Origin: a virus
IMG/VR virus record: IMGVR_UViG_3300029915_000768
Location: 1-50,393 of that record
Strand: one strand, 5' to 3'
Length of the DNA stretch: 50,393 nucleotides
Each line of letters starts with the position of its first letter. Position 1 is the stretch's first letter. This document shows, piece after piece, positions 1 to 50,393 of the stretch. A program made the translations under genes and the position numbers. The notes below the pieces were generated by a model, which was given only the letters and a program-made list of their open reading frames with translations, ran no database searches and was not told the origin of the DNA.

Positions 1-192
1 GTTGGAGATTATATTAACTTCCTTAAAAACTACTATCCAGTCACAGAAATACAAGTGAACTGGAATAACGAATTTGAAATTCATATCGACGATGGAACTG
101 AAGTCCCATTTAGTAGTAGATCATCGCGGTTTCCTAATATCAAATGCAGCATGTCCTATACAGAATATGTACAATATCTGATGGAAATTTGA
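1..192 (+). CDS. C-terminal part of a small protein (partial)
   Basis: The reading frame is open from the first base of the window and ends with TGA at 190-192, giving the last 63 residues of a protein whose start lies outside. The end (SYTEYVQYLMEI) matches the C-terminal motif shared by the small proteins at 1561-2984, so I place it in that family as its upstream member. No function is known. The stop codon overlaps the -35 box of the next gene's promoter. Confidence 0.6.
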   Translation, partial: VGDYINFLKNYYPVTEIQVNWNNEFEIHIDDGTEVPFSSRSSRFPNIKCSMSYTEYVQYLMEI

Positions 193-217
193 CTTTTGAA
201 GGTCCGTTTGCTATACT
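189..217 (+). promoter_or_regulatory. sigma70-type promoter of the CCA-adding enzyme gene
   Basis: TTGACT (189-194), a 17-base spacer and TATACT (212-217). It overlaps the stop codon of the preceding gene and lies 22 bases before the ATG at 240. Inference from consensus match. Confidence 0.6.
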
Positions 218-239
218 TAAAAAGATAGGAGAGGGATCA

Positions 240-1577
240 ATGAAGAATACTGCTCTACAAATCGTGAAGGATCTGAAGAATGCTGGGTTTTCGGCATTTC
301 TGGTTGGCGGGTGTGTCCGTGATTTTGTTCTTGGCAATACTCCAAAAGATTTTGATGTGACTACATCGGCTACTCCGAAGCAGGTTGCAGAAGTATTTCC
401 AGAAATGACCTCCATTGTTGGAGCGGCTTTTGCAGTGTCTTTGGTGAAGATGAATGGCTTTACATTTGAAGTTGCGACCTTTCGCAAAGAAGTGTATTTT
501 TCGGATGGCGACAATCGTCACCCCGATCAAGTTACTTTAGTTACCAATGTTGTCGAAGATCTGGCTAGACGCGATTTCACATTTTCGGCAATGTTGATGG
601 ATGAGGATGAACAGGTCATTGATTATTTCAATGGTCTTTCTGACATTCAGAACAAAGTTGTTCGGGCTGTTGGAAATGCAAATACTCGTTTCAACGAAGA
701 TGCATTGAGAATGCTTCGGGCAATTCGTTTTGCCAGCAGGTTCGGCTTTGAAATTGAACAGAATACATTTGAAGCCATTCGGAACAATGCTCATCTCATT
801 CAGAACATTTCGATGGAACGGATCAATTCAGAATTAAGCAAAATGTTGACTTCTGGTAATCCTACAAAGGCCATCACTTTGCTTGTAAATTCAGAATTGA
901 TGAAGTACCTTGTTCCTGAATTTCTTGATCTGATTGCTTGTGAGCAAGATAAGGAACATCATCCAGAAGGATCAGTTTTCAATCATGTAATGAAGATGTT
1001 GACTTTTATTCCGAAGGATGCTTCACTGTCTTTGGTTCTATCGGTATTGTTTCATGATATTTCAAAGCCTGAGACTCGTGTTGTACATGAGAATGGAAAG
1101 ATTTCGTTTCACCGGCACGAAAATGTTGGAGCAGTCAAGACTAAAACCATTCTTCAGCGTTTGAAGTTTGACAATGAAACTGTTGAAACGGTTGTTTCAA
1201 ATGTTTTCAATCATATGAAGTTTTTTTGTGCTAAGGACATGAAGACTTCTACTTTGGTTAAGTTTGTCAAGACTTCAAACTTTTCTGAACTGTTGGAACT
1301 TGGTCGTGCTGATTGTCTTGGTTCTAGTGGAAACCTGTCAGATATCGAGTTTGTAGAGGGGTTTATTGCTACACAATTGCCTCTCATTGAGTCGAAGCCT
1401 TTTCTGAAGGGTAATGACCTCATCAAGATGGGATTGAAGCCCTCAGCGGCCTTTAAGACGATTCTGGAGACGGTTGAAAACCGTCGGCTTGAGGGTGATA
1501 TCAAGACCTTTGATGAAGCTTGCACTTTTGCATTGCACATGGGAAAGAGTATGGGAGTCTATGACCATAAGGGATAA
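240..1577 (+). CDS. cca: tRNA nucleotidyltransferase (CCA-adding enzyme)
   Basis: Adds or repairs the 3'-terminal CCA of tRNAs. About 445 residues, usual for the bacterial class II family. The N-terminal nucleotidyltransferase core has the LVGGCVRD signature and the catalytic DFDVTT acidic pair, then RRDFTFSAM and LRAIRFASRFGFE of the neck. A later HD-like segment (HHPEGSVFNHV, VLFHDISKP) resembles the HD domain of these enzymes. I start at ATG 240 because GGAGAGGG precedes it; an upstream in-frame ATG at 144 lies inside the previous gene. All tRNAs here already encode CCA, so the likely role is repair of damaged 3' ends, together with the PseT-like kinase and the RNA ligase downstream. Poly(A) polymerase is a related alternative. 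Confidence 0.92.
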   Translation: MKNTALQIVKDLKNAGFSAFLVGGCVRDFVLGNTPKDFDVTTSATPKQVAEVFPEMTSIVGAAFAVSLVKMNGFTFEVATFRKEVYFSDGDNRHPDQVTLVTNVVEDLARRDFTFSAMLMDEDEQVIDYFNGLSDIQNKVVRAVGNANTRFNEDALRMLRAIRFASRFGFEIEQNTFEAIRNNAHLIQNISMERINSELSKMLTSGNPTKAITLLVNSELMKYLVPEFLDLIACEQDKEHHPEGSVFNHVMKMLTFIPKDASLSLVLSVLFHDISKPETRVVHENGKISFHRHENVGAVKTKTILQRLKFDNETVETVVSNVFNHMKFFCAKDMKTSTLVKFVKTSNFSELLELGRADCLGSSGNLSDIEFVEGFIATQLPLIESKPFLKGNDLIKMGLKPSAAFKTILETVENRRLEGDIKTFDEACTFALHMGKSMGVYDHKG

Positions 1578-1782
1578 AGGGGGAGATGAACTCAAACTTG
1601 GAATGGTTGTGTTTGCTGAAGGGCGCGGCTATTCCGAGTTTGGAACGATTGTTGATTTTGACTGGTTCCAACTGCAAGGAGTAATACAAGTTCATTTTTC
1701 GTTTGGGTGGGATATGTTCAGAACAACCCATCTTAGAAGGGCAACCCATGAAGAGATAGTTCAATATTTCTTGGAGGTATAA
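1561..1782 (+). CDS. Small SH3-like protein of the EIVQ-tail family
   Basis: 73 residues, unknown function. The N-terminal part (LKLGMVVFAEGRG, later GTIVDFDW) has the G-x-V spacing of small SH3/KOW-like beta barrels, and the end THEEIVQYFLEV is the tail shared with its neighbours. ATG 1561 is preceded by GGGAGTCT and overlaps the end of the CCA-adding enzyme gene by 17 bases, suggesting translational coupling. The stop is followed at once by the GTG of the next family member. The SH3 reading is inference from hydrophobic pattern only. Confidence 0.65.
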   Translation: MTIRDKGGDELKLGMVVFAEGRGYSEFGTIVDFDWFQLQGVIQVHFSFGWDMFRTTHLRRATHEEIVQYFLEV

Positions 1783-1783
1783 T

Positions 1784-2036
1784 GTGAAAATTGGTGAATA
1801 CTACGAAGTTATTACCGAAGAGGGACTAACGTTGTGGATGAAAACAACGGGGGCGTACCTTATATCTTGGAAAATATGATGCGGTTGAGTGTTCAGTTAT
1901 CAGTGGTAATTGGTCAATCTGGTGGGCGCTGCCATTAATTGAGACGAATAATAAGGAAATTTTGAAGGATTTTGCTATTAAATCGTATCGAAAAATGTCC
2001 AAGCAAGAAATTGTTCAATATTTTTTGGAGGCATAA
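1784..2036 (+). pseudogene. Frameshifted member of the EIVQ-tail family
   Basis: From GTG 1784 the frame encodes KIGEYYEV...MKTT, then runs into a stop soon after a run of five G at 1849-1853. Removing one G restores a frame to TAA 2034-2036 that encodes RTLYLGKYDAVECSVISG and ends SKQEIVQYFLEA. The restored protein matches the intact gene at 2269-2511 along its whole length (KTGEYYEV, ECSVLSG, KSYRKMTKQEIVQ). The gene is therefore a recent paralogue broken by one base, a phase-variable gene, or a sequencing error in the G run. Confidence 0.7.
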
Positions 2037-2269
2037 TGAAAGAGGCAATTCTTCACGACAAATTTGGAAATGAATTATTCTTTGGTGATTGGATTAAACT
2101 GACAGATCCTACCCGAATATTCGTTGGACAGATTGCTTCAAAATCCGTACATGATTTTTATGCCGAAGATACCGAGTTAAAAACCCAATTCTTCTTTTAC
2201 GATGCTGATATATCTCGTATCACTAAAATGAGTGATGCTGAGTTGTTGATACACCGACTGGAGACATAA
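2036..2269 (+). CDS. Small SH3-like protein of the EIVQ-tail family
   Basis: 77 residues. It starts in a TAATG overlap with the preceding broken gene. The centre (FFGDWIKLTDP, VGQIASKS) fits the small-barrel pattern of the family; the tail SDAELLIHRLET is the most divergent version of the shared end. Its stop overlaps the ATG of the next member. Function unknown. Confidence 0.65.
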   Translation: MKEAILHDKFGNELFFGDWIKLTDPTRIFVGQIASKSVHDFYAEDTELKTQFFFYDADISRITKMSDAELLIHRLET

Positions 2270-2511
2270 TGAAAACTGGCGAATACTACGAAGTTGTTGA
2301 TTTTTATGGTCAACCGTTTTGTGTGAAAACAACAAAGAGATTAGAAAGATATGGAGCGGGTGAGTGTTCAGTTTTAAGTGGGGCAGATCTTGATTTCTAT
2401 TATCTTCCATTTCCTGAGACGAATGATGAGGAAATTTTGAAGAAGTTTGACGTGAAATCCTATCGAAAAATGACCAAGCAAGAAATTGTTCAACTATTAC
2501 TGGAGGTATGA
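2269..2511 (+). CDS. EIVQ-tail family protein, intact copy
   Basis: 80 residues, ATG overlapping the previous stop (ATAATG). This is the intact relative of the frameshifted gene at 1784-2036, with the same KTGEYYEV start, ECSVLSG centre and KMTKQEIVQLLLEV tail. Function unknown; the tight tandem arrangement suggests expansion by duplication and co-translation. Confidence 0.7.
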   Translation: MKTGEYYEVVDFYGQPFCVKTTKRLERYGAGECSVLSGADLDFYYLPFPETNDEEILKKFDVKSYRKMTKQEIVQLLLEV

Positions 2512-2512
2512 A

Positions 2513-2734
2513 ATGAAAATTGCAACAGCACAGAATGTTAATGTAGGAGATACTGTTGCCATGATTTTCTATACCGATGGCAAGACATATCTTGGAAAAG
2601 TGATTGCCAAATTTTTGAGTGATGTTGAAGTTGAAATAAATTTGAGATATTCTCCGTGTAGGATAATCAGAAGATATCACAATATTTTCATTCCAACATA
2701 TGCAGAAATTGTTCAACTAACTTTGGAGATATAA
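2513..2734 (+). CDS. Small SH3-like protein of the EIVQ-tail family
   Basis: 73 residues from ATG 2513, with GGAGG just upstream in the end of the previous gene. The N-terminal part (VNVGDTVAMIFYTDG, GKVIAKFLSDVEVEI) is a good match to an SH3-like strand pattern; the tail is TYAEIVQLTLEI. An in-frame ATG at 2486 lies inside the previous gene and has no ribosome binding site. Function unknown. Confidence 0.7.
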   Translation: MKIATAQNVNVGDTVAMIFYTDGKTYLGKVIAKFLSDVEVEINLRYSPCRIIRRYHNIFIPTYAEIVQLTLEI

Positions 2735-2735
2735 T

Positions 2736-2984
2736 GTGAAAATTAAAATTGGCGATTACGTGAAAATAACAACGAAGGGCGATCTTATTTTTCATGCAAA
2801 AGTTACACGCGACGGCGAGAGTTTTTGGGAGGTACCAGCATTTCGTACTGAACCGGTAGATGTGAATTTTATTGGTGAGTGTGTTATTCCAAGGACGACA
2901 GAATCTATACCAACAAAGTTCAATATCAAGTCAATTGAGATATTGACCAATGAAGAAATTGTTCAACTATTACGGGAGATATGA
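2736..2984 (+). CDS. Small SH3-like protein of the EIVQ-tail family (GTG start)
   Basis: 82 residues starting at GTG 2736; the ATG two bases earlier would read straight into TGA. KIGDYVKITTKGD and HAKVTRDGESFWEV give the small-barrel pattern, and TNEEIVQLLREI is the shared tail. The TAATGTG junction is the same as that before the broken copy at 1784, so junction and start were probably duplicated together. Confidence 0.68.
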   Translation: MKIKIGDYVKITTKGDLIFHAKVTRDGESFWEVPAFRTEPVDVNFIGECVIPRTTESIPTKFNIKSIEILTNEEIVQLLREI

Positions 2985-2985
2985 A

Positions 2986-3096
2986 ATGGACGAAGAATAT
3001 GATTTTGACGAGGTATTTCATTGGAACTATGGGCATTCTGCCGACGAAGATATAATGAACCAATCACAAGAGGACTACGAAAATGATGAATGGTAA
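2986..3096 (+). CDS. Very small acidic protein
   Basis: 36 residues (begins MDEEYDFDEVFHWNYGHS, ends NDEW), strongly acidic. The ATG follows the previous stop by one base, with GGGAG about 10 bases upstream. It overlaps the next gene by 14 bases. No family recognised; it is supported only by position and ribosome binding site. Confidence 0.45.
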   Translation: MDEEYDFDEVFHWNYGHSADEDIMNQSQEDYENDEW

Positions 3097-3328
3097 GTTA
3101 AAAACTTGGAGTTGCAAGATTGGAGAAATTGATCCCGGAATTTTGCCACAGGGATCGGATGGCCCAATGAGAAAAGCAGTTCACGACGCGTATTTCAAAT
3201 TGACAGGAATTGAACCGAATTTCATCTTTTCTGGATGGGGTGCGGAATTAGATGATCTTGAGCGATCCATTGTTTACGACGTAGAAGATGATCGGCGCTA
3301 TCCAGATAAATACAACTCAGGAGAGTAA
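3083..3328 (+). CDS. Hypothetical small protein
   Basis: 81 residues, starting MMNGKLKTWSCKIGEID and containing a DGPMRKAVHDAYFKLTG segment that looks like a helix. AGAGGA lies about 9 bases before the ATG. It overlaps the acidic mini-gene upstream and stops three bases before the zinc-ribbon gene, so it is probably in the same operon. I do not recognise the family. Confidence 0.55.
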   Translation: MMNGKLKTWSCKIGEIDPGILPQGSDGPMRKAVHDAYFKLTGIEPNFIFSGWGAELDDLERSIVYDVEDDRRYPDKYNSGE

Positions 3329-3331
3329 ACA

Positions 3332-3499
3332 ATGCCTATTTTTGTTTTTCAATGCAATGATTGTGGACATACTTTTGAAAAAATTCAAAAGACGAAGGAC
3401 AAGTATCCAACTTGTCCCACCTGTGATAATTCAAACATTCAACAAGTATTGGGAGTGCCATCTGCTCCTCAATGGAATTGTAGCAAACCAACCCTTTAA
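3332..3499 (+). CDS. FmdB-like zinc ribbon protein
   Basis: 55 residues. MPIFVFQCNDCGHTFEKIQK, then CPTCD and a VLGVPSAP end reproduce the FmdB-type zinc-ribbon pattern (two CxxC pairs, C-terminal APxF-like tail). The family probably binds zinc and may act as a small regulator; its biochemical role is not firmly known. The ATG follows AGGAGAG. A short AACCC/GGGTT palindrome sits at the stop codon, just before the next promoter. Confidence 0.75.
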   Translation: MPIFVFQCNDCGHTFEKIQKTKDKYPTCPTCDNSNIQQVLGVPSAPQWNCSKPTL

Positions 3500-3502
3500 G
3501 GG

Positions 3503-3531
3503 TTGACATACTTTTAAAATTTTTGTTATAT
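3503..3531 (+). promoter_or_regulatory. sigma70-type promoter before the PseT-like gene
   Basis: TTGACA (3503-3508), 17 bases, TTATAT (3526-3531). The ATG of the kinase-phosphatase gene is 18 bases further, preceded by GAGGGAG. Confidence 0.6.
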
Positions 3532-3549
3532 TAATCATAGAGGGAGATT

Positions 3550-4482
3550 ATGAAAATTACGGTACTATCTGGACTTCAGGCATCTGGAAAGAGCACTCTT
3601 GCCAAGGAAATGGTTGAAAAAAATTCTAATTATGGTCGAGTGAATCGGGACCAGCTTCGTCAAATGGTTTTCAATGGTAACTGGACTCCTAAGCGGGAGA
3701 AGATTATTGTTGAAATGGAAAAAGCCATTGCAACGGTTTTGTTGAAACATTCAAATTCCGTTGTTGTCGATGATACCAACGTGAATTTCAAGAATAAGCA
3801 ATTTTGGGAATCGTTTGCCAAAGAGCAGAAAGTCGAACATGAATTAATTAAGATTGAAACTGATCTTGCAACGTGTATCGAGCGGGATCGTCTTCGTACT
3901 GAATCTGAGAAGATCGGCGAAGCAATTATTCAGAAGTTTGCCTTGAGTAATGGATTTATCGATTGGGGAGACAAGAAGATAATTGTGTGTGATCTTGACG
4001 GCTGTATTGCAAACGAAGATCATAGAGCACATTTCCGGCAAACGGAAAAGAAGGATTGGAATTCGTATTTTGCTGGTATTCCAAATGACACGGTATATCA
4101 AGAAGTTGTTGATATGGTGAATCGTTGGAGTGCAACTCATACCATTGTTCTTTCAACTGGTCGTCCAGATACTACTCAACATGAGACTCTTGCATGGCTT
4201 CGTAATGTTGCTAATGTCAAGTTCGATTATCTATTCATGCGCAATGGTTCTGATCGTCGTCCAGCATCATTTATCAAGTTGGACATTCTCAATAAACTTC
4301 CGAAGCATAAGATTGAAATGGTGTTGGATGACTCGCCCACTTGCGTCAGAATGTATCGAGAGCAAAAACTGAAGGTAATTCCAGTTCGAGGTATGCCTGA
4401 TGAACATCAATCTGGTTGTGAATATGAAGGACAGATTTTAAAAATTACTTGTCCTTCGTGTGGAATTATTGGCGATTTCTAA
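3550..4482 (+). CDS. pseT: Polynucleotide 5'-kinase / 3'-phosphatase (PseT-like)
   Basis: 310 residues, close to the 301 of T4 PseT. The N-terminal kinase has the P-loop GLQASGKST (about residues 8-16) and VVVDDTNVNF. The C-terminal half is a HAD phosphatase with VCDLDGCIAN (motif I, two Asp), a Ser/Thr motif STGRPD, and VLDDSP near the end. It heals broken RNA ends (5'-OH, 2',3'-cyclic phosphate) so that an RNA ligase can rejoin them; in T4 this counters host tRNA nucleases such as PrrC. The ligase is encoded at 7104. A CPSCG at the end resembles half a zinc site. It has its own promoter. Confidence 0.93.
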   Translation: MKITVLSGLQASGKSTLAKEMVEKNSNYGRVNRDQLRQMVFNGNWTPKREKIIVEMEKAIATVLLKHSNSVVVDDTNVNFKNKQFWESFAKEQKVEHELIKIETDLATCIERDRLRTESEKIGEAIIQKFALSNGFIDWGDKKIIVCDLDGCIANEDHRAHFRQTEKKDWNSYFAGIPNDTVYQEVVDMVNRWSATHTIVLSTGRPDTTQHETLAWLRNVANVKFDYLFMRNGSDRRPASFIKLDILNKLPKHKIEMVLDDSPTCVRMYREQKLKVIPVRGMPDEHQSGCEYEGQILKITCPSCGIIGDF

Positions 4483-4490
4483 AAGATTCT

Positions 4491-4527
4491 TCGGAATGGA
4501 TAGCTAAATACTGGTACGCCATTCCGA
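4491..4527 (+). other. Inverted repeat enclosing a late promoter box
   Basis: TCGGAATGG (4491-4499) pairs perfectly with CCATTCCGA (4519-4527). The CTAAATA box (4504-4510) is in the loop and the ribosome binding site overlaps the right arm. It may act as a terminator for the kinase gene, or hide the ribosome binding site in read-through transcripts but not in transcripts starting at the late promoter. Confidence 0.5.
4505..4510 (+). promoter_or_regulatory. T4-late-like promoter box (TAAATA)
   Basis: GCTAAATAC, 26 bases before the ATG at 4537, which has GAGGAG as ribosome binding site. This is the leadered type of late promoter. Confidence 0.55.
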
Positions 4528-4536
4528 GGAGTCCTA

Positions 4537-5556
4537 ATGATTTTTGATATTTTCGACCGTTCTAAACCAAATGATACTTTATACACTATTGCTGTTTATT
4601 CAAATCCCTTGAATTCTGTAAATAGAAAAACTACATTCACCCAATTTATCAATGAGATGAAAAATACCTCTCATGTGAAATTAGTTGTGGTTGAAGTATC
4701 GTATAATAATGCGCCTTTTGAATTCAATAATCATCATGAATACCAAACAGTTCAACTTCATGCCACTGATCTACTATGGGTCAAAGAAAACGCCGTCAAT
4801 ATTGCCGTAAAACATCTTCCTAAAGATTGGAAATATATGGCATATGTGGATGGTGATTTTCATTTTACTCGCCACGATTGGGCAAAAGCCACAATTGAAA
4901 TGTTGAAAACTACTCCAGTAATTCAATTATATTCTGGTTATGCATTCATGTCGGCAACCCATGTTCCTATTTGGTGTAGACCAAGTTTCGCATACTGTTA
5001 TCATACATACTTCAATTCTGATCGAACTAAATTGGAAAATGCCACAAAACCACTTACAGAATCTGGAAGCGATATTTTTACTGGTCCGCCTGTGGGAAGT
5101 TTGGGTGGAGCTATTGGTATGACTCGTGCCACGTTTGAAGGAATACATGGATTACCAGATTGGGCAATTTTGGGGAGTGGAGATTTGTACACTGCATATT
5201 CTTGTGTTGGAGTATCAATAAAAAATAGGGATGAAGTAAAGTATTGTGATCCTGCTTATATCAACAAAATGAATGTGTGGATGGATAATGCATATAAAGT
5301 TGTCAAGGGAAATATTGGATATATTGATCAACTAATTATGCATCAATGGCATGGCTGTATAATCAATAGAAATTATGAAACGCGTTGGCAGATATTGGAG
5401 AAATTTCATTTTAATCCAGATACCGATATCAAATATGACTATCAGGGTCTTATTCAATTCACAGGAAATAAACCGGGATTTAAAGAAGCTGTTCATGAAT
5501 ATTTCGTAAGTAGAGATGAAGATTCAAATACCAGCAAAATTAGAGGAATGTACTAA
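4537..5556 (+). CDS. Glycosyltransferase, GT-A-like
   Basis: 339 residues. YMAYVDGDFHFTRHDWA (about residues 90-106) carries a DxD metal/nucleotide-sugar motif, and GGAIGMTRATFEGIHGLPDW matches the GG...F...GG/GLPDW-type acceptor region of family 2-like enzymes. No membrane segment. Such phage enzymes modify phage DNA, virion glycans or host sugars; the sequence does not say which. A late-type promoter suggests expression with virion genes, which favours modification of the particle or late DNA. Start at ATG 4537, with GAGGAG eight bases upstream. Confidence 0.7.
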   Translation: MIFDIFDRSKPNDTLYTIAVYSNPLNSVNRKTTFTQFINEMKNTSHVKLVVVEVSYNNAPFEFNNHHEYQTVQLHATDLLWVKENAVNIAVKHLPKDWKYMAYVDGDFHFTRHDWAKATIEMLKTTPVIQLYSGYAFMSATHVPIWCRPSFAYCYHTYFNSDRTKLENATKPLTESGSDIFTGPPVGSLGGAIGMTRATFEGIHGLPDWAILGSGDLYTAYSCVGVSIKNRDEVKYCDPAYINKMNVWMDNAYKVVKGNIGYIDQLIMHQWHGCIINRNYETRWQILEKFHFNPDTDIKYDYQGLIQFTGNKPGFKEAVHEYFVSRDEDSNTSKIRGMY

Positions 5557-5562
5557 TTTTTC

Positions 5563-5591
5563 TTGACAGTGAATAAAATCTTTGGTATTAT
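5563..5591 (+). promoter_or_regulatory. tRNA-region promoter, copy 1
   Basis: TTGACA (5563-5568), 17-base spacer ending CTTTGG, TATTAT (5586-5591). First of six near-identical promoters spaced through the tRNA region; it serves the 71-residue membrane protein and probably tRNA-Arg. Confidence 0.75.
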
Positions 5592-5633
5592 TAAAGAGTA
5601 CCAAATAACCAACAAAAGAAAGGAATTGTATCT

Positions 5634-5849
5634 ATGACATTTGGAATGTTTGCTATCGCAGTGTTGATCGTGGCTGTTGGAGTAATTTGCGCACCCATTA
5701 TTTTGGCTATTTTGGGAACTGTTTTCACATTGGTAATGAATATTTTGGTAACTGTTTTTGTGTATACACTCGGATTTCTTGGAGATATGATGATCAAGAT
5801 TTTTCCGAAGGCTAAGATAACGAAGCAATGGATATTTAAGGTATATTGA
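5634..5849 (+). CDS. Small two-helix membrane protein
   Basis: 71 residues, almost all hydrophobic: residues about 5-30 and 34-55 could each span the membrane, followed by a short basic end. AAAGGA lies about 10 bases before the ATG. Same promoter type and gene order (promoter, small membrane protein, tRNA) as the 68-residue gene at 6441. No function recognised. Confidence 0.6.
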   Translation: MTFGMFAIAVLIVAVGVICAPIILAILGTVFTLVMNILVTVFVYTLGFLGDMMIKIFPKAKITKQWIFKVY

Positions 5850-5861
5850 GCAGTTAATAAT

Positions 5862-5938
5862 GCGTCTATAGCTCAGTTGGACAGAGCGTTTCGCTACGAA
5901 CGAAAAGGCCGGAGGTTCGAATCCTTCTAGACGCACCA
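5862..5938 (+). tRNA. tRNA-Arg(ACG)
   Basis: Acceptor GCGTCTA/TAGACGC, D-stem GCTC/GAGC, anticodon stem TTTCG/CGAAA with loop CTACGAA (anticodon ACG), T-loop TTCGAAT, encoded CCA. All four stems form. Position 34 A would need deamination to inosine to read all CGN codons except CGG. Confidence 0.95.
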
Positions 5939-5948
5939 AACATTTCCC

Positions 5949-5977
5949 TTGACAAACAACTCAATCTTTGGTAGAAT
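5949..5977 (+). promoter_or_regulatory. tRNA-region promoter, copy 2
   Basis: TTGACA (5949-5954), 17 bases ending CTTTGG, TAGAAT (5972-5977). It precedes the broken small membrane gene and tRNA-Gly. Confidence 0.75.
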
Positions 5978-5996
5978 TAAAAAGAAATGGAGAGAC

Positions 5997-6203
5997 ATGA
6001 CAGTTATTTCAATTTTAATCGGAGTATTGCTTGCCATTGCGCTAATAATTTGAGCACCAGTGCTCATTACAGGTATCATCGCGTTGATATGTGGGGTAGT
6101 GTATAGCATATCGTTTATCCTATATATTTTGTGGCTAGGTTTTATGGTGCTTAGCACTCCATTTTGCTGGATTGCCGAAAAGAAATCTAAAAAAACTAAA
6201 TAA
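5997..6203 (+). pseudogene. Small membrane protein gene with in-frame TGA
   Basis: Nearly identical to the intact gene at 6441-6647, including promoter, ribosome binding site (GGAGAG) and the KKSKKTK end, but codon 19 is TGA (6051-6053) where the intact copy has TTA. Only an 18-residue hydrophobic peptide would be made unless the stop is read through. The first residues also differ (MTVISIL against MAFTSFV). Confidence 0.75.
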
Positions 6204-6224
6204 GAATAGTAATCGCAAAGTGAC

Positions 6225-6300
6225 GCGGGAATAGCTCAATTGGTAGAGCAATGGTTTTCCAAACCATAGGTTGTCGGTTCAAGTCCGACTTTCCGCTCCA
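6225..6300 (+). tRNA. tRNA-Gly(TCC)
   Basis: Acceptor GCGGGAA/TTTCCGC (one G-U), D-stem GCTC/GAGC, anticodon stem ATGGT/ACCAT with loop TTTCCAA, T-arm GTCGG TTCAAGT CCGAC, encoded CCA. Confidence 0.95.
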
Positions 6301-6305
6301 AACGT

Positions 6306-6380
6306 AGGAGAGTAAGCTAAGTGGCAAACTGATGGCCTCCAAAGCCATACTTCTGATTTCGATCATCCGCTCTCCTGCCA
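6306..6380 (+). tRNA. tRNA-Trp(CCA), unusual D- and T-arms
   Basis: Perfect acceptor AGGAGAG/CTCTCCT with discriminator G and encoded CCA; anticodon stem ATGGC/GCCAT with loop CTCCAAA, anticodon CCA. The D-stem (AGCT/AACT) has one mismatch and the T-stem (CTGAT/ATCCG) has one. It lies five bases after tRNA-Gly, so both are probably cut from one transcript. Confidence 0.75.
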
Positions 6381-6392
6381 AAAACATTTTCC

Positions 6393-6421
6393 TTGACAAA
6401 TGGTTCAATCTTTGGTAGAAT
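6393..6421 (+). promoter_or_regulatory. tRNA-region promoter, copy 3
   Basis: TTGACA (6393-6398), 17 bases ending CTTTGG, TAGAAT (6416-6421). Serves the intact small membrane protein and tRNA-Pro. Confidence 0.75.
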
Positions 6422-6440
6422 TAAAAAGAAATGGAGAGAC

Positions 6441-6647
6441 ATGGCATTTACCTCATTTGTAATCGGAGTATTGCTTGCCATTGCGCTAATAATTTTAGCA
6501 CCAGTGCTCATTACAGGTATCATCGCGTTGATATGTGGGGTAGTGTATAGCATATCGATTATCCTGTATCTTTTGTGGCTAGTTGTTATGGTGCTTAGCA
6601 CTCCATTTTGCTGGATTGCCGAAAAGAAATCTAAAAAAACTAAATAA
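6441..6647 (+). CDS. Small two-helix membrane protein, intact copy
   Basis: 68 residues. Two long hydrophobic stretches (about 5-30 and 33-56) are followed by a CW motif and a very basic KKSKKTK end, suggesting a hairpin in the inner membrane with a cytoplasmic tail. GGAGAG precedes ATG 6441. Paralogue of the TGA-interrupted gene at 5997. Function unknown; size and topology would fit a holin-like or superinfection-exclusion-like protein, but nothing decides this. Confidence 0.6.
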   Translation: MAFTSFVIGVLLAIALIILAPVLITGIIALICGVVYSISIILYLLWLVVMVLSTPFCWIAEKKSKKTK

Positions 6648-6657
6648 GAATAGTAAT

Positions 6658-6733
6658 CGGGAAGTAGCCTAGTGGCTCAGGCACTTGTTTTGGGAACAAG
6701 ACGACGCAGGTTCGAATCCTGTCTTCCCGACCA
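6658..6733 (+). tRNA. tRNA-Pro(TGG), copy 1
   Basis: Acceptor CGGGAAG/CTTCCCG, anticodon stem CTTGT/ACAAG with loop TTTGGGA, T-loop TTCGAAT, encoded CCA. Identical to the gene at 8603-8678. Confidence 0.95.
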
Positions 6734-6751
6734 AAGATCGCAAGTATTTCA

Positions 6752-6780
6752 TTGACAAACAACTCAATCTTTGGTACACT
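6752..6780 (+). promoter_or_regulatory. tRNA-region promoter, copy 4
   Basis: TTGACA (6752-6757), 17 bases ending CTTTGG, TACACT (6775-6780); 17 bases before tRNA-Lys. Confidence 0.75.
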
Positions 6781-6797
6781 TAAAAAGTAACAGAAAC

Positions 6798-6873
6798 GGA
6801 TTCGTAGCTCAATTGGTAGAGCAAGCGGCTTTTAACCGAGAGGTTGTGGGTTCGACTCCCACCGAATCCACCA
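6798..6873 (+). tRNA. tRNA-Lys(TTT)
   Basis: Acceptor GGATTCG/CGAATCC, D-stem GCTC/GAGC, loop CTTTTAA with anticodon TTT, T-arm GTGGG TTCGACT CCCAC, encoded CCA. The anticodon stem AGCGG/CCGAG has only three good pairs; the outer two (A-G, G-A) do not pair. Confidence 0.88.
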
Positions 6874-6884
6874 AAACATTTTCC

Positions 6885-6913
6885 TTGACAACCAACACAA
6901 TCTTTGGTATTCT
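6885..6913 (+). promoter_or_regulatory. tRNA-region promoter, copy 5
   Basis: TTGACA (6885-6890), 17 bases ending CTTTGG, TATTCT (6908-6913). Precedes the tRNA at 6947. Confidence 0.72.
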
Positions 6914-6946
6914 CGTCAAGTGAGAGAAAGTCAAAACATGAATCGC

Positions 6947-7020
6947 TTCTAGATCGTCTAATGGTAGGACATTTCCCCTTGGAGGAAACTATATTGGTTC
7001 GAATCCAGTTCTAGAAACCA
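6947..7020 (+). tRNA. tRNA, probably Gln(TTG)
   Basis: Acceptor TTCTAGA/TCTAGAA, D-stem GTCT/GGAC, anticodon stem TTTCC/GGAAA, T-arm ATTGG TTCGAAT CCAGT, encoded CCA. The loop is CCTTGGA, giving anticodon TTG but C at position 33 instead of the nearly universal T. The amino acid is therefore less certain than the tRNA itself. Confidence 0.8.
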
Positions 7021-7042
7021 AACTTTTTGTAGAACTTATCCA

Positions 7043-7071
7043 TTGACAAACCTCAGTTACTTTGTTACACT
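7043..7071 (+). promoter_or_regulatory. tRNA-region promoter, copy 6 (RNA ligase)
   Basis: TTGACA (7043-7048), 17-base spacer, TACACT (7066-7071). The RNA ligase ATG is 32 bases further, with AGGAAGG before it. Confidence 0.7.
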
Positions 7072-7103
7072 TCAAGAGTAACAAAAATCAGGAAGGAAAA
7101 ATA

Positions 7104-8453
7104 ATGAATTACTCTGTAAAGAATCCGAATTACACTGCGGTAGTAGTGTCTCTGGAGAAGATTGTTCCTCTGGAAAATTGTGATAATGTGGTATCTTGCA
7201 TTATCTTTGGCAATAGTGTAATCGTTAGTAAGGATGTAAAGGTCGGCGCCAAGGGACTATTCTTTCCACTTGAAACTCAGCTTTCCCATGAGTTTGTTTC
7301 CAACAATAACCTGTATCGTAAGGCGGAATATGGAAATGTTGATTCCACCAAGGCTGGTTATTTCGATCAATCGCGTCGAATCAAGTGTGCAAAGTTTCGC
7401 GGTAACAAGAGTGAAGGCTTTTTCATTCCTCTGACTTCGCTGAACTATCTCAAGATCAATCTTGATGATTTGCAAATTGGTGATGTTTTTGATACCATTG
7501 GCAAGGACGAGATTTGCCGTAAGTATTCCATCAAGGCTGTGAATGAGCCGGGTGCGAAGAAGCTACGGGCCAAGACCAAGAATATCAAGGATGTAATTGT
7601 TGATAATCAGTTTGCTTTGCATTATGATTCTGAACAACTTCGCCGCAATCTTCATCGTATCAAGAAGGATACCACTATTGCCGTAAGTTCGAAGTGGCAT
7701 GGAACCAGTGCTGTTTTTTCAAACCTTCTTGTGAAGCGTGAACTGAATATTGTCGAAAAGATTCTTTCCTTCCTTGGAGTAAAGATTCAGACGGAAGAGT
7801 ATGGCACCATGTATAGTTCTCGAACTGTCATCAAGAATGTGAATGGTATTGACAAGAGTGGCAACAAGCATTTCTACACTGACGATGTATGGGGCCGAAC
7901 TGCCAAGGATGTTATTCCTAGCATTCCTAAGTCTTACTCGATTTATGGGGAGATTGTTGGATACACTGAGTCTGGAGAGCCAATTCAGGCTGGTGTTGGT
8001 GGCAAGGCGTATCATTATGGTTGCTTCCCCGGTCAACAGAAGTTTGTTGTCTATCGGGTAACTTCTCGAAATGTTGATGGCCAACAGATTGAATTGTCTT
8101 GGCCTCAAATGAAGGATTTTTGCACCAAGTACGGTCTTGAAATGGTGAAGGAATTCTTCTATGGTAAGGCGTATGATCTAAACCGCGCAGAGTGGGATTG
8201 CATGGATCTGAGCGATGATCGTGATTGGCAAGATGCCCTTCTGTCGTATCTGGAAAAGACTTGGGTTCATGATCAGATGTGCGAGTACAACAATTTTGAG
8301 GTTCCGGCTGAGGGAATTGTTGTTCGTGTTGATTCGTTCACGGAATCTGAAGCTTTCAAGTTGAAGAATTTTCTTTTCCTCAGTGGCGAAACTAAACTGC
8401 TTGATGCTGGAGTAGTTGACATGGAATCTTCTGAGAGTGAAGATTCCGAGTAA
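7104..8453 (+). CDS. RNA ligase, DraRnl (Rnl5)-like
   Basis: 449 residues. The C-terminal nucleotidyltransferase has motif I KWHGTS (adenylated Lys), motif III SIYGEIVGY, motif IV AEGIVVRV and motif V FKLKN. The N-terminal 150 residues look like the OB-type module before the ligase domain in the Deinococcus DraRnl family rather than T4 Rnl1 or Rnl2. It would seal 3'-OH/5'-phosphate RNA ends, the step after PseT-type healing. The ATG at 7104 is chosen for the AGGAAGG before it; an in-frame ATG at 7062 overlaps the -10 box. The last 10 residues are Ser/Glu/Asp-rich. Confidence 0.85.
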   Translation: MNYSVKNPNYTAVVVSLEKIVPLENCDNVVSCIIFGNSVIVSKDVKVGAKGLFFPLETQLSHEFVSNNNLYRKAEYGNVDSTKAGYFDQSRRIKCAKFRGNKSEGFFIPLTSLNYLKINLDDLQIGDVFDTIGKDEICRKYSIKAVNEPGAKKLRAKTKNIKDVIVDNQFALHYDSEQLRRNLHRIKKDTTIAVSSKWHGTSAVFSNLLVKRELNIVEKILSFLGVKIQTEEYGTMYSSRTVIKNVNGIDKSGNKHFYTDDVWGRTAKDVIPSIPKSYSIYGEIVGYTESGEPIQAGVGGKAYHYGCFPGQQKFVVYRVTSRNVDGQQIELSWPQMKDFCTKYGLEMVKEFFYGKAYDLNRAEWDCMDLSDDRDWQDALLSYLEKTWVHDQMCEYNNFEVPAEGIVVRVDSFTESEAFKLKNFLFLSGETKLLDAGVVDMESSESEDSE

Positions 8454-8460
8454 ACAAGTT

Positions 8461-8574
8461 TGAACCATCATGTAGGGACAAAAACAACAATAGCGCCAAA
8501 CTATTGTTGGATAAAACCTACCGAGTTTTAACATGAAACCGGATAAAATAATTGGCTAGATTCGGGATGGTTCA
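8461..8574 (+). ncRNA. Structured RNA element downstream of the RNA ligase gene
   Basis: Nested perfect pairings: TGAACCATC (8461-8469) with GATGGTTCA (8566-8574); GTAGG (8472-8476) with CCTAC (8517-8521); CAACAATAG (8485-8493) with CTATTGTTG (8501-8509); and CCG-A-GTTT with AAAC-CGG (8521-8542, competing for one base). This folds into a three-way-junction shape. A T-run follows directly, so it may end the ligase transcript; a regulatory or trans-acting RNA is also possible. No known family recognised. Confidence 0.5.
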
Positions 8575-8602
8575 TTTTTCAATGATAAATAAGAATAGTA
8601 GT

Positions 8603-8678
8603 CGGGAAGTAGCCTAGTGGCTCAGGCACTTGTTTTGGGAACAAGACGACGCAGGTTCGAATCCTGTCTTCCCGACCA
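8603..8678 (+). tRNA. tRNA-Pro(TGG), copy 2
   Basis: Identical over 76 bases to 6658-6733, and preceded by the same AAATAAGAATAGTA stretch that follows the small membrane genes, so the copy carries a scar of its origin. Encoded CCA. Confidence 0.95.
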
Positions 8679-8717
8679 GATTTTAGAAAGCTAAATATAA
8701 GTGTAATACAGTTTCAC

Positions 8718-8793
8718 GCGGCGATAGTTTAATTGGGAAAACGCTGGCGTCCAGTCAGAGTTGTGAGATTCGACAGTATCACTCTCCGCTCCA
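8718..8793 (+). tRNA. Degenerate tRNA, Gly(TCC)-like
   Basis: Ends match a tRNA (GCGGCGA/TCTCCGC with one mismatch, encoded CCA, D-stem GTTT/AAAC). The anticodon arm pairs only four bases around CGTCCAG, with G in place of T33, and the T-arm is extended and irregular (GTGA...TCAC). Aligned to the tRNA-Gly at 6225 it would carry TCC. Probably a decaying copy. Confidence 0.5.
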
Positions 8794-8805
8794 TCAATTC
8801 AATGT

Positions 8806-8881
8806 TCAGGGATAGCTCAATTGGTAGAGCATCCGGCTGTTAACCGGAAGGTTGTGGGATCGTCGCCCACTCCCTGAGCCA
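8806..8881 (+). tRNA. tRNA-Asn(GTT)
   Basis: Acceptor TCAGGGA/TCCCTGA, D-stem GCTC/GAGC, anticodon stem TCCGG/CCGGA with loop CTGTTAA, T-stem GTGGG/CCCAC, encoded CCA. The T-loop ATCGTCG departs from the usual TTCRANN. Confidence 0.9.
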
Positions 8882-8910
8882 AAGTTTCAAAACAATCACA
8901 AGGACAATTC

Positions 8911-9885
8911 ATGACAGAGTTTGAAGATTATTTTCCATTGCCTGAAAAATGCGATAGGAAAAAGTTTATTACGCTTCTTGGCAAGCGGCCAAATAAGAAT
9001 ATACAAGTGAAAGATGTTCTTAATGAAGTTAAGAAATTTCTTAATGATAATGAAGTATCTTACTCCGAAAATACTCTTGAACAATCTCCGAATTTTCATT
9101 CTATTGAATTGGGGAAAGTTTTTTTATTCGTTGTTGATGATTATTCAAAATTCAATACCCATGTTCTTCCCAAGAAATATGTTGAAGATATGCATTTCAA
9201 GTGGACTAAGCAGGGGTATCGAGTTATTTGGATCAAGAAATTTGAATGGGAAGATCCTCGTAAACAGAATGTATTACAATCTTTGATTCTTCATGCGTGT
9301 GGCAAAACAAAAAACAGAATCTTTGCAAGGAAGACGGTAGCTGAAATTATTCCAAGTGTTCAATTAAGAAAATTTTTTGATGCTTCTTCGTTTTATGGAT
9401 ATCGTAATGCAACATTTGCAGTATGCCTAAAAGATAAGACCACTGGCGAAGTTCTCATGGCCATGAGTTTTGGTCATCCGTATTATGGAAAAGGAAAGTA
9501 TGGAGACAGAGCAGTTGAATGTATTCGGGCAGCTACAAAACCACATACAATTGTTGTGGGCGGTATGACAAAATTGATGAAATTTCTTCTAGATTCTTTC
9601 CCGGATGAATTTGACACCATAAATTTCTATGTGGATTCCGGGCATTATTCTTGTGGTTCAATGTCAGCGATTGGTTTTGAATATTCGCATTTTGCAGGAG
9701 GATCTTCTCATAATTTGTGGGTTGAAACTGGTAGTATGTTTATGCGAACACCTGCATTACATCAAGAAATCAAATACCTAAATAGTCGTGGAGAGATACT
9801 TGCTATTCCCGATGTAGGCAATGATACATTTTTGTTATATCGAAACAAAGCGGTAATTCAAAATGCAAGTTCGACGGATATTTAA
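8911..9885 (+). CDS. Probable Vsr-like (EDxHD) homing endonuclease
   Basis: 324 residues. The middle shows LGKVFLFVVDDYSKFN and, about 50 residues on, YRVIWIKKFEWEDPRKQNV, which parallel the IAVEYHG and LIQIYQDEWDDKQD blocks of the clearer family member at 20556. The C-terminal half (FFDASSFYGYRNATFAVCL, VGGMTKLMKFLLDS) matches the extra domain seen in such free-standing endonucleases. It lies directly after the tRNA cluster, a common place for mobile genes. The match is weaker than for 20556. ATG 8911 follows ACAAGGAC. Confidence 0.55.
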   Translation: MTEFEDYFPLPEKCDRKKFITLLGKRPNKNIQVKDVLNEVKKFLNDNEVSYSENTLEQSPNFHSIELGKVFLFVVDDYSKFNTHVLPKKYVEDMHFKWTKQGYRVIWIKKFEWEDPRKQNVLQSLILHACGKTKNRIFARKTVAEIIPSVQLRKFFDASSFYGYRNATFAVCLKDKTTGEVLMAMSFGHPYYGKGKYGDRAVECIRAATKPHTIVVGGMTKLMKFLLDSFPDEFDTINFYVDSGHYSCGSMSAIGFEYSHFAGGSSHNLWVETGSMFMRTPALHQEIKYLNSRGEILAIPDVGNDTFLLYRNKAVIQNASSTDI

Positions 9886-9928
9886 TGACTGATCGAAAAC
9901 CACGTTAGATGAAAATAGGAGAATAATA

Positions 9929-10240
9929 ATGACACCCGAATATACCGGACGTAATATCAATGACTTTTTAGAAGATATCCTCAGAGTAGCGGAAAATATT
10001 GAGACTAAAGTTTCAAGTATTAATCGTACAATTTTTGGAACAAACACCCAAATGGATGTTTGTAATGATCCAAAAGAATGCTACCCCTCAACATTAATTA
10101 CTTTAGCAAAAATTCATGATATTCTTGGTGATGCAAATGAAACTCTTAATAATATTTCAAGTCAGTTTGAGTCCACTTCAAAACTTAAAAAATATGATGG
10201 AAATGACAAAACCAAATTTCTTGTAAAACAACGGTACTAA
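9929..10240 (+). CDS. Hypothetical protein
   Basis: 103 residues, rich in polar residues, with two helical stretches (DFLEDILRVAENIETKVSS and LAKIHDILGDANETLNN). ATAGGAGAA precedes the ATG. Ten bases separate it from the next gene. No family recognised. Confidence 0.6.
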   Translation: MTPEYTGRNINDFLEDILRVAENIETKVSSINRTIFGTNTQMDVCNDPKECYPSTLITLAKIHDILGDANETLNNISSQFESTSKLKKYDGNDKTKFLVKQRY

Positions 10241-10249
10241 GGGGAGAAA

Positions 10250-11020
10250 ATGTATCATTCAAGAATTAATCATTGGTCGTGTAGCAAACTGTCCGACAAA
10301 ATTCGTGGAACTAAAAAACCAGCTTCTTTCTCAATGGAAGAATGGGAAAACTGGGATGATTATTTGAAAAAGAATAATCCTATTCGGTTTTGGATTTCCG
10401 AAAATGGCTTGCGCCTTCTTCAAGACATTGTATATTTTCCATATGATAGGTATCGTGATATTCGTTCATATGTTAGGAATAGATTCATTGATAAGATTCA
10501 CGCTCTTACTGCATCACCAGAGCATTTGAAACGCGGCCAATATTGTGACATTGACACTCGAATGTTTTATTGTCTATTTGACACTCTTGTTGACTTTGTT
10601 GAAGGTGAAGTTGCCCATTGGACAGCATGGAACGATCATGACAAGAAATATACATGGAAGAATGGGCGATGTAAGGATGCTGGCCTTGACCATCTCAAAT
10701 GGGAAATGACTCTTACCGATTCGGAGTATGGCTTGTTTCCAGATTCTCCAGAATTTGCTAAGCCAACTTCCCAAGCAATTGCTGCCAAAGAAATTTTTGA
10801 TTTGTATATTTGGTATACAGAAGTCTATGCAAATAGAAAAGATCCAATGGACGAATCTGGCTGGAGCGATTATTGTTCCACCACTAATTGGAGTAATAAG
10901 GTAGATCCAGAAGGCCGTATTATTTTGGATAAATGCAATAAACTTGAAGAAGCATATGACAATGAAGATACCGAAATGCTTATTCGATTGATAAAAATTC
11001 GCCAAGCATTGTGGACTTAA
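10250..11020 (+). CDS. Hypothetical protein, Trp-rich
   Basis: 256 residues, soluble, with an unusually high Trp content and repeated acidic/Trp segments (EEWENWDDYLKK, EVAHWTAWNDHDKKYTW). GGGGAG lies before ATG 10250. It looks like a genuine conserved phage protein by codon use and start context, but I cannot assign a family. Confidence 0.65.
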   Translation: MYHSRINHWSCSKLSDKIRGTKKPASFSMEEWENWDDYLKKNNPIRFWISENGLRLLQDIVYFPYDRYRDIRSYVRNRFIDKIHALTASPEHLKRGQYCDIDTRMFYCLFDTLVDFVEGEVAHWTAWNDHDKKYTWKNGRCKDAGLDHLKWEMTLTDSEYGLFPDSPEFAKPTSQAIAAKEIFDLYIWYTEVYANRKDPMDESGWSDYCSTTNWSNKVDPEGRIILDKCNKLEEAYDNEDTEMLIRLIKIRQALWT

Positions 11021-11071
11021 TTCTTGGCAAGCATTGCATCTTTTGATACTATGGTTTTAGGAGAAAACGAC

Positions 11072-11251
11072 ATGGCGATGCTCAGTATCGAAAAAAACGA
11101 CAATGGAACGTATTCAGCGGTGGTGATCAACAAACGTGGTGAAGCCATTTGTGAAACACACATTACCCTGAAAACGGCCATTGTGCGTCTTTTGAACCAT
11201 GGTGGCGAAGATGCAATACTTGACCAATTAGATTTAGAAAATTGTTATTAA
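11072..11251 (+). CDS. Hypothetical small protein
   Basis: 59 residues, starting MAMLSIEKNDNGTYSAVV and ending LDQLDLENCY; beta-rich N-terminus, helical C-terminus. ATG 11072 is preceded by TAGGAG; the frame is open further upstream but without a good start. No family recognised. Confidence 0.55.
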   Translation: MAMLSIEKNDNGTYSAVVINKRGEAICETHITLKTAIVRLLNHGGEDAILDQLDLENCY

Positions 11252-11325
11252 ATACCCCGGCGTAAACGATTGGGCTTCCCGTCGAATATCGAGAACTGCA
11301 AAAATCGTCAAAAGAATGGTATAGC

Positions 11326-11331
11326 TAAATA
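11326..11331 (+). promoter_or_regulatory. T4-late-like box 5 bases before the HNH start
   Basis: GCTAAATAT; five bases separate it from ATG 11337 and there is no Shine-Dalgarno sequence. With the T4 late rule (box at -13 to -6) transcription would begin at the A of the ATG. Confidence 0.5.
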
Positions 11332-11336
11332 TATGC

Positions 11337-11648
11337 ATGATACCAAAAATGCATTGGACCGAAGTTTTAGTTAATGGTCGTATAAAATCACGAACAAATT
11401 CCAAGAGATTATTGGAAGCACTTCTTGACAGTGGTGTTTCATATTGTTGTGGACTATGTGGCATTATCTCATGGTGTGGCCACTCAATCACTCTTGAAAT
11501 TCATCATCGTTCAGGTCAAGAAACCGACAATAGAAAAGAAAACCTTATATTACTTTGTCCCAACTGTCATTCCATCACTCCAAACTATCGTTCAAAAAAT
11601 CGTGGAAAATTAAATGATATGGATATAGATGAAATCTACCTCGGCTAA
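11337..11648 (+). CDS. HNH endonuclease
   Basis: 103 residues. CGLCGI, then LEIHHRSGQETDNRKENL and LLCPNCH form a typical HNH beta-beta-alpha-metal site with two Cys pairs. The N-terminus (NGRIKSRTNSKRLLEALLDSG) is basic and may bind DNA. It is either a small homing nuclease or one acting during DNA processing. Predicted to be translated from a leaderless message. Its TAA stop lies inside the late box of the next gene. Confidence 0.82.
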   Translation: MIPKMHWTEVLVNGRIKSRTNSKRLLEALLDSGVSYCCGLCGIISWCGHSITLEIHHRSGQETDNRKENLILLCPNCHSITPNYRSKNRGKLNDMDIDEIYLG

Positions 11649-11651
11649 ATA
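11646..11651 (+). promoter_or_regulatory. T4-late-like box overlapping the HNH stop codon
   Basis: GCTAAATAT containing the HNH stop codon, 16 bases before ATG 11668, with AGAGGA as ribosome binding site. Confidence 0.55.
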
Positions 11652-11667
11652 TATTTAGAGGATACAA

Positions 11668-13365
11668 ATGTCACAACCAATTGAAAATATTTCCACCAAT
11701 CTGTTTAATTTTTTGAAGGATCGTTTTGATCTTGGTCTTGGTCAGAGTTTAGATGAGTCTGGTACTCCGACTGATAATCCAAAAGATATCAAGGTTTTTG
11801 CTTTTGATTATATGACCAGCAATGGTGAAAATCAAGGATGTGTCGTTCTGAGTTTGCTCAATGATACTGAAAGTACACATTCTGTCAAGATCTATTTTGG
11901 TCAGGAAATTTCTTCTCTGGTTGGAGACGAGCAGAAAGAATGGTTCAAATTTCTTCAAGAACTTCGTCAATTTGCAAAAATGCATCTTCTTGGATTCGAT
12001 GCAAGAAATTTGAACAAGAATATAGTTTCCCGTAGAGATATTGAACCCATGTTTGAATCAACTTTTGGACCAATTGATGGGTCAATCAAAACAAGTCATC
12101 AGCCATTGGACAATATGAAAATTGTCATCAAGCATTCCGATAAAATTGATCCAACCTCTAGGAACGCTCGTTCTCGTAAAATTGAAAAAATTTATCTCAC
12201 CAATCCAAATGGTGAACGCTTCCTCCTTCCATTCAAATCCTTACAGGCTGCAAGAGCCATGGCACGTCACGTAAATGGCGGCGGAACCCCTTATGACACC
12301 ATTGGAAAGAATATCGTTCAGCTAGTTGATGAGATGAGTTCACTAAATCGATTTATCAGACGCATGAAGGCGTCGGCGAGTGGTATTGAAGAGAATAGGG
12401 CATTGGAGGCTTCGAGAAGCCGCTACGAGGAGATTAAGAGGATTATTGCCAGTTTGATCAGTGATGGTGGATATCGAAAAAATTCAGAATCGTTAAAGAC
12501 GGATTTTACTGAGATTGAAGATGACGAAAATCCATTATTTTCAGGATATGAAATGGATGATGATATTTCAAACGCTTTGCCGTATGTAAAACGAGCATAT
12601 GGAAAGGCACCGGTAATGCCAGAAGAATCGGAATTTTCAAATTGGATAAATGAAGATCTTGAACAAAAATATACTTCTGAAAAACCCTCTGTTAATCAAT
12701 TAGCAAGTGTTTTCAATAAAGTTTATTGGGAACCAAACACAATCAATCTTGATTTCGGTGGAGGAGCGTATCAAAAAGCAACTATTTTTCTAAATGGAAA
12801 AAAGGTTACAAATTTGGTGATTGATTTTAATCGTACTCCAGAACACAATATGGAAATGCGAAATTTGCTTGATGAACATCCAGCAGATACCGCAACTTTG
12901 GCAAATGTATTAAATGTAATTTATGAGGAAGATGTTCGCCAAGGAGTCTTGAAAGAAATCAAGAAATATTTGAAGACTGGTGGAAAATTATATATTTGCG
13001 TATATGAAGGTGATAAGTCTGGTGTTGGAAAAGAAACAAATAAGGGCTGGCAAGAAAATCGAAAATTGAGTTCTTATCTACCAGAAGTACAAAATGTTTT
13101 TCCAAATGCAATCATAACAAAAGGGATGATTATATGTGATAATGGTGCATTGACGGAAGCAGATATGATGTGTGGATTTTCGGCATCACCTTTTACAACA
13201 CCATATGTTGCAATTCCAAACCATTATCATTCAACAAAAGAAATTTCTAATATGACAGATACAAGTGGAAAAATGTCTCCTCTCACTATGCTAAATAAAG
13301 AAGAACCAGATGCTGAAATTGAGCAGTTAAAGAAAGACCAAAAGTATCTGCAAGGAAAAATTTAA
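11668..13365 (+). CDS. Virion-associated protein fused to a methyltransferase-like domain
   Basis: 565 residues. The first ~240 residues resemble a conserved protein of T4-like cyanophages (IKVFAFDYMT, QKEWFKFLQELRQFAKMHLLGFD, IEKIYLTNPNGERFLLPF, ARAMARHVNGGGTPYDTIG). After a charged linker the C-terminal ~200 residues look like a class I SAM methyltransferase: INLDFGGGAYQKA (motif I), LVIDFNRT, ATLANVLNVIYEEDVR and LKTGGKLYICVYEG. The substrate is unknown; Zn or DPPY motifs of DNA methylases are absent. A late box sits 16 bases upstream. Confidence 0.7.
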   Translation: MSQPIENISTNLFNFLKDRFDLGLGQSLDESGTPTDNPKDIKVFAFDYMTSNGENQGCVVLSLLNDTESTHSVKIYFGQEISSLVGDEQKEWFKFLQELRQFAKMHLLGFDARNLNKNIVSRRDIEPMFESTFGPIDGSIKTSHQPLDNMKIVIKHSDKIDPTSRNARSRKIEKIYLTNPNGERFLLPFKSLQAARAMARHVNGGGTPYDTIGKNIVQLVDEMSSLNRFIRRMKASASGIEENRALEASRSRYEEIKRIIASLISDGGYRKNSESLKTDFTEIEDDENPLFSGYEMDDDISNALPYVKRAYGKAPVMPEESEFSNWINEDLEQKYTSEKPSVNQLASVFNKVYWEPNTINLDFGGGAYQKATIFLNGKKVTNLVIDFNRTPEHNMEMRNLLDEHPADTATLANVLNVIYEEDVRQGVLKEIKKYLKTGGKLYICVYEGDKSGVGKETNKGWQENRKLSSYLPEVQNVFPNAIITKGMIICDNGALTEADMMCGFSASPFTTPYVAIPNHYHSTKEISNMTDTSGKMSPLTMLNKEEPDAEIEQLKKDQKYLQGKI

Positions 13366-13367
13366 TA

Positions 13368-13396
13368 TTGAACTGGAATTAATGTTTTGGTAAGAT
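13368..13396 (+). promoter_or_regulatory. sigma70-like promoter of the gp32 gene
   Basis: TTGAAC (13368-13373), 17 bases ending TTTTGG, TAAGAT (13391-13396), the same TTTGG-TA signature as in the tRNA region. The leader to ATG 13506 would be about 100 bases. The 140-base gap 13366-13505 holds only this, the late box and possible leader structure. Confidence 0.5.
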
Positions 13397-13451
13397 AAAT
13401 AAAGAGTAGGAAGTAATGGCGATTCAATATAACTGAATTGCAAAACATCAA

Positions 13452-13459
13452 TATAAATA
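13452..13459 (+). promoter_or_regulatory. T4 late promoter box (TATAAATA) of the gp32 gene
   Basis: Exact TATAAATA, the T4 late consensus, 46 bases before ATG 13506. With the promoter at 13368 it gives the gene both early-type and late-type control. Confidence 0.6.
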
Positions 13460-13505
13460 ACCAACATAGATAAACTATGGAATATACTACGGAGAAATAA
13501 ATATT

Positions 13506-14471
13506 ATGGCAACTCTAGCTGAAATTCGCGCACGTCTGGCAAAAGACGAAGAAAAGACAACTTTCAAAACTACTTCTGGTGCATCATTTCCTTTCTGGGA
13601 TGCAGCAACTGGCACAACAACCACCATTCGTTTTCTTCCTGATGCAAATCCCAACAATCAGTATTTTTGGCAGGAGAAGAAGAGTGTTCGTCTTCCATTT
13701 ACTGGAATCAAGGGACGAGATTCCAAGCCGTTGTTTGTTACGGTTCCAAGCTTGGAAATGTGGGAAGATCTGAAGTCGATGGATGCAATTGGAAATGAAG
13801 TTCGTAAATTGTATTCTGTTGCAAATGGCAATAAGGAATCTGATGAGTACAAGCTTGCAAGTAAGTATTATCGCAAGGTGACGTATTTATTTCAGGGATT
13901 TGTTAGGGACTCTTCTGTTAAGGAAGATTCCGCTCCTGAGAATCCAATTCGTATTTTCAATATCAATAAGCAGCTTTATAATATTGTAAAGTCCGGTATC
14001 ATGGACCCAGATATGGATAATCTTCCAACAGATTATGAGCATGGTTTGGACTTCCGTATTCTCAAGACTGCAAAGGGTGAGTATGCTGATTATGGTACTT
14101 CGGCGTTTGGTCGCCGCGAGAATGCTTTAACTGCAACGGAACAGGCTGCAATTGAAGCATACGGTTTGAGCAATCTTTCCGAGCTAATTGGCAAGAAGCC
14201 TACCGCTGATGATATTCGTGTCATTGAAGAGATGTTTGAAGCATCTGCAAATGGCGAAGAGTATGATCTAGCTCGTTGGGGCAACACCTATCGTCCATAT
14301 GGCCTTGATTCTGCTACAACCCCTGCTAACGATTCCGCAACATCTACTCCTAGTGCTGCTAAGGAAGAGAGCAAGGAAACTGTCGTAGAAGGTTCCGCTC
14401 AGGAACCTGTAAAGGCTAAGACTTCTGCTGCTGACATTCTTGCAGCTATCAAGGCCCGTAACGCCAAGTAA
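13506..14471 (+). CDS. gp32: Single-stranded DNA binding protein, gp32-like
   Basis: 321 residues. The N-terminus (ASFPFWDAATGTTTTIRFLPDANPNNQYFW) and the core YRKVTYLFQGFV, FNINKQLYNIVKSG, GLDFRILKT match T4 gp32/cyanophage gp32 DNA-binding cores. The C-terminal ~60 residues are low-complexity (Ala, Thr, Ser, Glu) and end in ADILAAIKARNAK, as in cyanophage versions; the strongly acidic T4 tail is missing. It coats DNA during replication and recombination and pairs functionally with UvsX next door. GGAG lies 12 bases before the ATG. Confidence 0.88.
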   Translation: MATLAEIRARLAKDEEKTTFKTTSGASFPFWDAATGTTTTIRFLPDANPNNQYFWQEKKSVRLPFTGIKGRDSKPLFVTVPSLEMWEDLKSMDAIGNEVRKLYSVANGNKESDEYKLASKYYRKVTYLFQGFVRDSSVKEDSAPENPIRIFNINKQLYNIVKSGIMDPDMDNLPTDYEHGLDFRILKTAKGEYADYGTSAFGRRENALTATEQAAIEAYGLSNLSELIGKKPTADDIRVIEEMFEASANGEEYDLARWGNTYRPYGLDSATTPANDSATSTPSAAKEESKETVVEGSAQEPVKAKTSAADILAAIKARNAK

Positions 14472-14506
14472 ATTATAATATATTACATTAAATTAGATTA
14501 TACAAT

Positions 14507-14536
14507 AAGGGAAGGATATCAAAATATCCTTCCCTT
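14507..14536 (+). terminator. 13-bp hairpin between gp32 and uvsX
   Basis: AAGGGAAGGATAT pairs perfectly with ATATCCTTCCCTT around a CAAA loop. No T-run follows, so it may be an attenuator or an RNA processing/stability element rather than a strong terminator. The uvsX ribosome binding site begins a few bases later. Confidence 0.45.
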
Positions 14537-14553
14537 GCAATAGGAGTATATGC

Positions 14554-15627
14554 ATGAGTAAAGCGTTCGATTTGTCAAAATTTCGTAAATCAATAACAAA
14601 GAGTATTGATGGCCTTAGTGTAGGATTTCACGATCCTAAAACATGGATCTCAACTGGTAATTATTGTTTAAATTATTTGATTTCAAAAGATTTCAAAAAA
14701 GGTATTCCTCTTGGTCGAGTATGTGTATTTGCTGGATCATCGGGTAGTGGAAAAAGTTTAATTGTTAGTGGTAATGTTGTAAAGAATGCACAAGATTTAG
14801 GAATTTTTGTTGTTCTCATTGATAGTGAAAATGCTTTGGACGAATCATGGCTTCAGGCATTTGGTGTTGATACCAGCGAAGAAAAACTATTGAAGTGTAA
14901 TATGGCAATGATTGATGATGTTGGAAAACTCATCAGCACATTTGTAAAGGATTATAGAGCTATTCCAGAAGGGGATCGTCCACAAGTTCTATTTGTAATT
15001 GATAGTCTTGGAATGCTTCTTACTCCAACGATGGTTCAACAGTTTGATGAAGGTGGTATGAAAGGCGATATGGGTATCAAGGCTAAGCAGCTAAAAGCCC
15101 TTATTACAAACTGTGTTAATATTCTCGGTGATCTTGATATTGGCATGGTTGTAACCAATCATACATATGCGGCACAAGATAAGTATTCAGATGATACAAT
15201 TTCGGGCGGATCGTCTCAAATTTTTGCAGCTTCAATTGTTGTTCAAACAAAGTTGATGAAGTTGAAAGAAGACGAAGACGGAAATAAAGTTACCGATGTT
15301 CTTGGTATTCGATCTGGCTGTAAAGTTATCAAGAGTCGATATAATAAACCGTTTGAGACAATGGAAATTAGTATTCCATATTCTTCAGGAATCAATCCAT
15401 ATTCAGGGCTATTTGATCTTTTTGAAAAGAAAGGCATCATTAAGAAAGATGGCAATCGATACACATATACCGACAAGGCCGGATCAGAGCATAAACATTG
15501 GCGCAAAGAATACCTGAAGAACACAAATGGAATTCTCGATTTGATCATGGGCGAATTTGAAGATGCTCCTGATCCAACTGATCTTAGTATCATGGACGAA
15601 AATGCAGAAGATGTAAACGAGGAGTAA
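14554..15627 (+). CDS. uvsX: RecA-like recombinase UvsX
   Basis: 357 residues. Walker A GSSGSGKSL (about residues 62-70), Walker B-like VLFVIDSLGML, and DNA-binding loop regions around GGMKGDMGIKAKQLK and GGSSQIFAAS match UvsX of T4-like phages. It drives strand exchange, recombination-dependent replication and repair, with gp32 upstream and a UvsY candidate downstream. ATAGGAG precedes ATG 14554. The acidic C-terminus is typical of RecA relatives. Confidence 0.92.
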   Translation: MSKAFDLSKFRKSITKSIDGLSVGFHDPKTWISTGNYCLNYLISKDFKKGIPLGRVCVFAGSSGSGKSLIVSGNVVKNAQDLGIFVVLIDSENALDESWLQAFGVDTSEEKLLKCNMAMIDDVGKLISTFVKDYRAIPEGDRPQVLFVIDSLGMLLTPTMVQQFDEGGMKGDMGIKAKQLKALITNCVNILGDLDIGMVVTNHTYAAQDKYSDDTISGGSSQIFAASIVVQTKLMKLKEDEDGNKVTDVLGIRSGCKVIKSRYNKPFETMEISIPYSSGINPYSGLFDLFEKKGIIKKDGNRYTYTDKAGSEHKHWRKEYLKNTNGILDLIMGEFEDAPDPTDLSIMDENAEDVNEE

Positions 15628-15651
15628 ATTGCTCATAGAAGATAAATATTC

Positions 15652-15843
15652 ATGAATGAATTATATGTAAAACTTCAAACGTTTGACGCACAAATTTGGG
15701 CGCAAGAATTCATGAGACTTTTTGAGCATGATAAAAATGCCATAGATGAAAGTCTCATGACTACTTGGTTCGCAACTGCATTAATGATTGGCTACGATTG
15801 CAAAAGAGAAAAAGAAGCTATAGAGGATAAAAATGAACCCTGA
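15652..15843 (+). CDS. Hypothetical small protein
   Basis: 63 residues, helical, with no recognised family. A TAAATA box (15643-15648) lies only three bases before the ATG and no ribosome binding site is close. It overlaps the following gene by 11 bases. Confidence 0.55.
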   Translation: MNELYVKLQTFDAQIWAQEFMRLFEHDKNAIDESLMTTWFATALMIGYDCKREKEAIEDKNEP

Positions 15844-16063
15844 GATTATCAATGAATGTTGGCAGTTACTAGTTGAATATATTCCACGACGCGATCACGA
15901 TAAAGCGGCAGAACATCTTTTTTCATATTTGATTACGGTGTTTGATAAGTCTGAACTTGAAGCCTTAGCAGAAATGGATAGTGATCTTAGCGAAGCATAT
16001 AAGAACACCGTTGAAGATGATGAAGAAGATTATAATAAGTATGAAGATGGCGAGGACGAATAA
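15833..16063 (+). CDS. Conserved phage hypothetical protein, acidic C-terminus
   Basis: 76 residues. The pattern ECWQLLVEYIPRRDHDKAAEHL resembles a small protein found next to recombination genes in T4-like phages. The last 25 residues are nearly all Asp/Glu/Tyr. Its TAA overlaps the ATG of the capsid-like remnant. No function known. Confidence 0.6.
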   Translation: MNPEIINECWQLLVEYIPRRDHDKAAEHLFSYLITVFDKSELEALAEMDSDLSEAYKNTVEDDEEDYNKYEDGEDE

Positions 16064-16831
16064 TGACAGATAGACAGGGATTACCGGTAATTCTTGAAAA
16101 TACCAAGAATGATCTAAACGATCATTCAGAGGTAAGCAATATAATGATACCTGCAATTACACAGACCTACAATAGTTTAATTGCCCATGAATTAATTGGT
16201 GTTCAAGCAGCCCAGCGCTAAGTGGAGAGGTTTTTAGTTTGGGTGTTTGTAAGAGTGAGAACGAATTAAATATTGCCCCAGTATCAATATCCAAATACGC
16301 AAACTTCCATATACAATTCCATCTGACGTGGCCTTTCCATTAACACATGAGCTATTGGAAAACACGGATGACACTATAGCAGCTATGAAACAGGACTTAG
16401 TTTTTTCGCATGATCAAGAAGTTTTAAAATATCTGCGATCAATTGCTCCTATTGAGCTAACGTATGATCAATCATTAATTGCTGGACAATCAACGTTTGT
16501 CAGTGATGAGCACGCCGCACTAGCTCTCATGGAGGGAAGTTTTGAAGCACCATTTAACATCAAATTCGTCGGAACTCTAAATAATGCAATAAAGGTTTAT
16601 TGCGATCCATTTGCAGACGAGAATACTCCAGTATTAGTTGGATACAAGGGAAGTCATGACATAGATGCTGGAGTATTTGATGCTATTCACACAGTTGGAA
16701 AAATTGTTGAATCTACTGATACATCTGTTTCCGTTGGATTTCAACATACTTTAATTCCAAATACTACTAATCTAGTGAACTCTAGCGATTACTACTGTTC
16801 CATCGCAATTAAAAATATTCGCTGGATCTAA
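16063..16831 (+). pseudogene. Decayed major capsid protein (gp23-like) gene
   Basis: Three reading frames in order match one T4-type capsid protein. Frame 1 (16063-16221) gives ENTKNDLNDHSEV...IMIPAITQTYNSLIAHELIGVQ, like the conserved N-terminal region. A second frame follows from about 16222 with SGEVFSLGV. A third runs from about 16285 to 16831 with RKLPYTIPSDVAFPL and NNAIKVYCDPFA, LVGYKGSHDIDAGVF, the gp23 C-terminal signature. The total is about 255 codons against roughly 450-520 for gp23, so two frameshifts and large deletions are implied. A GTG at 16328 could in principle start the last piece as a separate protein. Confidence 0.7.
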
Positions 16832-16845
16832 AATGAGGTTGAATA

Positions 16846-17307
16846 ATGGGTTGGTATAGAACTGTAACCAATGATCTTTCTAAGCTTCCGTCGTTTATTG
16901 ATTATCATGATCAACAATTGACGGAACTTAGAAAGGATGTAGCAATAAGGGGAAGTCTTGAGCATAATAGTGCAAGACTTCCCGGACTTGTCGAAGAAGT
17001 ATTTCGCCAATTACAAGAAATCGAAGCAGTTTTAAAATATATTGAAATTCAAAATGATGTTCTAACAAAGAAATACTTTCAAAAATTCCTCGAAGGATAT
17101 AACAAACAATTGTCCAGCAGAGATGCAGAAAAATATGCCAATGCCGAAAAAGAAGTTGTAGATAATGCGATCATTCGTAATGAAGTTGCCTTAATTAGAA
17201 ATCAATATCTCGGATTATCAAAAGCATATGAAGCAAAAGGTTGGCAAATTGGAAATATCACTAAACTAAGATGCGCTGGATTGGACGATAGTTTCATTCA
17301 AGACTAA
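16846..17307 (+). CDS. UvsY-like recombination mediator (candidate)
   Basis: 153 residues, all helical. The order of features recalls UvsY: a helical start, an aromatic/basic middle (KKYFQKFLEGYNKQLS), a helical repeat, and an end GWQIGNITKLRCAG like the FAIKHIQDMRAFEAG end of T4 UvsY. UvsY loads UvsX on gp32-coated DNA, and uvsX is four genes upstream. Similarity is by pattern, not strong identity. The TAA is part of the late box of the next gene. Confidence 0.5.
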   Translation: MGWYRTVTNDLSKLPSFIDYHDQQLTELRKDVAIRGSLEHNSARLPGLVEEVFRQLQEIEAVLKYIEIQNDVLTKKYFQKFLEGYNKQLSSRDAEKYANAEKEVVDNAIIRNEVALIRNQYLGLSKAYEAKGWQIGNITKLRCAGLDDSFIQD

Positions 17308-17310
17308 ATA
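17305..17310 (+). promoter_or_regulatory. T4-late-like box overlapping a stop codon
   Basis: ACTAAATAC including the stop of the previous gene, seven bases before ATG 17318 and without a ribosome binding site. Confidence 0.5.
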
Positions 17311-17317
17311 CTAACAT

Positions 17318-17566
17318 ATGAATATTAGAACAAAATCGCTACTTGAATCTTTAGTTGAGTTATCTTCATCTCAGGATACTTCTTTAATTATTGAATCTAG
17401 GGGCAATAATATCATCTCTAGTGCTATTGCACTAATTGAAACTATTCAATATACCTATGGTCAAGAATTAGCAGAGGAACTGGAGAAGAGACTTATTCTA
17501 AGTATTCGCGGAAAGAACGGAACAAGATTTGCGAAGGGCGCAAAAAAACTGCGCCCAATCAAATAA
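17318..17566 (+). CDS. Conserved small phage protein
   Basis: 82 residues. SRGNNIISSAIALIETI, later ELEKRLILSIRGKNGTRFAKG, resembles a small protein common in T4-like cyanophages, function unknown. It converges with gp15 and overlaps its end by eight bases; a GC-rich hairpin lies within the overlap region. Confidence 0.6.
   Translation: MNIRTKSLLESLVELSSSQDTSLIIESRGNNIISSAIALIETIQYTYGQELAEELEKRLILSIRGKNGTRFAKGAKKLRPIK
17536..17556. terminator. GC hairpin at the convergent gene ends
   Basis: GGGCGC (17536-17541) pairs with GCGCCC (17551-17556); the loop holds a run of seven A (T on the - strand). It lies at the junction of the convergent genes. No external T-run, so terminator activity is uncertain. 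Confidence 0.35.
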
Positions 17567-18896
17567 TCAATCTCCATTTTGCATTATTATATGGACCATC
17601 TGGAAAAGATTGCCATGCATTTCCATTCCATTGATATTGTACATTGCCGTTACTATCCCATACATAATTAATATTACCGACATTATTTTCACTTGAGAAG
17701 ATTGTAGACCATACATTCCCATCATAGTGAATAATGTCATTTGTATTTGCATATCCATTTACAACAGGGATGTTTGAATTTTCATACGGCCAGTATGGCC
17801 CAATATCACCAGTTAGAAGATAACTATCACCAATTGTTGGAGTAATAGGAGAAGGTGGATTAATAATACCAGAAATATTTGAAATTGTATTTGACGGCAT
17901 TGTACTGGGATCGATGGTGTAAGTTAGAATACTGCTATCATTTGCATTGATTGAAATTGTTCCTAAAATTTCATCATTACTATTATCAAAGGTCAAACCA
18001 ATTTTAGAAATCGTTGGAATAATATTTCCATAGGCCATAAGAATTCCGCTCCAATCAAGAGGAGTTCCATACAATGATGAGTTTGGACTTTGAACATTTT
18101 GATTTAGAATTCTCAGATTTCCATTTTGTAAGTAGACTCCATAATTGTTGAAGGTTACAACTTGAGGAGTTCCCAAAATCATGTTTGATAATTGTGGATC
18201 GTTCTGATAAATATTCATTACTGTCTTGAAGATTACTCCCATCTTACTAACCTTGGCTGGAAGACTCATCCAAATTGGAGCCTCAAATTCCAATGTTGCA
18301 ATATCATAAAGAGAATCTGAACCTTGCCCAACAGGAATAGTTCTATTACTGTAATTTACATCTTTGATTTCAATTATCGACAAACTTTCCCAATCATAGT
18401 AATTATCATTCTTCTGAATTTCCATGGCAGGATTGAATAATGGCAATATCTGCTCAAGCAATTGACATTTCTGATTTGTACTTGAGGTAACAATATCAAC
18501 CTTGAAAACAAGATTGTATGGAACTGGCATCAGTTTTTTGACAGTATAGGCATTCGTCTGTTTATTCAAATACTTTCCCGTCTCTTCATCATATTCTCTA
18601 GTTCTAACTGTTCGACTATCAACAAAGGTAGGATCTTGAATTCTTTCCCTTGTGTATTTCAAATTACTAACATAAATTGAAATGAGAGGAGCAGATGGCA
18701 TTACATTCTCACTATTCAAACGAAGGATTGTGGCTGCATTGAATGATGAATCACCCCAGATAACAGGAACACGAGAATACATTTGATTGCCATTCGCATC
18801 AAGACCATACTCAACTGTAAAATTACTGAACACTCGAATAATTTGAGTTATCCATGACCGAATGTTATTATCATAAAAAAATTGCTGAGTTGCCAT
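17559..18896 (-). CDS. gp15: Tail sheath stabiliser gp15-like, with long C-terminal extension
   Basis: 445 residues against 272 for T4 gp15. The N-terminal ~250 follow gp15: QQFFYDNNIRSWITQIIRVFSNF, SRVPVIWGD, PLISIYVSNLKY, PVPYNLVFKVDIVT and EQILPLFNPAMEIQ. gp15 caps the contracted-sheath end of the tail and joins it to the neck. The remaining ~190 residues (GDSYLLTGDIGPYWPY, NDIIHYDGNVWSTI) are repetitive, Asn/Gly/Trp-rich and look like surface-exposed decoration. I choose the ATG at 18896 over a GTG four codons earlier. gp17 lies just upstream on the same strand, as in T4. Confidence 0.75.
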   Translation of the reverse strand: MATQQFFYDNNIRSWITQIIRVFSNFTVEYGLDANGNQMYSRVPVIWGDSSFNAATILRLNSENVMPSAPLISIYVSNLKYTRERIQDPTFVDSRTVRTREYDEETGKYLNKQTNAYTVKKLMPVPYNLVFKVDIVTSSTNQKCQLLEQILPLFNPAMEIQKNDNYYDWESLSIIEIKDVNYSNRTIPVGQGSDSLYDIATLEFEAPIWMSLPAKVSKMGVIFKTVMNIYQNDPQLSNMILGTPQVVTFNNYGVYLQNGNLRILNQNVQSPNSSLYGTPLDWSGILMAYGNIIPTISKIGLTFDNSNDEILGTISINANDSSILTYTIDPSTMPSNTISNISGIINPPSPITPTIGDSYLLTGDIGPYWPYENSNIPVVNGYANTNDIIHYDGNVWSTIFSSENNVGNINYVWDSNGNVQYQWNGNAWQSFPDGPYNNAKWRLII

Positions 18897-18916
18897 TATA
18901 TTTTGCACCTTACTAT

Positions 18917-18922
18917 TATTTA
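18917..18922 (-). promoter_or_regulatory. T4-late-like box upstream of gp15
   Basis: ACTAAATAA on the minus strand, containing the gp17 stop codon, 20 bases before the gp15 ATG. Confidence 0.55.
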
Positions 18923-20491
18923 GTATATCCCCATGATGAATGGCATTGGAAATGAACCTTCATTAAAGTCATCATCGTCTTCAATATCTGTTATAAAGTC
19001 TTTCAATTGCTCTAGCATTCTAACAATCAAAATTGTGCTCATAACAAGATCGTCAGTCTCTCCGGGTTTTGCCTTATAACTGTTACCACATGCCACAAAT
19101 GAATTCAATTCTGAAACCAGTTTCTTGCTATATAATTGCATCTTTCCAGATTCAATAACAGATTTTAGTTTTGAACATGCCGTTAATTTGGTTGTTGAAC
19201 CTGTATTAAACCCTTTTCGATATTGTTTGACCACTCCCATTTTGTGTCGTTCAGATAGAAATATTCCCGGTATATTCTCTTCTCCAAAGTCTCTAATTGC
19301 TACCAGAATTGCTTCTCCAATTGAATTATTTTCAATAGAATAATACACTGAATTTGGCGTTCCAGTAATACCCACAAGATAACTTGTAATATCTTTCAAT
19401 AATTCAACTTGTTTTTCAATTACAGTTTTATTGTGTGTCCATTCACCAATCTGTTCATAGGTCCGTGCATCAAAAATTTGAATTGCCGCTGGATCGCCAC
19501 CAGTACCAATACTGGGATCTAAACCAACAACATACAAATTACCCTTCGTGGGCTTCTTATACCACCTAACTTGACCAATTTTTTCAAGAGGTTCAATCCC
19601 CCTTAATTTAAGTAAAGTATTGGCATTGATCAAAGTTTCTTCTGCTACCAAGAATTCACATAAAACTTCTCTTCGAAATTTTTCATCGCCAAGTTCTGCT
19701 CGTAATTGATCTGCCCATGCTTGATCACGCTCTGGATGTTCATCCCATTTAGATGAAAATGCTTTGAATCCATTTTTACCTAAACCATCTTGTCGAGTAT
19801 TACCAAATTCATCAATAATATCATTTGCACCATTCCATAATCTTGCAAACTCAGATTCCAAAGATGATGGTGTACTAGTTATAATAAACTTTCCACCAGT
19901 GGAAAGAGTGGGTGCAATAGAACTCATAAATTCCGATGCTATTCTGTGCGGAACAAATGCATATTCGTCGGCATAAAGACAACTTATAGATAATCCACGC
20001 CCAGTAGTCGGTGTAGTTGTTTGAGCAAGTATTCTAGAACCATTGTCAAAAGTAACACTCTGTTTATTATAATCAAGAATTCCAGCACGTAGAAAATCTG
20101 GACATGACTCATAGCCAAATTTTACGCGGCTAATTATTTCCGTGCTTCCGGTGAGTTTGTGGGCCGCAATTAAAATTGTTTGATCAGTTTTAAACATCGC
20201 ATACCACAATAAATATCCAGCGGCGGTGGCTGTCTTACCAGATTGGCGCGGCTGCATACAAATTGATTTTAGATTAAAATGATAGGTATCAAGTAATTTT
20301 TCTTGATATGGAAATAATTTCAATAAAATTTTTCCTTGGGTTGCATGTTGAACAAAGAAGTAATTATTTATGAAATATTTTGGACCTGTAATTGGATCAG
20401 CGCATTTCATAAATTCACGCAATTGATCATTGGTAAATGTCGTTTGTTGATACGGCTTTTTAAGTAATTCACTTTCGCTAAACTTCGCCAT
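18920..20491 (-). CDS. gp17: Terminase large subunit gp17
   Basis: 523 residues. The ATPase domain has Walker A QPRQSGKTATAAG (about residues 81-93) and Walker B SCLYADEYAF; coupling motif ITSTPSS follows. The nuclease domain starts with VVGLDPSIGTGGDPAA (first catalytic Asp) and has IENNSIGEAI and DDLVMSTILIVRM, as in T4-type gp17. It pumps DNA into the prohead and cuts concatemers. The start codon is five bases downstream of a late box, with no ribosome binding site, so a leaderless message is predicted. Confidence 0.95.
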   Translation of the reverse strand: MAKFSESELLKKPYQQTTFTNDQLREFMKCADPITGPKYFINNYFFVQHATQGKILLKLFPYQEKLLDTYHFNLKSICMQPRQSGKTATAAGYLLWYAMFKTDQTILIAAHKLTGSTEIISRVKFGYESCPDFLRAGILDYNKQSVTFDNGSRILAQTTTPTTGRGLSISCLYADEYAFVPHRIASEFMSSIAPTLSTGGKFIITSTPSSLESEFARLWNGANDIIDEFGNTRQDGLGKNGFKAFSSKWDEHPERDQAWADQLRAELGDEKFRREVLCEFLVAEETLINANTLLKLRGIEPLEKIGQVRWYKKPTKGNLYVVGLDPSIGTGGDPAAIQIFDARTYEQIGEWTHNKTVIEKQVELLKDITSYLVGITGTPNSVYYSIENNSIGEAILVAIRDFGEENIPGIFLSERHKMGVVKQYRKGFNTGSTTKLTACSKLKSVIESGKMQLYSKKLVSELNSFVACGNSYKAKPGETDDLVMSTILIVRMLEQLKDFITDIEDDDDFNEGSFPMPFIMGIY

Positions 20492-20496
20492 ATAAC

Positions 20497-20502
20497 TATT
20501 TA
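20497..20502 (-). promoter_or_regulatory. T4-late-like box 5 bases before gp17
   Basis: ACTAAATAG on the minus strand; exactly five bases to the ATG, no Shine-Dalgarno sequence. Confidence 0.55.
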
Positions 20503-20506
20503 GTTA

Positions 20507-20535
20507 TTGAAAATTGTTTTTTGTTTTGGTATGAT
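20507..20535 (+). promoter_or_regulatory. sigma70-like promoter of the homing endonuclease
   Basis: TTGAAA (20507-20512), 17 bases ending TTTTGG, TATGAT (20530-20535). It diverges from the gp17 late box. ATG 20556 has ATAGGAG. Confidence 0.6.
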
Positions 20536-20555
20536 TTTTAGATATAGGAGTTATA

Positions 20556-21947
20556 ATGAAAGGAACTAAGGAAACAAAAGAATATTGGTTAAAACATACA
20601 TGGGGGAAATTAACATTAGATCCAGATCAAGAATTACCTAATGAATGGGCTAAAAAGTCAAATCGATATTTAAAATTCATATGCGATTGTGGTCACGCCA
20701 TAACTGTTAAATTTTGTGCTATTGGTAAATCATGTGGAAAGTGTGCCTACAAACCAAAAGAATTTTGGTTAGAACAAAAGTTTGGAGAACTTACCTTAAA
20801 TCCAGAGCAAAAATTGCCGAATGAATGGGCACCATTTTCAGATAAGCAATTTGCTTGTATTTGTTCATGTGGAAATATCACGCATCCGGTATTTAAAAAT
20901 ATGTCAATGAAAAGAACTATATCATGTGGTAGCTGTCATTACCTGACCAAAGAAGAATGGTTAGGAATTAAATATGGTTGGCTGACTATTGTTGATAGTG
21001 TAGAATTGCCGGATAGATGGGGATCGGGTTATAGTAGCAAAATAAAGTTTGCATGTAAATGTGGAAAGACAATATCTATATGGTTTAACAATGCTATATC
21101 TGGAGCTACTACTTCATGTGGTTGCAAAAATCCCGGAAAAACAATGGATTCCATTGTAGGAAATATTTACAGATTTTTGTCATCTATTCTATCAGAAAAG
21201 ATTATATTTTCTCATTGGATAGGAGACGGCAATCACAAAAAAGAATATGATATTTATATTCCTAGCAAAAAAATTGCGGTAGAATATCATGGTCTAATAT
21301 GGCATTCTGAAAAATTTATGCGACGGCCAGAAAAAGATTACGAAAAATACTTACTGGCAACCTCTTTAGGAGATAGACTGATTCAGATTTACCAAGATGA
21401 GTGGGATGATAAGCAAGACCTTTTTAAAATATATCTCCAAGAATTATTAACGGAAAGACCAAAGATACTAGTTGAACCTACTTGTGATATTACCTATTCT
21501 CGTACTACTGAAATTGACTATTTCTTAAATTTGTATCATTATCTTGGAGAATCATTTAGTGATATATATGTATTGGCGAGATATAAAGACGAAATAATAG
21601 GATGTTTTGGTTTAACTTCCAGCGAAGAATATATGGAAATTAATCGGATTTGCTGGAATCCAAACTATGAAAATAGAAATGACATAGTTATTGCATTGAT
21701 AATTTCATACTGCGTGAATAACAATATTAGTGAAATAATTGGTCTATCCGATAACCGATTGTTTACTGGAAATATTTTCTGCAACATGGGATTTCATTTA
21801 ATCGAGGAATTGCCACCAAACTACCAGTACACCAATGGTCATGTTAGAATATCTAAAGACCAATACGACAAAATGACAAATGCAAAAAACTATCATCGAA
21901 TTTGGAATTCTGGATACAAGAAATACATATTGAACTTGAAAAAGTGA
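20556..21947 (+). CDS. Vsr-like (EDxHD) homing endonuclease with three zinc repeats
   Basis: 463 residues. The first ~190 residues are three ~60-residue repeats, each with a W...G.LTL....LP..W opening and C-x-C/C-x-x-C clusters (CDCG/CGKC, CSCG/CGSC, CKCG/CGC), probably zinc-dependent DNA-binding units. The nuclease part has KKEYDIYIPSKKIAVEYHG, a conserved His in LIWHSEK, and DRLIQIYQDEWDDKQ, the Vsr-type fold. A further C-terminal domain (EIIGCFGLTSSEEYMEIN) follows, also seen in the 8911 gene. It is inserted on the opposite strand within the terminase region, with its own promoter and terminator. Confidence 0.82.
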   Translation: MKGTKETKEYWLKHTWGKLTLDPDQELPNEWAKKSNRYLKFICDCGHAITVKFCAIGKSCGKCAYKPKEFWLEQKFGELTLNPEQKLPNEWAPFSDKQFACICSCGNITHPVFKNMSMKRTISCGSCHYLTKEEWLGIKYGWLTIVDSVELPDRWGSGYSSKIKFACKCGKTISIWFNNAISGATTSCGCKNPGKTMDSIVGNIYRFLSSILSEKIIFSHWIGDGNHKKEYDIYIPSKKIAVEYHGLIWHSEKFMRRPEKDYEKYLLATSLGDRLIQIYQDEWDDKQDLFKIYLQELLTERPKILVEPTCDITYSRTTEIDYFLNLYHYLGESFSDIYVLARYKDEIIGCFGLTSSEEYMEINRICWNPNYENRNDIVIALIISYCVNNNISEIIGLSDNRLFTGNIFCNMGFHLIEELPPNYQYTNGHVRISKDQYDKMTNAKNYHRIWNSGYKKYILNLKK

Positions 21948-21968
21948 GCCAATATTGGCTCACTTTTT
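21939..21968. terminator. Bidirectional terminator shared by convergent genes
   Basis: Perfect 15-bp inverted repeat (21939-21953 with 21954-21968) built on AAGTGAGCCAAT, with A-run and T-run at the ends. The TGA stops of both the endonuclease and the opposing 131-residue gene lie inside its arms. Confidence 0.85.
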
Positions 21969-22355
21969 TGTGGGATGAATTCCTGAATTATGATTATTGG
22001 GACTATGATTATGAATTTCGTCAGATTCCGCAGATGCCGAATTACTCAATTTTCGAGGGGCAAATCCACATATTTTAGCAGCGCGATTTATCATATCTTG
22101 GTCAGCCGATGAATATCCAGCGGAAAACGGATGGTCTGCACTAATACTTGATTTTCCGATTTTTGGTTCATCTGGAAAACTGGCAGCTAATATCATGGCG
22201 CGATAATGTCCATATGCACTCATAGTTGGATACCAAGTTGCATTTGGCATTGCTTTTGCATGATCTGGTCGAAGTTTACCATCTCCACCAGATTCATGTT
22301 TGTCTTCTACAAGGGGGTATCGTTTTTTTCGTAGTGGTGACACTGTTCTTTCCAT
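21960..22355 (-). CDS. Hypothetical late protein
   Basis: 131 residues, basic N-terminus (SPLRKKRYPLVED), then HYRAMILAASFPD and ISADHPFSAGYSSADQDMINRAAKICGF, a pattern suggesting a small virion or packaging protein. A late box lies five bases before the ATG without a ribosome binding site, so it should be leaderless. It sits between the homing endonuclease and the second terminase-like gene. No family recognised with certainty. Confidence 0.6.
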   Translation of the reverse strand: MERTVSPLRKKRYPLVEDKHESGGDGKLRPDHAKAMPNATWYPTMSAYGHYRAMILAASFPDEPKIGKSSISADHPFSAGYSSADQDMINRAAKICGFAPRKLSNSASAESDEIHNHSPNNHNSGIHPTKK

Positions 22356-22360
22356 ATAGG

Positions 22361-22366
22361 TATTTA
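22361..22366 (-). promoter_or_regulatory. T4-late-like box 5 bases before the 131-residue gene
   Basis: GCTAAATAC on the minus strand, containing the stop codon of the upstream terminase-like gene; five bases to the ATG. Confidence 0.55.
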
Positions 22367-23002
22367 GCCGCCGAACGCAATGTATGGAATATTCCCAGCA
22401 TTAGCTTCTCGATACATCATTGCAAATGTGGCGAATGGATCACATATGGTTGAGAACATATGAACTTTTGAATTATAACTATTTGCAATAGGTAAGAGGG
22501 ATTCGAATGTTTTATCATTCACAAAATTGGCTTCATCTACTAAAATAAGATCGGCTCTATGCCCACAGCATGATGTTCCTTGTGTTATAGTTGATCCATT
22601 CTCAAAAACAATTTTAGTAATGGTTTTAGAGTATAGCGGAATATTCAGTAATGCAAGATCTTCAATAATGTTTTGCATGGTGTATCTACCTGCCACAAAA
22701 AAAATTTGGTAATTTGGATTATTGTATGCCATCCAAATTGCATAAGCAGAAAGAGTAGAAGTTTTCCCGCACTGTCTCTTAAAAACTCCAAGTGTTCGAT
22801 TATAATTGATCAAATGATGAATCATATCTTGAACTTCATCATTCGTCATAATTGAATGATCTGTGACGGGAATGTATTTGCTGACGAATGTAGTGGGAAT
22901 GAATAATTTGTGGACGAATGTCGAGAAGTCTTGTTCTTCTGCATCAAGAATTTTTCTTTTATTTATCGGGGATAATGCTCGATTTGCCGATTGATATGCC
23001 AT
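22364..23002 (-). CDS. Second terminase-like ATPase without nuclease domain
   Basis: 212 residues. FKRQCGKTSTLSAYAIWMAY is a Walker A region parallel to the gp17 sequence around QPRQSGKTATAAG. Next come YQIFFVAGRY, KIVFENGSTI, ADLILVDEANFV (Walker B with Glu) and HMFSTICDP (coupling motif position). The protein ends where gp17's nuclease domain would begin, so it is an ATPase half only. All ATPase motifs look intact, arguing against simple decay. It could regulate packaging, act with another subunit, or be a former duplicate of gp17. A TAAATA box is two bases from the ATG, and AAAGGA is also present. Confidence 0.75.
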   Translation of the reverse strand: MAYQSANRALSPINKRKILDAEEQDFSTFVHKLFIPTTFVSKYIPVTDHSIMTNDEVQDMIHHLINYNRTLGVFKRQCGKTSTLSAYAIWMAYNNPNYQIFFVAGRYTMQNIIEDLALLNIPLYSKTITKIVFENGSTITQGTSCCGHRADLILVDEANFVNDKTFESLLPIANSYNSKVHMFSTICDPFATFAMMYREANAGNIPYIAFGG

Positions 23003-23024
23003 GATATTTATTTTCCTTTTGCCG

Positions 23025-23064
23025 ATGAGAAGCCAGCAATATGTGAAAAATGCTGGCTTCTCAT
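23025..23064 (-). terminator. 14-bp hairpin
   Basis: ATGAGAAGCCAGCA (23025-23038) pairs perfectly with TGCTGGCTTCTCAT (23051-23064), 12-base loop. It follows the stop of the minus-strand gene at 23087 and precedes the terminase-like ATPase. No long T-run after it on the minus strand. Confidence 0.6.
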
Positions 23065-23086
23065 TGAAATTTTAGTTAGTGTCTTT

Positions 23087-23311
23087 TTATATTTGACCGT
23101 TTGAATCGATCATTCCATTGATTGGCACAATATCAAAATTATGTTTTGCTAGGAACCCAGCAATCAGTCGTTGGATTGCCTGTTCGTCTTTTGTTTTTAG
23201 GTTTTTAGAAAGATAACTTGCAAGATCCATAACAGGATCTTGGGAAGAAAATCCTTCTGCATCTTCCAGCAATTGTTTGTACGATTTCATTAAATCTGTA
23301 GTTGATATCAT
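23087..23311 (-). CDS. Hypothetical small protein
   Basis: 74 residues from ATG 23311, which has GAGGAG at a good distance; a longer frame upstream runs into the preceding gene. Helical first half (DLMKSYKQLLEDAEG), then KTKDEQAIQRLIAGFLAKHN. Probably co-translated with the zinc-finger protein upstream. No family recognised. Confidence 0.6.
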   Translation of the reverse strand: MISTTDLMKSYKQLLEDAEGFSSQDPVMDLASYLSKNLKTKDEQAIQRLIAGFLAKHNFDIVPINGMIDSNGQI

Positions 23312-23319
23312 GATTCTCC

Positions 23320-24600
23320 TCACAGGTAATGATCTGCATTTGTGCCAACTGCAAACTTCCCACTTCCATAGCAGGTGGGGCATTCATTTCCGTTAATGTC
23401 AACGCCATCAATACAATCTGAACATTCATTGAATCCCGGCTCAAAAGACGCTTTGAGATGTTCAATCCACATTGTTAAATCTTGTGGTTCAATGGAATCC
23501 ACATCTCCAACATTATCGGCAATCTCTCTTGCTTTCTTTTCAACTTCTGCCATACCATACTTACGAATCATCTGAGGAATTGTACGTTCAACGCGATGTA
23601 GAATTGCATTGTAAACATAGTCAACATTTTCATTTAAAGTTGTATGAAATTTTTTCAGAAGATTTTCTGCTAGAGAATTTATTTTTGTATCTTCATGAAG
23701 GTTCTCATTATTTTTTTCAACTGTCAATGGATTATCACCCATACGATAATTTTTATGTTGTGCTTTTGGATTGTTCGGACCATCTGCGTTATCAATGATT
23801 GCTTTCCAACCAATGATCTGTTCATTTGGAGTATTGTCCCAATCTTTTGAAATATCTGTATTCTTTCTTTCTGGTGTTAATGTTCCTTCTGACACTTCAC
23901 ATGCAGAAACGGGAACAACTTTTACTTTCCGATATCCAGATAATGTGCCTGACGCTAGGACAGCATCTTTTTTCGCTTGTGCAAGATCAGTATACTTTGC
24001 AGCATCTTTTACATCCTTGGTATAGTCTAAATTTTCTTCAGTATGAGGACGATTCAAAAGGAATTTGCTTCCCAGACGAAGAACATAAGATTCCACAACC
24101 GGGGTATTTTGAATTGAGACAGCATCACGCATTTTAGTCATGTCACCCACCGATCCAAAGCTATCGGGAGCAGGAAGGGGCATCACAGGCCCAGCAATGA
24201 TATCTGTAGTGTTTGGCTTTGCTACTCCACTCAATTTTAGCAATGAGGCCAATTCGTCAGCTTCGGAACCAGAGGCAGTGACTGTCAAAGTTGTTTTGTC
24301 GTTCACACTGTCATAATTTGAAGTAATATTCAAACTGTTTGAATAAGGATCTGAACTGCAATCTTCCATTATGCTTCCCTTACCTTCACACTTTTCACAC
24401 ACACTTTCGCCAATTCCATAACACTCTTGGCATTCATCAAGTGTATTTTCATCGCATGATTTGCATGGAACAATTCCAGTTGCATTACACGAAGAACAAA
24501 CGGCATCATTTCCTTCCGATACTTTGTGATCATTTCGAGTAGCAGAATAGTTATCATTTTGTAAATTACTGAATGTTGTTAAAATTTTTTTAAAATCCAT
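23320..24600 (-). CDS. Protein with DnaJ-type zinc-binding repeats
   Basis: 426 residues. Near the N-terminus three CxxC-type units (CSSCNATGIVPC, CQECYGIGESVC, CEKCEGKG) resemble the DnaJ Cys-rich domain, and a last pair near the end (CSDCIDGVD, CPTCYGSGKF) completes the pattern. The centre is Asn/Asp/Thr-rich without recognised domain; a helical segment (LLKKFHTTLNENVDYVY) lies before the final zinc motif. No J domain is present, so it is not a true DnaJ. The position among head and packaging genes suggests a virion or assembly role. AGGAGA precedes the ATG. Confidence 0.65.
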   Translation of the reverse strand: MDFKKILTTFSNLQNDNYSATRNDHKVSEGNDAVCSSCNATGIVPCKSCDENTLDECQECYGIGESVCEKCEGKGSIMEDCSSDPYSNSLNITSNYDSVNDKTTLTVTASGSEADELASLLKLSGVAKPNTTDIIAGPVMPLPAPDSFGSVGDMTKMRDAVSIQNTPVVESYVLRLGSKFLLNRPHTEENLDYTKDVKDAAKYTDLAQAKKDAVLASGTLSGYRKVKVVPVSACEVSEGTLTPERKNTDISKDWDNTPNEQIIGWKAIIDNADGPNNPKAQHKNYRMGDNPLTVEKNNENLHEDTKINSLAENLLKKFHTTLNENVDYVYNAILHRVERTIPQMIRKYGMAEVEKKAREIADNVGDVDSIEPQDLTMWIEHLKASFEPGFNECSDCIDGVDINGNECPTCYGSGKFAVGTNADHYL

Positions 24601-24615
24601 TACACTATCTCCTAA

Positions 24616-25218
24616 TTATCGAGCGAACGATTTGATTGCGGGTTTCGTCGGAGGATTAGTACCAACTGCACTATCCTTTCCAATTGGATATTCTGGATCA
24701 TTGAGAGTCTTGCCCTTAATGTCCTTCAGATTTTTTGGAATCATTTTATCTGTGCTTCCAATACTATTCTTGACAAAATTTTCATTGTATTCATCTCCAA
24801 AATTATCCTTGGAGATTTTTGCATTATCATCTTTTGGATAATCTGAACCAAGAAGATTCTTATTTGATGCAATGGCTTGATCATCGCGTTCAATACTCTG
24901 ATCATGAAGAATATCAACAACTGAAACATTTTGAAAATCAAAACCAACGTTTGAAATTGTATGACGAACGAAATCTGCACTTGCGGGATATTCTACTGTT
25001 ACCTCAAACATATAAGTTTCTGGGCTATTGATTCCGGGAAAACTTTTATCGACAGCTTGAATGGGTAATGATTTAGGAGATGAAATACTTAACACAGTAT
25101 ATCTCTGCAATACATCCTCAATCTTCTGCATATCTTCTGGTGTTGGCTTGAATGCCAACTTAACTCGATATGAATAATTGTGTTTTTGTTCCGTCAAATA
25201 TTGGGAAAATTTCTTCAT
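24616..25218 (-). CDS. Hypothetical late protein with FSQYLTE start
   Basis: 200 residues. It opens MKKFSQYLTEQ, an N-terminal motif seen in many head-associated proteins of T4-like phages. The first 110 residues alternate strands and helices; the rest is polar (KDDNAKISKDNFGDEY) and probably disordered. Late box 17 bases upstream and AGAGGA before the ATG. Probably a particle or prohead protein, by context only. Confidence 0.6.
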   Translation of the reverse strand: MKKFSQYLTEQKHNYSYRVKLAFKPTPEDMQKIEDVLQRYTVLSISSPKSLPIQAVDKSFPGINSPETYMFEVTVEYPASADFVRHTISNVGFDFQNVSVVDILHDQSIERDDQAIASNKNLLGSDYPKDDNAKISKDNFGDEYNENFVKNSIGSTDKMIPKNLKDIKGKTLNDPEYPIGKDSAVGTNPPTKPAIKSFAR

Positions 25219-25235
25219 TTTAAATCCTCTAATTG

Positions 25236-25241
25236 TATTTA
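25236..25241 (-). promoter_or_regulatory. T4-late-like box
   Basis: GCTAAATAC on the minus strand, 17 bases before the ATG at 25218. Confidence 0.55.
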
Positions 25242-25281
25242 GCTTTTACAACTTTAAACCGACGCATTTCGCTAAGTGGTC

Positions 25282-25755
25282 TTAAATTTCTCCACTCTTT
25301 AATTTAGCTAGTAGCTCATTTCTATCCATCACATGGCCTTCCCCTGTTACTTGGTTCTCATCAGGTGTGGTATTTTTCATATCCAAGGCTTGTTTTTTCA
25401 ATTGAAGAGAGATCATATCTAATTTTTTCTTAATCTTATTTGTCTTTGCAGCAATTGCATGACCCAACATACTCGCTGCCGTACTTGAAATTTCACCAGC
25501 ATTCTTGTAATCAACATTCATAGCCAATTCCATAAGATCTTTATGGGCTTTCACAGCCATTTCTGCTAGAGCATCAAATTCATTATCGGATGCATCAAGT
25601 CCATATACTCTCGGTAATGCAGCATCAATCTTATCAAGACCAGCTATTTGAGTTATTGGGTCATCAGTTACTGGAACCAATTCCAAAGACTCATCTGATT
25701 CTTCTATTATTGGCATTAAATCAAATTCTTGTTCTAATTTTGTATTGATAATCAT
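25282..25755 (-). CDS. Terminase small subunit gp16-like (candidate)
   Basis: 157 residues, close to T4 gp16 (164). The central helices EFDALAEMAVKAHKDLMELAMNV and SSTAASMLGHAIAAKTNKIKKKLDMISLQLKK follow the pattern of gp16 of cyanophages, where two long helices form the ring core that recognises DNA and stimulates gp17. Acidic N-terminus, short C-terminal tail. It is in the same transcription direction as gp17 and adjacent to gp4. The match is by pattern; another helical packaging protein is possible. Confidence 0.55.
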   Translation of the reverse strand: MIINTKLEQEFDLMPIIEESDESLELVPVTDDPITQIAGLDKIDAALPRVYGLDASDNEFDALAEMAVKAHKDLMELAMNVDYKNAGEISSTAASMLGHAIAAKTNKIKKKLDMISLQLKKQALDMKNTTPDENQVTGEGHVMDRNELLAKLKSGEI

Positions 25756-25757
25756 CT

Positions 25758-26186
25758 TTACCTCTTTCCAAAAATTTCAAGTTCAGTAAGTACGCGGAAT
25801 GAAATACCATTGTGCTCACAATAAGCCATTGCCGCCGAAAATTTTGCAGTGTTTCTTGCAATATGACAATTGTTGATTGCAGATTTTGTTTTCTTTTGGC
25901 CTGTTTGGGAGGATGGTTTAACTTCGATTATTTCAGCATGTTTATCGCCCTTAGAATCCAAATAGATTATAAAGAAATCGGGAATGTACATCTTGTGTTT
26001 TCCAGTAAGAGGATCATGATATGGAATTTGAATACTCTCAGATGCCCATTGAACCACTGAAGGATGTTGATCAAAAAAATCCATTACATTTTTTTCCCAA
26101 CCGCTCCGAAATATTGGCGCTTTCTTTCCAACATACTTATGAGGATTCTTTGGAGTAAATATCCCTTGATAAAATTTGTTTGCCAT
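25758..26186 (-). CDS. gp4: Head completion protein gp4
   Basis: 142 residues. YQGIFTPKNPHKYVGKK, FRSGWEKNVMDFFDQHPSVVQWASE, IPYHDPLTGK, YIPDFFIIY and EIIEVKPSSQT match T4 gp4 (gp50), which has a TnsA/restriction-nuclease-like fold (here WE, PDF, EVK) and acts after packaging to make the head ready for tail joining. It starts in a TAATG overlap with the previous gene. Confidence 0.88.
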   Translation of the reverse strand: MANKFYQGIFTPKNPHKYVGKKAPIFRSGWEKNVMDFFDQHPSVVQWASESIQIPYHDPLTGKHKMYIPDFFIIYLDSKGDKHAEIIEVKPSSQTGQKKTKSAINNCHIARNTAKFSAAMAYCEHNGISFRVLTELEIFGKR

Positions 26187-26488
26187 TATGCACCAATCTC
26201 CCTTGAAATAAATGTCGGAGGAATGTTGGTTCCAATTGCTCCAAATAATGCATTACGAGGTCGAACTGAATTTATATATGTTGCCAAATATACAGACTGT
26301 TGTTGAAGAGTTCCTGCATTCTCAACCGATTCAATAAAGTCCATAACCGATATTCCAAGGTTCTGAGCAATAAGCAAAAATGTTTGAACAAGTTCACTGG
26401 CAATCGTACTATTTGTGGTCATTGAATTGGCTAAAGATGTTGCATAATCTGCCACATTATTGTTGATACCTTTTATAATCGTTGCCAT
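26186..26488 (-). CDS. Small late protein next to gp4
   Basis: 100 residues, helical (DYATSLANSMTTNSTIASELVQTFLLIAQ split by polar loops), ending in a Pro/Arg stretch (RPRNALFGAIG). It is the first gene of a late unit leading to gp4 and the gp16-like gene. Virion or assembly function is inferred from context; no family recognised. Confidence 0.6.
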   Translation of the reverse strand: MATIIKGINNNVADYATSLANSMTTNSTIASELVQTFLLIAQNLGISVMDFIESVENAGTLQQQSVYLATYINSVRPRNALFGAIGTNIPPTFISREIGA

Positions 26489-26506
26489 ATATCCATCTCC
26501 ATTAAG

Positions 26507-26512
26507 TATTTA
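26507..26512 (-). promoter_or_regulatory. T4-late-like box (minus side of divergent pair)
   Basis: GATAAATAC on the minus strand, 18 bases before the ATG at 26488 with GGAGA between. Confidence 0.55.
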
Positions 26513-26540
26513 TCCTTGTAGGTAGTCAATTACCTTCCCA

Positions 26541-26546
26541 TAAATA
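26541..26546 (+). promoter_or_regulatory. T4-late-like box (plus side of divergent pair)
   Basis: CATAAATAC, 37 bases before phoH; back to back with the minus-strand box at 26507. Confidence 0.5.
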
Positions 26547-26583
26547 CTATTGTTGGACAAGAAGTATCAGGAGATAAAACTTA

Positions 26584-27327
26584 ATGCGTAGAAAGAAAAG
26601 CCCCCAACAATCCTTCGATTCAAATTCAACTTCTAAACCAATTTCCAATCCATATAGTAAACGTGGGCAATTGAAAAAACCTGCTATAGTTATTCCAAGA
26701 AATCAAAGACAAGAAGATCTTTTAAATTATTGCATGGACGATGATATCAAATTGGTAGCAACTATCGGACCTGCTGGTTGCGGAAAATCATTTATTTTCA
26801 TGACCCAAGCTATTCAGGCACTTCAGAAAAAGAAAATTGATAAAATTGTAATCTTGCGTCCCTTGTATGGAGTTGAAAATGGCGCTGCTTCCTTGGGTGC
26901 ATTACCGGGAACATTATTTCAGAAGTTGGAAAATTATATGATTCCACTATTGGACTTCCTCGAAGACTACTATCCACGCAAAGAAGTTATGACAATGATT
27001 GAAAATGATGTTATTTCAGTTCAGGCTATAACGTTTTTACGCGGTAGAAATTTAGACCGTTGCTGGATCGTGGCCGATGAGATGCAAAATTGCTCTATCG
27101 GAGAAGTCAAATGTTTACTTACAAGAGCGTGCGAAGGTGCCAAAATATTTATTTCCGGGGATTTAGAACAAATCGATAGGAAATTTAATAACAATGACAA
27201 TGGTTTAGCCGATCTAATTGATAAAATTGAAGACCATCCATCTCCTATGACGGCCTTCGTAGAATTTGAAAAAGGTGATTCTGTTCGTAGTCCATTTGTT
27301 CAACATATTTTAGATTTGTACCAGTGA
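26584..27327 (+). CDS. phoH: PhoH-like ATPase
   Basis: 247 residues. A basic, disordered N-terminus of ~35 residues precedes the ATPase: IGPAGCGKSFI (Walker A, about 60-70), ILRPLYGVENGAASLGALPGT, CWIVADEMQNCS (Walker B) and FISGDLEQID. This is the phage PhoH family, common in marine T4-like phages; its exact role (RNA/DNA helicase-like, phosphate stress) is unsettled. It lies alone on the plus strand between minus-strand blocks, with its own late box and a strong terminator. CAGGAGA precedes the ATG. Confidence 0.9.
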   Translation: MRRKKSPQQSFDSNSTSKPISNPYSKRGQLKKPAIVIPRNQRQEDLLNYCMDDDIKLVATIGPAGCGKSFIFMTQAIQALQKKKIDKIVILRPLYGVENGAASLGALPGTLFQKLENYMIPLLDFLEDYYPRKEVMTMIENDVISVQAITFLRGRNLDRCWIVADEMQNCSIGEVKCLLTRACEGAKIFISGDLEQIDRKFNNNDNGLADLIDKIEDHPSPMTAFVEFEKGDSVRSPFVQHILDLYQ

Positions 27328-27336
27328 ATATTTTCA

Positions 27337-27374
27337 AAGAAAAAGCCCTCAGATTAATCTGAGGGCTTTTTCTT
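27337..27374. terminator. Strong bidirectional terminator after phoH
   Basis: Perfect 19-bp inverted repeat (27337-27355 with 27356-27374) built on AAGCCCTCAGATT, with A-run and T-run on the outside. It separates phoH from the minus-strand replication operon. The gap to 27457 holds only a short CCTCA/TGAGG hairpin near 27400. Confidence 0.92.
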
Positions 27375-27457
27375 GTATCATTCCATCATCTTCCTTCATG
27401 GACCTCACCATGAGGTTAGTAAATCGTTTTACCAACCATTCTGTGAGGATATCATGA

Positions 27458-27736
27458 CTATCCAACTGTGATTGTTTCTGGAATCGGAGTATTCACTGGA
27501 TTGGGCTTGTTGACACCAAAAGCAGATTCGAAATGCTTAAAAATAATGTCGAAATCTCGTGGAGCCAATTCTCCATCGATGAAATAATCACGACACTTTA
27601 CAACCTCTTGGTTTGTAACGTCTAGAATAAGGTTTGAGCGTTTAAGATCGGTGCTGTTGAGCCGCTTCACCAGATTAACGTGTTCAGTTGCATTTGCGGT
27701 AGTTATATCCACGAGATAATGTGAAATTAGGTACAT
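27458..27736 (-). CDS. Hypothetical small protein
   Basis: 92 residues, predicted soluble (YLISHYLVDITTANATEH at the start, Pro-rich end). GGAGAAC precedes the ATG. It follows the clamp loader gene by 11 bases, so it is probably in the same operon; T4 has gp62 next to gp44, but gp62 is twice as long and no similarity is visible. Confidence 0.55.
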   Translation of the reverse strand: MYLISHYLVDITTANATEHVNLVKRLNSTDLKRSNLILDVTNQEVVKCRDYFIDGELAPRDFDIIFKHFESAFGVNKPNPVNTPIPETITVG

Positions 27737-27747
27737 TAGTTGTTCTC

Positions 27748-28680
27748 CTATGAGGTTGCGATTTGCATGAGTTCGGTAATAGTTGCAGAGATGAGAATTT
27801 CATGATCTGCTGCCAATGGAATCTTGACTAAATTATTTTTGATCACAATAATTGCCTGATCTAATTGTTCAGGAGTATTGCCAAATAGATGAAGATTGTC
27901 ATATAGAAAACGAAAAAAATCATCGGTTTCTTCTGGACGAATTTGTTCACAAACGATTTTTCTAGCTTCCCGATATTTTTTATCTTTGAATAAGGTAAGA
28001 GCGATCAATTTATAATCGGCAGAAGAACTATTTACAGATGATGGAGAAATCAGTTTTCCATCAATGCTATTTAGTTGTAGTGAGTTGATACATTTGCGAA
28101 GATCTGGCCAATATGCTTTAACATAAATATCCAAAGTTTCAAGATCGAAATCAATATTTTCATCAACCAAAATTTGTGCGGCTCTGGTGGTGTATTCGGT
28201 GATATCAAGTTTAGCAATTTCCATACTCTGGCATCGACTATGAATTGGAGGGATAATTCGATTTTTACTATTTGCTGTAAATAACCATCTACACAATGGA
28301 TACATTTCAATGACAGCCTTCAAAGCGGCTTGGGCCTCTGGTGTGGCACCATCAAATTCATCCAGAGCTAGAATTTTCATTCTTCCAAAAGGCATTGTAG
28401 CAGCGAACGAAGAAACTTGATTTCTGATAACATCAATACTTCGTTCTCGACTTGCGTTGATCATTAGGAAATCATATGGATCAATGTTGAGTTCATTTAC
28501 CAACACTTTTACCAAAGTGGTTTTTCCAGTTCCTGCTGGTCCATAAAAAATCACATTCTGAATATCTTGTTTTTCAATCCAGTTTTCAATTTGAAGTTTT
28601 TGTTGAGGATCACTGAACACATAATCAGTAATAGCTTTTGGGCGGTATTTTTCAGTCCATAACGTACTTTTAAGATCCAT
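27748..28680 (-). CDS. gp44: Clamp loader large subunit gp44
   Basis: 310 residues (T4 gp44: 319). AAA+ motifs in order: EKYRPKAITDYVFSDP, FYGPAGTGKTTLVK (Walker A), ILALDEFDGA (Walker B), RWLFTANS (sensor 1), IIPPIHSRCQ (SRC arginine finger), then a helical collar domain. It loads the sliding clamp on primed DNA. AAAGGA precedes the ATG. Confidence 0.93.
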   Translation of the reverse strand: MDLKSTLWTEKYRPKAITDYVFSDPQQKLQIENWIEKQDIQNVIFYGPAGTGKTTLVKVLVNELNIDPYDFLMINASRERSIDVIRNQVSSFAATMPFGRMKILALDEFDGATPEAQAALKAVIEMYPLCRWLFTANSKNRIIPPIHSRCQSMEIAKLDITEYTTRAAQILVDENIDFDLETLDIYVKAYWPDLRKCINSLQLNSIDGKLISPSSVNSSSADYKLIALTLFKDKKYREARKIVCEQIRPEETDDFFRFLYDNLHLFGNTPEQLDQAIIVIKNNLVKIPLAADHEILISATITELMQIATS

Positions 28681-28697
28681 ATTTGTTTTTCCTTTGG

Positions 28698-28904
28698 TTA
28701 CATATCTCGACTACAAATCGAACATTGTCTAAGCATTCCTACCGGACCAGCCATAGTTCCGTCTGGATTTTTGTGGTCACATTTCCGTTCAATTGGAAGC
28801 AACACATCGTTGATCACTTCACGAATAAGTTTCGATTGAGTTTCTTGAATTTCTCGAATTTGAGTTCTGGCATCTTTTAGAGATTTTATGTAGTCTTCGT
28901 TCAT
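28698..28904 (-). CDS. Small protein with C-terminal Cys/His cluster
   Basis: 68 residues. A coiled-coil-like helix (YIKSLKDARTQIREIQETQSK broken at ~20) is followed by KCDHKN and QCSICSRDM, a likely zinc site. It starts in a TAATG overlap with the co-chaperonin gene. Function unknown. Confidence 0.6.
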   Translation of the reverse strand: MNEDYIKSLKDARTQIREIQETQSKLIREVINDVLLPIERKCDHKNPDGTMAGPVGMLRQCSICSRDM

Positions 28905-29299
28905 TATACCGGAACTCCGTTGTAGGCGCAATCTTTTGGAAATTCAATACTTCCGTCAATTGGTTTTTCGTTGAACACTCCAAGTATAGCTTTTGGATCA
29001 ACTCCACGAATAGTAATATCTTCGTTTCCAATGTTGATATCAAATCCGCGAGTCCATCGGCCATGTTCAATCAAAATCCATTGACCAATTTTGATATCGG
29101 TTTTACATTCTGGACCAATTGCATATACTTCTGCATATCGTGGATGAATACCTCGTTCATTCTTATCATCATCCAAAAGAATTATTCCCGAATTATTGAT
29201 AGTCTCTCCAAAGAACATATCCTTTACAATTACTGTCTTATGCAAGGGAATAATTTCTGTACACTCGATGACTGGATTTAGTGGAACACTTTTCGACAT
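28904..29299 (-). CDS. GroES-like co-chaperonin, gp31-like
   Basis: 131 residues. IPLHKTVIVKDM, NSGIILLDDD (mobile-loop position), YAEVYAIGPECKTDIKIGQWILIEHG and ILGVFNEKP follow the GroES/gp31 beta-barrel order. In T4, gp31 replaces GroES on GroEL so that the large capsid protein gp23 can fold. The roof and loop are longer than in GroES, as in phage versions. AAGGAG precedes the ATG. Confidence 0.72.
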   Translation of the reverse strand: MSKSVPLNPVIECTEIIPLHKTVIVKDMFFGETINNSGIILLDDDKNERGIHPRYAEVYAIGPECKTDIKIGQWILIEHGRWTRGFDINIGNEDITIRGVDPKAILGVFNEKPIDGSIEFPKDCAYNGVPV

Positions 29300-29308
29300 T
29301 ATAACTCC

Positions 29309-29617
29309 TTATTCCGGTTTCTTTTTCTTACCATGCGACTTGCCCTCAACAAAAATATCAATTTCTTCAACAATTGCATCTACCTCTTGTTCAATTTCCT
29401 CAGATGATTCCATATTTGTTGGTCTGGGAGCAGGAGATGGTAAACTCAATTTTGATATTTTTACGGGAACCACTTTTAGTTGATTTTGCTTTTTATTAGG
29501 AACAGACTCCGATTCTCTTCGTGTTCCTACAGAGCGTGCATTCGGAGTTGATGCTTTCAATGCATCAAAGTCTATCTTTTTCCCACGCGCCGATACAATA
29601 ATTTTTCTTGCCATCAT
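29309..29617 (-). CDS. Hypothetical low-complexity protein
   Basis: 102 residues, probably disordered: basic N-terminus (ARKIIVSARGKKIDF), Pro/Ser/Lys middle, acidic stretch EEIEQEVDAIVEEID, and a KKKK end. Two adjacent ATGs (29617, 29614) follow GAGGAT. Position between the DnaE-like fragment and gp31-like genes gives no clear hint. Confidence 0.5.
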   Translation of the reverse strand: MMARKIIVSARGKKIDFDALKASTPNARSVGTRRESESVPNKKQNQLKVVPVKISKLSLPSPAPRPTNMESSEEIEQEVDAIVEEIDIFVEGKSHGKKKKPE

Positions 29618-30132
29618 TATCCTCTCAAAAATTCTGTAATATCTAACTCATATTTGATGCTGTCAACTCGATGAATTTTTAGAAGATAGAGAACATATGA
29701 ACAGCAACTACTTCCTCTTCCCACTCCCCAAACAATTTTATGTTGAGTTGCAACATCTCTTAGGTATTTACAATATCGCAAAACGTTCAATAATTTCAAT
29801 CGCTCGTATAAACCCATCTCTATATTTATTCTTTCAATTTCGTTAGCATTCTGGCATAATGATAATATGTATCTTTTTATATCCATGTTTTTGTATTCAT
29901 CGGGCATTATCCATTCATCTTTCATACACTCAAAGAATTCGGTTGGTGATAGATCTAATTCTTCAATATACAAATTTGACTTGGGCAATTCAGAATAATT
30001 TTTTTCGACACTTGTATTATATTCGTCGTCCAACAAAAATAAAGTTTCAATATCCAAATTCGGATTTATTTTTAGATGGTCAAAGATTTCTTGTTGCGAT
30101 ACTCCGACCATCCCATAACTATTCTGTTTCAT
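29617..30132 (-). CDS. DnaE-like polymerase fragment (PolIII alpha GRGS region)
   Basis: 171 residues. The second half reads NIEMGLYERLKLLNVLRYCKYL...IVWGVGRGSSCCSYVLYLLKI...DSIKYELDITEFLR. This is the stretch of bacterial DNA polymerase III alpha that carries the GxGRGS nucleotide-binding loop just before the catalytic palm. The catalytic aspartates that follow in DnaE are absent, as the protein ends there, so it is not a polymerase alone. It could be a domesticated regulator or half of a split protein. It overlaps the next gene upstream by 14 bases. Confidence 0.65.
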   Translation of the reverse strand: MKQNSYGMVGVSQQEIFDHLKINPNLDIETLFLLDDEYNTSVEKNYSELPKSNLYIEELDLSPTEFFECMKDEWIMPDEYKNMDIKRYILSLCQNANEIERINIEMGLYERLKLLNVLRYCKYLRDVATQHKIVWGVGRGSSCCSYVLYLLKIHRVDSIKYELDITEFLRG

Positions 30133-30691
30133 TATCACCTTCGATAACAATTATCTCACCATCTTCGTCATACTCTGGAAATTCAAGATCAACATCATCC
30201 CATGAAAAATCTGACATTGGATGTTTAGTATCATCATTTACGGTAATATCTGAACGATCCCACCAATTAAGTGTCTTACCATCTTCATTGATATCAATTT
30301 CTTCTTCAATTGTATAGTGAAGATTTCCCTTGTCACCTATAATTTCCAGATTATCGACAACAAAAACATGCTCGATAATAGCCTGAAGTTTATTGAATAG
30401 CACCAATCCCACAAGTTGATCAACTGGTGGTCCGGGAAGTTCTACAACAATATTGGTCAATTTTGTTTTTTTGAGTTTTGATAACGCAGGATTGGTTTTT
30501 TCAATAATAAGAGAATCCCTAAAAATCTCTTTCATAAAAAATTCAAGTCTATGAATGGCAATACTATGTTCTTCACTATTCATGGTAATAGCATTAAGAC
30601 GAATATCCATTTTGAAATTAACTGGATATATTGTAGCATCGCTTGCTACAACAACTGGAAATTCATAGTGTATTCTAATACCTGTGTTCAT
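30119..30691 (-). CDS. Hypothetical acidic protein
   Basis: 190 residues, beta-rich N-terminal half (IRIHYEFPVVVASDAT), then an acidic tail (DDVDLEFPEYDEDGEIIVIEGD). GGAGAA precedes the ATG. Same operon as the DnaE-like fragment and the dUTPase. No family recognised. Confidence 0.6.
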   Translation of the reverse strand: MNTGIRIHYEFPVVVASDATIYPVNFKMDIRLNAITMNSEEHSIAIHRLEFFMKEIFRDSLIIEKTNPALSKLKKTKLTNIVVELPGPPVDQLVGLVLFNKLQAIIEHVFVVDNLEIIGDKGNLHYTIEEEIDINEDGKTLNWWDRSDITVNDDTKHPMSDFSWDDVDLEFPEYDEDGEIIVIEGDNETE

Positions 30692-30693
30692 TT

Positions 30694-30924
30694 TTATTCT
30701 CCTATGGAAATAGGACCATAATCATCCTCTTTCGGTTCCATACCCAGCTTCTTTAAATATTTGTCATATTTAATATCGTATCGTCTACTCTGTTCTTCCT
30801 TCAAGTCTTCTAATATTGGGAAGGCTTGTTGAGCAAGAGCTTCATTATTGGAATACACAATTTGATATATTTTGAGAATTTTTTCTTCCAATTCGGAATT
30901 TTTCAAAGTTGACCAATCATGCAT
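30694..30924 (-). CDS. Hypothetical small protein
   Basis: 76 residues, helical and charged (SELEEKILKIYQIVYSNNEAL, RRYDIKYDKYLKKLG). GGGAGA precedes the ATG; two bases separate it from the dUTPase stop. No family recognised. Confidence 0.6.
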   Translation of the reverse strand: MHDWSTLKNSELEEKILKIYQIVYSNNEALAQQAFPILEDLKEEQSRRYDIKYDKYLKKLGMEPKEDDYGPISIGE

Positions 30925-30926
30925 AC

Positions 30927-31367
30927 TTATCTCCCAGAACTTCCAAAACCTTTCTCTCCGCGAGTATTGTTTAGCAATTCAGGAACTTCAACAATCTCAA
31001 CACCAGTTTTCACTTCAATTGGAAGAACCTGAGCAATTTTGTCACCTTTCTTGATAGGGTATGGCCAATCTGACCAATGACTAATATAGGTAAGCATAAT
31101 CAAAAGTTCGCCAGTATAGGAATGATCAATCACTCCTGCTGATGCCATAATACCCTTTGAAGCCATGCTAGAGCGATCCCTAACCAACAGACCATACTTT
31201 GCATCGTCTGACACGTATTGAGCCGCAATTCCAGTATGTACTTTTGTGACAACATTTGGTTTTAGTTCAATGTCTTCATCTGAATATAGATCGAATCCAA
31301 GATCTTCTCCGGGATGAGAACAGGTTGGAATAATCGCATTTGAATTTAATTTCTTTACTTGAAGCAT
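30927..31367 (-). CDS. dut: dUTPase
   Basis: 146 residues, trimeric dUTPase family. All five motifs are present: EDLGFDLYSDED (1), RDRSSMASKGI (2), GVIDHSYTGEL with the catalytic Asp (3), GDKIAQVLPI (4) and RGEKGFGSSGR (5, Phe for uracil stacking). It keeps uracil out of DNA and supplies dUMP for thymidylate. AAGGAG precedes the ATG. Confidence 0.95.
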   Translation of the reverse strand: MLQVKKLNSNAIIPTCSHPGEDLGFDLYSDEDIELKPNVVTKVHTGIAAQYVSDDAKYGLLVRDRSSMASKGIMASAGVIDHSYTGELLIMLTYISHWSDWPYPIKKGDKIAQVLPIEVKTGVEIVEVPELLNNTRGEKGFGSSGR

Positions 31368-31385
31368 ATTTCTCCTTGTTAAGCC

Positions 31386-31414
31386 ATATTACCAATGAAT
31401 TAAATACAAATCAA
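31386..31414 (-). promoter_or_regulatory. sigma70-like promoter of the dUTPase operon
   Basis: On the minus strand TTGATT (31409-31414), 17 bases ending ATTGG, TAATAT (31386-31391). It separates the dUTPase operon from the late virion genes upstream. Confidence 0.6.
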
Positions 31415-31416
31415 TA

Positions 31417-32157
31417 CTAAAATGTAGAAAGAGTGGTTCTAGTCCAAATCGAAGTATGAGCGTCATAATTTCCAACACAAATATAAAAATAACTTGAATC
31501 ATACGAAATCATTCCGGCAATATCCCCACTTGCTCCGACACTTGAAGATGGTGGAGTTGTCTCATAAAAAATTGAGGGACCGCTTACTAACTTTACATTC
31601 CAATTGGTTCCGTCCAAACTATTCAATTTTACAACATATGGATAATTAGTATTTGTGATAACCAAATTTGCATTTGGAAAATTTGAATAGACATTCGAAT
31701 TCGTTGTTACTGCCGAAAAATCTACATATTGTGGAGTGGTGTTTGCTGTCACACTTATTACAATTTCACTTTCTCCCATATTTGGGAAATTTTCAACATT
31801 GATACTTTGCACTGACGGAACGGTAAGATTGAATTTGTGAGTATGGGCAACATTGAAATCTACAATTTGTGTAGATGAAGAAGAAATGTCACCATAATCA
31901 TATGAGGTATATGCAAAATCCATCAATGATAAATTCGAATTTATCATTCCTCCAAAATTATTTATTGAAGTATTAGCACCATATGTCAATGGAGCAGATA
32001 CTACAACTTTGTTTATAAGATCGTTCATTTCATTTCTTGTTTCTACAAGGGCATTTTGAATTGCCAGAAAATTACTTCTGAATCCTTGAGTTGGCTGATT
32101 CACTCCGGGAATTGGAAAAGTAGGGTCGATAGAATTTGTATTGATCTGCGAAGGCAT
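31417..32157 (-). CDS. Virion structural protein (cyanophage-type)
   Basis: 246 residues. The opening INTNSIDPTFPIPGVNQPTQGFRSNF (split here as in VNQPTQGFRSNFLAIQNAL) closely follows a structural protein of T4-like cyanophages in which a short fixed N-terminus joins a helix (ALVETRNEMNDLI) and a beta-rich shaft. The C-terminal part (ASGDIAGMISYDSSYFYICVG) is typical of tail-fibre or neck appendage tips. Late box 16 bases upstream. Confidence 0.7.
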   Translation of the reverse strand: MPSQINTNSIDPTFPIPGVNQPTQGFRSNFLAIQNALVETRNEMNDLINKVVVSAPLTYGANTSINNFGGMINSNLSLMDFAYTSYDYGDISSSSTQIVDFNVAHTHKFNLTVPSVQSINVENFPNMGESEIVISVTANTTPQYVDFSAVTTNSNVYSNFPNANLVITNTNYPYVVKLNSLDGTNWNVKLVSGPSIFYETTPPSSSVGASGDIAGMISYDSSYFYICVGNYDAHTSIWTRTTLSTF

Positions 32158-32172
32158 TATTTTCTCCTGTAT

Positions 32173-34971
32173 CTATTTAGTTTTTGGAAATTCGATGTAC
32201 ATAGATCCTTCATCTTCTTGAAGAAATACATTACTACCATTTACATTCCACCCAGCTTCTATAATTGAGGCATTTGATAATAATCCAAAGCTATGTAATG
32301 GAGAATTCACACCATCATATAATAAAAACGGAGTTCCATAATTGTTGATCAATTGAATATTACCAATGGCGTTTATATTTGCGGAAATTCCATCAATTGC
32401 CATTGCATTTATATTTGAGACAATCTCCCCATCGGCAATATCAATTGTTACATTTCCCAACCATTCATATGCAATTGGATAAAGATTTGAATATGTCGAT
32501 GTTGGAATAGAAGAATTGATTGTAAAACTTCCATTGGCAAATGATACATCCGAAGGATTATAGCCAGTCACAACATATTGAGGAGTACAATTCCAATTTT
32601 CACTATATCCACAATTCCAAACATATCTATCGGACAACGCCGTGATGGTATTCAATGGATAATTATTGTCAAAATATTTCTGCAAATAAAACTGAATTCT
32701 TTTACCTGTGTTTGGCTTTACATAAGCAATAGGAATTGCAGGGATGAATCCAATTACCGTTCCATCGGGTTGAGTGTCACTCATCCATGTTGGTATTAAA
32801 GCATCATTGCTGGCACTCAGATGGCTCACCAAGCGATCCATTATGTTTGGAAGGGTGGCAGGGTACCCAACAGCCTTATTTGTCGTAATATCGCCAGAAA
32901 AAGTGATTCCTTCAGTATTGGTATATATGTCCAATGGCTGAATATATAATACTTCATATCCTTCAGTTGTTGATTGCGCCCATTTAATATCTGTAAATAA
33001 AAACTGCTTTTCTGAATGATATTTTTGTACGGCCTGAACAATGATGTTTGAGGTTGTTGGATAAATTCCATAGGCCATGAGAATATGTTGTTGATCTGGT
33101 ATCCCAAAATAAAAATCGTCTGGTCTAAAAATATCGGTGTTCTTTATAACACTTTGATCATGCGTTGCAGAATATATTGCATCATAATCATGTTTATCTA
33201 AAAACACTTCCATCCAAAGATTTGTCAATGGTGCTGGAGACTCTGACACAACCGTACATACATATCCTTGTGATGAGGTAATATAATGTGCCGCAGTCGC
33301 GGTTATAGAAAAATAGCATTCTGTGATATTTGGAGTTTGTGGAAGCACCCTTCCAACGATCATTCCATTATCTTTTAATTCTAATCCATCTGGTAAAGAA
33401 GAGTTATCCAAAGAATATACAATGGAGTTAATTTTTTGAATTGTAGATATCCCTTCGATTGTTATAGCTGGAATCACTTGAAAATTATTACCAGTGTTTT
33501 CTATACTTGTATTTGCAATATGCCCATCGTAGATAATCGCATTTATAATAGGATTGGTTGTTTGTCCTGCGTCGGCAATTCCAATTGTTGCAGTATCATA
33601 AAAATCACCAGTGTCAATGATATTGATTGTATCAATTCCAAAATCCAATTCTATAATTGCATTTTCACTCTCACCATCTGGATTTTGCCAAACATATGTT
33701 AGACTGCTTGGTAATTGTGTATACTGTTGATATTCTGAATTGATTGTAATCCCTGTGATGGAACCATTGCTGGTATTACTTACCACCAAATTTGCAACTG
33801 TATTGCAACTTCCACCTTCAACCAAAATAAAAGATCCATTGGTAAAGTTATCTCCACCAAATATGATATTTGCTCCTACAACTTTCAAGGTGCAATTAGC
33901 AGTTGCTGGAACAATCGTTCGGGTAGATAATGGTGCAATTATATTTGCATGAACTGACAAACTGGAAGGCATACCAGCTACAATATTTCCAAGATATGGA
34001 TTACCATACCAAGAAATTTTTTCAACATCTGGTGCCAAAATATTCAAAGTAATATTTCCATTACTGTGATAACTAGAGTTGGAAGTCTTTGATGCAGTAT
34101 AGGTAATGTTATAATCTTCTTGTGTTATGGTGTCTCGATTTATAATACCAGTCACAATGCCCGTTGTTGAATTAATTGAAACATTTCCCGGAATATTACC
34201 AGATGACAATAATGTATAACTTGTTGAATTATATTCAAAATCCTTGGTCACTGGCTGAAATGAAAAATGTTGACCAGATACATTGACAGTCGCATTACTA
34301 TTCAAAATCATCGGAGGATGATAATCAACATTTGAAATTGAATTACCATAGAATTTATTATATGGCATTGCCGTCATGGAATATTCAATATTAGCATTTG
34401 AGTTATAACTTACAAAAAATGTAAAAGTTGTAGTATTGCTATTTGGAAGATCTGGCTTGCCATATTCCATGTTCGGATTTATATTGGCACTTGAATATAG
34501 ATAAGTTGGATCAATGTATCCATAGATACTTCCAGTATTTGAATTCAATGATAAAAAGTTTGGAAAATTTCCACCAGAAATCACAATGTTAGAATTGAAC
34601 TCCGGCATGTAAAATAGCGGAGTAACGTTGGCTTTTATTATTTTGCCGTCTGGAAATATACCAATGTTTGAATTTGGAAATAGAGTAGAATCGGACACAT
34701 TCACAACGTCAATGGCAAATGATCTGTCAACCACCATTCCCGCTTTTGATGTTATTCTAATGGTAAAATTGTATACTCCAGATAATACATCATATGGAAC
34801 AATTCCATATAGATACAATCCATCCAAATATAAACCGTCTGGTAGTTGTCCACTAATAATTGTAAAATTGGCTGGCTCATTATTGGTGTAACAAAGAAAC
34901 TCATATTCAAAGGAAGTATTCTTAATTACAGTTGCGATGAGTCCAGCCGGTGTTTGCCAATAAACATTCAT
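32173..34971 (-). CDS. Large virion protein with Ig-like repeats
   Basis: 932 residues. It begins VYWQTPAGLIATV, FTIISGQLPDGLYLDG and YNFTIRITSKAG, the putative-Ig (He_PIG) repeat signature; further copies appear as FPNFLSLNSNTGSIYGYI, PGNVSINSTTGIVTG and LPDGLELKDNGMIVGRV. The C-terminal ~300 residues are different (PTSNIIVQAVQKYH, YVWNCGYSENWN). Such proteins decorate tails or form long fibres that touch the cell. Asn/Ser/Thr-rich throughout. Late box 16 bases before the ATG; its stop lies in the late box of the next gene. Confidence 0.75.
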   Translation of the reverse strand: MNVYWQTPAGLIATVIKNTSFEYEFLCYTNNEPANFTIISGQLPDGLYLDGLYLYGIVPYDVLSGVYNFTIRITSKAGMVVDRSFAIDVVNVSDSTLFPNSNIGIFPDGKIIKANVTPLFYMPEFNSNIVISGGNFPNFLSLNSNTGSIYGYIDPTYLYSSANINPNMEYGKPDLPNSNTTTFTFFVSYNSNANIEYSMTAMPYNKFYGNSISNVDYHPPMILNSNATVNVSGQHFSFQPVTKDFEYNSTSYTLLSSGNIPGNVSINSTTGIVTGIINRDTITQEDYNITYTASKTSNSSYHSNGNITLNILAPDVEKISWYGNPYLGNIVAGMPSSLSVHANIIAPLSTRTIVPATANCTLKVVGANIIFGGDNFTNGSFILVEGGSCNTVANLVVSNTSNGSITGITINSEYQQYTQLPSSLTYVWQNPDGESENAIIELDFGIDTINIIDTGDFYDTATIGIADAGQTTNPIINAIIYDGHIANTSIENTGNNFQVIPAITIEGISTIQKINSIVYSLDNSSLPDGLELKDNGMIVGRVLPQTPNITECYFSITATAAHYITSSQGYVCTVVSESPAPLTNLWMEVFLDKHDYDAIYSATHDQSVIKNTDIFRPDDFYFGIPDQQHILMAYGIYPTTSNIIVQAVQKYHSEKQFLFTDIKWAQSTTEGYEVLYIQPLDIYTNTEGITFSGDITTNKAVGYPATLPNIMDRLVSHLSASNDALIPTWMSDTQPDGTVIGFIPAIPIAYVKPNTGKRIQFYLQKYFDNNYPLNTITALSDRYVWNCGYSENWNCTPQYVVTGYNPSDVSFANGSFTINSSIPTSTYSNLYPIAYEWLGNVTIDIADGEIVSNINAMAIDGISANINAIGNIQLINNYGTPFLLYDGVNSPLHSFGLLSNASIIEAGWNVNGSNVFLQEDEGSMYIEFPKTK
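32174..32179 (-). promoter_or_regulatory. T4-late-like box overlapping a stop codon
   Basis: ACTAAATAG on the minus strand, overlapping the stop of the Ig-like protein gene, 16 bases before the ATG at 32157 with CAGGAG. Confidence 0.55.
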
Positions 34972-34987
34972 ATATTCTCTCTATGAT

Positions 34988-34993
34988 TATTTA
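34988..34993 (-). promoter_or_regulatory. T4-late-like box of the Ig-like virion protein
   Basis: GCTAAATAA on the minus strand, 16 bases before ATG 34971. Confidence 0.55.
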
Positions 34994-35026
34994 GCGTGGC
35001 TCTTTTTGACTCAAAATTACTTCTAA

Positions 35027-35242
35027 CTAAAATCGGTAAACAATTCTCGCTAATTCAAGGGAATACGGACTTAGCTCCAATTGAACTTCATCACCCGGTT
35101 CAATTCGAATTAAATTCTTTCGAAGTTTTCCCCCAAGATATGCGGGAATCTCCTGACCGTTTTCCAACTCAACAATCCAATGTGTGTTAGGTAATACTCT
35201 AACGATCTTCCCTCGTATTGACACTTGATCTTCTCTTGCCAT
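35027..35242 (-). CDS. infA: Translation initiation factor IF-1 homologue
   Basis: 71 residues, the length of bacterial IF-1. MAREDQVSIRGKIVRVLPN, VELENGQEIPAYLGGKLRKN and IRIEPGDEVQLELSPYSL follow the S1/OB fold of IF-1 almost without gaps, including the basic KLRKN patch that contacts 16S rRNA helix 44. IF-1 sits in the ribosomal A site and shapes start-site selection. It is the last gene of a three-gene operon starting at 36700; GGAG precedes the ATG, which follows the previous stop directly. A phage copy is unusual. Confidence 0.88.
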   Translation of the reverse strand: MAREDQVSIRGKIVRVLPNTHWIVELENGQEIPAYLGGKLRKNLIRIEPGDEVQLELSPYSLELARIVYRF

Positions 35243-35431
35243 CTAAAACTCCAACGCCTTTACAAATTTGTTTGAAAGGATTTTTCTTGCATATTCCCAT
35301 GCTTTATCTTCACTGGAATAACCAATTGATACAAGGTCACCATCGATGATAATGCTGTGTCTACCAGATGCGGTAGTTTCGCATATAGCATTTGAAAACA
35401 TTCCTCGTACAAACTTCTCATCTTCATTCAT
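35243..35431 (-). CDS. Hypothetical small protein upstream of IF-1
   Basis: 62 residues from ATG 35431, with GGAG 11 bases upstream. Beta-rich (ASGRHSIIIDGDLVSIGYSS) with a helical end (KAWEYARKILSNKFVKALEF). The stop abuts the IF-1 start, suggesting coupled translation. A longer frame extends upstream to 35512 without a better start. Function unknown. Confidence 0.6.
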   Translation of the reverse strand: MNEDEKFVRGMFSNAICETTASGRHSIIIDGDLVSIGYSSEDKAWEYARKILSNKFVKALEF

Positions 35432-35524
35432 ATTTAGGACTCCAAAAAGTTTAGTATCACAACCATTGATTGTGTCAAGTGCAAAGTGAGAGAGATATGA
35501 ATCGCTTTGCACTTGACCTAAAGA

Positions 35525-36700
35525 TTACTTTACCGTTCGTAGAATTACACAATCAATTCCAAAAGTATTTCGAATTTGGGTTTCAACAGCTTTGATTTTT
35601 GCAAACCATTTTCCGCTTGCTGGTTTTCCAAGTTTTGCAAATTCGGAAAGTTGTTCCTCTGGTTTACGAATTGTCTTTTGGAAACTTTTCGTATTGTCAA
35701 CGTTAAGAATTTTGTTTCCTTTTACGTCGAAGGTACAACCAGCCATTGCAACAAAGTGTTGAAGTTTTCTCTTCTTCACATCATACGCCCAAATTTCCGT
35801 GCTCTTTAAAATGTCAATCGGATTAACAGAGGTTAATTTCAATGAAGGACATTCCTTCATATACTTCAGTTTACCAACAATTTTAGAGGGTGTCAAGGTC
35901 TTTTTCTTACGAGGTTTCCGCTCAACTTTTTTGCTGGCTCCAATTAATCCAACTTCATCAATTGCGCGTTCAATCCATGCAACACAATTCTTCAATTCCT
36001 TTTTAGATAAATGGGAATATGCTTCGACCATATCAGCTTTTCCAGCAAGGGCTTGTCGATGGTCAGTAAGATAGTAATTGTTCAAGTATTCAATGATATC
36101 TTTGAATCGATTTGCAGGAATGAGACTGGCAATACTCTTGACAGATTGATGACCCAGTGTATAATTGCTGTCAACAAATTTTGTAAATAGATCGTCAATT
36201 TCGCCCTTGACAAGCTTTACTTTCGCATTCAAGGCAACCTGAATATTTGGCTTTGTAATTACCTTTTCCGTTTCTGACTGTATAGTATGTTGGGATTTAA
36301 TACACTTCCGAAAGGCTTTAACCATAAATCGTTTTTCGTGAAATCTTGGATAAAAACCCAGATGCATCATTCGAATAAATTTAACTACGGTGGGGTTTAG
36401 ATCAACTAAACTTCCTTCAATCTTCTTCGCCAACTCTTGTCCACGAGGAGTCAATAAAAGAGTTTTGATCGCCAATTTGAATAAATCTTTGTTGTCTTGA
36501 GCAGTGTTTGCGTACCACGAAAATGATTCAACCATTTTCATTTGATACTGATCGTGACTCCATGATAATTGCTCAGTATAATCAGGGAAGGTTGGCTCTG
36601 AAAATCCAACAAATTTTGCTCCATCTCCTTTAAAATATAAAGGATGAGGTTCCTTAAACGATGTTGGTTTTAATGTTTGTAATTTAATTTTCTTGTTCAT
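35525..36700 (-). CDS. Hypothetical protein, first gene of the IF-1 operon
   Basis: 391 residues, basic, mainly helical. A Lys/Arg-rich hinge (KKVERKPRKKKTLTPSKIVGK) lies near residue 260; the C-terminal domain (TEIWAYDVKKRKLQHFVA, SFQKTIRKPEEQL) is beta-rich. The basic hinge suggests nucleic-acid contact. I recognise it as a type of conserved phage protein but know no function. Confidence 0.65.
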   Translation of the reverse strand: MNKKIKLQTLKPTSFKEPHPLYFKGDGAKFVGFSEPTFPDYTEQLSWSHDQYQMKMVESFSWYANTAQDNKDLFKLAIKTLLLTPRGQELAKKIEGSLVDLNPTVVKFIRMMHLGFYPRFHEKRFMVKAFRKCIKSQHTIQSETEKVITKPNIQVALNAKVKLVKGEIDDLFTKFVDSNYTLGHQSVKSIASLIPANRFKDIIEYLNNYYLTDHRQALAGKADMVEAYSHLSKKELKNCVAWIERAIDEVGLIGASKKVERKPRKKKTLTPSKIVGKLKYMKECPSLKLTSVNPIDILKSTEIWAYDVKKRKLQHFVAMAGCTFDVKGNKILNVDNTKSFQKTIRKPEEQLSEFAKLGKPASGKWFAKIKAVETQIRNTFGIDCVILRTVK

Positions 36701-36708
36701 ATTTCCCC

Positions 36709-36737
36709 ATACTACTCGATAATAAATTTCTTGTCAA
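36709..36737 (-). promoter_or_regulatory. sigma70-type promoter of the IF-1 operon
   Basis: On the minus strand TTGACA (36732-36737), 17-base spacer, TAGTAT (36709-36714), directly before the first gene. Confidence 0.7.
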
Positions 36738-36803
36738 GTTTTAACGAGGTCTGTTGAAACAATATGGTTTGGTCTATTTTCCTCGTCTGTTTACTATTTA
36801 GTG

Positions 36804-36980
36804 TTGCTGTTTACTACTTGATCACCTATTAGGTTTTCTCCTATATATCTATACAGGATTCCTAACAAGTAACTAATTAATTACCCCTTTTAGTAAATGT
36901 TTACTACTTGATCACCTGTTAGGTTTTCTCCTATATATCTATACAGGATTCCTAACAAGTAACTAAGTAGTAAACAGCAA
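36804..36980. repeat. Repeat-rich divergent intergenic region
   Basis: Two 69-base direct repeats (36808-36876 and 36898-36966) differ at one base. They start TGTTTACTACTTGATCACCT and end CCTAACAAGTAACTAA. Within each, GTTAGG or ATTAGG faces CCTAAC. The whole block is bounded by a perfect 16-bp inverted repeat (36804-36819 with 36965-36980, TTGCTGTTTACTACTT). A further TGTTTACTA copy lies at about 36788. The 313-base gap 36701-37013 has no gene; it could be a regulatory switch or a replication origin. Confidence 0.75.
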
Positions 36981-37002
36981 AAACATTGGATATTTTCATG
37001 GA

Positions 37003-37008
37003 TAAATA
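37003..37008 (+). promoter_or_regulatory. T4-late-like box 5 bases before the 675-residue virion protein
   Basis: GATAAATAC; five bases to ATG 37014 and no ribosome binding site. Confidence 0.55.
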
Positions 37009-37013
37009 CAAAT

Positions 37014-39041
37014 ATGAATGGATTGACTGGACTTCAAATAATTGCCGCTAATGAATTACAGAATGGAAGTGGGTTATCTGCTCCTGATATCACCGCTAAT
37101 TATTCTGCGTATCTGTCGTTTTTGCCTGTGTCGAATTATCTATCGATTTATAATGGAATAAATTCAAATCCGAATATTGCAATTTCTTCGGCAAATGCAA
37201 ACATACTAATCTCGTTAGGATCAAATTCGTTTCCGGTATTGTTCGATCAAGTTCCGTTTGAATCGACTAGCAAATTAGGTTATGGTCCTATGATAGAGAT
37301 TGCATATAGAAATACCTCCAATCTATTTGCGAATGGAGCGAATAGCTATATTCAATCTTTGACAGTGGCACAATCATATGCTGCGACGGCGCAGACAACT
37401 TTACAGAGTGCTGCAACTGCTCAATGGGTAGGTGGTCCTCAGTCTTCAATTACCGGTGGTTTTTCTAATATTGGCGGAAATGACGCAACTTCATTTTGTA
37501 ATATTGCAAATGTTATTTCTGAGATGGGAACATTGATGAATCCGTCAATTGCTTATACTGGGTTTAGTAATGCCGAGTGTTTCAAGGAAATTTTGAATAC
37601 TGATAAAACTATTGGAAATCTTCACAAGAATTTTTTCGGTAAAACAATATTTGATCCTGTTACAAAAAGTAACATGATTATCAACGAGAAACTTTTCGAC
37701 TATATTATTGGAAATCCTTCTGGAAAAACTTCCGATGATTCATTTCAAATTGTGGCATTGAATCCCTTGGATGAAATTTTAGGAAACATGGCAAATATTG
37801 CATTACAGGATATTGGTGATCTTGATGCTGTTGTAACTTATTTTAATATTGGGCCGAGTATCGCAAGTAATATCTATTATTGGTCTGATTGCTTGAATTT
37901 GAAAATTCTATTTGGATCATTATATGATACTGTTCAAAAAAATATTGGAGATACTTTGGATACCTATTCATTTATTCAAACCTTGGTGAATAGTATTTCA
38001 GGTTTATCAAAGTTACAGAGTCTTACTGAAGTGGGAAATGCCATGAGTAAAATTACTCCATTGCAAAATACAAATCTTATAATGGTCATGAGTCAACCAG
38101 TATCAGCTAATATGTATGCGAATCTACAGGCATCATTTGGAAATGGTTCTGGTACATATGGAAATCCTACTGTTGATGATATTCTTGGTGGTACAAACTA
38201 TAATGATGTTATAAGTAATTGTATCTCGGTACTTTCCCCTTTGATTTATACGAATGATTATGCAAATATTGTTGCCGACAGTAGTAATATTGCGAATGCC
38301 ATAAGTGGAACCGTAACATATCCCATTATTTTATCGAATGGAACTTCGTGTGATACTTTGGATATTTTAGCAGGAGCCTGTGGAAATCTTATCAATAATA
38401 CTGCCTTGAATTTATATTCAAAGACTTTTCCAAGTTCACCATCATCTTCTTTATCATCGGGATCAAGTACAAATAGTATTGCCTCAACGGTTGCAGAAAT
38501 ATCTTCAATCGCGGGAGTAGCAGCTATTGGATTATCTATGATATCTTCTTTCTCATCGTTGGCATCAAGCCATAATCTTTCAATGTCATTTTCGAGTGGA
38601 GAGGTAAAGGATTTTGCAAAGACTATTCTTGGCGCAGTTGCTTCAAATGTTTTGGCCGATTTGAAAAGTATGGATGCATTATATAAACTTGTGGTATCAA
38701 TTGTATTTTCAGTTTGGGAAGCAAGCATTAACGTAAACATGGATATGATACCAAAACCACCTATGCTATTGAAATGCCCAAATCCAAGTTCAATTTTGAA
38801 ATCATTTCCCTCAATGCTGGCATCCTTATCGGCCTTGGAATCACAAATACCCATGGCAAATGAAATTTCCGGTTTGAGCAATATTACAAATTGTTTGAAT
38901 ATGGCTTCGTTGGGAGGTCAAGCGTTGTCTGGAGTGATGACCGAAGCTAAAAATATAAATGCATTGTCTGCAAGTGGTTTGAGTTCTAGTGCATACAGTT
39001 CAGCATCTGCTGTCATTTCATCTGGAAAGAATAAAATTTGA
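37014..39041 (+). CDS. Large Ser/Asn-rich protein, probably virion
   Basis: 675 residues, rich in Ser, Asn, Ala and Ile. The N-terminal part is mixed; residues about 500-560 (SIASTVAEISSIAGVAAIGLS and following) form a long hydrophobic/Ser stretch that may be membrane-active; the end is Ser/Ala-rich. Length, composition and late promoter suggest a tail or tape-measure-like component or injected protein; the sequence shows no known domain. The predicted message is leaderless. Confidence 0.6.
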   Translation: MNGLTGLQIIAANELQNGSGLSAPDITANYSAYLSFLPVSNYLSIYNGINSNPNIAISSANANILISLGSNSFPVLFDQVPFESTSKLGYGPMIEIAYRNTSNLFANGANSYIQSLTVAQSYAATAQTTLQSAATAQWVGGPQSSITGGFSNIGGNDATSFCNIANVISEMGTLMNPSIAYTGFSNAECFKEILNTDKTIGNLHKNFFGKTIFDPVTKSNMIINEKLFDYIIGNPSGKTSDDSFQIVALNPLDEILGNMANIALQDIGDLDAVVTYFNIGPSIASNIYYWSDCLNLKILFGSLYDTVQKNIGDTLDTYSFIQTLVNSISGLSKLQSLTEVGNAMSKITPLQNTNLIMVMSQPVSANMYANLQASFGNGSGTYGNPTVDDILGGTNYNDVISNCISVLSPLIYTNDYANIVADSSNIANAISGTVTYPIILSNGTSCDTLDILAGACGNLINNTALNLYSKTFPSSPSSSLSSGSSTNSIASTVAEISSIAGVAAIGLSMISSFSSLASSHNLSMSFSSGEVKDFAKTILGAVASNVLADLKSMDALYKLVVSIVFSVWEASINVNMDMIPKPPMLLKCPNPSSILKSFPSMLASLSALESQIPMANEISGLSNITNCLNMASLGGQALSGVMTEAKNINALSASGLSSSAYSSASAVISSGKNKI

Positions 39042-39062
39042 CAAAAAATTATTTTTCATGTA

Positions 39063-39068
39063 TAAATA
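39063..39068 (+). promoter_or_regulatory. T4-late-like box (TATAAATA) 5 bases before the wall hydrolase
   Basis: TATAAATAC; five bases to ATG 39074, no ribosome binding site. A TTGACA lies 17 bases before TATAAA (39038-39066), so the same site could also act as a sigma70 promoter. Confidence 0.55.
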
Positions 39069-39073
39069 CCTTT

Positions 39074-39487
39074 ATGCATAAAATAATGAGAAGTTTGCTC
39101 ATTGGAGCATTTTTGTTTTTAAATCATGGAATAATTAAGGCTGAAACAGATCAGTCTTGTCTCGCGAAGACTATATATCGTGAAGCAAGGGGTGAATCTC
39201 GTCTTGGACAAACGGCAGTAGGACAAGTAATTTTGAATAGAATTCGGGCTGGAATGGGCAGCACGGTTTGTAAAGTTGTTCATTCAAATCAATTCAACCA
39301 AACCAGAATTCATATTCCCAAGGATCAGATTAATTATTACATGGTGTTGGCTTCAACATTGTTGAGTCACCAATCGGGAATTTATTTTCCTCCTAACCTT
39401 CTGTTTTTCAATAATAAACCTTTGAAAATAAAGAAAACAAAATTGTATAAAATCATTGGAAGACAACGATTCTACCTGCAAATTTGA
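39074..39487 (+). CDS. SleB/CwlJ-type cell wall hydrolase, secreted
   Basis: 137 residues from ATG 39074. MRSLLIGAFLFLNHGIIKA looks like a signal peptide with cleavage before ETDQ. Next is CLAKTIYREARGESRLGQTAVGQVILNRI (split in two motifs: YREARGE with the catalytic Glu, and GQVILNR), the core of the Hydrolase_2 family. It would cut peptidoglycan at lysis, exported by the host Sec system. The downstream promoter overlaps its stop. An alternative start is the next Met at 39086. Confidence 0.83.
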   Translation: MHKIMRSLLIGAFLFLNHGIIKAETDQSCLAKTIYREARGESRLGQTAVGQVILNRIRAGMGSTVCKVVHSNQFNQTRIHIPKDQINYYMVLASTLLSHQSGIYFPPNLLFFNNKPLKIKKTKLYKIIGRQRFYLQI

Positions 39488-39512
39488 CAATGTACTTTCA
39501 ATTTGGTATCGT
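39484..39512 (+). promoter_or_regulatory. TTTGG-type promoter
   Basis: TTGACA (39484-39489), 17 bases ending ATTTGG, TATCGT (39507-39512). Only six bases separate it from ATG 39519, so the message may be leaderless. Confidence 0.65.
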
Positions 39513-39518
39513 GATAGT

Positions 39519-39740
39519 ATGGATGAAATTAAAAATAATGATATTGTGAAAATACCGACGATGACCGCCAATTTTGACACTCGATTTAAATTTGGCATGG
39601 TTCTCACTATGCGAAAAAAGACCTTATGGTTTGTACCATTCAAAGGACAAGATACGGCGGCATACGCCGTATGGTTTCCCAGCGCAGCCTTCGAAAAAAC
39701 AACTAAAGATGACTATTTAATCTATCTTCTGGAGTCATAA
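39519..39740 (+). CDS. Small SH3-like protein, related tail family
   Basis: 73 residues from ATG 39519. IKNNDIVKIPTMTANFD and KFGMVLTMRKKTLWFVPF give the small-barrel pattern of the 1.5-3 kb family. The tail TKDDYLIYLLES is a variant of the shared C-terminal motif and is repeated in the next gene. No ribosome binding site; the promoter is immediately upstream. Function unknown. Confidence 0.62.
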   Translation: MDEIKNNDIVKIPTMTANFDTRFKFGMVLTMRKKTLWFVPFKGQDTAAYAVWFPSAAFEKTTKDDYLIYLLES

Positions 39741-39946
39741 TGACTGACAAAAACGGAATTAAACTGAAAGTTGGGATGTATGCTAGGGGATATGATCCAC
39801 GATATGGACACTATGGACATAATGTTTGCGGTCCAATAACTGAAATTCTCCAAAATTTCGCAGAGATTGAGAAGCTATTATTTTTTACTGACGAATTAAT
39901 GGCAATAACTAAAGATGAATATTTAATCTATCTTTTGGAAGCATAA
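39740..39946 (+). CDS. Small SH3-like protein, related tail family
   Basis: 68 residues, starting in a TAATG overlap. KLKVGMYARGYDPRYG then CGPITEI, and the tail TKDEYLIYLLEA, nearly the same as in the preceding gene. Function unknown. Confidence 0.62.
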   Translation: MTDKNGIKLKVGMYARGYDPRYGHYGHNVCGPITEILQNFAEIEKLLFFTDELMAITKDEYLIYLLEA

Positions 39947-39956
39947 TGAAAATCAG

Positions 39957-39985
39957 TTGACAATTCAATTTTCTTTTGGTATGCT
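39957..39985 (+). promoter_or_regulatory. TTTGG-type promoter
   Basis: TTGACA (39957-39962), 17 bases ending TTTTGG, TATGCT (39980-39985); six bases before ATG 39992, with no room for a ribosome binding site. Confidence 0.7.
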
Positions 39986-39991
39986 TAGAAC

Positions 39992-40243
39992 ATGAAAAAA
40001 ATAATTCACAGCCTGATTTTCGGAGTTCCAAAGGATTTCACCCCGGAACCTGTCAAAACCCTTGACGTTACCCGTATCACAGAAAGCATGGATAAAGTTG
40101 AAAACATGCTTACCAAGCTTCGGGAAGAGAACGGTAATCCAGAGGCTATTACCACTTGGCTTCGGGTGAAGAAGAATCTGCTAATTGAGTGGCAGGATGC
40201 TTTGGTTGAAATTCAAACCAATGGAAAATATCAATATTTGTGA
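39992..40243 (+). CDS. Hypothetical helical protein
   Basis: 83 residues. A helix-rich body (SMDKVENMLTKLREENGN, TWLRVKKNLLIEWQDALVEI). Probably leaderless from the promoter just upstream. Six bases separate it from the next gene. No family recognised. Confidence 0.6.
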   Translation: MKKIIHSLIFGVPKDFTPEPVKTLDVTRITESMDKVENMLTKLREENGNPEAITTWLRVKKNLLIEWQDALVEIQTNGKYQYL

Positions 40244-40249
40244 GGGAAT

Positions 40250-40483
40250 ATGAGTAATGAAATTTTATGTCCTTGGCTATCAAGTCTTGGAGAACGATTT
40301 GCAAATTTAATCTACACCAACAGTCCAATTGACGGCTGGGGTTTGCGAGGTCATCTCAAGGAAGAAAAATGTAAGGGATGGTTTCAAATGACGATTCTTT
40401 CCAGTCATTGTGCAAGTCGAGAAGAAGCATTTGCTCAAGCCCTATTGACAGCGAAACAATATTCTGTTACCATTGAAACATAG
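40250..40483 (+). CDS. Hypothetical small protein
   Basis: 77 residues (CPWLSSLGERFANLIYTN, SREEAFAQALLTAKQYSV). GTGAGGG precedes the ATG. Probably in the operon starting at 39992. No family recognised. Confidence 0.58.
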   Translation: MSNEILCPWLSSLGERFANLIYTNSPIDGWGLRGHLKEEKCKGWFQMTILSSHCASREEAFAQALLTAKQYSVTIET

Positions 40484-40493
40484 AGAGGAAAAT

Positions 40494-40676
40494 ATGACAA
40501 AATTTTTGAAATCTTTGTGGTGCATAAACAAAGAAACTAGGCGGTTTCCGATTATTCGACTGATTTGGAATCTCTTAACTGGAAGTCTCGGATATTTGTT
40601 CTTGGGAATTGCTTCAATATTCATTTTTCTAAATAGTGGGCCGAGGGCATTCAAATCGTTTTGGGGATCAGTATGA
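40494..40676 (+). CDS. Small single-pass membrane protein
   Basis: 60 residues from ATG 40494, with GAGAGGA upstream. A basic N-terminus (KETRRFPIIRLIWN) precedes one hydrophobic segment (GYLFLGIASIFIFLN). Overlaps the next start (GTATGA). Function unknown. Confidence 0.58.
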   Translation: MTKFLKSLWCINKETRRFPIIRLIWNLLTGSLGYLFLGIASIFIFLNSGPRAFKSFWGSV

Positions 40677-40888
40677 AAATAACTTTTAAATATATTTGGG
40701 AAATGGCAAAAGGAACTGCTATTCTTTTTGGATGGCTATTGAACCACCCATTTTCATCTTCAATGGATTTTGACCTCAAGGTGAGGCAACTTTCCCATCG
40801 AATAATTGAAAAATCTTTTGACCTTTCTTCGGAAGAGGCTACTAATTTACTAGAAGTAATTGCTACCAATGTGACAAAACAAAAGTGA
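40673..40888 (+). CDS. Hypothetical small protein
   Basis: 71 residues. A hydrophobic start (TAILFGWLLNH) followed by a helical, charged C-terminus (KSFDLSSEEATNLLEVIATNV). The stop overlaps the first base pair of the structured RNA that follows. Function unknown. Confidence 0.55.
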   Translation: MKITFKYIWEMAKGTAILFGWLLNHPFSSSMDFDLKVRQLSHRIIEKSFDLSSEEATNLLEVIATNVTKQK

Positions 40889-41167
40889 ACTACATACATG
40901 ACTTCACCAACACTGGCATCCGCGCAGACCAAAATGTAATAGGAAAAGCGTCATAGCCGAAGCTATGAGATCCGACCCTTTATCTGGAAGTGGACGGTCT
41001 AGGCAAGAGGCAGAGTTCATCGCAAGGTGAGCCTCGTTCCCTAAGACGGCTAACAGAGGAGTGACTGGCTTCGATTCCGGGTTTAACTTCGAATCGTCGT
41101 GGTGCATATTTAATATGTAACTGACCGGCTGGGACGTAAAGGGTTGATGAAGTCATGTATGTAGTTC
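40887..41167 (+). ncRNA. Large structured RNA closed by a 20-bp stem
   Basis: A perfect 20-base inverted repeat (40887-40906 with 41148-41167) encloses 241 bases without a reading frame of note. Inside: TCATAGC-CGAA-GCTATGA (40951-40968); GAGGC/GCCTC (41007-41011, 41031-41035) enclosing TCATC-GCAA-GGTGA, a GNRA-capped helix; CGATTC/GAATCG (41072-41096); and TGCATAT/ATATGTA (41103-41119). The interior is more GC-rich than its surroundings. It lies 18 bases before tRNA-Ile. I could not match it to tmRNA, RNase P RNA, 6S RNA or a group I intron. Strand is inferred from neighbours. Confidence 0.75.
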
Positions 41168-41185
41168 TCAGTGAAATATCATGAT

Positions 41186-41262
41186 ACTCGTGTAGCTCAA
41201 TTGGTGAGAGCATTCCCCTTATAAGGGAAAGGTTGTTGGTTCAATCCCAACCACGAGTACCA
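41186..41262 (+). tRNA. tRNA-Ile(TAT)
   Basis: Acceptor ACTCGTG/CACGAGT, D-stem GCTC/GAGC, anticodon stem TTCCC/GGGAA with loop CTTATAA, T-arm TTGG-type with loop TTCAATC, encoded CCA. Anticodon TAT reads AUA directly, unlike the usual bacterial CAT tRNA modified by TilS. Confidence 0.93.
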
Positions 41263-41280
41263 CAATTTGAGGAGAATTTT

Positions 41281-41415
41281 ATGATTTTCAAAAATCGCCC
41301 TGACACCAATTACAATACCGCTATTGGGCCGATGCGCTTTGCACCACCACCACTACTACTAAGACAACAGACATCTCGGCTTCCTCCTCTATGTTGCTCG
41401 TGGGCGCTATATTAA
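41281..41415 (+). CDS. Small Pro/Leu-rich peptide
   Basis: 44 residues (IGPMRFAPPPLLLRQQ, ending CCSWALY). GAGGAG lies seven bases before the ATG, the main support. No function recognised. Confidence 0.42.
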   Translation: MIFKNRPDTNYNTAIGPMRFAPPPLLLRQQTSRLPPLCCSWALY

Positions 41416-41514
41416 CATACTGTATATCCAACAATGTAATAAACGCATTTAGAGAATATTTCATTGCTAGAAGGATCAATGATTGTCATTGTGGCACCAA
41501 GGGAAAGGATACAT

Positions 41515-41928
41515 ATGAAAACTAAGATATTGGAATCCACTTGTATTGTTTTGAAAGTGGCGCTGCTGGTGGCGATGATAGTAGGTGTTACATTCAGAAT
41601 CCTTTTCGGGCCTCTGTATCCACACCCAGAACCTTTTCACCAGACCAATCCTCCAACAATAACTACCGGCTATGCTAATGTTGCAATCGGAATAAATGCA
41701 GCGAAGAATCTAACGACTGGTAGTGGAAACTTCTGCTATGGCGATGATGCTTGCCCCACAATTACTATCGAGAATTGTGTAATTGACATTCGGCCTCTCG
41801 GTCCACAAATTGCTCTACCAGCGACGGAATATATTTACTCAATGTACCCATTAGAGGGTCAAAGCCGTCTTTGTGGCTACGATAGAACGTTGGCGATTCT
41901 TGATGCTCTGCAAGCCCAGAGTAAGTAG
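41515..41928 (+). CDS. Membrane-anchored protein with extracytoplasmic domain
   Basis: 137 residues from ATG 41515 (AAAGGATA upstream). One membrane segment (about 10-32, VALLVAMIVGVTF) followed by an outer domain with an NVAIGINAAKNLTTGSGNFC patch, reminiscent of the N-A-G repeats of trimeric fibre or adhesin heads, and several Cys that could form disulphides. An upstream ATG at 41479 with GAAGGA would add 12 residues. Function unknown. Confidence 0.55.
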   Translation: MKTKILESTCIVLKVALLVAMIVGVTFRILFGPLYPHPEPFHQTNPPTITTGYANVAIGINAAKNLTTGSGNFCYGDDACPTITIENCVIDIRPLGPQIALPATEYIYSMYPLEGQSRLCGYDRTLAILDALQAQSK

Positions 41929-42048
41929 ACATTGCCGAGACGCTGCGATTGGAGTGTCAACCCAACCACAAAATAATTGCGACCAGTCAAAAAATCAAAA
42001 TAGTTGTTGACGTATGAGACACTTCAATCACTGGAGGAATACAAGATC

Positions 42049-42291
42049 ATGAATATAAGCACAACGGCACAGCAAGACGGATTCGGAACTGATATGTTTA
42101 AGCGCGTCATCGGCCTAACTGATGAAGAAAAGAACCTCATCATTTCCGGCGAAACTATTGCGTATGATTGTGGGCGCAAAAGCTATATTCGTCCCGGATT
42201 GGCAACTACTTTTAGGATTGCGACTTTAAAAAACAATATTCGGACAAATTTGTTCCTCGAATGCCTACTGAAAACCAACTGGCGAAAATAA
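42049..42291 (+). CDS. Hypothetical small protein
   Basis: 80 residues from ATG 42049 (GGAGGA 11 bases before). DMFKRVIGLTDEEKNLIISGE suggests a helical domain, then a Lys/Arg/Asn-rich end. The 120 bases before it (41929-42048) show no gene and no clear promoter. Confidence 0.5.
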   Translation: MNISTTAQQDGFGTDMFKRVIGLTDEEKNLIISGETIAYDCGRKSYIRPGLATTFRIATLKNNIRTNLFLECLLKTNWRK

Positions 42292-42321
42292 TTGATTCAA
42301 TTCCAAAATTTGTGATATAAT
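42292..42321 (+). promoter_or_regulatory. sigma70-type promoter of ligA
   Basis: TTGATT (42292-42297), 18 bases, TATAAT (42316-42321). ATG 42338 follows with GAGGAG. Confidence 0.65.
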
Positions 42322-42337
42322 TAAATCGAGGAGAAAT

Positions 42338-44335
42338 ATGGAAACCCAAATCATTGCTTTAAACAAGGAACTTCTTTCATATCAGGAAGCGTATTATTCA
42401 GGAAATCCTATTGTGGCGGATTCCGAATATGACCAGAAGGAACGGCAACTGCTTACTTTAGTAAAGTTGCATCCAGAATTTGCCCATACAGCAACTGTTC
42501 TTTTCAATGTTGGTGCCTCCAAAGACACCGCTGGTCGAATTCTTCATAATCGTCCAATGAAGTCAATTGAAAATAATTACACTTTTGACTCGGCTCTTAA
42601 AGCGTGTTCTCCCTATGGTCAATATGTTCTTGTTGAACCAAAACGTGATGGCATTTCTGCTTCCATTTTGTATAAACATGGAGTGTTGGTTCAAGCTGTT
42701 ACTCGTGGAAATGGCGAAGCTGGCGAAGACATGACTCTTCAAGTCAAGGCTTGCAAATTCATTCCTCAAGTTTTGAATGCCGGTCCAGTTGATACTCTTG
42801 AGGTTCGCGGAGAACTTGTTATAAGCAATTCTGAATTTGCTCGTATCAATTCGGAATTGGAAGCAAATGGTTTGCCCCTTCATTCAAATCCTCGCAACTT
42901 GGTAAGTGGTAGCATGAAGAAGCGTGATGTTTCTGAACTTTCAAATCGTAAGATTGAATTTGTTCCATGGGATATGTTCTCTCCAGATGATGACAATATT
43001 CTTCCCGATTCCTCGTTTATTCGAATGTCAATGCTTACTGACATGGGCTTTGTAAAGTATGAAGGATTTTTTGTTGATACTATCTCCGCAAATGTTGAGG
43101 AGATTATTAAGAATATTCTCCGCATGAATGAAGAATCGGATATCATCGCAGATGGAGTTGTAATCAAAGCTGATTCTCACGAGATTCGCAATAAATTGAA
43201 TTATGGTACAAAATTTTCTAAGTTTCAACATTGCTATAAACCACAAAATTTAAGTGCCGAAACTGAAGTTCTGGATATTGAATGGGGTACTGGAAGACAG
43301 GGTAAGATTACTCCGGTTCTTTTGATAACACCTACTGAGGTAGGTGGATCTATTGTTTCCCGTATTACGGGAAACAATATCACATGGATGAAAGAATTAG
43401 ATGTTAAAATACATTCTAAAATTTCATTTGTAAAGAGCGGCGATACTATTCCGATGGTAACTGAAGTTCTTGATAATTCAGAGGCTACTCCGATTGTTAT
43501 TCCAACCACCTGCCCAAAGTGTAATACTCCAGTGTCAATCAAGAATGATACTGGTATTGAAATTCTGCTTTGTGAAAATTCTTCATGCTCTGGTAAGGCA
43601 GCAGAAACTTTCTACTATGTTGGTCATCGTGACACTCTTGAAATTGATAATCTCGGAGCAGAAATGTCCAAGTATCTTGTCAATAATAACATTACAAATC
43701 TTGCCGATCTTTTTGAGTTTTCAAATAACCATCTTACAACTTCTAAGGATCAATTCAAGAATTTGGGTTTTTATTCTGGAGCCAATACAGTAAAGTTGGT
43801 AAAGTCGTTACAAGATGCAAAGACTCGTGATTGGGATAAGTGGATTGCTGCATTGTCCATTCCGTTCATTGGGCATACTCTGGGTGAACGGATTGCTATG
43901 GATTTGAATCTTCAGCCAGATGATATGTTTAATCTGTGTGATGAATTTTTGAATATTTCGGTAGGACAGATCGAAGGGCTTGGACCTGTGAAGTATAATA
44001 CTCTTCTAGAATGGGCCGCGCTGCCCCAGAATCGCCTCCTGTGCGACCGATTGAGTAAAGCAGGGGTAACACCTACCCCAATAACCAATAAGGAACCAAT
44101 TATGGGTGATTTAAGCAACATCACTTTCTGTATTACGGGAACTTTCAAGGGTACCTTTGGAACTCGTCCTGTCATTACGGAAAAGCTAGAAGCACTTGGA
44201 GCAAAGTCTGTACCAGCAGTCACAAAGACTTGCAATCTTTTGATTGTGGGAGAGAATGCCGGTTCGAAACTTGAAAAGGCCGCTAAACTTGGCATCAAGA
44301 TTGTTGACGAAACGTGGTTGGCAGAAGTTCTGTAA
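42338..44335 (+). CDS. ligA: NAD-dependent DNA ligase
   Basis: 665 residues, full bacterial LigA length. Domains in order: Ia (YYSGNPIVADSEYD, NAD binding), adenylation with VEPKRDGISA (catalytic Lys), TRGNGEAGEDMT, OB fold, zinc finger (CPKC...CENSSCSGK), helix-hairpin-helix repeats (IPFIGHTLGERIA, QIEGLGPVKYNTLLEW) and a C-terminal BRCT (ITFCITGTFKGTFGTRP, LLIVGENAGSKLEKA). It seals nicks in replication and repair; T4 itself uses an ATP ligase. Own promoter and a strong terminator, so it is a single-gene unit. Confidence 0.96.
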   Translation: METQIIALNKELLSYQEAYYSGNPIVADSEYDQKERQLLTLVKLHPEFAHTATVLFNVGASKDTAGRILHNRPMKSIENNYTFDSALKACSPYGQYVLVEPKRDGISASILYKHGVLVQAVTRGNGEAGEDMTLQVKACKFIPQVLNAGPVDTLEVRGELVISNSEFARINSELEANGLPLHSNPRNLVSGSMKKRDVSELSNRKIEFVPWDMFSPDDDNILPDSSFIRMSMLTDMGFVKYEGFFVDTISANVEEIIKNILRMNEESDIIADGVVIKADSHEIRNKLNYGTKFSKFQHCYKPQNLSAETEVLDIEWGTGRQGKITPVLLITPTEVGGSIVSRITGNNITWMKELDVKIHSKISFVKSGDTIPMVTEVLDNSEATPIVIPTTCPKCNTPVSIKNDTGIEILLCENSSCSGKAAETFYYVGHRDTLEIDNLGAEMSKYLVNNNITNLADLFEFSNNHLTTSKDQFKNLGFYSGANTVKLVKSLQDAKTRDWDKWIAALSIPFIGHTLGERIAMDLNLQPDDMFNLCDEFLNISVGQIEGLGPVKYNTLLEWAALPQNRLLCDRLSKAGVTPTPITNKEPIMGDLSNITFCITGTFKGTFGTRPVITEKLEALGAKSVPAVTKTCNLLIVGENAGSKLEKAAKLGIKIVDETWLAEVL

Positions 44336-44389
44336 TTTAAAACTATGAACCTTCAGCCAAACTACGCTGAAGGTTCATAGTTTTAAATT
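44334..44389. terminator. Strong terminator after ligA
   Basis: Perfect 24-bp stem (44334-44357 with 44366-44389), loop CAAACTAC, centred on GAACCTTCAGC/GCTGAAGGTTC with AT-rich base; it contains the ligA stop. Symmetric, so it can work in both directions. The 127 bases to nrdJ hold a TAAATA box (44401) and a CGAATC/GGATTCG hairpin (44458-44479). Confidence 0.9.
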
Positions 44390-44516
44390 TTCCTAAAAGA
44401 TAAATACCTTCACCTATGACCTAGAAACAAAAATACAAATATTAAAATCATACTTTGCGAATCTTTTAAAAAGGATTCGAACACTTGACTGTAAAATTAT
44501 AAGAGGGCAAATCCAA

Positions 44517-47099
44517 TTGAGCAATAATGAATTAGTTAGACCAAAGCATACTACAACTTTTCAAGACACCTTTTCCGAGGATATTTGGCAACAGACATTT
44601 AAGGATCATACCGATAACGATGTAAATGACACTTTTTGGAGAGTTGCAAAAGCTATAGCCAGTGTTGAAACCACTCCAGAACTACAAAAAGAATGGGCTG
44701 AACATTTTTACGATATGTTGTCTGGGTTTAAGGTTTCTCCCGGTGGTCGTATTCTTGCAAATGCCGGTACCGAATTTAATGGTACTACCTTGATGAACTG
44801 CTTTGTATCTCCTGAAGTGGAAAGTGGCGTAGATAGTATTGTCGGTATTTTAGAAACCCTTAAATACCAAGCACTTACTCTGAAGTCAGAGGGTGGTTGG
44901 GGTCGCAATTTTTCGGTACTTCGACCACGAGGAGCATTTATTAATGGTATTGGGGTAGAAACCCCCGGCTCGGTAAAATTTATGGAATTGTTCGATAAAT
45001 CAAGTGAGATTATTACATCTGGTTCTGGAAAGAAATCCACTAATAAGAAATCAAAGGGAAAAATTCGCAAAGGTGCGATGATGGGAGTTCTTGACTGTTG
45101 GCATCCAGATATTATCGAATTTATTACCGCAAAACAAACACCTAATCGTCTTACTAAGTTTAACATGAGTGTTAATTGTACTGACGCTTTTATGGAAAAG
45201 GTAGTAGAAGTTACTTTATTAAAACAAAATAAAGGATCACAAAAAGACATTGATGCTATTACATGGGATCTTATTTTTCCAGATACATCACATGCCGCAT
45301 ATAATACCGAGTGGGATGGTAATATCTCATTGTGGGTATCAAACGGGTATCCAGTAAAAATTTATCAAACTGTTACTGCTGAATTTCTTTGGAATATTAT
45401 TACAAAGAGTACCTATAATAGAAATGAACCCGGTATTTTATTTTTAGATAGAGCAAACAAGTTTAATCAACTTACTTACGCTGAGACTATTAGAAGTACA
45501 AATCCTTGTGGAGAACAGATGCTTTCAAAAGCTGGCGTCTGCTGCTTAGGTTCTATAAATGTTACTCAATTTGTAAAAGAAGACGGTTCTGGTTTTGATT
45601 TAGAACGTATTGGCAAATACACAAAATATTTGGTACGCTTTTTGGACAATGTTAACTCTTATTCAGATGCACCATTGCCGGAATATGTGGAATCGATGCG
45701 AACTAAACGGCGTATCGGTTGTGGAATTATGGGCTGGGGTAGTGCGCTACTTATGCTCAAAGTTAGATTTGCGTCAGATCGAGCAAATGACCTTCGCACT
45801 GAATTATTGAATATTTTTACCTTAGCTGGAATCGAAGCAAGTCTCGATTTGGCAGATGAAAAGGGTATGTTTGAAAAATGTATTCCGACTGAACATTCAA
45901 AGAGTCCGTATTGGGATAATGTAAACTTACCTCTAACCTTACGTGATCGTATGGCAAAACATGGTATTCGTAATAGTTCATTATTTTCATGTCAGCCAAC
46001 AGGAAATACTGGAGTATTTGCAAATATTGTATCAGGCGGTATTGAACCAATTTTCATGCCAGAATATATTCGGACAATTATTGTAGGTATAGTTCCAGAC
46101 CATATAAAAAATATCACTCCAAATTGGTCACAGGGCGAATGGTATGAAACTGATATGTTCAAATTCACAAAAGAAGGTGATGATGAAATCCTTCGTGGAG
46201 TAGATATCAATGGTGTGGTATATAAGATTGATAAAGGCCGTGGTCTAACTAAAGAGGTTTTGTGTCAAGACTATGGTGTTAGATATCTAGCTAATAAGGG
46301 CGAATGGAATGCATCTGCGGACTGGGCAGCAACAACCACCGAATTATCCGTAGAAGATCATACTAATGATCTGAAAGGATTTGCAAAAATGATCGATTCG
46401 GCAATTTCAAAAACAATTAATCTTCCGTCAGATTATAGTTTTGAAGATTTTCAAAATGTATATCTTGATGCATACAAGACTGGATATATTAAGGGTCTTA
46501 CTACTTATCGTGCCGGTTCTATGACTTCAGTTCTATCGGCAGTTGAACAGAAAGACGATACCGATGAAGAAGTTATTTTTTCGGATGTTAAAATGCCAGA
46601 TACTTCTATAGCCGAAGTTAAGGTGTTGAGGGATTACGAAGGTGGTACTGGTCGTAAATGGTATATTACAATTACATTAAATGAAAATAAGGCACCCATT
46701 GCATTATTTGTTCAAACAAATGCACTTGAGAAGACCGTTACTACAAATGACGCAATTGAACTGCTTATTGCATTAGCAAAAATCAAAGAAATTCCAATTC
46801 AGTATATTGACGAAACTGTTCAAAAGTGTCATAATGATAACAATAGTACAAAAATTGCACGAGTAATTGGACTATTGTTGCGGCACGGAGTCAAAATAAA
46901 AAATATTGTATCTGAATTGGATAAAGTTCAGAATGTTACATTTTCTAGTTTCTTATTTCACCTAAAGAAATTACTATCCAGCTATGTAAAGGATGGTGAG
47001 AAGGTTGAAGGCGGAAAATGTAGTGAATGTGGTGGGCAATTGATTTACGAATCTGGCTGTCATCGCTGTTCCCAATGCGGAAATAGTAAATGCTCCTAA
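44517..47099 (+). CDS. nrdJ: Class II (B12-dependent) ribonucleotide reductase
   Basis: 860 residues. SPGGRILANAG and TLMNCFVSP, then EGGWGRNFSVLRP, NPCGEQMLSKAGVCCLGSIN (active-site Cys and substrate-binding NPCGE), RRIGCGIMGW, and SCQPTGNTGVFANIVSGGIEP match NrdJ. The C-terminus has the CSECGGQLIYESGCHRC zinc region with redox Cys typical of this class. It makes dNTPs using adenosylcobalamin, so needs no oxygen and no second subunit; it implies a host with B12. The start is TTG 44517 with AGAGGG upstream; no in-frame ATG is near. Confidence 0.93.
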   Translation: MSNNELVRPKHTTTFQDTFSEDIWQQTFKDHTDNDVNDTFWRVAKAIASVETTPELQKEWAEHFYDMLSGFKVSPGGRILANAGTEFNGTTLMNCFVSPEVESGVDSIVGILETLKYQALTLKSEGGWGRNFSVLRPRGAFINGIGVETPGSVKFMELFDKSSEIITSGSGKKSTNKKSKGKIRKGAMMGVLDCWHPDIIEFITAKQTPNRLTKFNMSVNCTDAFMEKVVEVTLLKQNKGSQKDIDAITWDLIFPDTSHAAYNTEWDGNISLWVSNGYPVKIYQTVTAEFLWNIITKSTYNRNEPGILFLDRANKFNQLTYAETIRSTNPCGEQMLSKAGVCCLGSINVTQFVKEDGSGFDLERIGKYTKYLVRFLDNVNSYSDAPLPEYVESMRTKRRIGCGIMGWGSALLMLKVRFASDRANDLRTELLNIFTLAGIEASLDLADEKGMFEKCIPTEHSKSPYWDNVNLPLTLRDRMAKHGIRNSSLFSCQPTGNTGVFANIVSGGIEPIFMPEYIRTIIVGIVPDHIKNITPNWSQGEWYETDMFKFTKEGDDEILRGVDINGVVYKIDKGRGLTKEVLCQDYGVRYLANKGEWNASADWAATTTELSVEDHTNDLKGFAKMIDSAISKTINLPSDYSFEDFQNVYLDAYKTGYIKGLTTYRAGSMTSVLSAVEQKDDTDEEVIFSDVKMPDTSIAEVKVLRDYEGGTGRKWYITITLNENKAPIALFVQTNALEKTVTTNDAIELLIALAKIKEIPIQYIDETVQKCHNDNNSTKIARVIGLLLRHGVKIKNIVSELDKVQNVTFSSFLFHLKKLLSSYVKDGEKVEGGKCSECGGQLIYESGCHRCSQCGNSKCS

Positions 47100-47138
47100 A
47101 AAGTCAAGGGAATATTTTTAGGTCTTCCCTTGACTTTT
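47099..47138. terminator. Terminator after nrdJ overlapping the next promoter
   Basis: AAAAGTCAAGGGA (47099-47111) pairs perfectly with TCCCTTGACTTTT (47126-47138), followed by AT-rich sequence. The right arm contains the -35 box of the next promoter. Confidence 0.75.
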
Positions 47139-47158
47139 AAAAACATTTTTGGTATTCT
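47130..47158 (+). promoter_or_regulatory. TTTGG-type promoter
   Basis: TTGACT (47130-47135), 17 bases ending TTTTTGG, TATTCT (47153-47158). The -35 box is in the arm of the nrdJ terminator. Confidence 0.65.
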
Positions 47159-47178
47159 AATAATGAAAGGAAATACAA

Positions 47179-47588
47179 ATGAAAATTGAAACCCAAACAG
47201 TCTACATTGACAGTCTCATACCACCGAAGCTGCTGCGTTAGCAGCGGATAGAAACTTGGAAAATATGCGGTATTTTTCTGTTTCCTATAACCCTGACCTT
47301 TGCGAAGGCAGGGGCTTCCAGAAGGTTATGCTTGTTGAAATTCCAAAAATGATCGGATATATTGATCCCGAAGATTGGATGCAATTTTGGGCCAATGACT
47401 ATTTTGGTCCGAAGATTGTTTCATTTTACGGCAGGGGTGCAATTAATTGGCATATCAATCCAATTTCATTGGAGGTATTTCGTGATGCGAAAACTGCCAA
47501 TAATGGAGTCGGACAAGCTTGTTATATGATTGAAAAGATGGCACTTACCGAAGAATATCTGCGGAGCCTAGTGAGCCTAGTTAGGTAA
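47179..47588 (+). pseudogene. Frameshifted hypothetical gene
   Basis: ATG 47179, with AAAGGA before it, encodes KIETQTVYID and stops at 47239. Another frame, open from about 47211, encodes HTTEAAALAADRNLENMRYF and continues to 47588 (YIDPEDWMQFWANDYFG, KIVSFYGRGAINW). The joined protein of about 135 residues looks natural, so one base seems lost near 47209-47217. Otherwise the longer part could start at ATG 47265 (weak ribosome binding site) or TTG 47256. No family recognised. Confidence 0.5.
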
Positions 47589-47622
47589 CGTAGTACAAAA
47601 CATTCAACAAAAGGAAAATACA

Positions 47623-47994
47623 ATGAGCGAAAAAAGATTTTATTTAATTGTTCCAAATACGGTCGATACTCCGTATAAAGGAACTTTTGTAATGGAACCG
47701 GGAAGATTGATGGCGCAATGTTGTCATATTGGTCGAAAGCTTCAGGCTGGAATGACTCAGTATGAAGAAGTAACCACAATTGTTCTTTCTGTTCGAAATT
47801 CAAAAGAATTGCGCAAGGTGAGTGATGAACTGGCATCAGGTTTCCGAACTGGATGGAATACCAATTATCAAGAATTCCATGATACTAATCCGGTTTTATA
47901 CGGTACCGATTCGGAGATTCACACAGTTACTGGAATTGGACCTATTTCTAAAGAAGACATTGATTTCGCCATCGGTCATTTGGAACTGTACTAA
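47623..47994 (+). CDS. Peptidyl-tRNA hydrolase 2 (PTH2)-like
   Basis: 123 residues, the size of PTH2. MEPGRLMAQCCHIGRKL corresponds to the GKxxAQCxHA core, VTTIVLSVRNSKELRKVSDEL to the central strand and helix, and TVTGIGPISKEDIDFAIGHLELY to the T.LGIGP...D..TGHLKLL end of the family. PTH2 frees tRNA from stalled peptidyl-tRNA; it is typical of archaea and eukaryotes and uncommon in phages. The first conserved Lys of the active site is replaced by the PGR stretch, so activity is not certain. AAAGGA precedes the ATG. Confidence 0.68.
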   Translation: MSEKRFYLIVPNTVDTPYKGTFVMEPGRLMAQCCHIGRKLQAGMTQYEEVTTIVLSVRNSKELRKVSDELASGFRTGWNTNYQEFHDTNPVLYGTDSEIHTVTGIGPISKEDIDFAIGHLELY

Positions 47995-47998
47995 ATAT

Positions 47999-48421
47999 AT
48001 GGAAGGGAATATCATTTTGATCGCGTCTTGGAAAAGAGGGTTTGACGTTGCCAGAGCAGCCAGCTTACTAAGCGATGGCCCACAAACTGGATATCGATTG
48101 GGTGCTGCATTATATGCAGGAAGCAATTTATTATCAATTGGATGTAATAATTGGAATAAAACTACTCCATATTCAAAAAATACAGAATTTAATGGCAATG
48201 TACATGCAGAAATTTCATGTCTTGTCCGTAGAAGGCATTATGATCATTCAAATAACATGATTTTATATATATCTCGAACCACAACAAATGCTTTGCGAAC
48301 GGAATCTCAAGATGCATGTTCGCGTCCTTGTACAAATTGTTTAAATCTCATCAAAATATCCGGGGTTCGTCGGATACGATTTTTCAATGAGCAGGGTGAA
48401 CCAACAGAAATAAAACTTTAG
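47999..48421 (+). CDS. Cytidine/deoxycytidylate deaminase-like protein
   Basis: 140 residues. NVHAEISCLVRR (HAE: zinc His and catalytic Glu) and SRPCTNCLNLIK (PCxxC, two zinc Cys) define the deaminase site; YRLGAALYAG fits the N-terminal substrate strand. Probable nucleotide salvage (dCMP or cytidine to uracil forms), feeding the dUTPase pathway; tRNA or other substrates cannot be excluded. Start at ATG 47999 one base after a TAAATA box, or TTG 48017 with GAAGGG; the TTG has the better ribosome binding site. Confidence 0.75.
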   Translation: MEGNIILIASWKRGFDVARAASLLSDGPQTGYRLGAALYAGSNLLSIGCNNWNKTTPYSKNTEFNGNVHAEISCLVRRRHYDHSNNMILYISRTTTNALRTESQDACSRPCTNCLNLIKISGVRRIRFFNEQGEPTEIKL

Positions 48422-48434
48422 GAGAATAAATTCA

Positions 48435-48854
48435 ATGAAGCTAGCTATGCTTGCCACACTCGTTCTAGGACTTGTAATGACCTCTACGGCCTTTGCTGAT
48501 ACTCAGAAGGCACCAACCCCCCCTACTGCTCCAGCGGCCTCAGAGAAAGAGACTGTTACACCAAAGCCTATTACCTATGGTGATAGTACGATGAATGGAG
48601 ATACTGCCGTTATTTCAGATATTACCGCTTTGCAGAATTTGGATATGCAGATTGAAAAGTTGAAGACACAGGCAGACACAGAAAAGACAAAGCTTTCGGA
48701 TAAGCTGAAGAAGGACTTTGAAACGTTGAAGAGGGTAAATGGTTGGGGCGAGGATGTTCAGTTTGATCCTCAAACTCAGACTTGGTTTCGATTGAAGACA
48801 CCCGCTCCAGAGAAGACTCTGGTTCCCGCGAAGACTCCCGCTCCAGTAAAGTAA
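48435..48854 (+). CDS. Secreted Pro-rich coiled-coil protein
   Basis: 139 residues. MKLAMLATLVLGLVMTSTAFA is a clear signal peptide (cut before DTQK). Then a Pro/Ala/Thr spacer, a charged coiled coil (QNLDMQIEKLKTQADTEKT onwards), and a tail with repeats of KTPAP. Exported, perhaps spanning the periplasm (spanin-like) or modifying the envelope; there is no lipobox Cys. GGAGAA precedes the ATG. Confidence 0.62.
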   Translation: MKLAMLATLVLGLVMTSTAFADTQKAPTPPTAPAASEKETVTPKPITYGDSTMNGDTAVISDITALQNLDMQIEKLKTQADTEKTKLSDKLKKDFETLKRVNGWGEDVQFDPQTQTWFRLKTPAPEKTLVPAKTPAPVK

Positions 48855-48871
48855 GGTAATTTCGGACATAC

Positions 48872-48877
48872 TAAATA
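48872..48877 (+). promoter_or_regulatory. T4-late-like box
   Basis: ACTAAATAC, 17 bases before ATG 48895 with AAAGAGG between. Confidence 0.5.
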
Positions 48878-48894
48878 CGGAAAGAGGTAGTGAT

Positions 48895-49176
48895 ATGTCC
48901 GACATTAAAGTTAAAGAACACGTTTTAAAAATCTATCCAGATGCCAAGATAGTAAATGATTCCCATAATTACGGTAAAAATAATGGGGCATTATATTCAT
49001 ATATCTTGGTATCTGGATTACCAAAAACAGATGGTGTAATTCATATGGATATGCTTCATGTGATTCAAGATAAAAAAGTAATTCCTCGCAGTGGTTTTTG
49101 TAGATGCGAAGAGGATTGTTGGAATAGTGCATGGAATAGCATATTGGAAATAACGGAGAACGCATTCAATGACTGA
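48895..49176 (+). CDS. Hypothetical protein, paralogue pair member 1
   Basis: 93 residues. VKEHVLKIYPDAKIVNDSHNY, later CWNSAWNSILEITE, parallels the next gene's VKKVYSDATIIKDKTNY and AWKSAWEEIQ. The two form a tandem duplicate pair overlapping by eight bases. Function unknown. Confidence 0.62.
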   Translation: MSDIKVKEHVLKIYPDAKIVNDSHNYGKNNGALYSYILVSGLPKTDGVIHMDMLHVIQDKKVIPRSGFCRCEEDCWNSAWNSILEITENAFND

Positions 49177-49432
49177 CAAAGATCATGTAAAAAAAGTTTA
49201 TTCAGATGCTACTATCATCAAAGATAAAACTAACTATCGAACCAAAAACCTAATGGCATTTTCATATATTGTTGGTCTTGGATTTGAACCTTCCGATGTT
49301 GATATTGACTTTTATACTGATAAAAATCCAGATCATTATTATGTAGGAGAATGGTCTGCTAATGCACAAGATGCGTGGAAGTCGGCATGGGAAGAAATTC
49401 AAAATAAACTTTTGGAAGCACTGGAGATGTAG
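49169..49432 (+). CDS. Hypothetical protein, paralogue pair member 2
   Basis: 87 residues, paralogue of the preceding protein along its length. The pattern Y.DA.I..D..NY, a strand, then an AW.SAW.EI helix suggests a small alpha/beta fold. Function unknown. Confidence 0.62.
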   Translation: MTDKDHVKKVYSDATIIKDKTNYRTKNLMAFSYIVGLGFEPSDVDIDFYTDKNPDHYYVGEWSANAQDAWKSAWEEIQNKLLEALEM

Positions 49433-49435
49433 AAT

Positions 49436-49993
49436 ATGAATTTAAACAAATCGTCAGTATTGGTATTGAATTCTGCGTATGAACCGCTGAGATTCGCATC
49501 GGCTAAACGAGCCATCACTTTACTTTACAAAGGTGTAGCCACAGCAGAAGAAAGTTATGAACACATTAAAATTCATACTCAGACCGTTTGGGATGAAAAT
49601 ACTGGTGAATACATTACTGAAGATACTTTCCTTCCAGCAGTTATCAGATTGATCAATTATAAATACATTCAAGTTCGTAGCCAAATGCTAACAAGGAAAA
49701 ATATTCTCATTAGAGATGGCTATACCTGCGCATATTGTAATAAGAAATTGTCATACGATGCATTGACCTTGGATCATATTGTTCCAAAAGTTAAAGGTGG
49801 ATTATCAACTTGGGAAAATCTTGTTGCATGTTGCAGTTCATGCAATCACAAAAAAGGTGATCGAGAGTTATCTGAGATTTCTGATATGACTCTATCTCAT
49901 TATCCAAAACAATCCACTTCACATACTATTCGTCATATTTTGAGAAATCGCGCATATGATAATCCAATTTGGCAAAAATATTTATTTTTTTAG
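49436..49993 (+). CDS. HNH endonuclease, bacterial type
   Basis: 185 residues. SSVLVLNSAYEPLRFASAKRAITLLYKG is the N-terminal domain of a widespread bacterial HNH family; the nuclease part has CAYCNKKL, ALTLDHIVPKVKGG (DHIVP with the catalytic His), NLVACCSSCNHKKGDR. It may be a resident nuclease in packaging or degradation rather than a homing enzyme. GGAG lies 11 bases before the ATG. Confidence 0.85.
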   Translation: MNLNKSSVLVLNSAYEPLRFASAKRAITLLYKGVATAEESYEHIKIHTQTVWDENTGEYITEDTFLPAVIRLINYKYIQVRSQMLTRKNILIRDGYTCAYCNKKLSYDALTLDHIVPKVKGGLSTWENLVACCSSCNHKKGDRELSEISDMTLSHYPKQSTSHTIRHILRNRAYDNPIWQKYLFF

Positions 49994-50000
49994 GAGAACG

Positions 50001-50177
50001 ATGAACAATAACGATATTGCATATAAGACCTTGACCGATTTGAAAGCAGAAATTCTTGCAAACAATCCTCCACCTTATGTATTTCCGAGTAAAGATGGAA
50101 TGACTCTAACCATCATCGAAAATGCATTGGATCAACTGTACAAGGTAGAAAAATATGACCATTACATCAGCAAGTAA
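50001..50177 (+). CDS. Hypothetical small protein
   Basis: 58 residues from ATG 50001 (AGGAGAAC). Helical start (DIAYKTLTDLKAEILAN) and a helical end (TIIENALDQLYKVEKYD). It overlaps the following phosphatase gene by 23 bases, so they are probably coupled. Confidence 0.55.
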   Translation: MNNNDIAYKTLTDLKAEILANNPPPYVFPSKDGMTLTIIENALDQLYKVEKYDHYISK

Positions 50178-50393
50178 AATCAACAAAAGATACTATCAAG
50201 AAGATTTCTTTTTCATTGATACCATGAAAAATGGTGATGTTCTGTTTGGAGTTTTTGATGGGCATGATGGAGATTATACTTCCTATTATGCAAATAAATA
50301 TACCAAGTACATTTTCAAAGCTGTAAGAAAATTGTATCCAGAACTAACACCAAATGAAACTCTTTCGGAAGTATTCAAGACTCTGGTAAAAAG
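50155..50393 (+). CDS. PP2C-type (PPM) protein phosphatase, partial
   Basis: The frame from ATG 50155 is open to the window end (79 complete codons). RYYQEDFFFID gives the QED/QD metal site after an N-terminal strand, and LFGVFDGHDGDYTSYYANKY is motif 2 of PP2C phosphatases (VFDGHGG with two metal-binding residues). These enzymes remove phosphate from Ser/Thr. The rest lies outside the window. Start context weak (AAGGTAG), but the overlap with the preceding gene supports coupling. Confidence 0.7.
   Translation, partial: MTITSASKINKRYYQEDFFFIDTMKNGDVLFGVFDGHDGDYTSYYANKYTKYIFKAVRKLYPELTPNETLSEVFKTLVK

Follow-up and report, generated by a model that had tools for sequence, protein, structure and literature searches.

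Initiation factors carried by phages are known from very large genomes: IF1 and IF3 have already been reported in huge phages, together with the idea that they redirect host translation (PMC7162821, Al-Shayeb et al. 2020), an initiation factor is conserved in the Jug phages, and Sinorhizobium phage AP-J-162 carries an IF-3. These phage-borne factors raise the question of whether viruses retune start selection. Here we analysed an IF-1 gene in the window, that is, the whole 50.4-kb stretch of viral DNA. The window IF-1 is of an already known kind, a phage IF-1, and is phage-adapted, and its clade allows a sharp test of that question, combining two late-gene classes with an IF-1 that departs from every cellular IF-1 sampled.

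A bacterial-type IF-1 on a T4-related genome

The window contains genes of T4 type, which encode gp17, the tail sheath, UvsX, SSB, the clamp loader, PhoH, NAD ligase, RNR, a tRNA nucleotidyltransferase (CCA-adding enzyme) and polynucleotide kinase, and it has nine tRNAs. Among isolates, its terminase comes nearest, at 47-50% identity, to those of the PA5oct-like Pseudomonas jumbo phages, of Sinorhizobium phage Phosso and of Agrobacterium phage Atu_ph07. Because the 360-kb viral contig G042 bears both an IF-1 and a terminase, 66% and 60% identical to those of the window, respectively, the window is most likely a fragment of a jumbo-type phage. About 50 tRNA genes are predicted in G042 (1-40 kb and 160-180 kb), some of them with the anticodons cta and tta, which would read stop codons; these are possibly suppressor tRNAs or miscalls. 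No IF-1 was found among 35 records of terminase relatives, but most of these are short fragments, in which its absence tells nothing.

35027..35242, minus strand: phage IF-1 (infA), 71 aa, assigned by profiles, ungapped PDB alignment and an AF2 model

The infA ORF reads from 35242 to 35027, the plus strand over this interval being broken by stops. An earlier note on this DNA had described a 71-residue protein matching bacterial IF-1 without gaps, and its coordinates are right, with the gene on the minus strand and three resources in agreement: the TIGR00008 infA equivalog gave 85.9 bits (cut-off 61.15, E 1.4e-24), Pfam eIF-1a (PF01176) gave 62.2 bits (cut-off 30.2), and IF-1 chains in the PDB matched at E ~1e-19 in ungapped alignments over residues 1-70/71. 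An AlphaFold2 model with viral sequences as the only input (pLDDT 89.7) adopted a five-stranded OB barrel with a short helix, and superposed on 30S-bound IF1 with TM scores of 0.90 (1hr0_W) and 0.91 (9fco_I). The curated profile, the ungapped alignment and the modelled OB fold all mark the ORF as a true bacterial-type IF-1.

Six further distinct viral IF-1s are orthologues of the window protein (66-82% identity), and across the seven dN is 0.17-0.34 while dS is at least 1.3 or saturated, indicating purifying selection. A tree built from 105 IF-1s grouped the seven as a monophyletic clade (100/99), which has a long stem and is nested within an exclusively viral group, the deep forks being weak since the tree rests on 71 columns. 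The window IF-1 is 51% identical to E. coli IF-1 and 58% to the nearest cellular protein found; the low identity to cellular IF-1s and the tree rule out a recent host capture of infA, and the clade is, as read from the sequences, an old viral lineage adapted to phages.

The probability that a bacterial infA was joined to a viral contig during assembly is negligible. Some database 'phage' IF-1 matches, such as Acinetobacter MD-2021a, are indeed bacterial DNA, but here IF-1 stays beside the phage genes F3, F1 and F2 on independent viral contigs, a synteny that rules out a chimera; moreover, the nearest cellular IF-1 is too distant, at just 58% identity, and IF-1 and terminase lie together on one 360-kb contig (G042). 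The Acinetobacter record (CAKLQH020000005.1, 'Acinetobacter phage MD-2021a') has the appearance of a contig from a bacterial chromosome, with truA, leuBCD and asd around infA, and was rejected as an IF-1 phage; the IF-1 matches in Staphylococcus, Enterococcus and Listeria OR84xxxx records are suspected to be bacterial DNA likewise.

We compared the clade with 140 cellular IF-1s, 80 of which were picked by a pattern covering positions 61 and 63-65, so that for these positions only the other 60, which span two phyla, count. The clade retains G11, L17, P18, N19, V24, G38, R41, I45, R46, D51, V53, Y60, R66 and R70. K/R39, R41, R46, Y60, R66 and R70 are present in all seven members, which thus keep the main rRNA-contact residues (R41, R46, R66 and the C-terminal R70); the C-terminal arginine is reported to be essential for 30S binding (PMC4611024). 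By contrast, position 61 is Ser in 7/7 clade members and Asp in 140/140 cellular IF-1s (60 of them counting here), T63E and L48E each occur in six of the seven, and S37G, F22W and H30Q are further departures from the cellular proteins. Residue 64 is L, L, R, Q, L, K and M across the seven, with Leu in the window, and is basic in two of them versus 60/60 proteins of the unbiased cellular panel (K, R or H), a conservation in cells that is no criterion of the TIGR00008 family model. By numbering taken from the ungapped 1hr0 alignment, this residue would correspond to Arg64 of T. thermophilus IF1, which according to a review disrupts A1413-G1487 pairing (PMC4611024). The earlier note had proposed inspecting the rRNA-contact residues: most are retained, whereas basic residue 64 is gone in the window and in 5/7 clade members. 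The clade-wide changes at sites that hardly vary in cellular IF-1s (D61S, T63E, L48E, S37G and F22W) and the loss of the basic 64 in most members could reflect altered effects on the ribosome instead of plain replacement of the host factor.

Bacterial IF1 has RNA chaperone and antiterminator activity, and the phage protein might no longer be an initiation factor, serving instead as an OB-fold nucleic-acid binder of that sort. We consider this improbable: the modelled OB fold, the substitutions at sites invariant in cells and the position within an array of functionally uncharacterised small proteins would all suit such a binder, but the protein has kept its main rRNA-contact residues and the length of an IF-1, and the score lies well above the infA equivalog cut-off.

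Late boxes five nucleotides before the start codon

Relative to the transcription start, the late boxes of T4 span positions -13/-12 to -6 (PMC1524935). The T4 box TATAAATA was rejected as the late box here, as it is not enriched; the late box was scored instead as NTAAATA (any base followed by TAAATA), mostly CTAAATA or ATAAATA in this genome, with the gap counted in nucleotides from box to ATG. The gaps were bimodal, being either exactly 5 nt without a Shine-Dalgarno sequence or mostly 13-30 nt with one, and mostly 16-18 nt for the Shine-Dalgarno-led late genes of the window. Because T4 boxes end at -6, a gap of 5 places +1 on the A of the ATG, and gp17 and the other gap-5 late genes are predicted to be leaderless.

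With boxes taken as independent and a mechanical gene set, G042 contained 26 genes at gap 5 versus 0.44 per other short gap (P ~1e-36), and the window five (11337, 18920, 21960, 37014 and 39074; P 6e-4). A Shine-Dalgarno sequence precedes 2/26 gap-5 genes of G042 versus 186/464 other genes, permuted motifs yielded 0-2 gap-5 genes, and the spike recurred in all clade records examined. The permuted motifs rule out chance as its source, as do the distribution of gaps and controls on bacterial sequence.

18920..20491, minus strand: terminase large subunit (gp17), CTAAATA at gap 5, predicted leaderless
37014..39041, plus strand: 675-aa protein with a gap-5 late box, the gap kept in the G042 homologue (same N-terminus, MNGLTG)
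39074..39487, plus strand: endolysin-like cell-wall hydrolase whose box, TATAAATA, ends 5 nt short of the ATG, predicted leaderless
21960..22355, minus strand: 131-aa ORF with a gap-5 late box, predicted leaderless
11337..11648, plus strand: 103-aa ORF with a gap-5 late box, predicted leaderless

The late box of gp17 (20497-20503 in the window) lies 4-6 nt before the ATG in 44/78 environmental terminase relatives with varied flanks, and a leaderless gp17 is predicted clade-wide. The leaderless gp17 and virion mRNAs described in the earlier note are thus borne out at the promoter level, as a prediction from a gap-5 box and a missing Shine-Dalgarno sequence. A second ORF with similarity to the terminase ATPase (212 aa, 22364-23002, minus strand) lies upstream of gp17, with the 131-aa ORF and, on the opposite strand, an HNH homing endonuclease gene between the two; in Atu_ph07, too, the terminase annotation falls on two neighbouring ORFs.

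We found no description of leaderless late genes in T4-like phages in the open-access literature searched, and this conserved class in environmental T4-like phages, gp17 included, is of interest independently of IF-1, perhaps being the more novel of the two observations. The isolated Pelagibacter phage HTVC008M (NC_020484), one of whose gap-5 genes is annotated as baseplate wedge initiator, offers a cultivated system in which leaderless late mRNAs can be examined.

IF-1 expression and its relation to the leaderless class

35249..35252, minus strand: GGAG, Shine-Dalgarno-like sequence of IF-1, identified from sequence
35243..35431, minus strand: small protein of the F1 family (hmm E 1.9e-16), 62 aa when counted from the ATG, frame open to 35512
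35525..36700, minus strand: F3 protein, 391 aa, phrog_11903 (function not known), presumably heading the transcription unit of IF-1 in the window
36709..36737, minus strand: TTGACA-17-TAGTAT, a sigma70-like promoter (10/12) upstream of F3 that presumably drives early transcription of the unit ending in IF-1
32173..34971, minus strand: 932-aa Ig-domain protein, next gene downstream of IF-1, preceded by a late box and a Shine-Dalgarno sequence of its own (gap 16)

A Shine-Dalgarno sequence precedes IF-1 in the window and in the clade relatives inspected, and in the window the TAG stop of the upstream F1 ORF abuts the IF-1 ATG, making translational coupling of the two genes likely. A perfect (12/12) TTGACA-17-TATAAT lies 17 nt before IF-1 in L020 (the G042 copy) and 23 nt before it in L017; the whole 360 kb of G042 holds just two perfect sigma70 sites, one of them this site. 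The strong sigma70-like match nearest to IF-1 in the window scores no more than 10/12, and that located at a gene start is two genes upstream of IF-1. Given the Shine-Dalgarno sequence and the perfect sigma70 promoters in two relatives, we infer that IF-1 is an ordinary leadered gene, and it looks early and general. NTAAATA matches also occur upstream of IF-1, at 21-30 nt in L016 and L019 and at 16 nt in L017, and in these relatives IF-1 may be transcribed late as well. The Ig-domain gene is, judging by its own late signals, a separate late unit.

The early-type promoter, along with the altered C-terminal YDLTRG motif, would also fit a dominant inhibitor that fills the A site, works poorly with host IF2 and IF3 and stops host initiation early. 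Such a role is very improbable, since the phage needs the same ribosomes, many of its own genes are Shine-Dalgarno-led, and the orthologues remain near IF-1 under purifying selection.

F1 is a paralogous family of small proteins of about 60-90 aa, with window copies at 35243-35512 (minus strand), 48895-49176 (plus strand) and 49169-49432 (plus strand) and a modelled alpha-beta-beta-beta-alpha fold (pLDDT 96). G042 carries 77 copies, ~65 of them within one 23-kb array (245.6-268.2 kb) with IF-1 mid-array, and the other clade records have 31, 19, 6, 3, 2 and 1. For F1, Pfam and PHROG gave single weak matches only, PDB sequences gave none below E 0.04, a fold search returned dsRBD-like matches of which none was significant, and named phages gave no match.

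IF-1 and the gap-5 class co-occur in every record of the window clade examined, and many environmental IF-1 contigs carry gap-5 boxes. Elsewhere the traits occur separately: HTVC008M has 11 gap-5 genes (P 3e-8) and no IF-1, whereas Phosso has an IF-1 but no clear leaderless class, the 400 kb covered of its 469 kb containing two gap-5 genes (P 0.045). T4, Syn9 and 121Q have neither gap-5 genes nor IF-1; Atu_ph07 and PA5oct have two gap-5 genes each, not above chance, and no IF-1; and two 100-kb terminase relatives show the gap-5 class with no IF-1 within that stretch. There may be a weak statistical association of IF-1 with the gap-5 class, the clear dissociations numbering just two. Owing to HTVC008M and Phosso, the link between IF-1 and leaderless messages is not supported, and the co-occurrence of infA and 5-base late boxes in related phages, which the earlier note had suggested checking, breaks down in these two. 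Its proposal that the phage IF-1 retunes host ribosomes toward the phage's own late messages finds no support either, as the traits dissociate and IF-1 is Shine-Dalgarno-led and looks early.

Published in vitro work found that leaderless translation is stimulated by IF1 and IF2, and inhibited by high levels of IF3 (PMC9031893), so some contribution of IF-1 to leaderless translation is possible. An IF-1 tuned to favour leaderless late mRNAs is nevertheless unlikely. Without a basic residue 64, it would distort helix 44 less and relax start selection at the subunit level, such that 70S or 30S particles accept a 5'-terminal AUG. This would accord with the co-occurrence of all clade IF-1s with gap-5 late genes, with the variation in the clade at the residue aligned with the Arg64 reported to disrupt the A1413-G1487 pair (PMC4611024), and with the in vitro stimulation by IF1 (PMC9031893). 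However, HTVC008M has the class without IF-1 and Phosso the reverse, IF-1 looks early, two clade members with R or K64 still keep gap-5 late genes, and other viral IF-1s near gap-5 genes retain T(K/R)GRI. We likewise regard as highly doubtful that the clade IF-1 is a specialised start-selection factor whose altered helix-44 and C-terminal contacts shift ribosomes to leaderless late mRNAs, perhaps with the dsRBD-like F1 proteins of the surrounding genes acting on the same step.

Proposed role and comparison with known systems

IF1 is needed for ordinary initiation too. Taking these observations together, we favour, with a probability of about 0.68, a phage-adapted IF-1 that is made early from sigma70-type promoters and acts as a general supplement to or replacement of host IF-1, with the leaderless mRNAs being a separate trait. 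IF-1 would be transcribed early from host sigma70-type promoters and translated from an ordinary ribosome-binding site; the protein would bind, as host IF-1 does, to the A site of the 30S subunit and would supplement or displace the host factor, so that initiation of all phage messages stays high after host gene expression is shut down. It would form part of a translation kit with the tRNAs, the CCA-adding enzyme and polynucleotide kinase, and the leaderless late mRNAs would be a late-promoter trait that IF-1 may help without having been built for it.

Compared with bacterial IF-1 (TIGR00008, PF01176), the window IF-1 shares the length, the ungapped alignment, the OB fold and K/R39, R41, R46, R66 and R70, whereas its clade differs by D61S, T63E, S37G, L48E, F22W, H30Q and the mostly lost basic 64. 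The IF1 of huge phages (Lak phages), the Phosso IF-1 and PHROG 30201 are also phage-borne, and their genomes are large and encode tRNAs along with further translation genes; the window clade is 44-49% identical to the Phosso and Lak proteins and forms a separate, long-branched lineage located within an F1 array. The late promoters use the same box as those of the T4/Aeh1 type (TATAAATA / CTAAATA, gp55), here mostly as CTAAATA or ATAAATA, but the boxes of T4, Syn9 and 121Q lie mostly 12-30 nt before the ATG, whereas about a quarter to a third of those described here lie exactly 5 nt before it.
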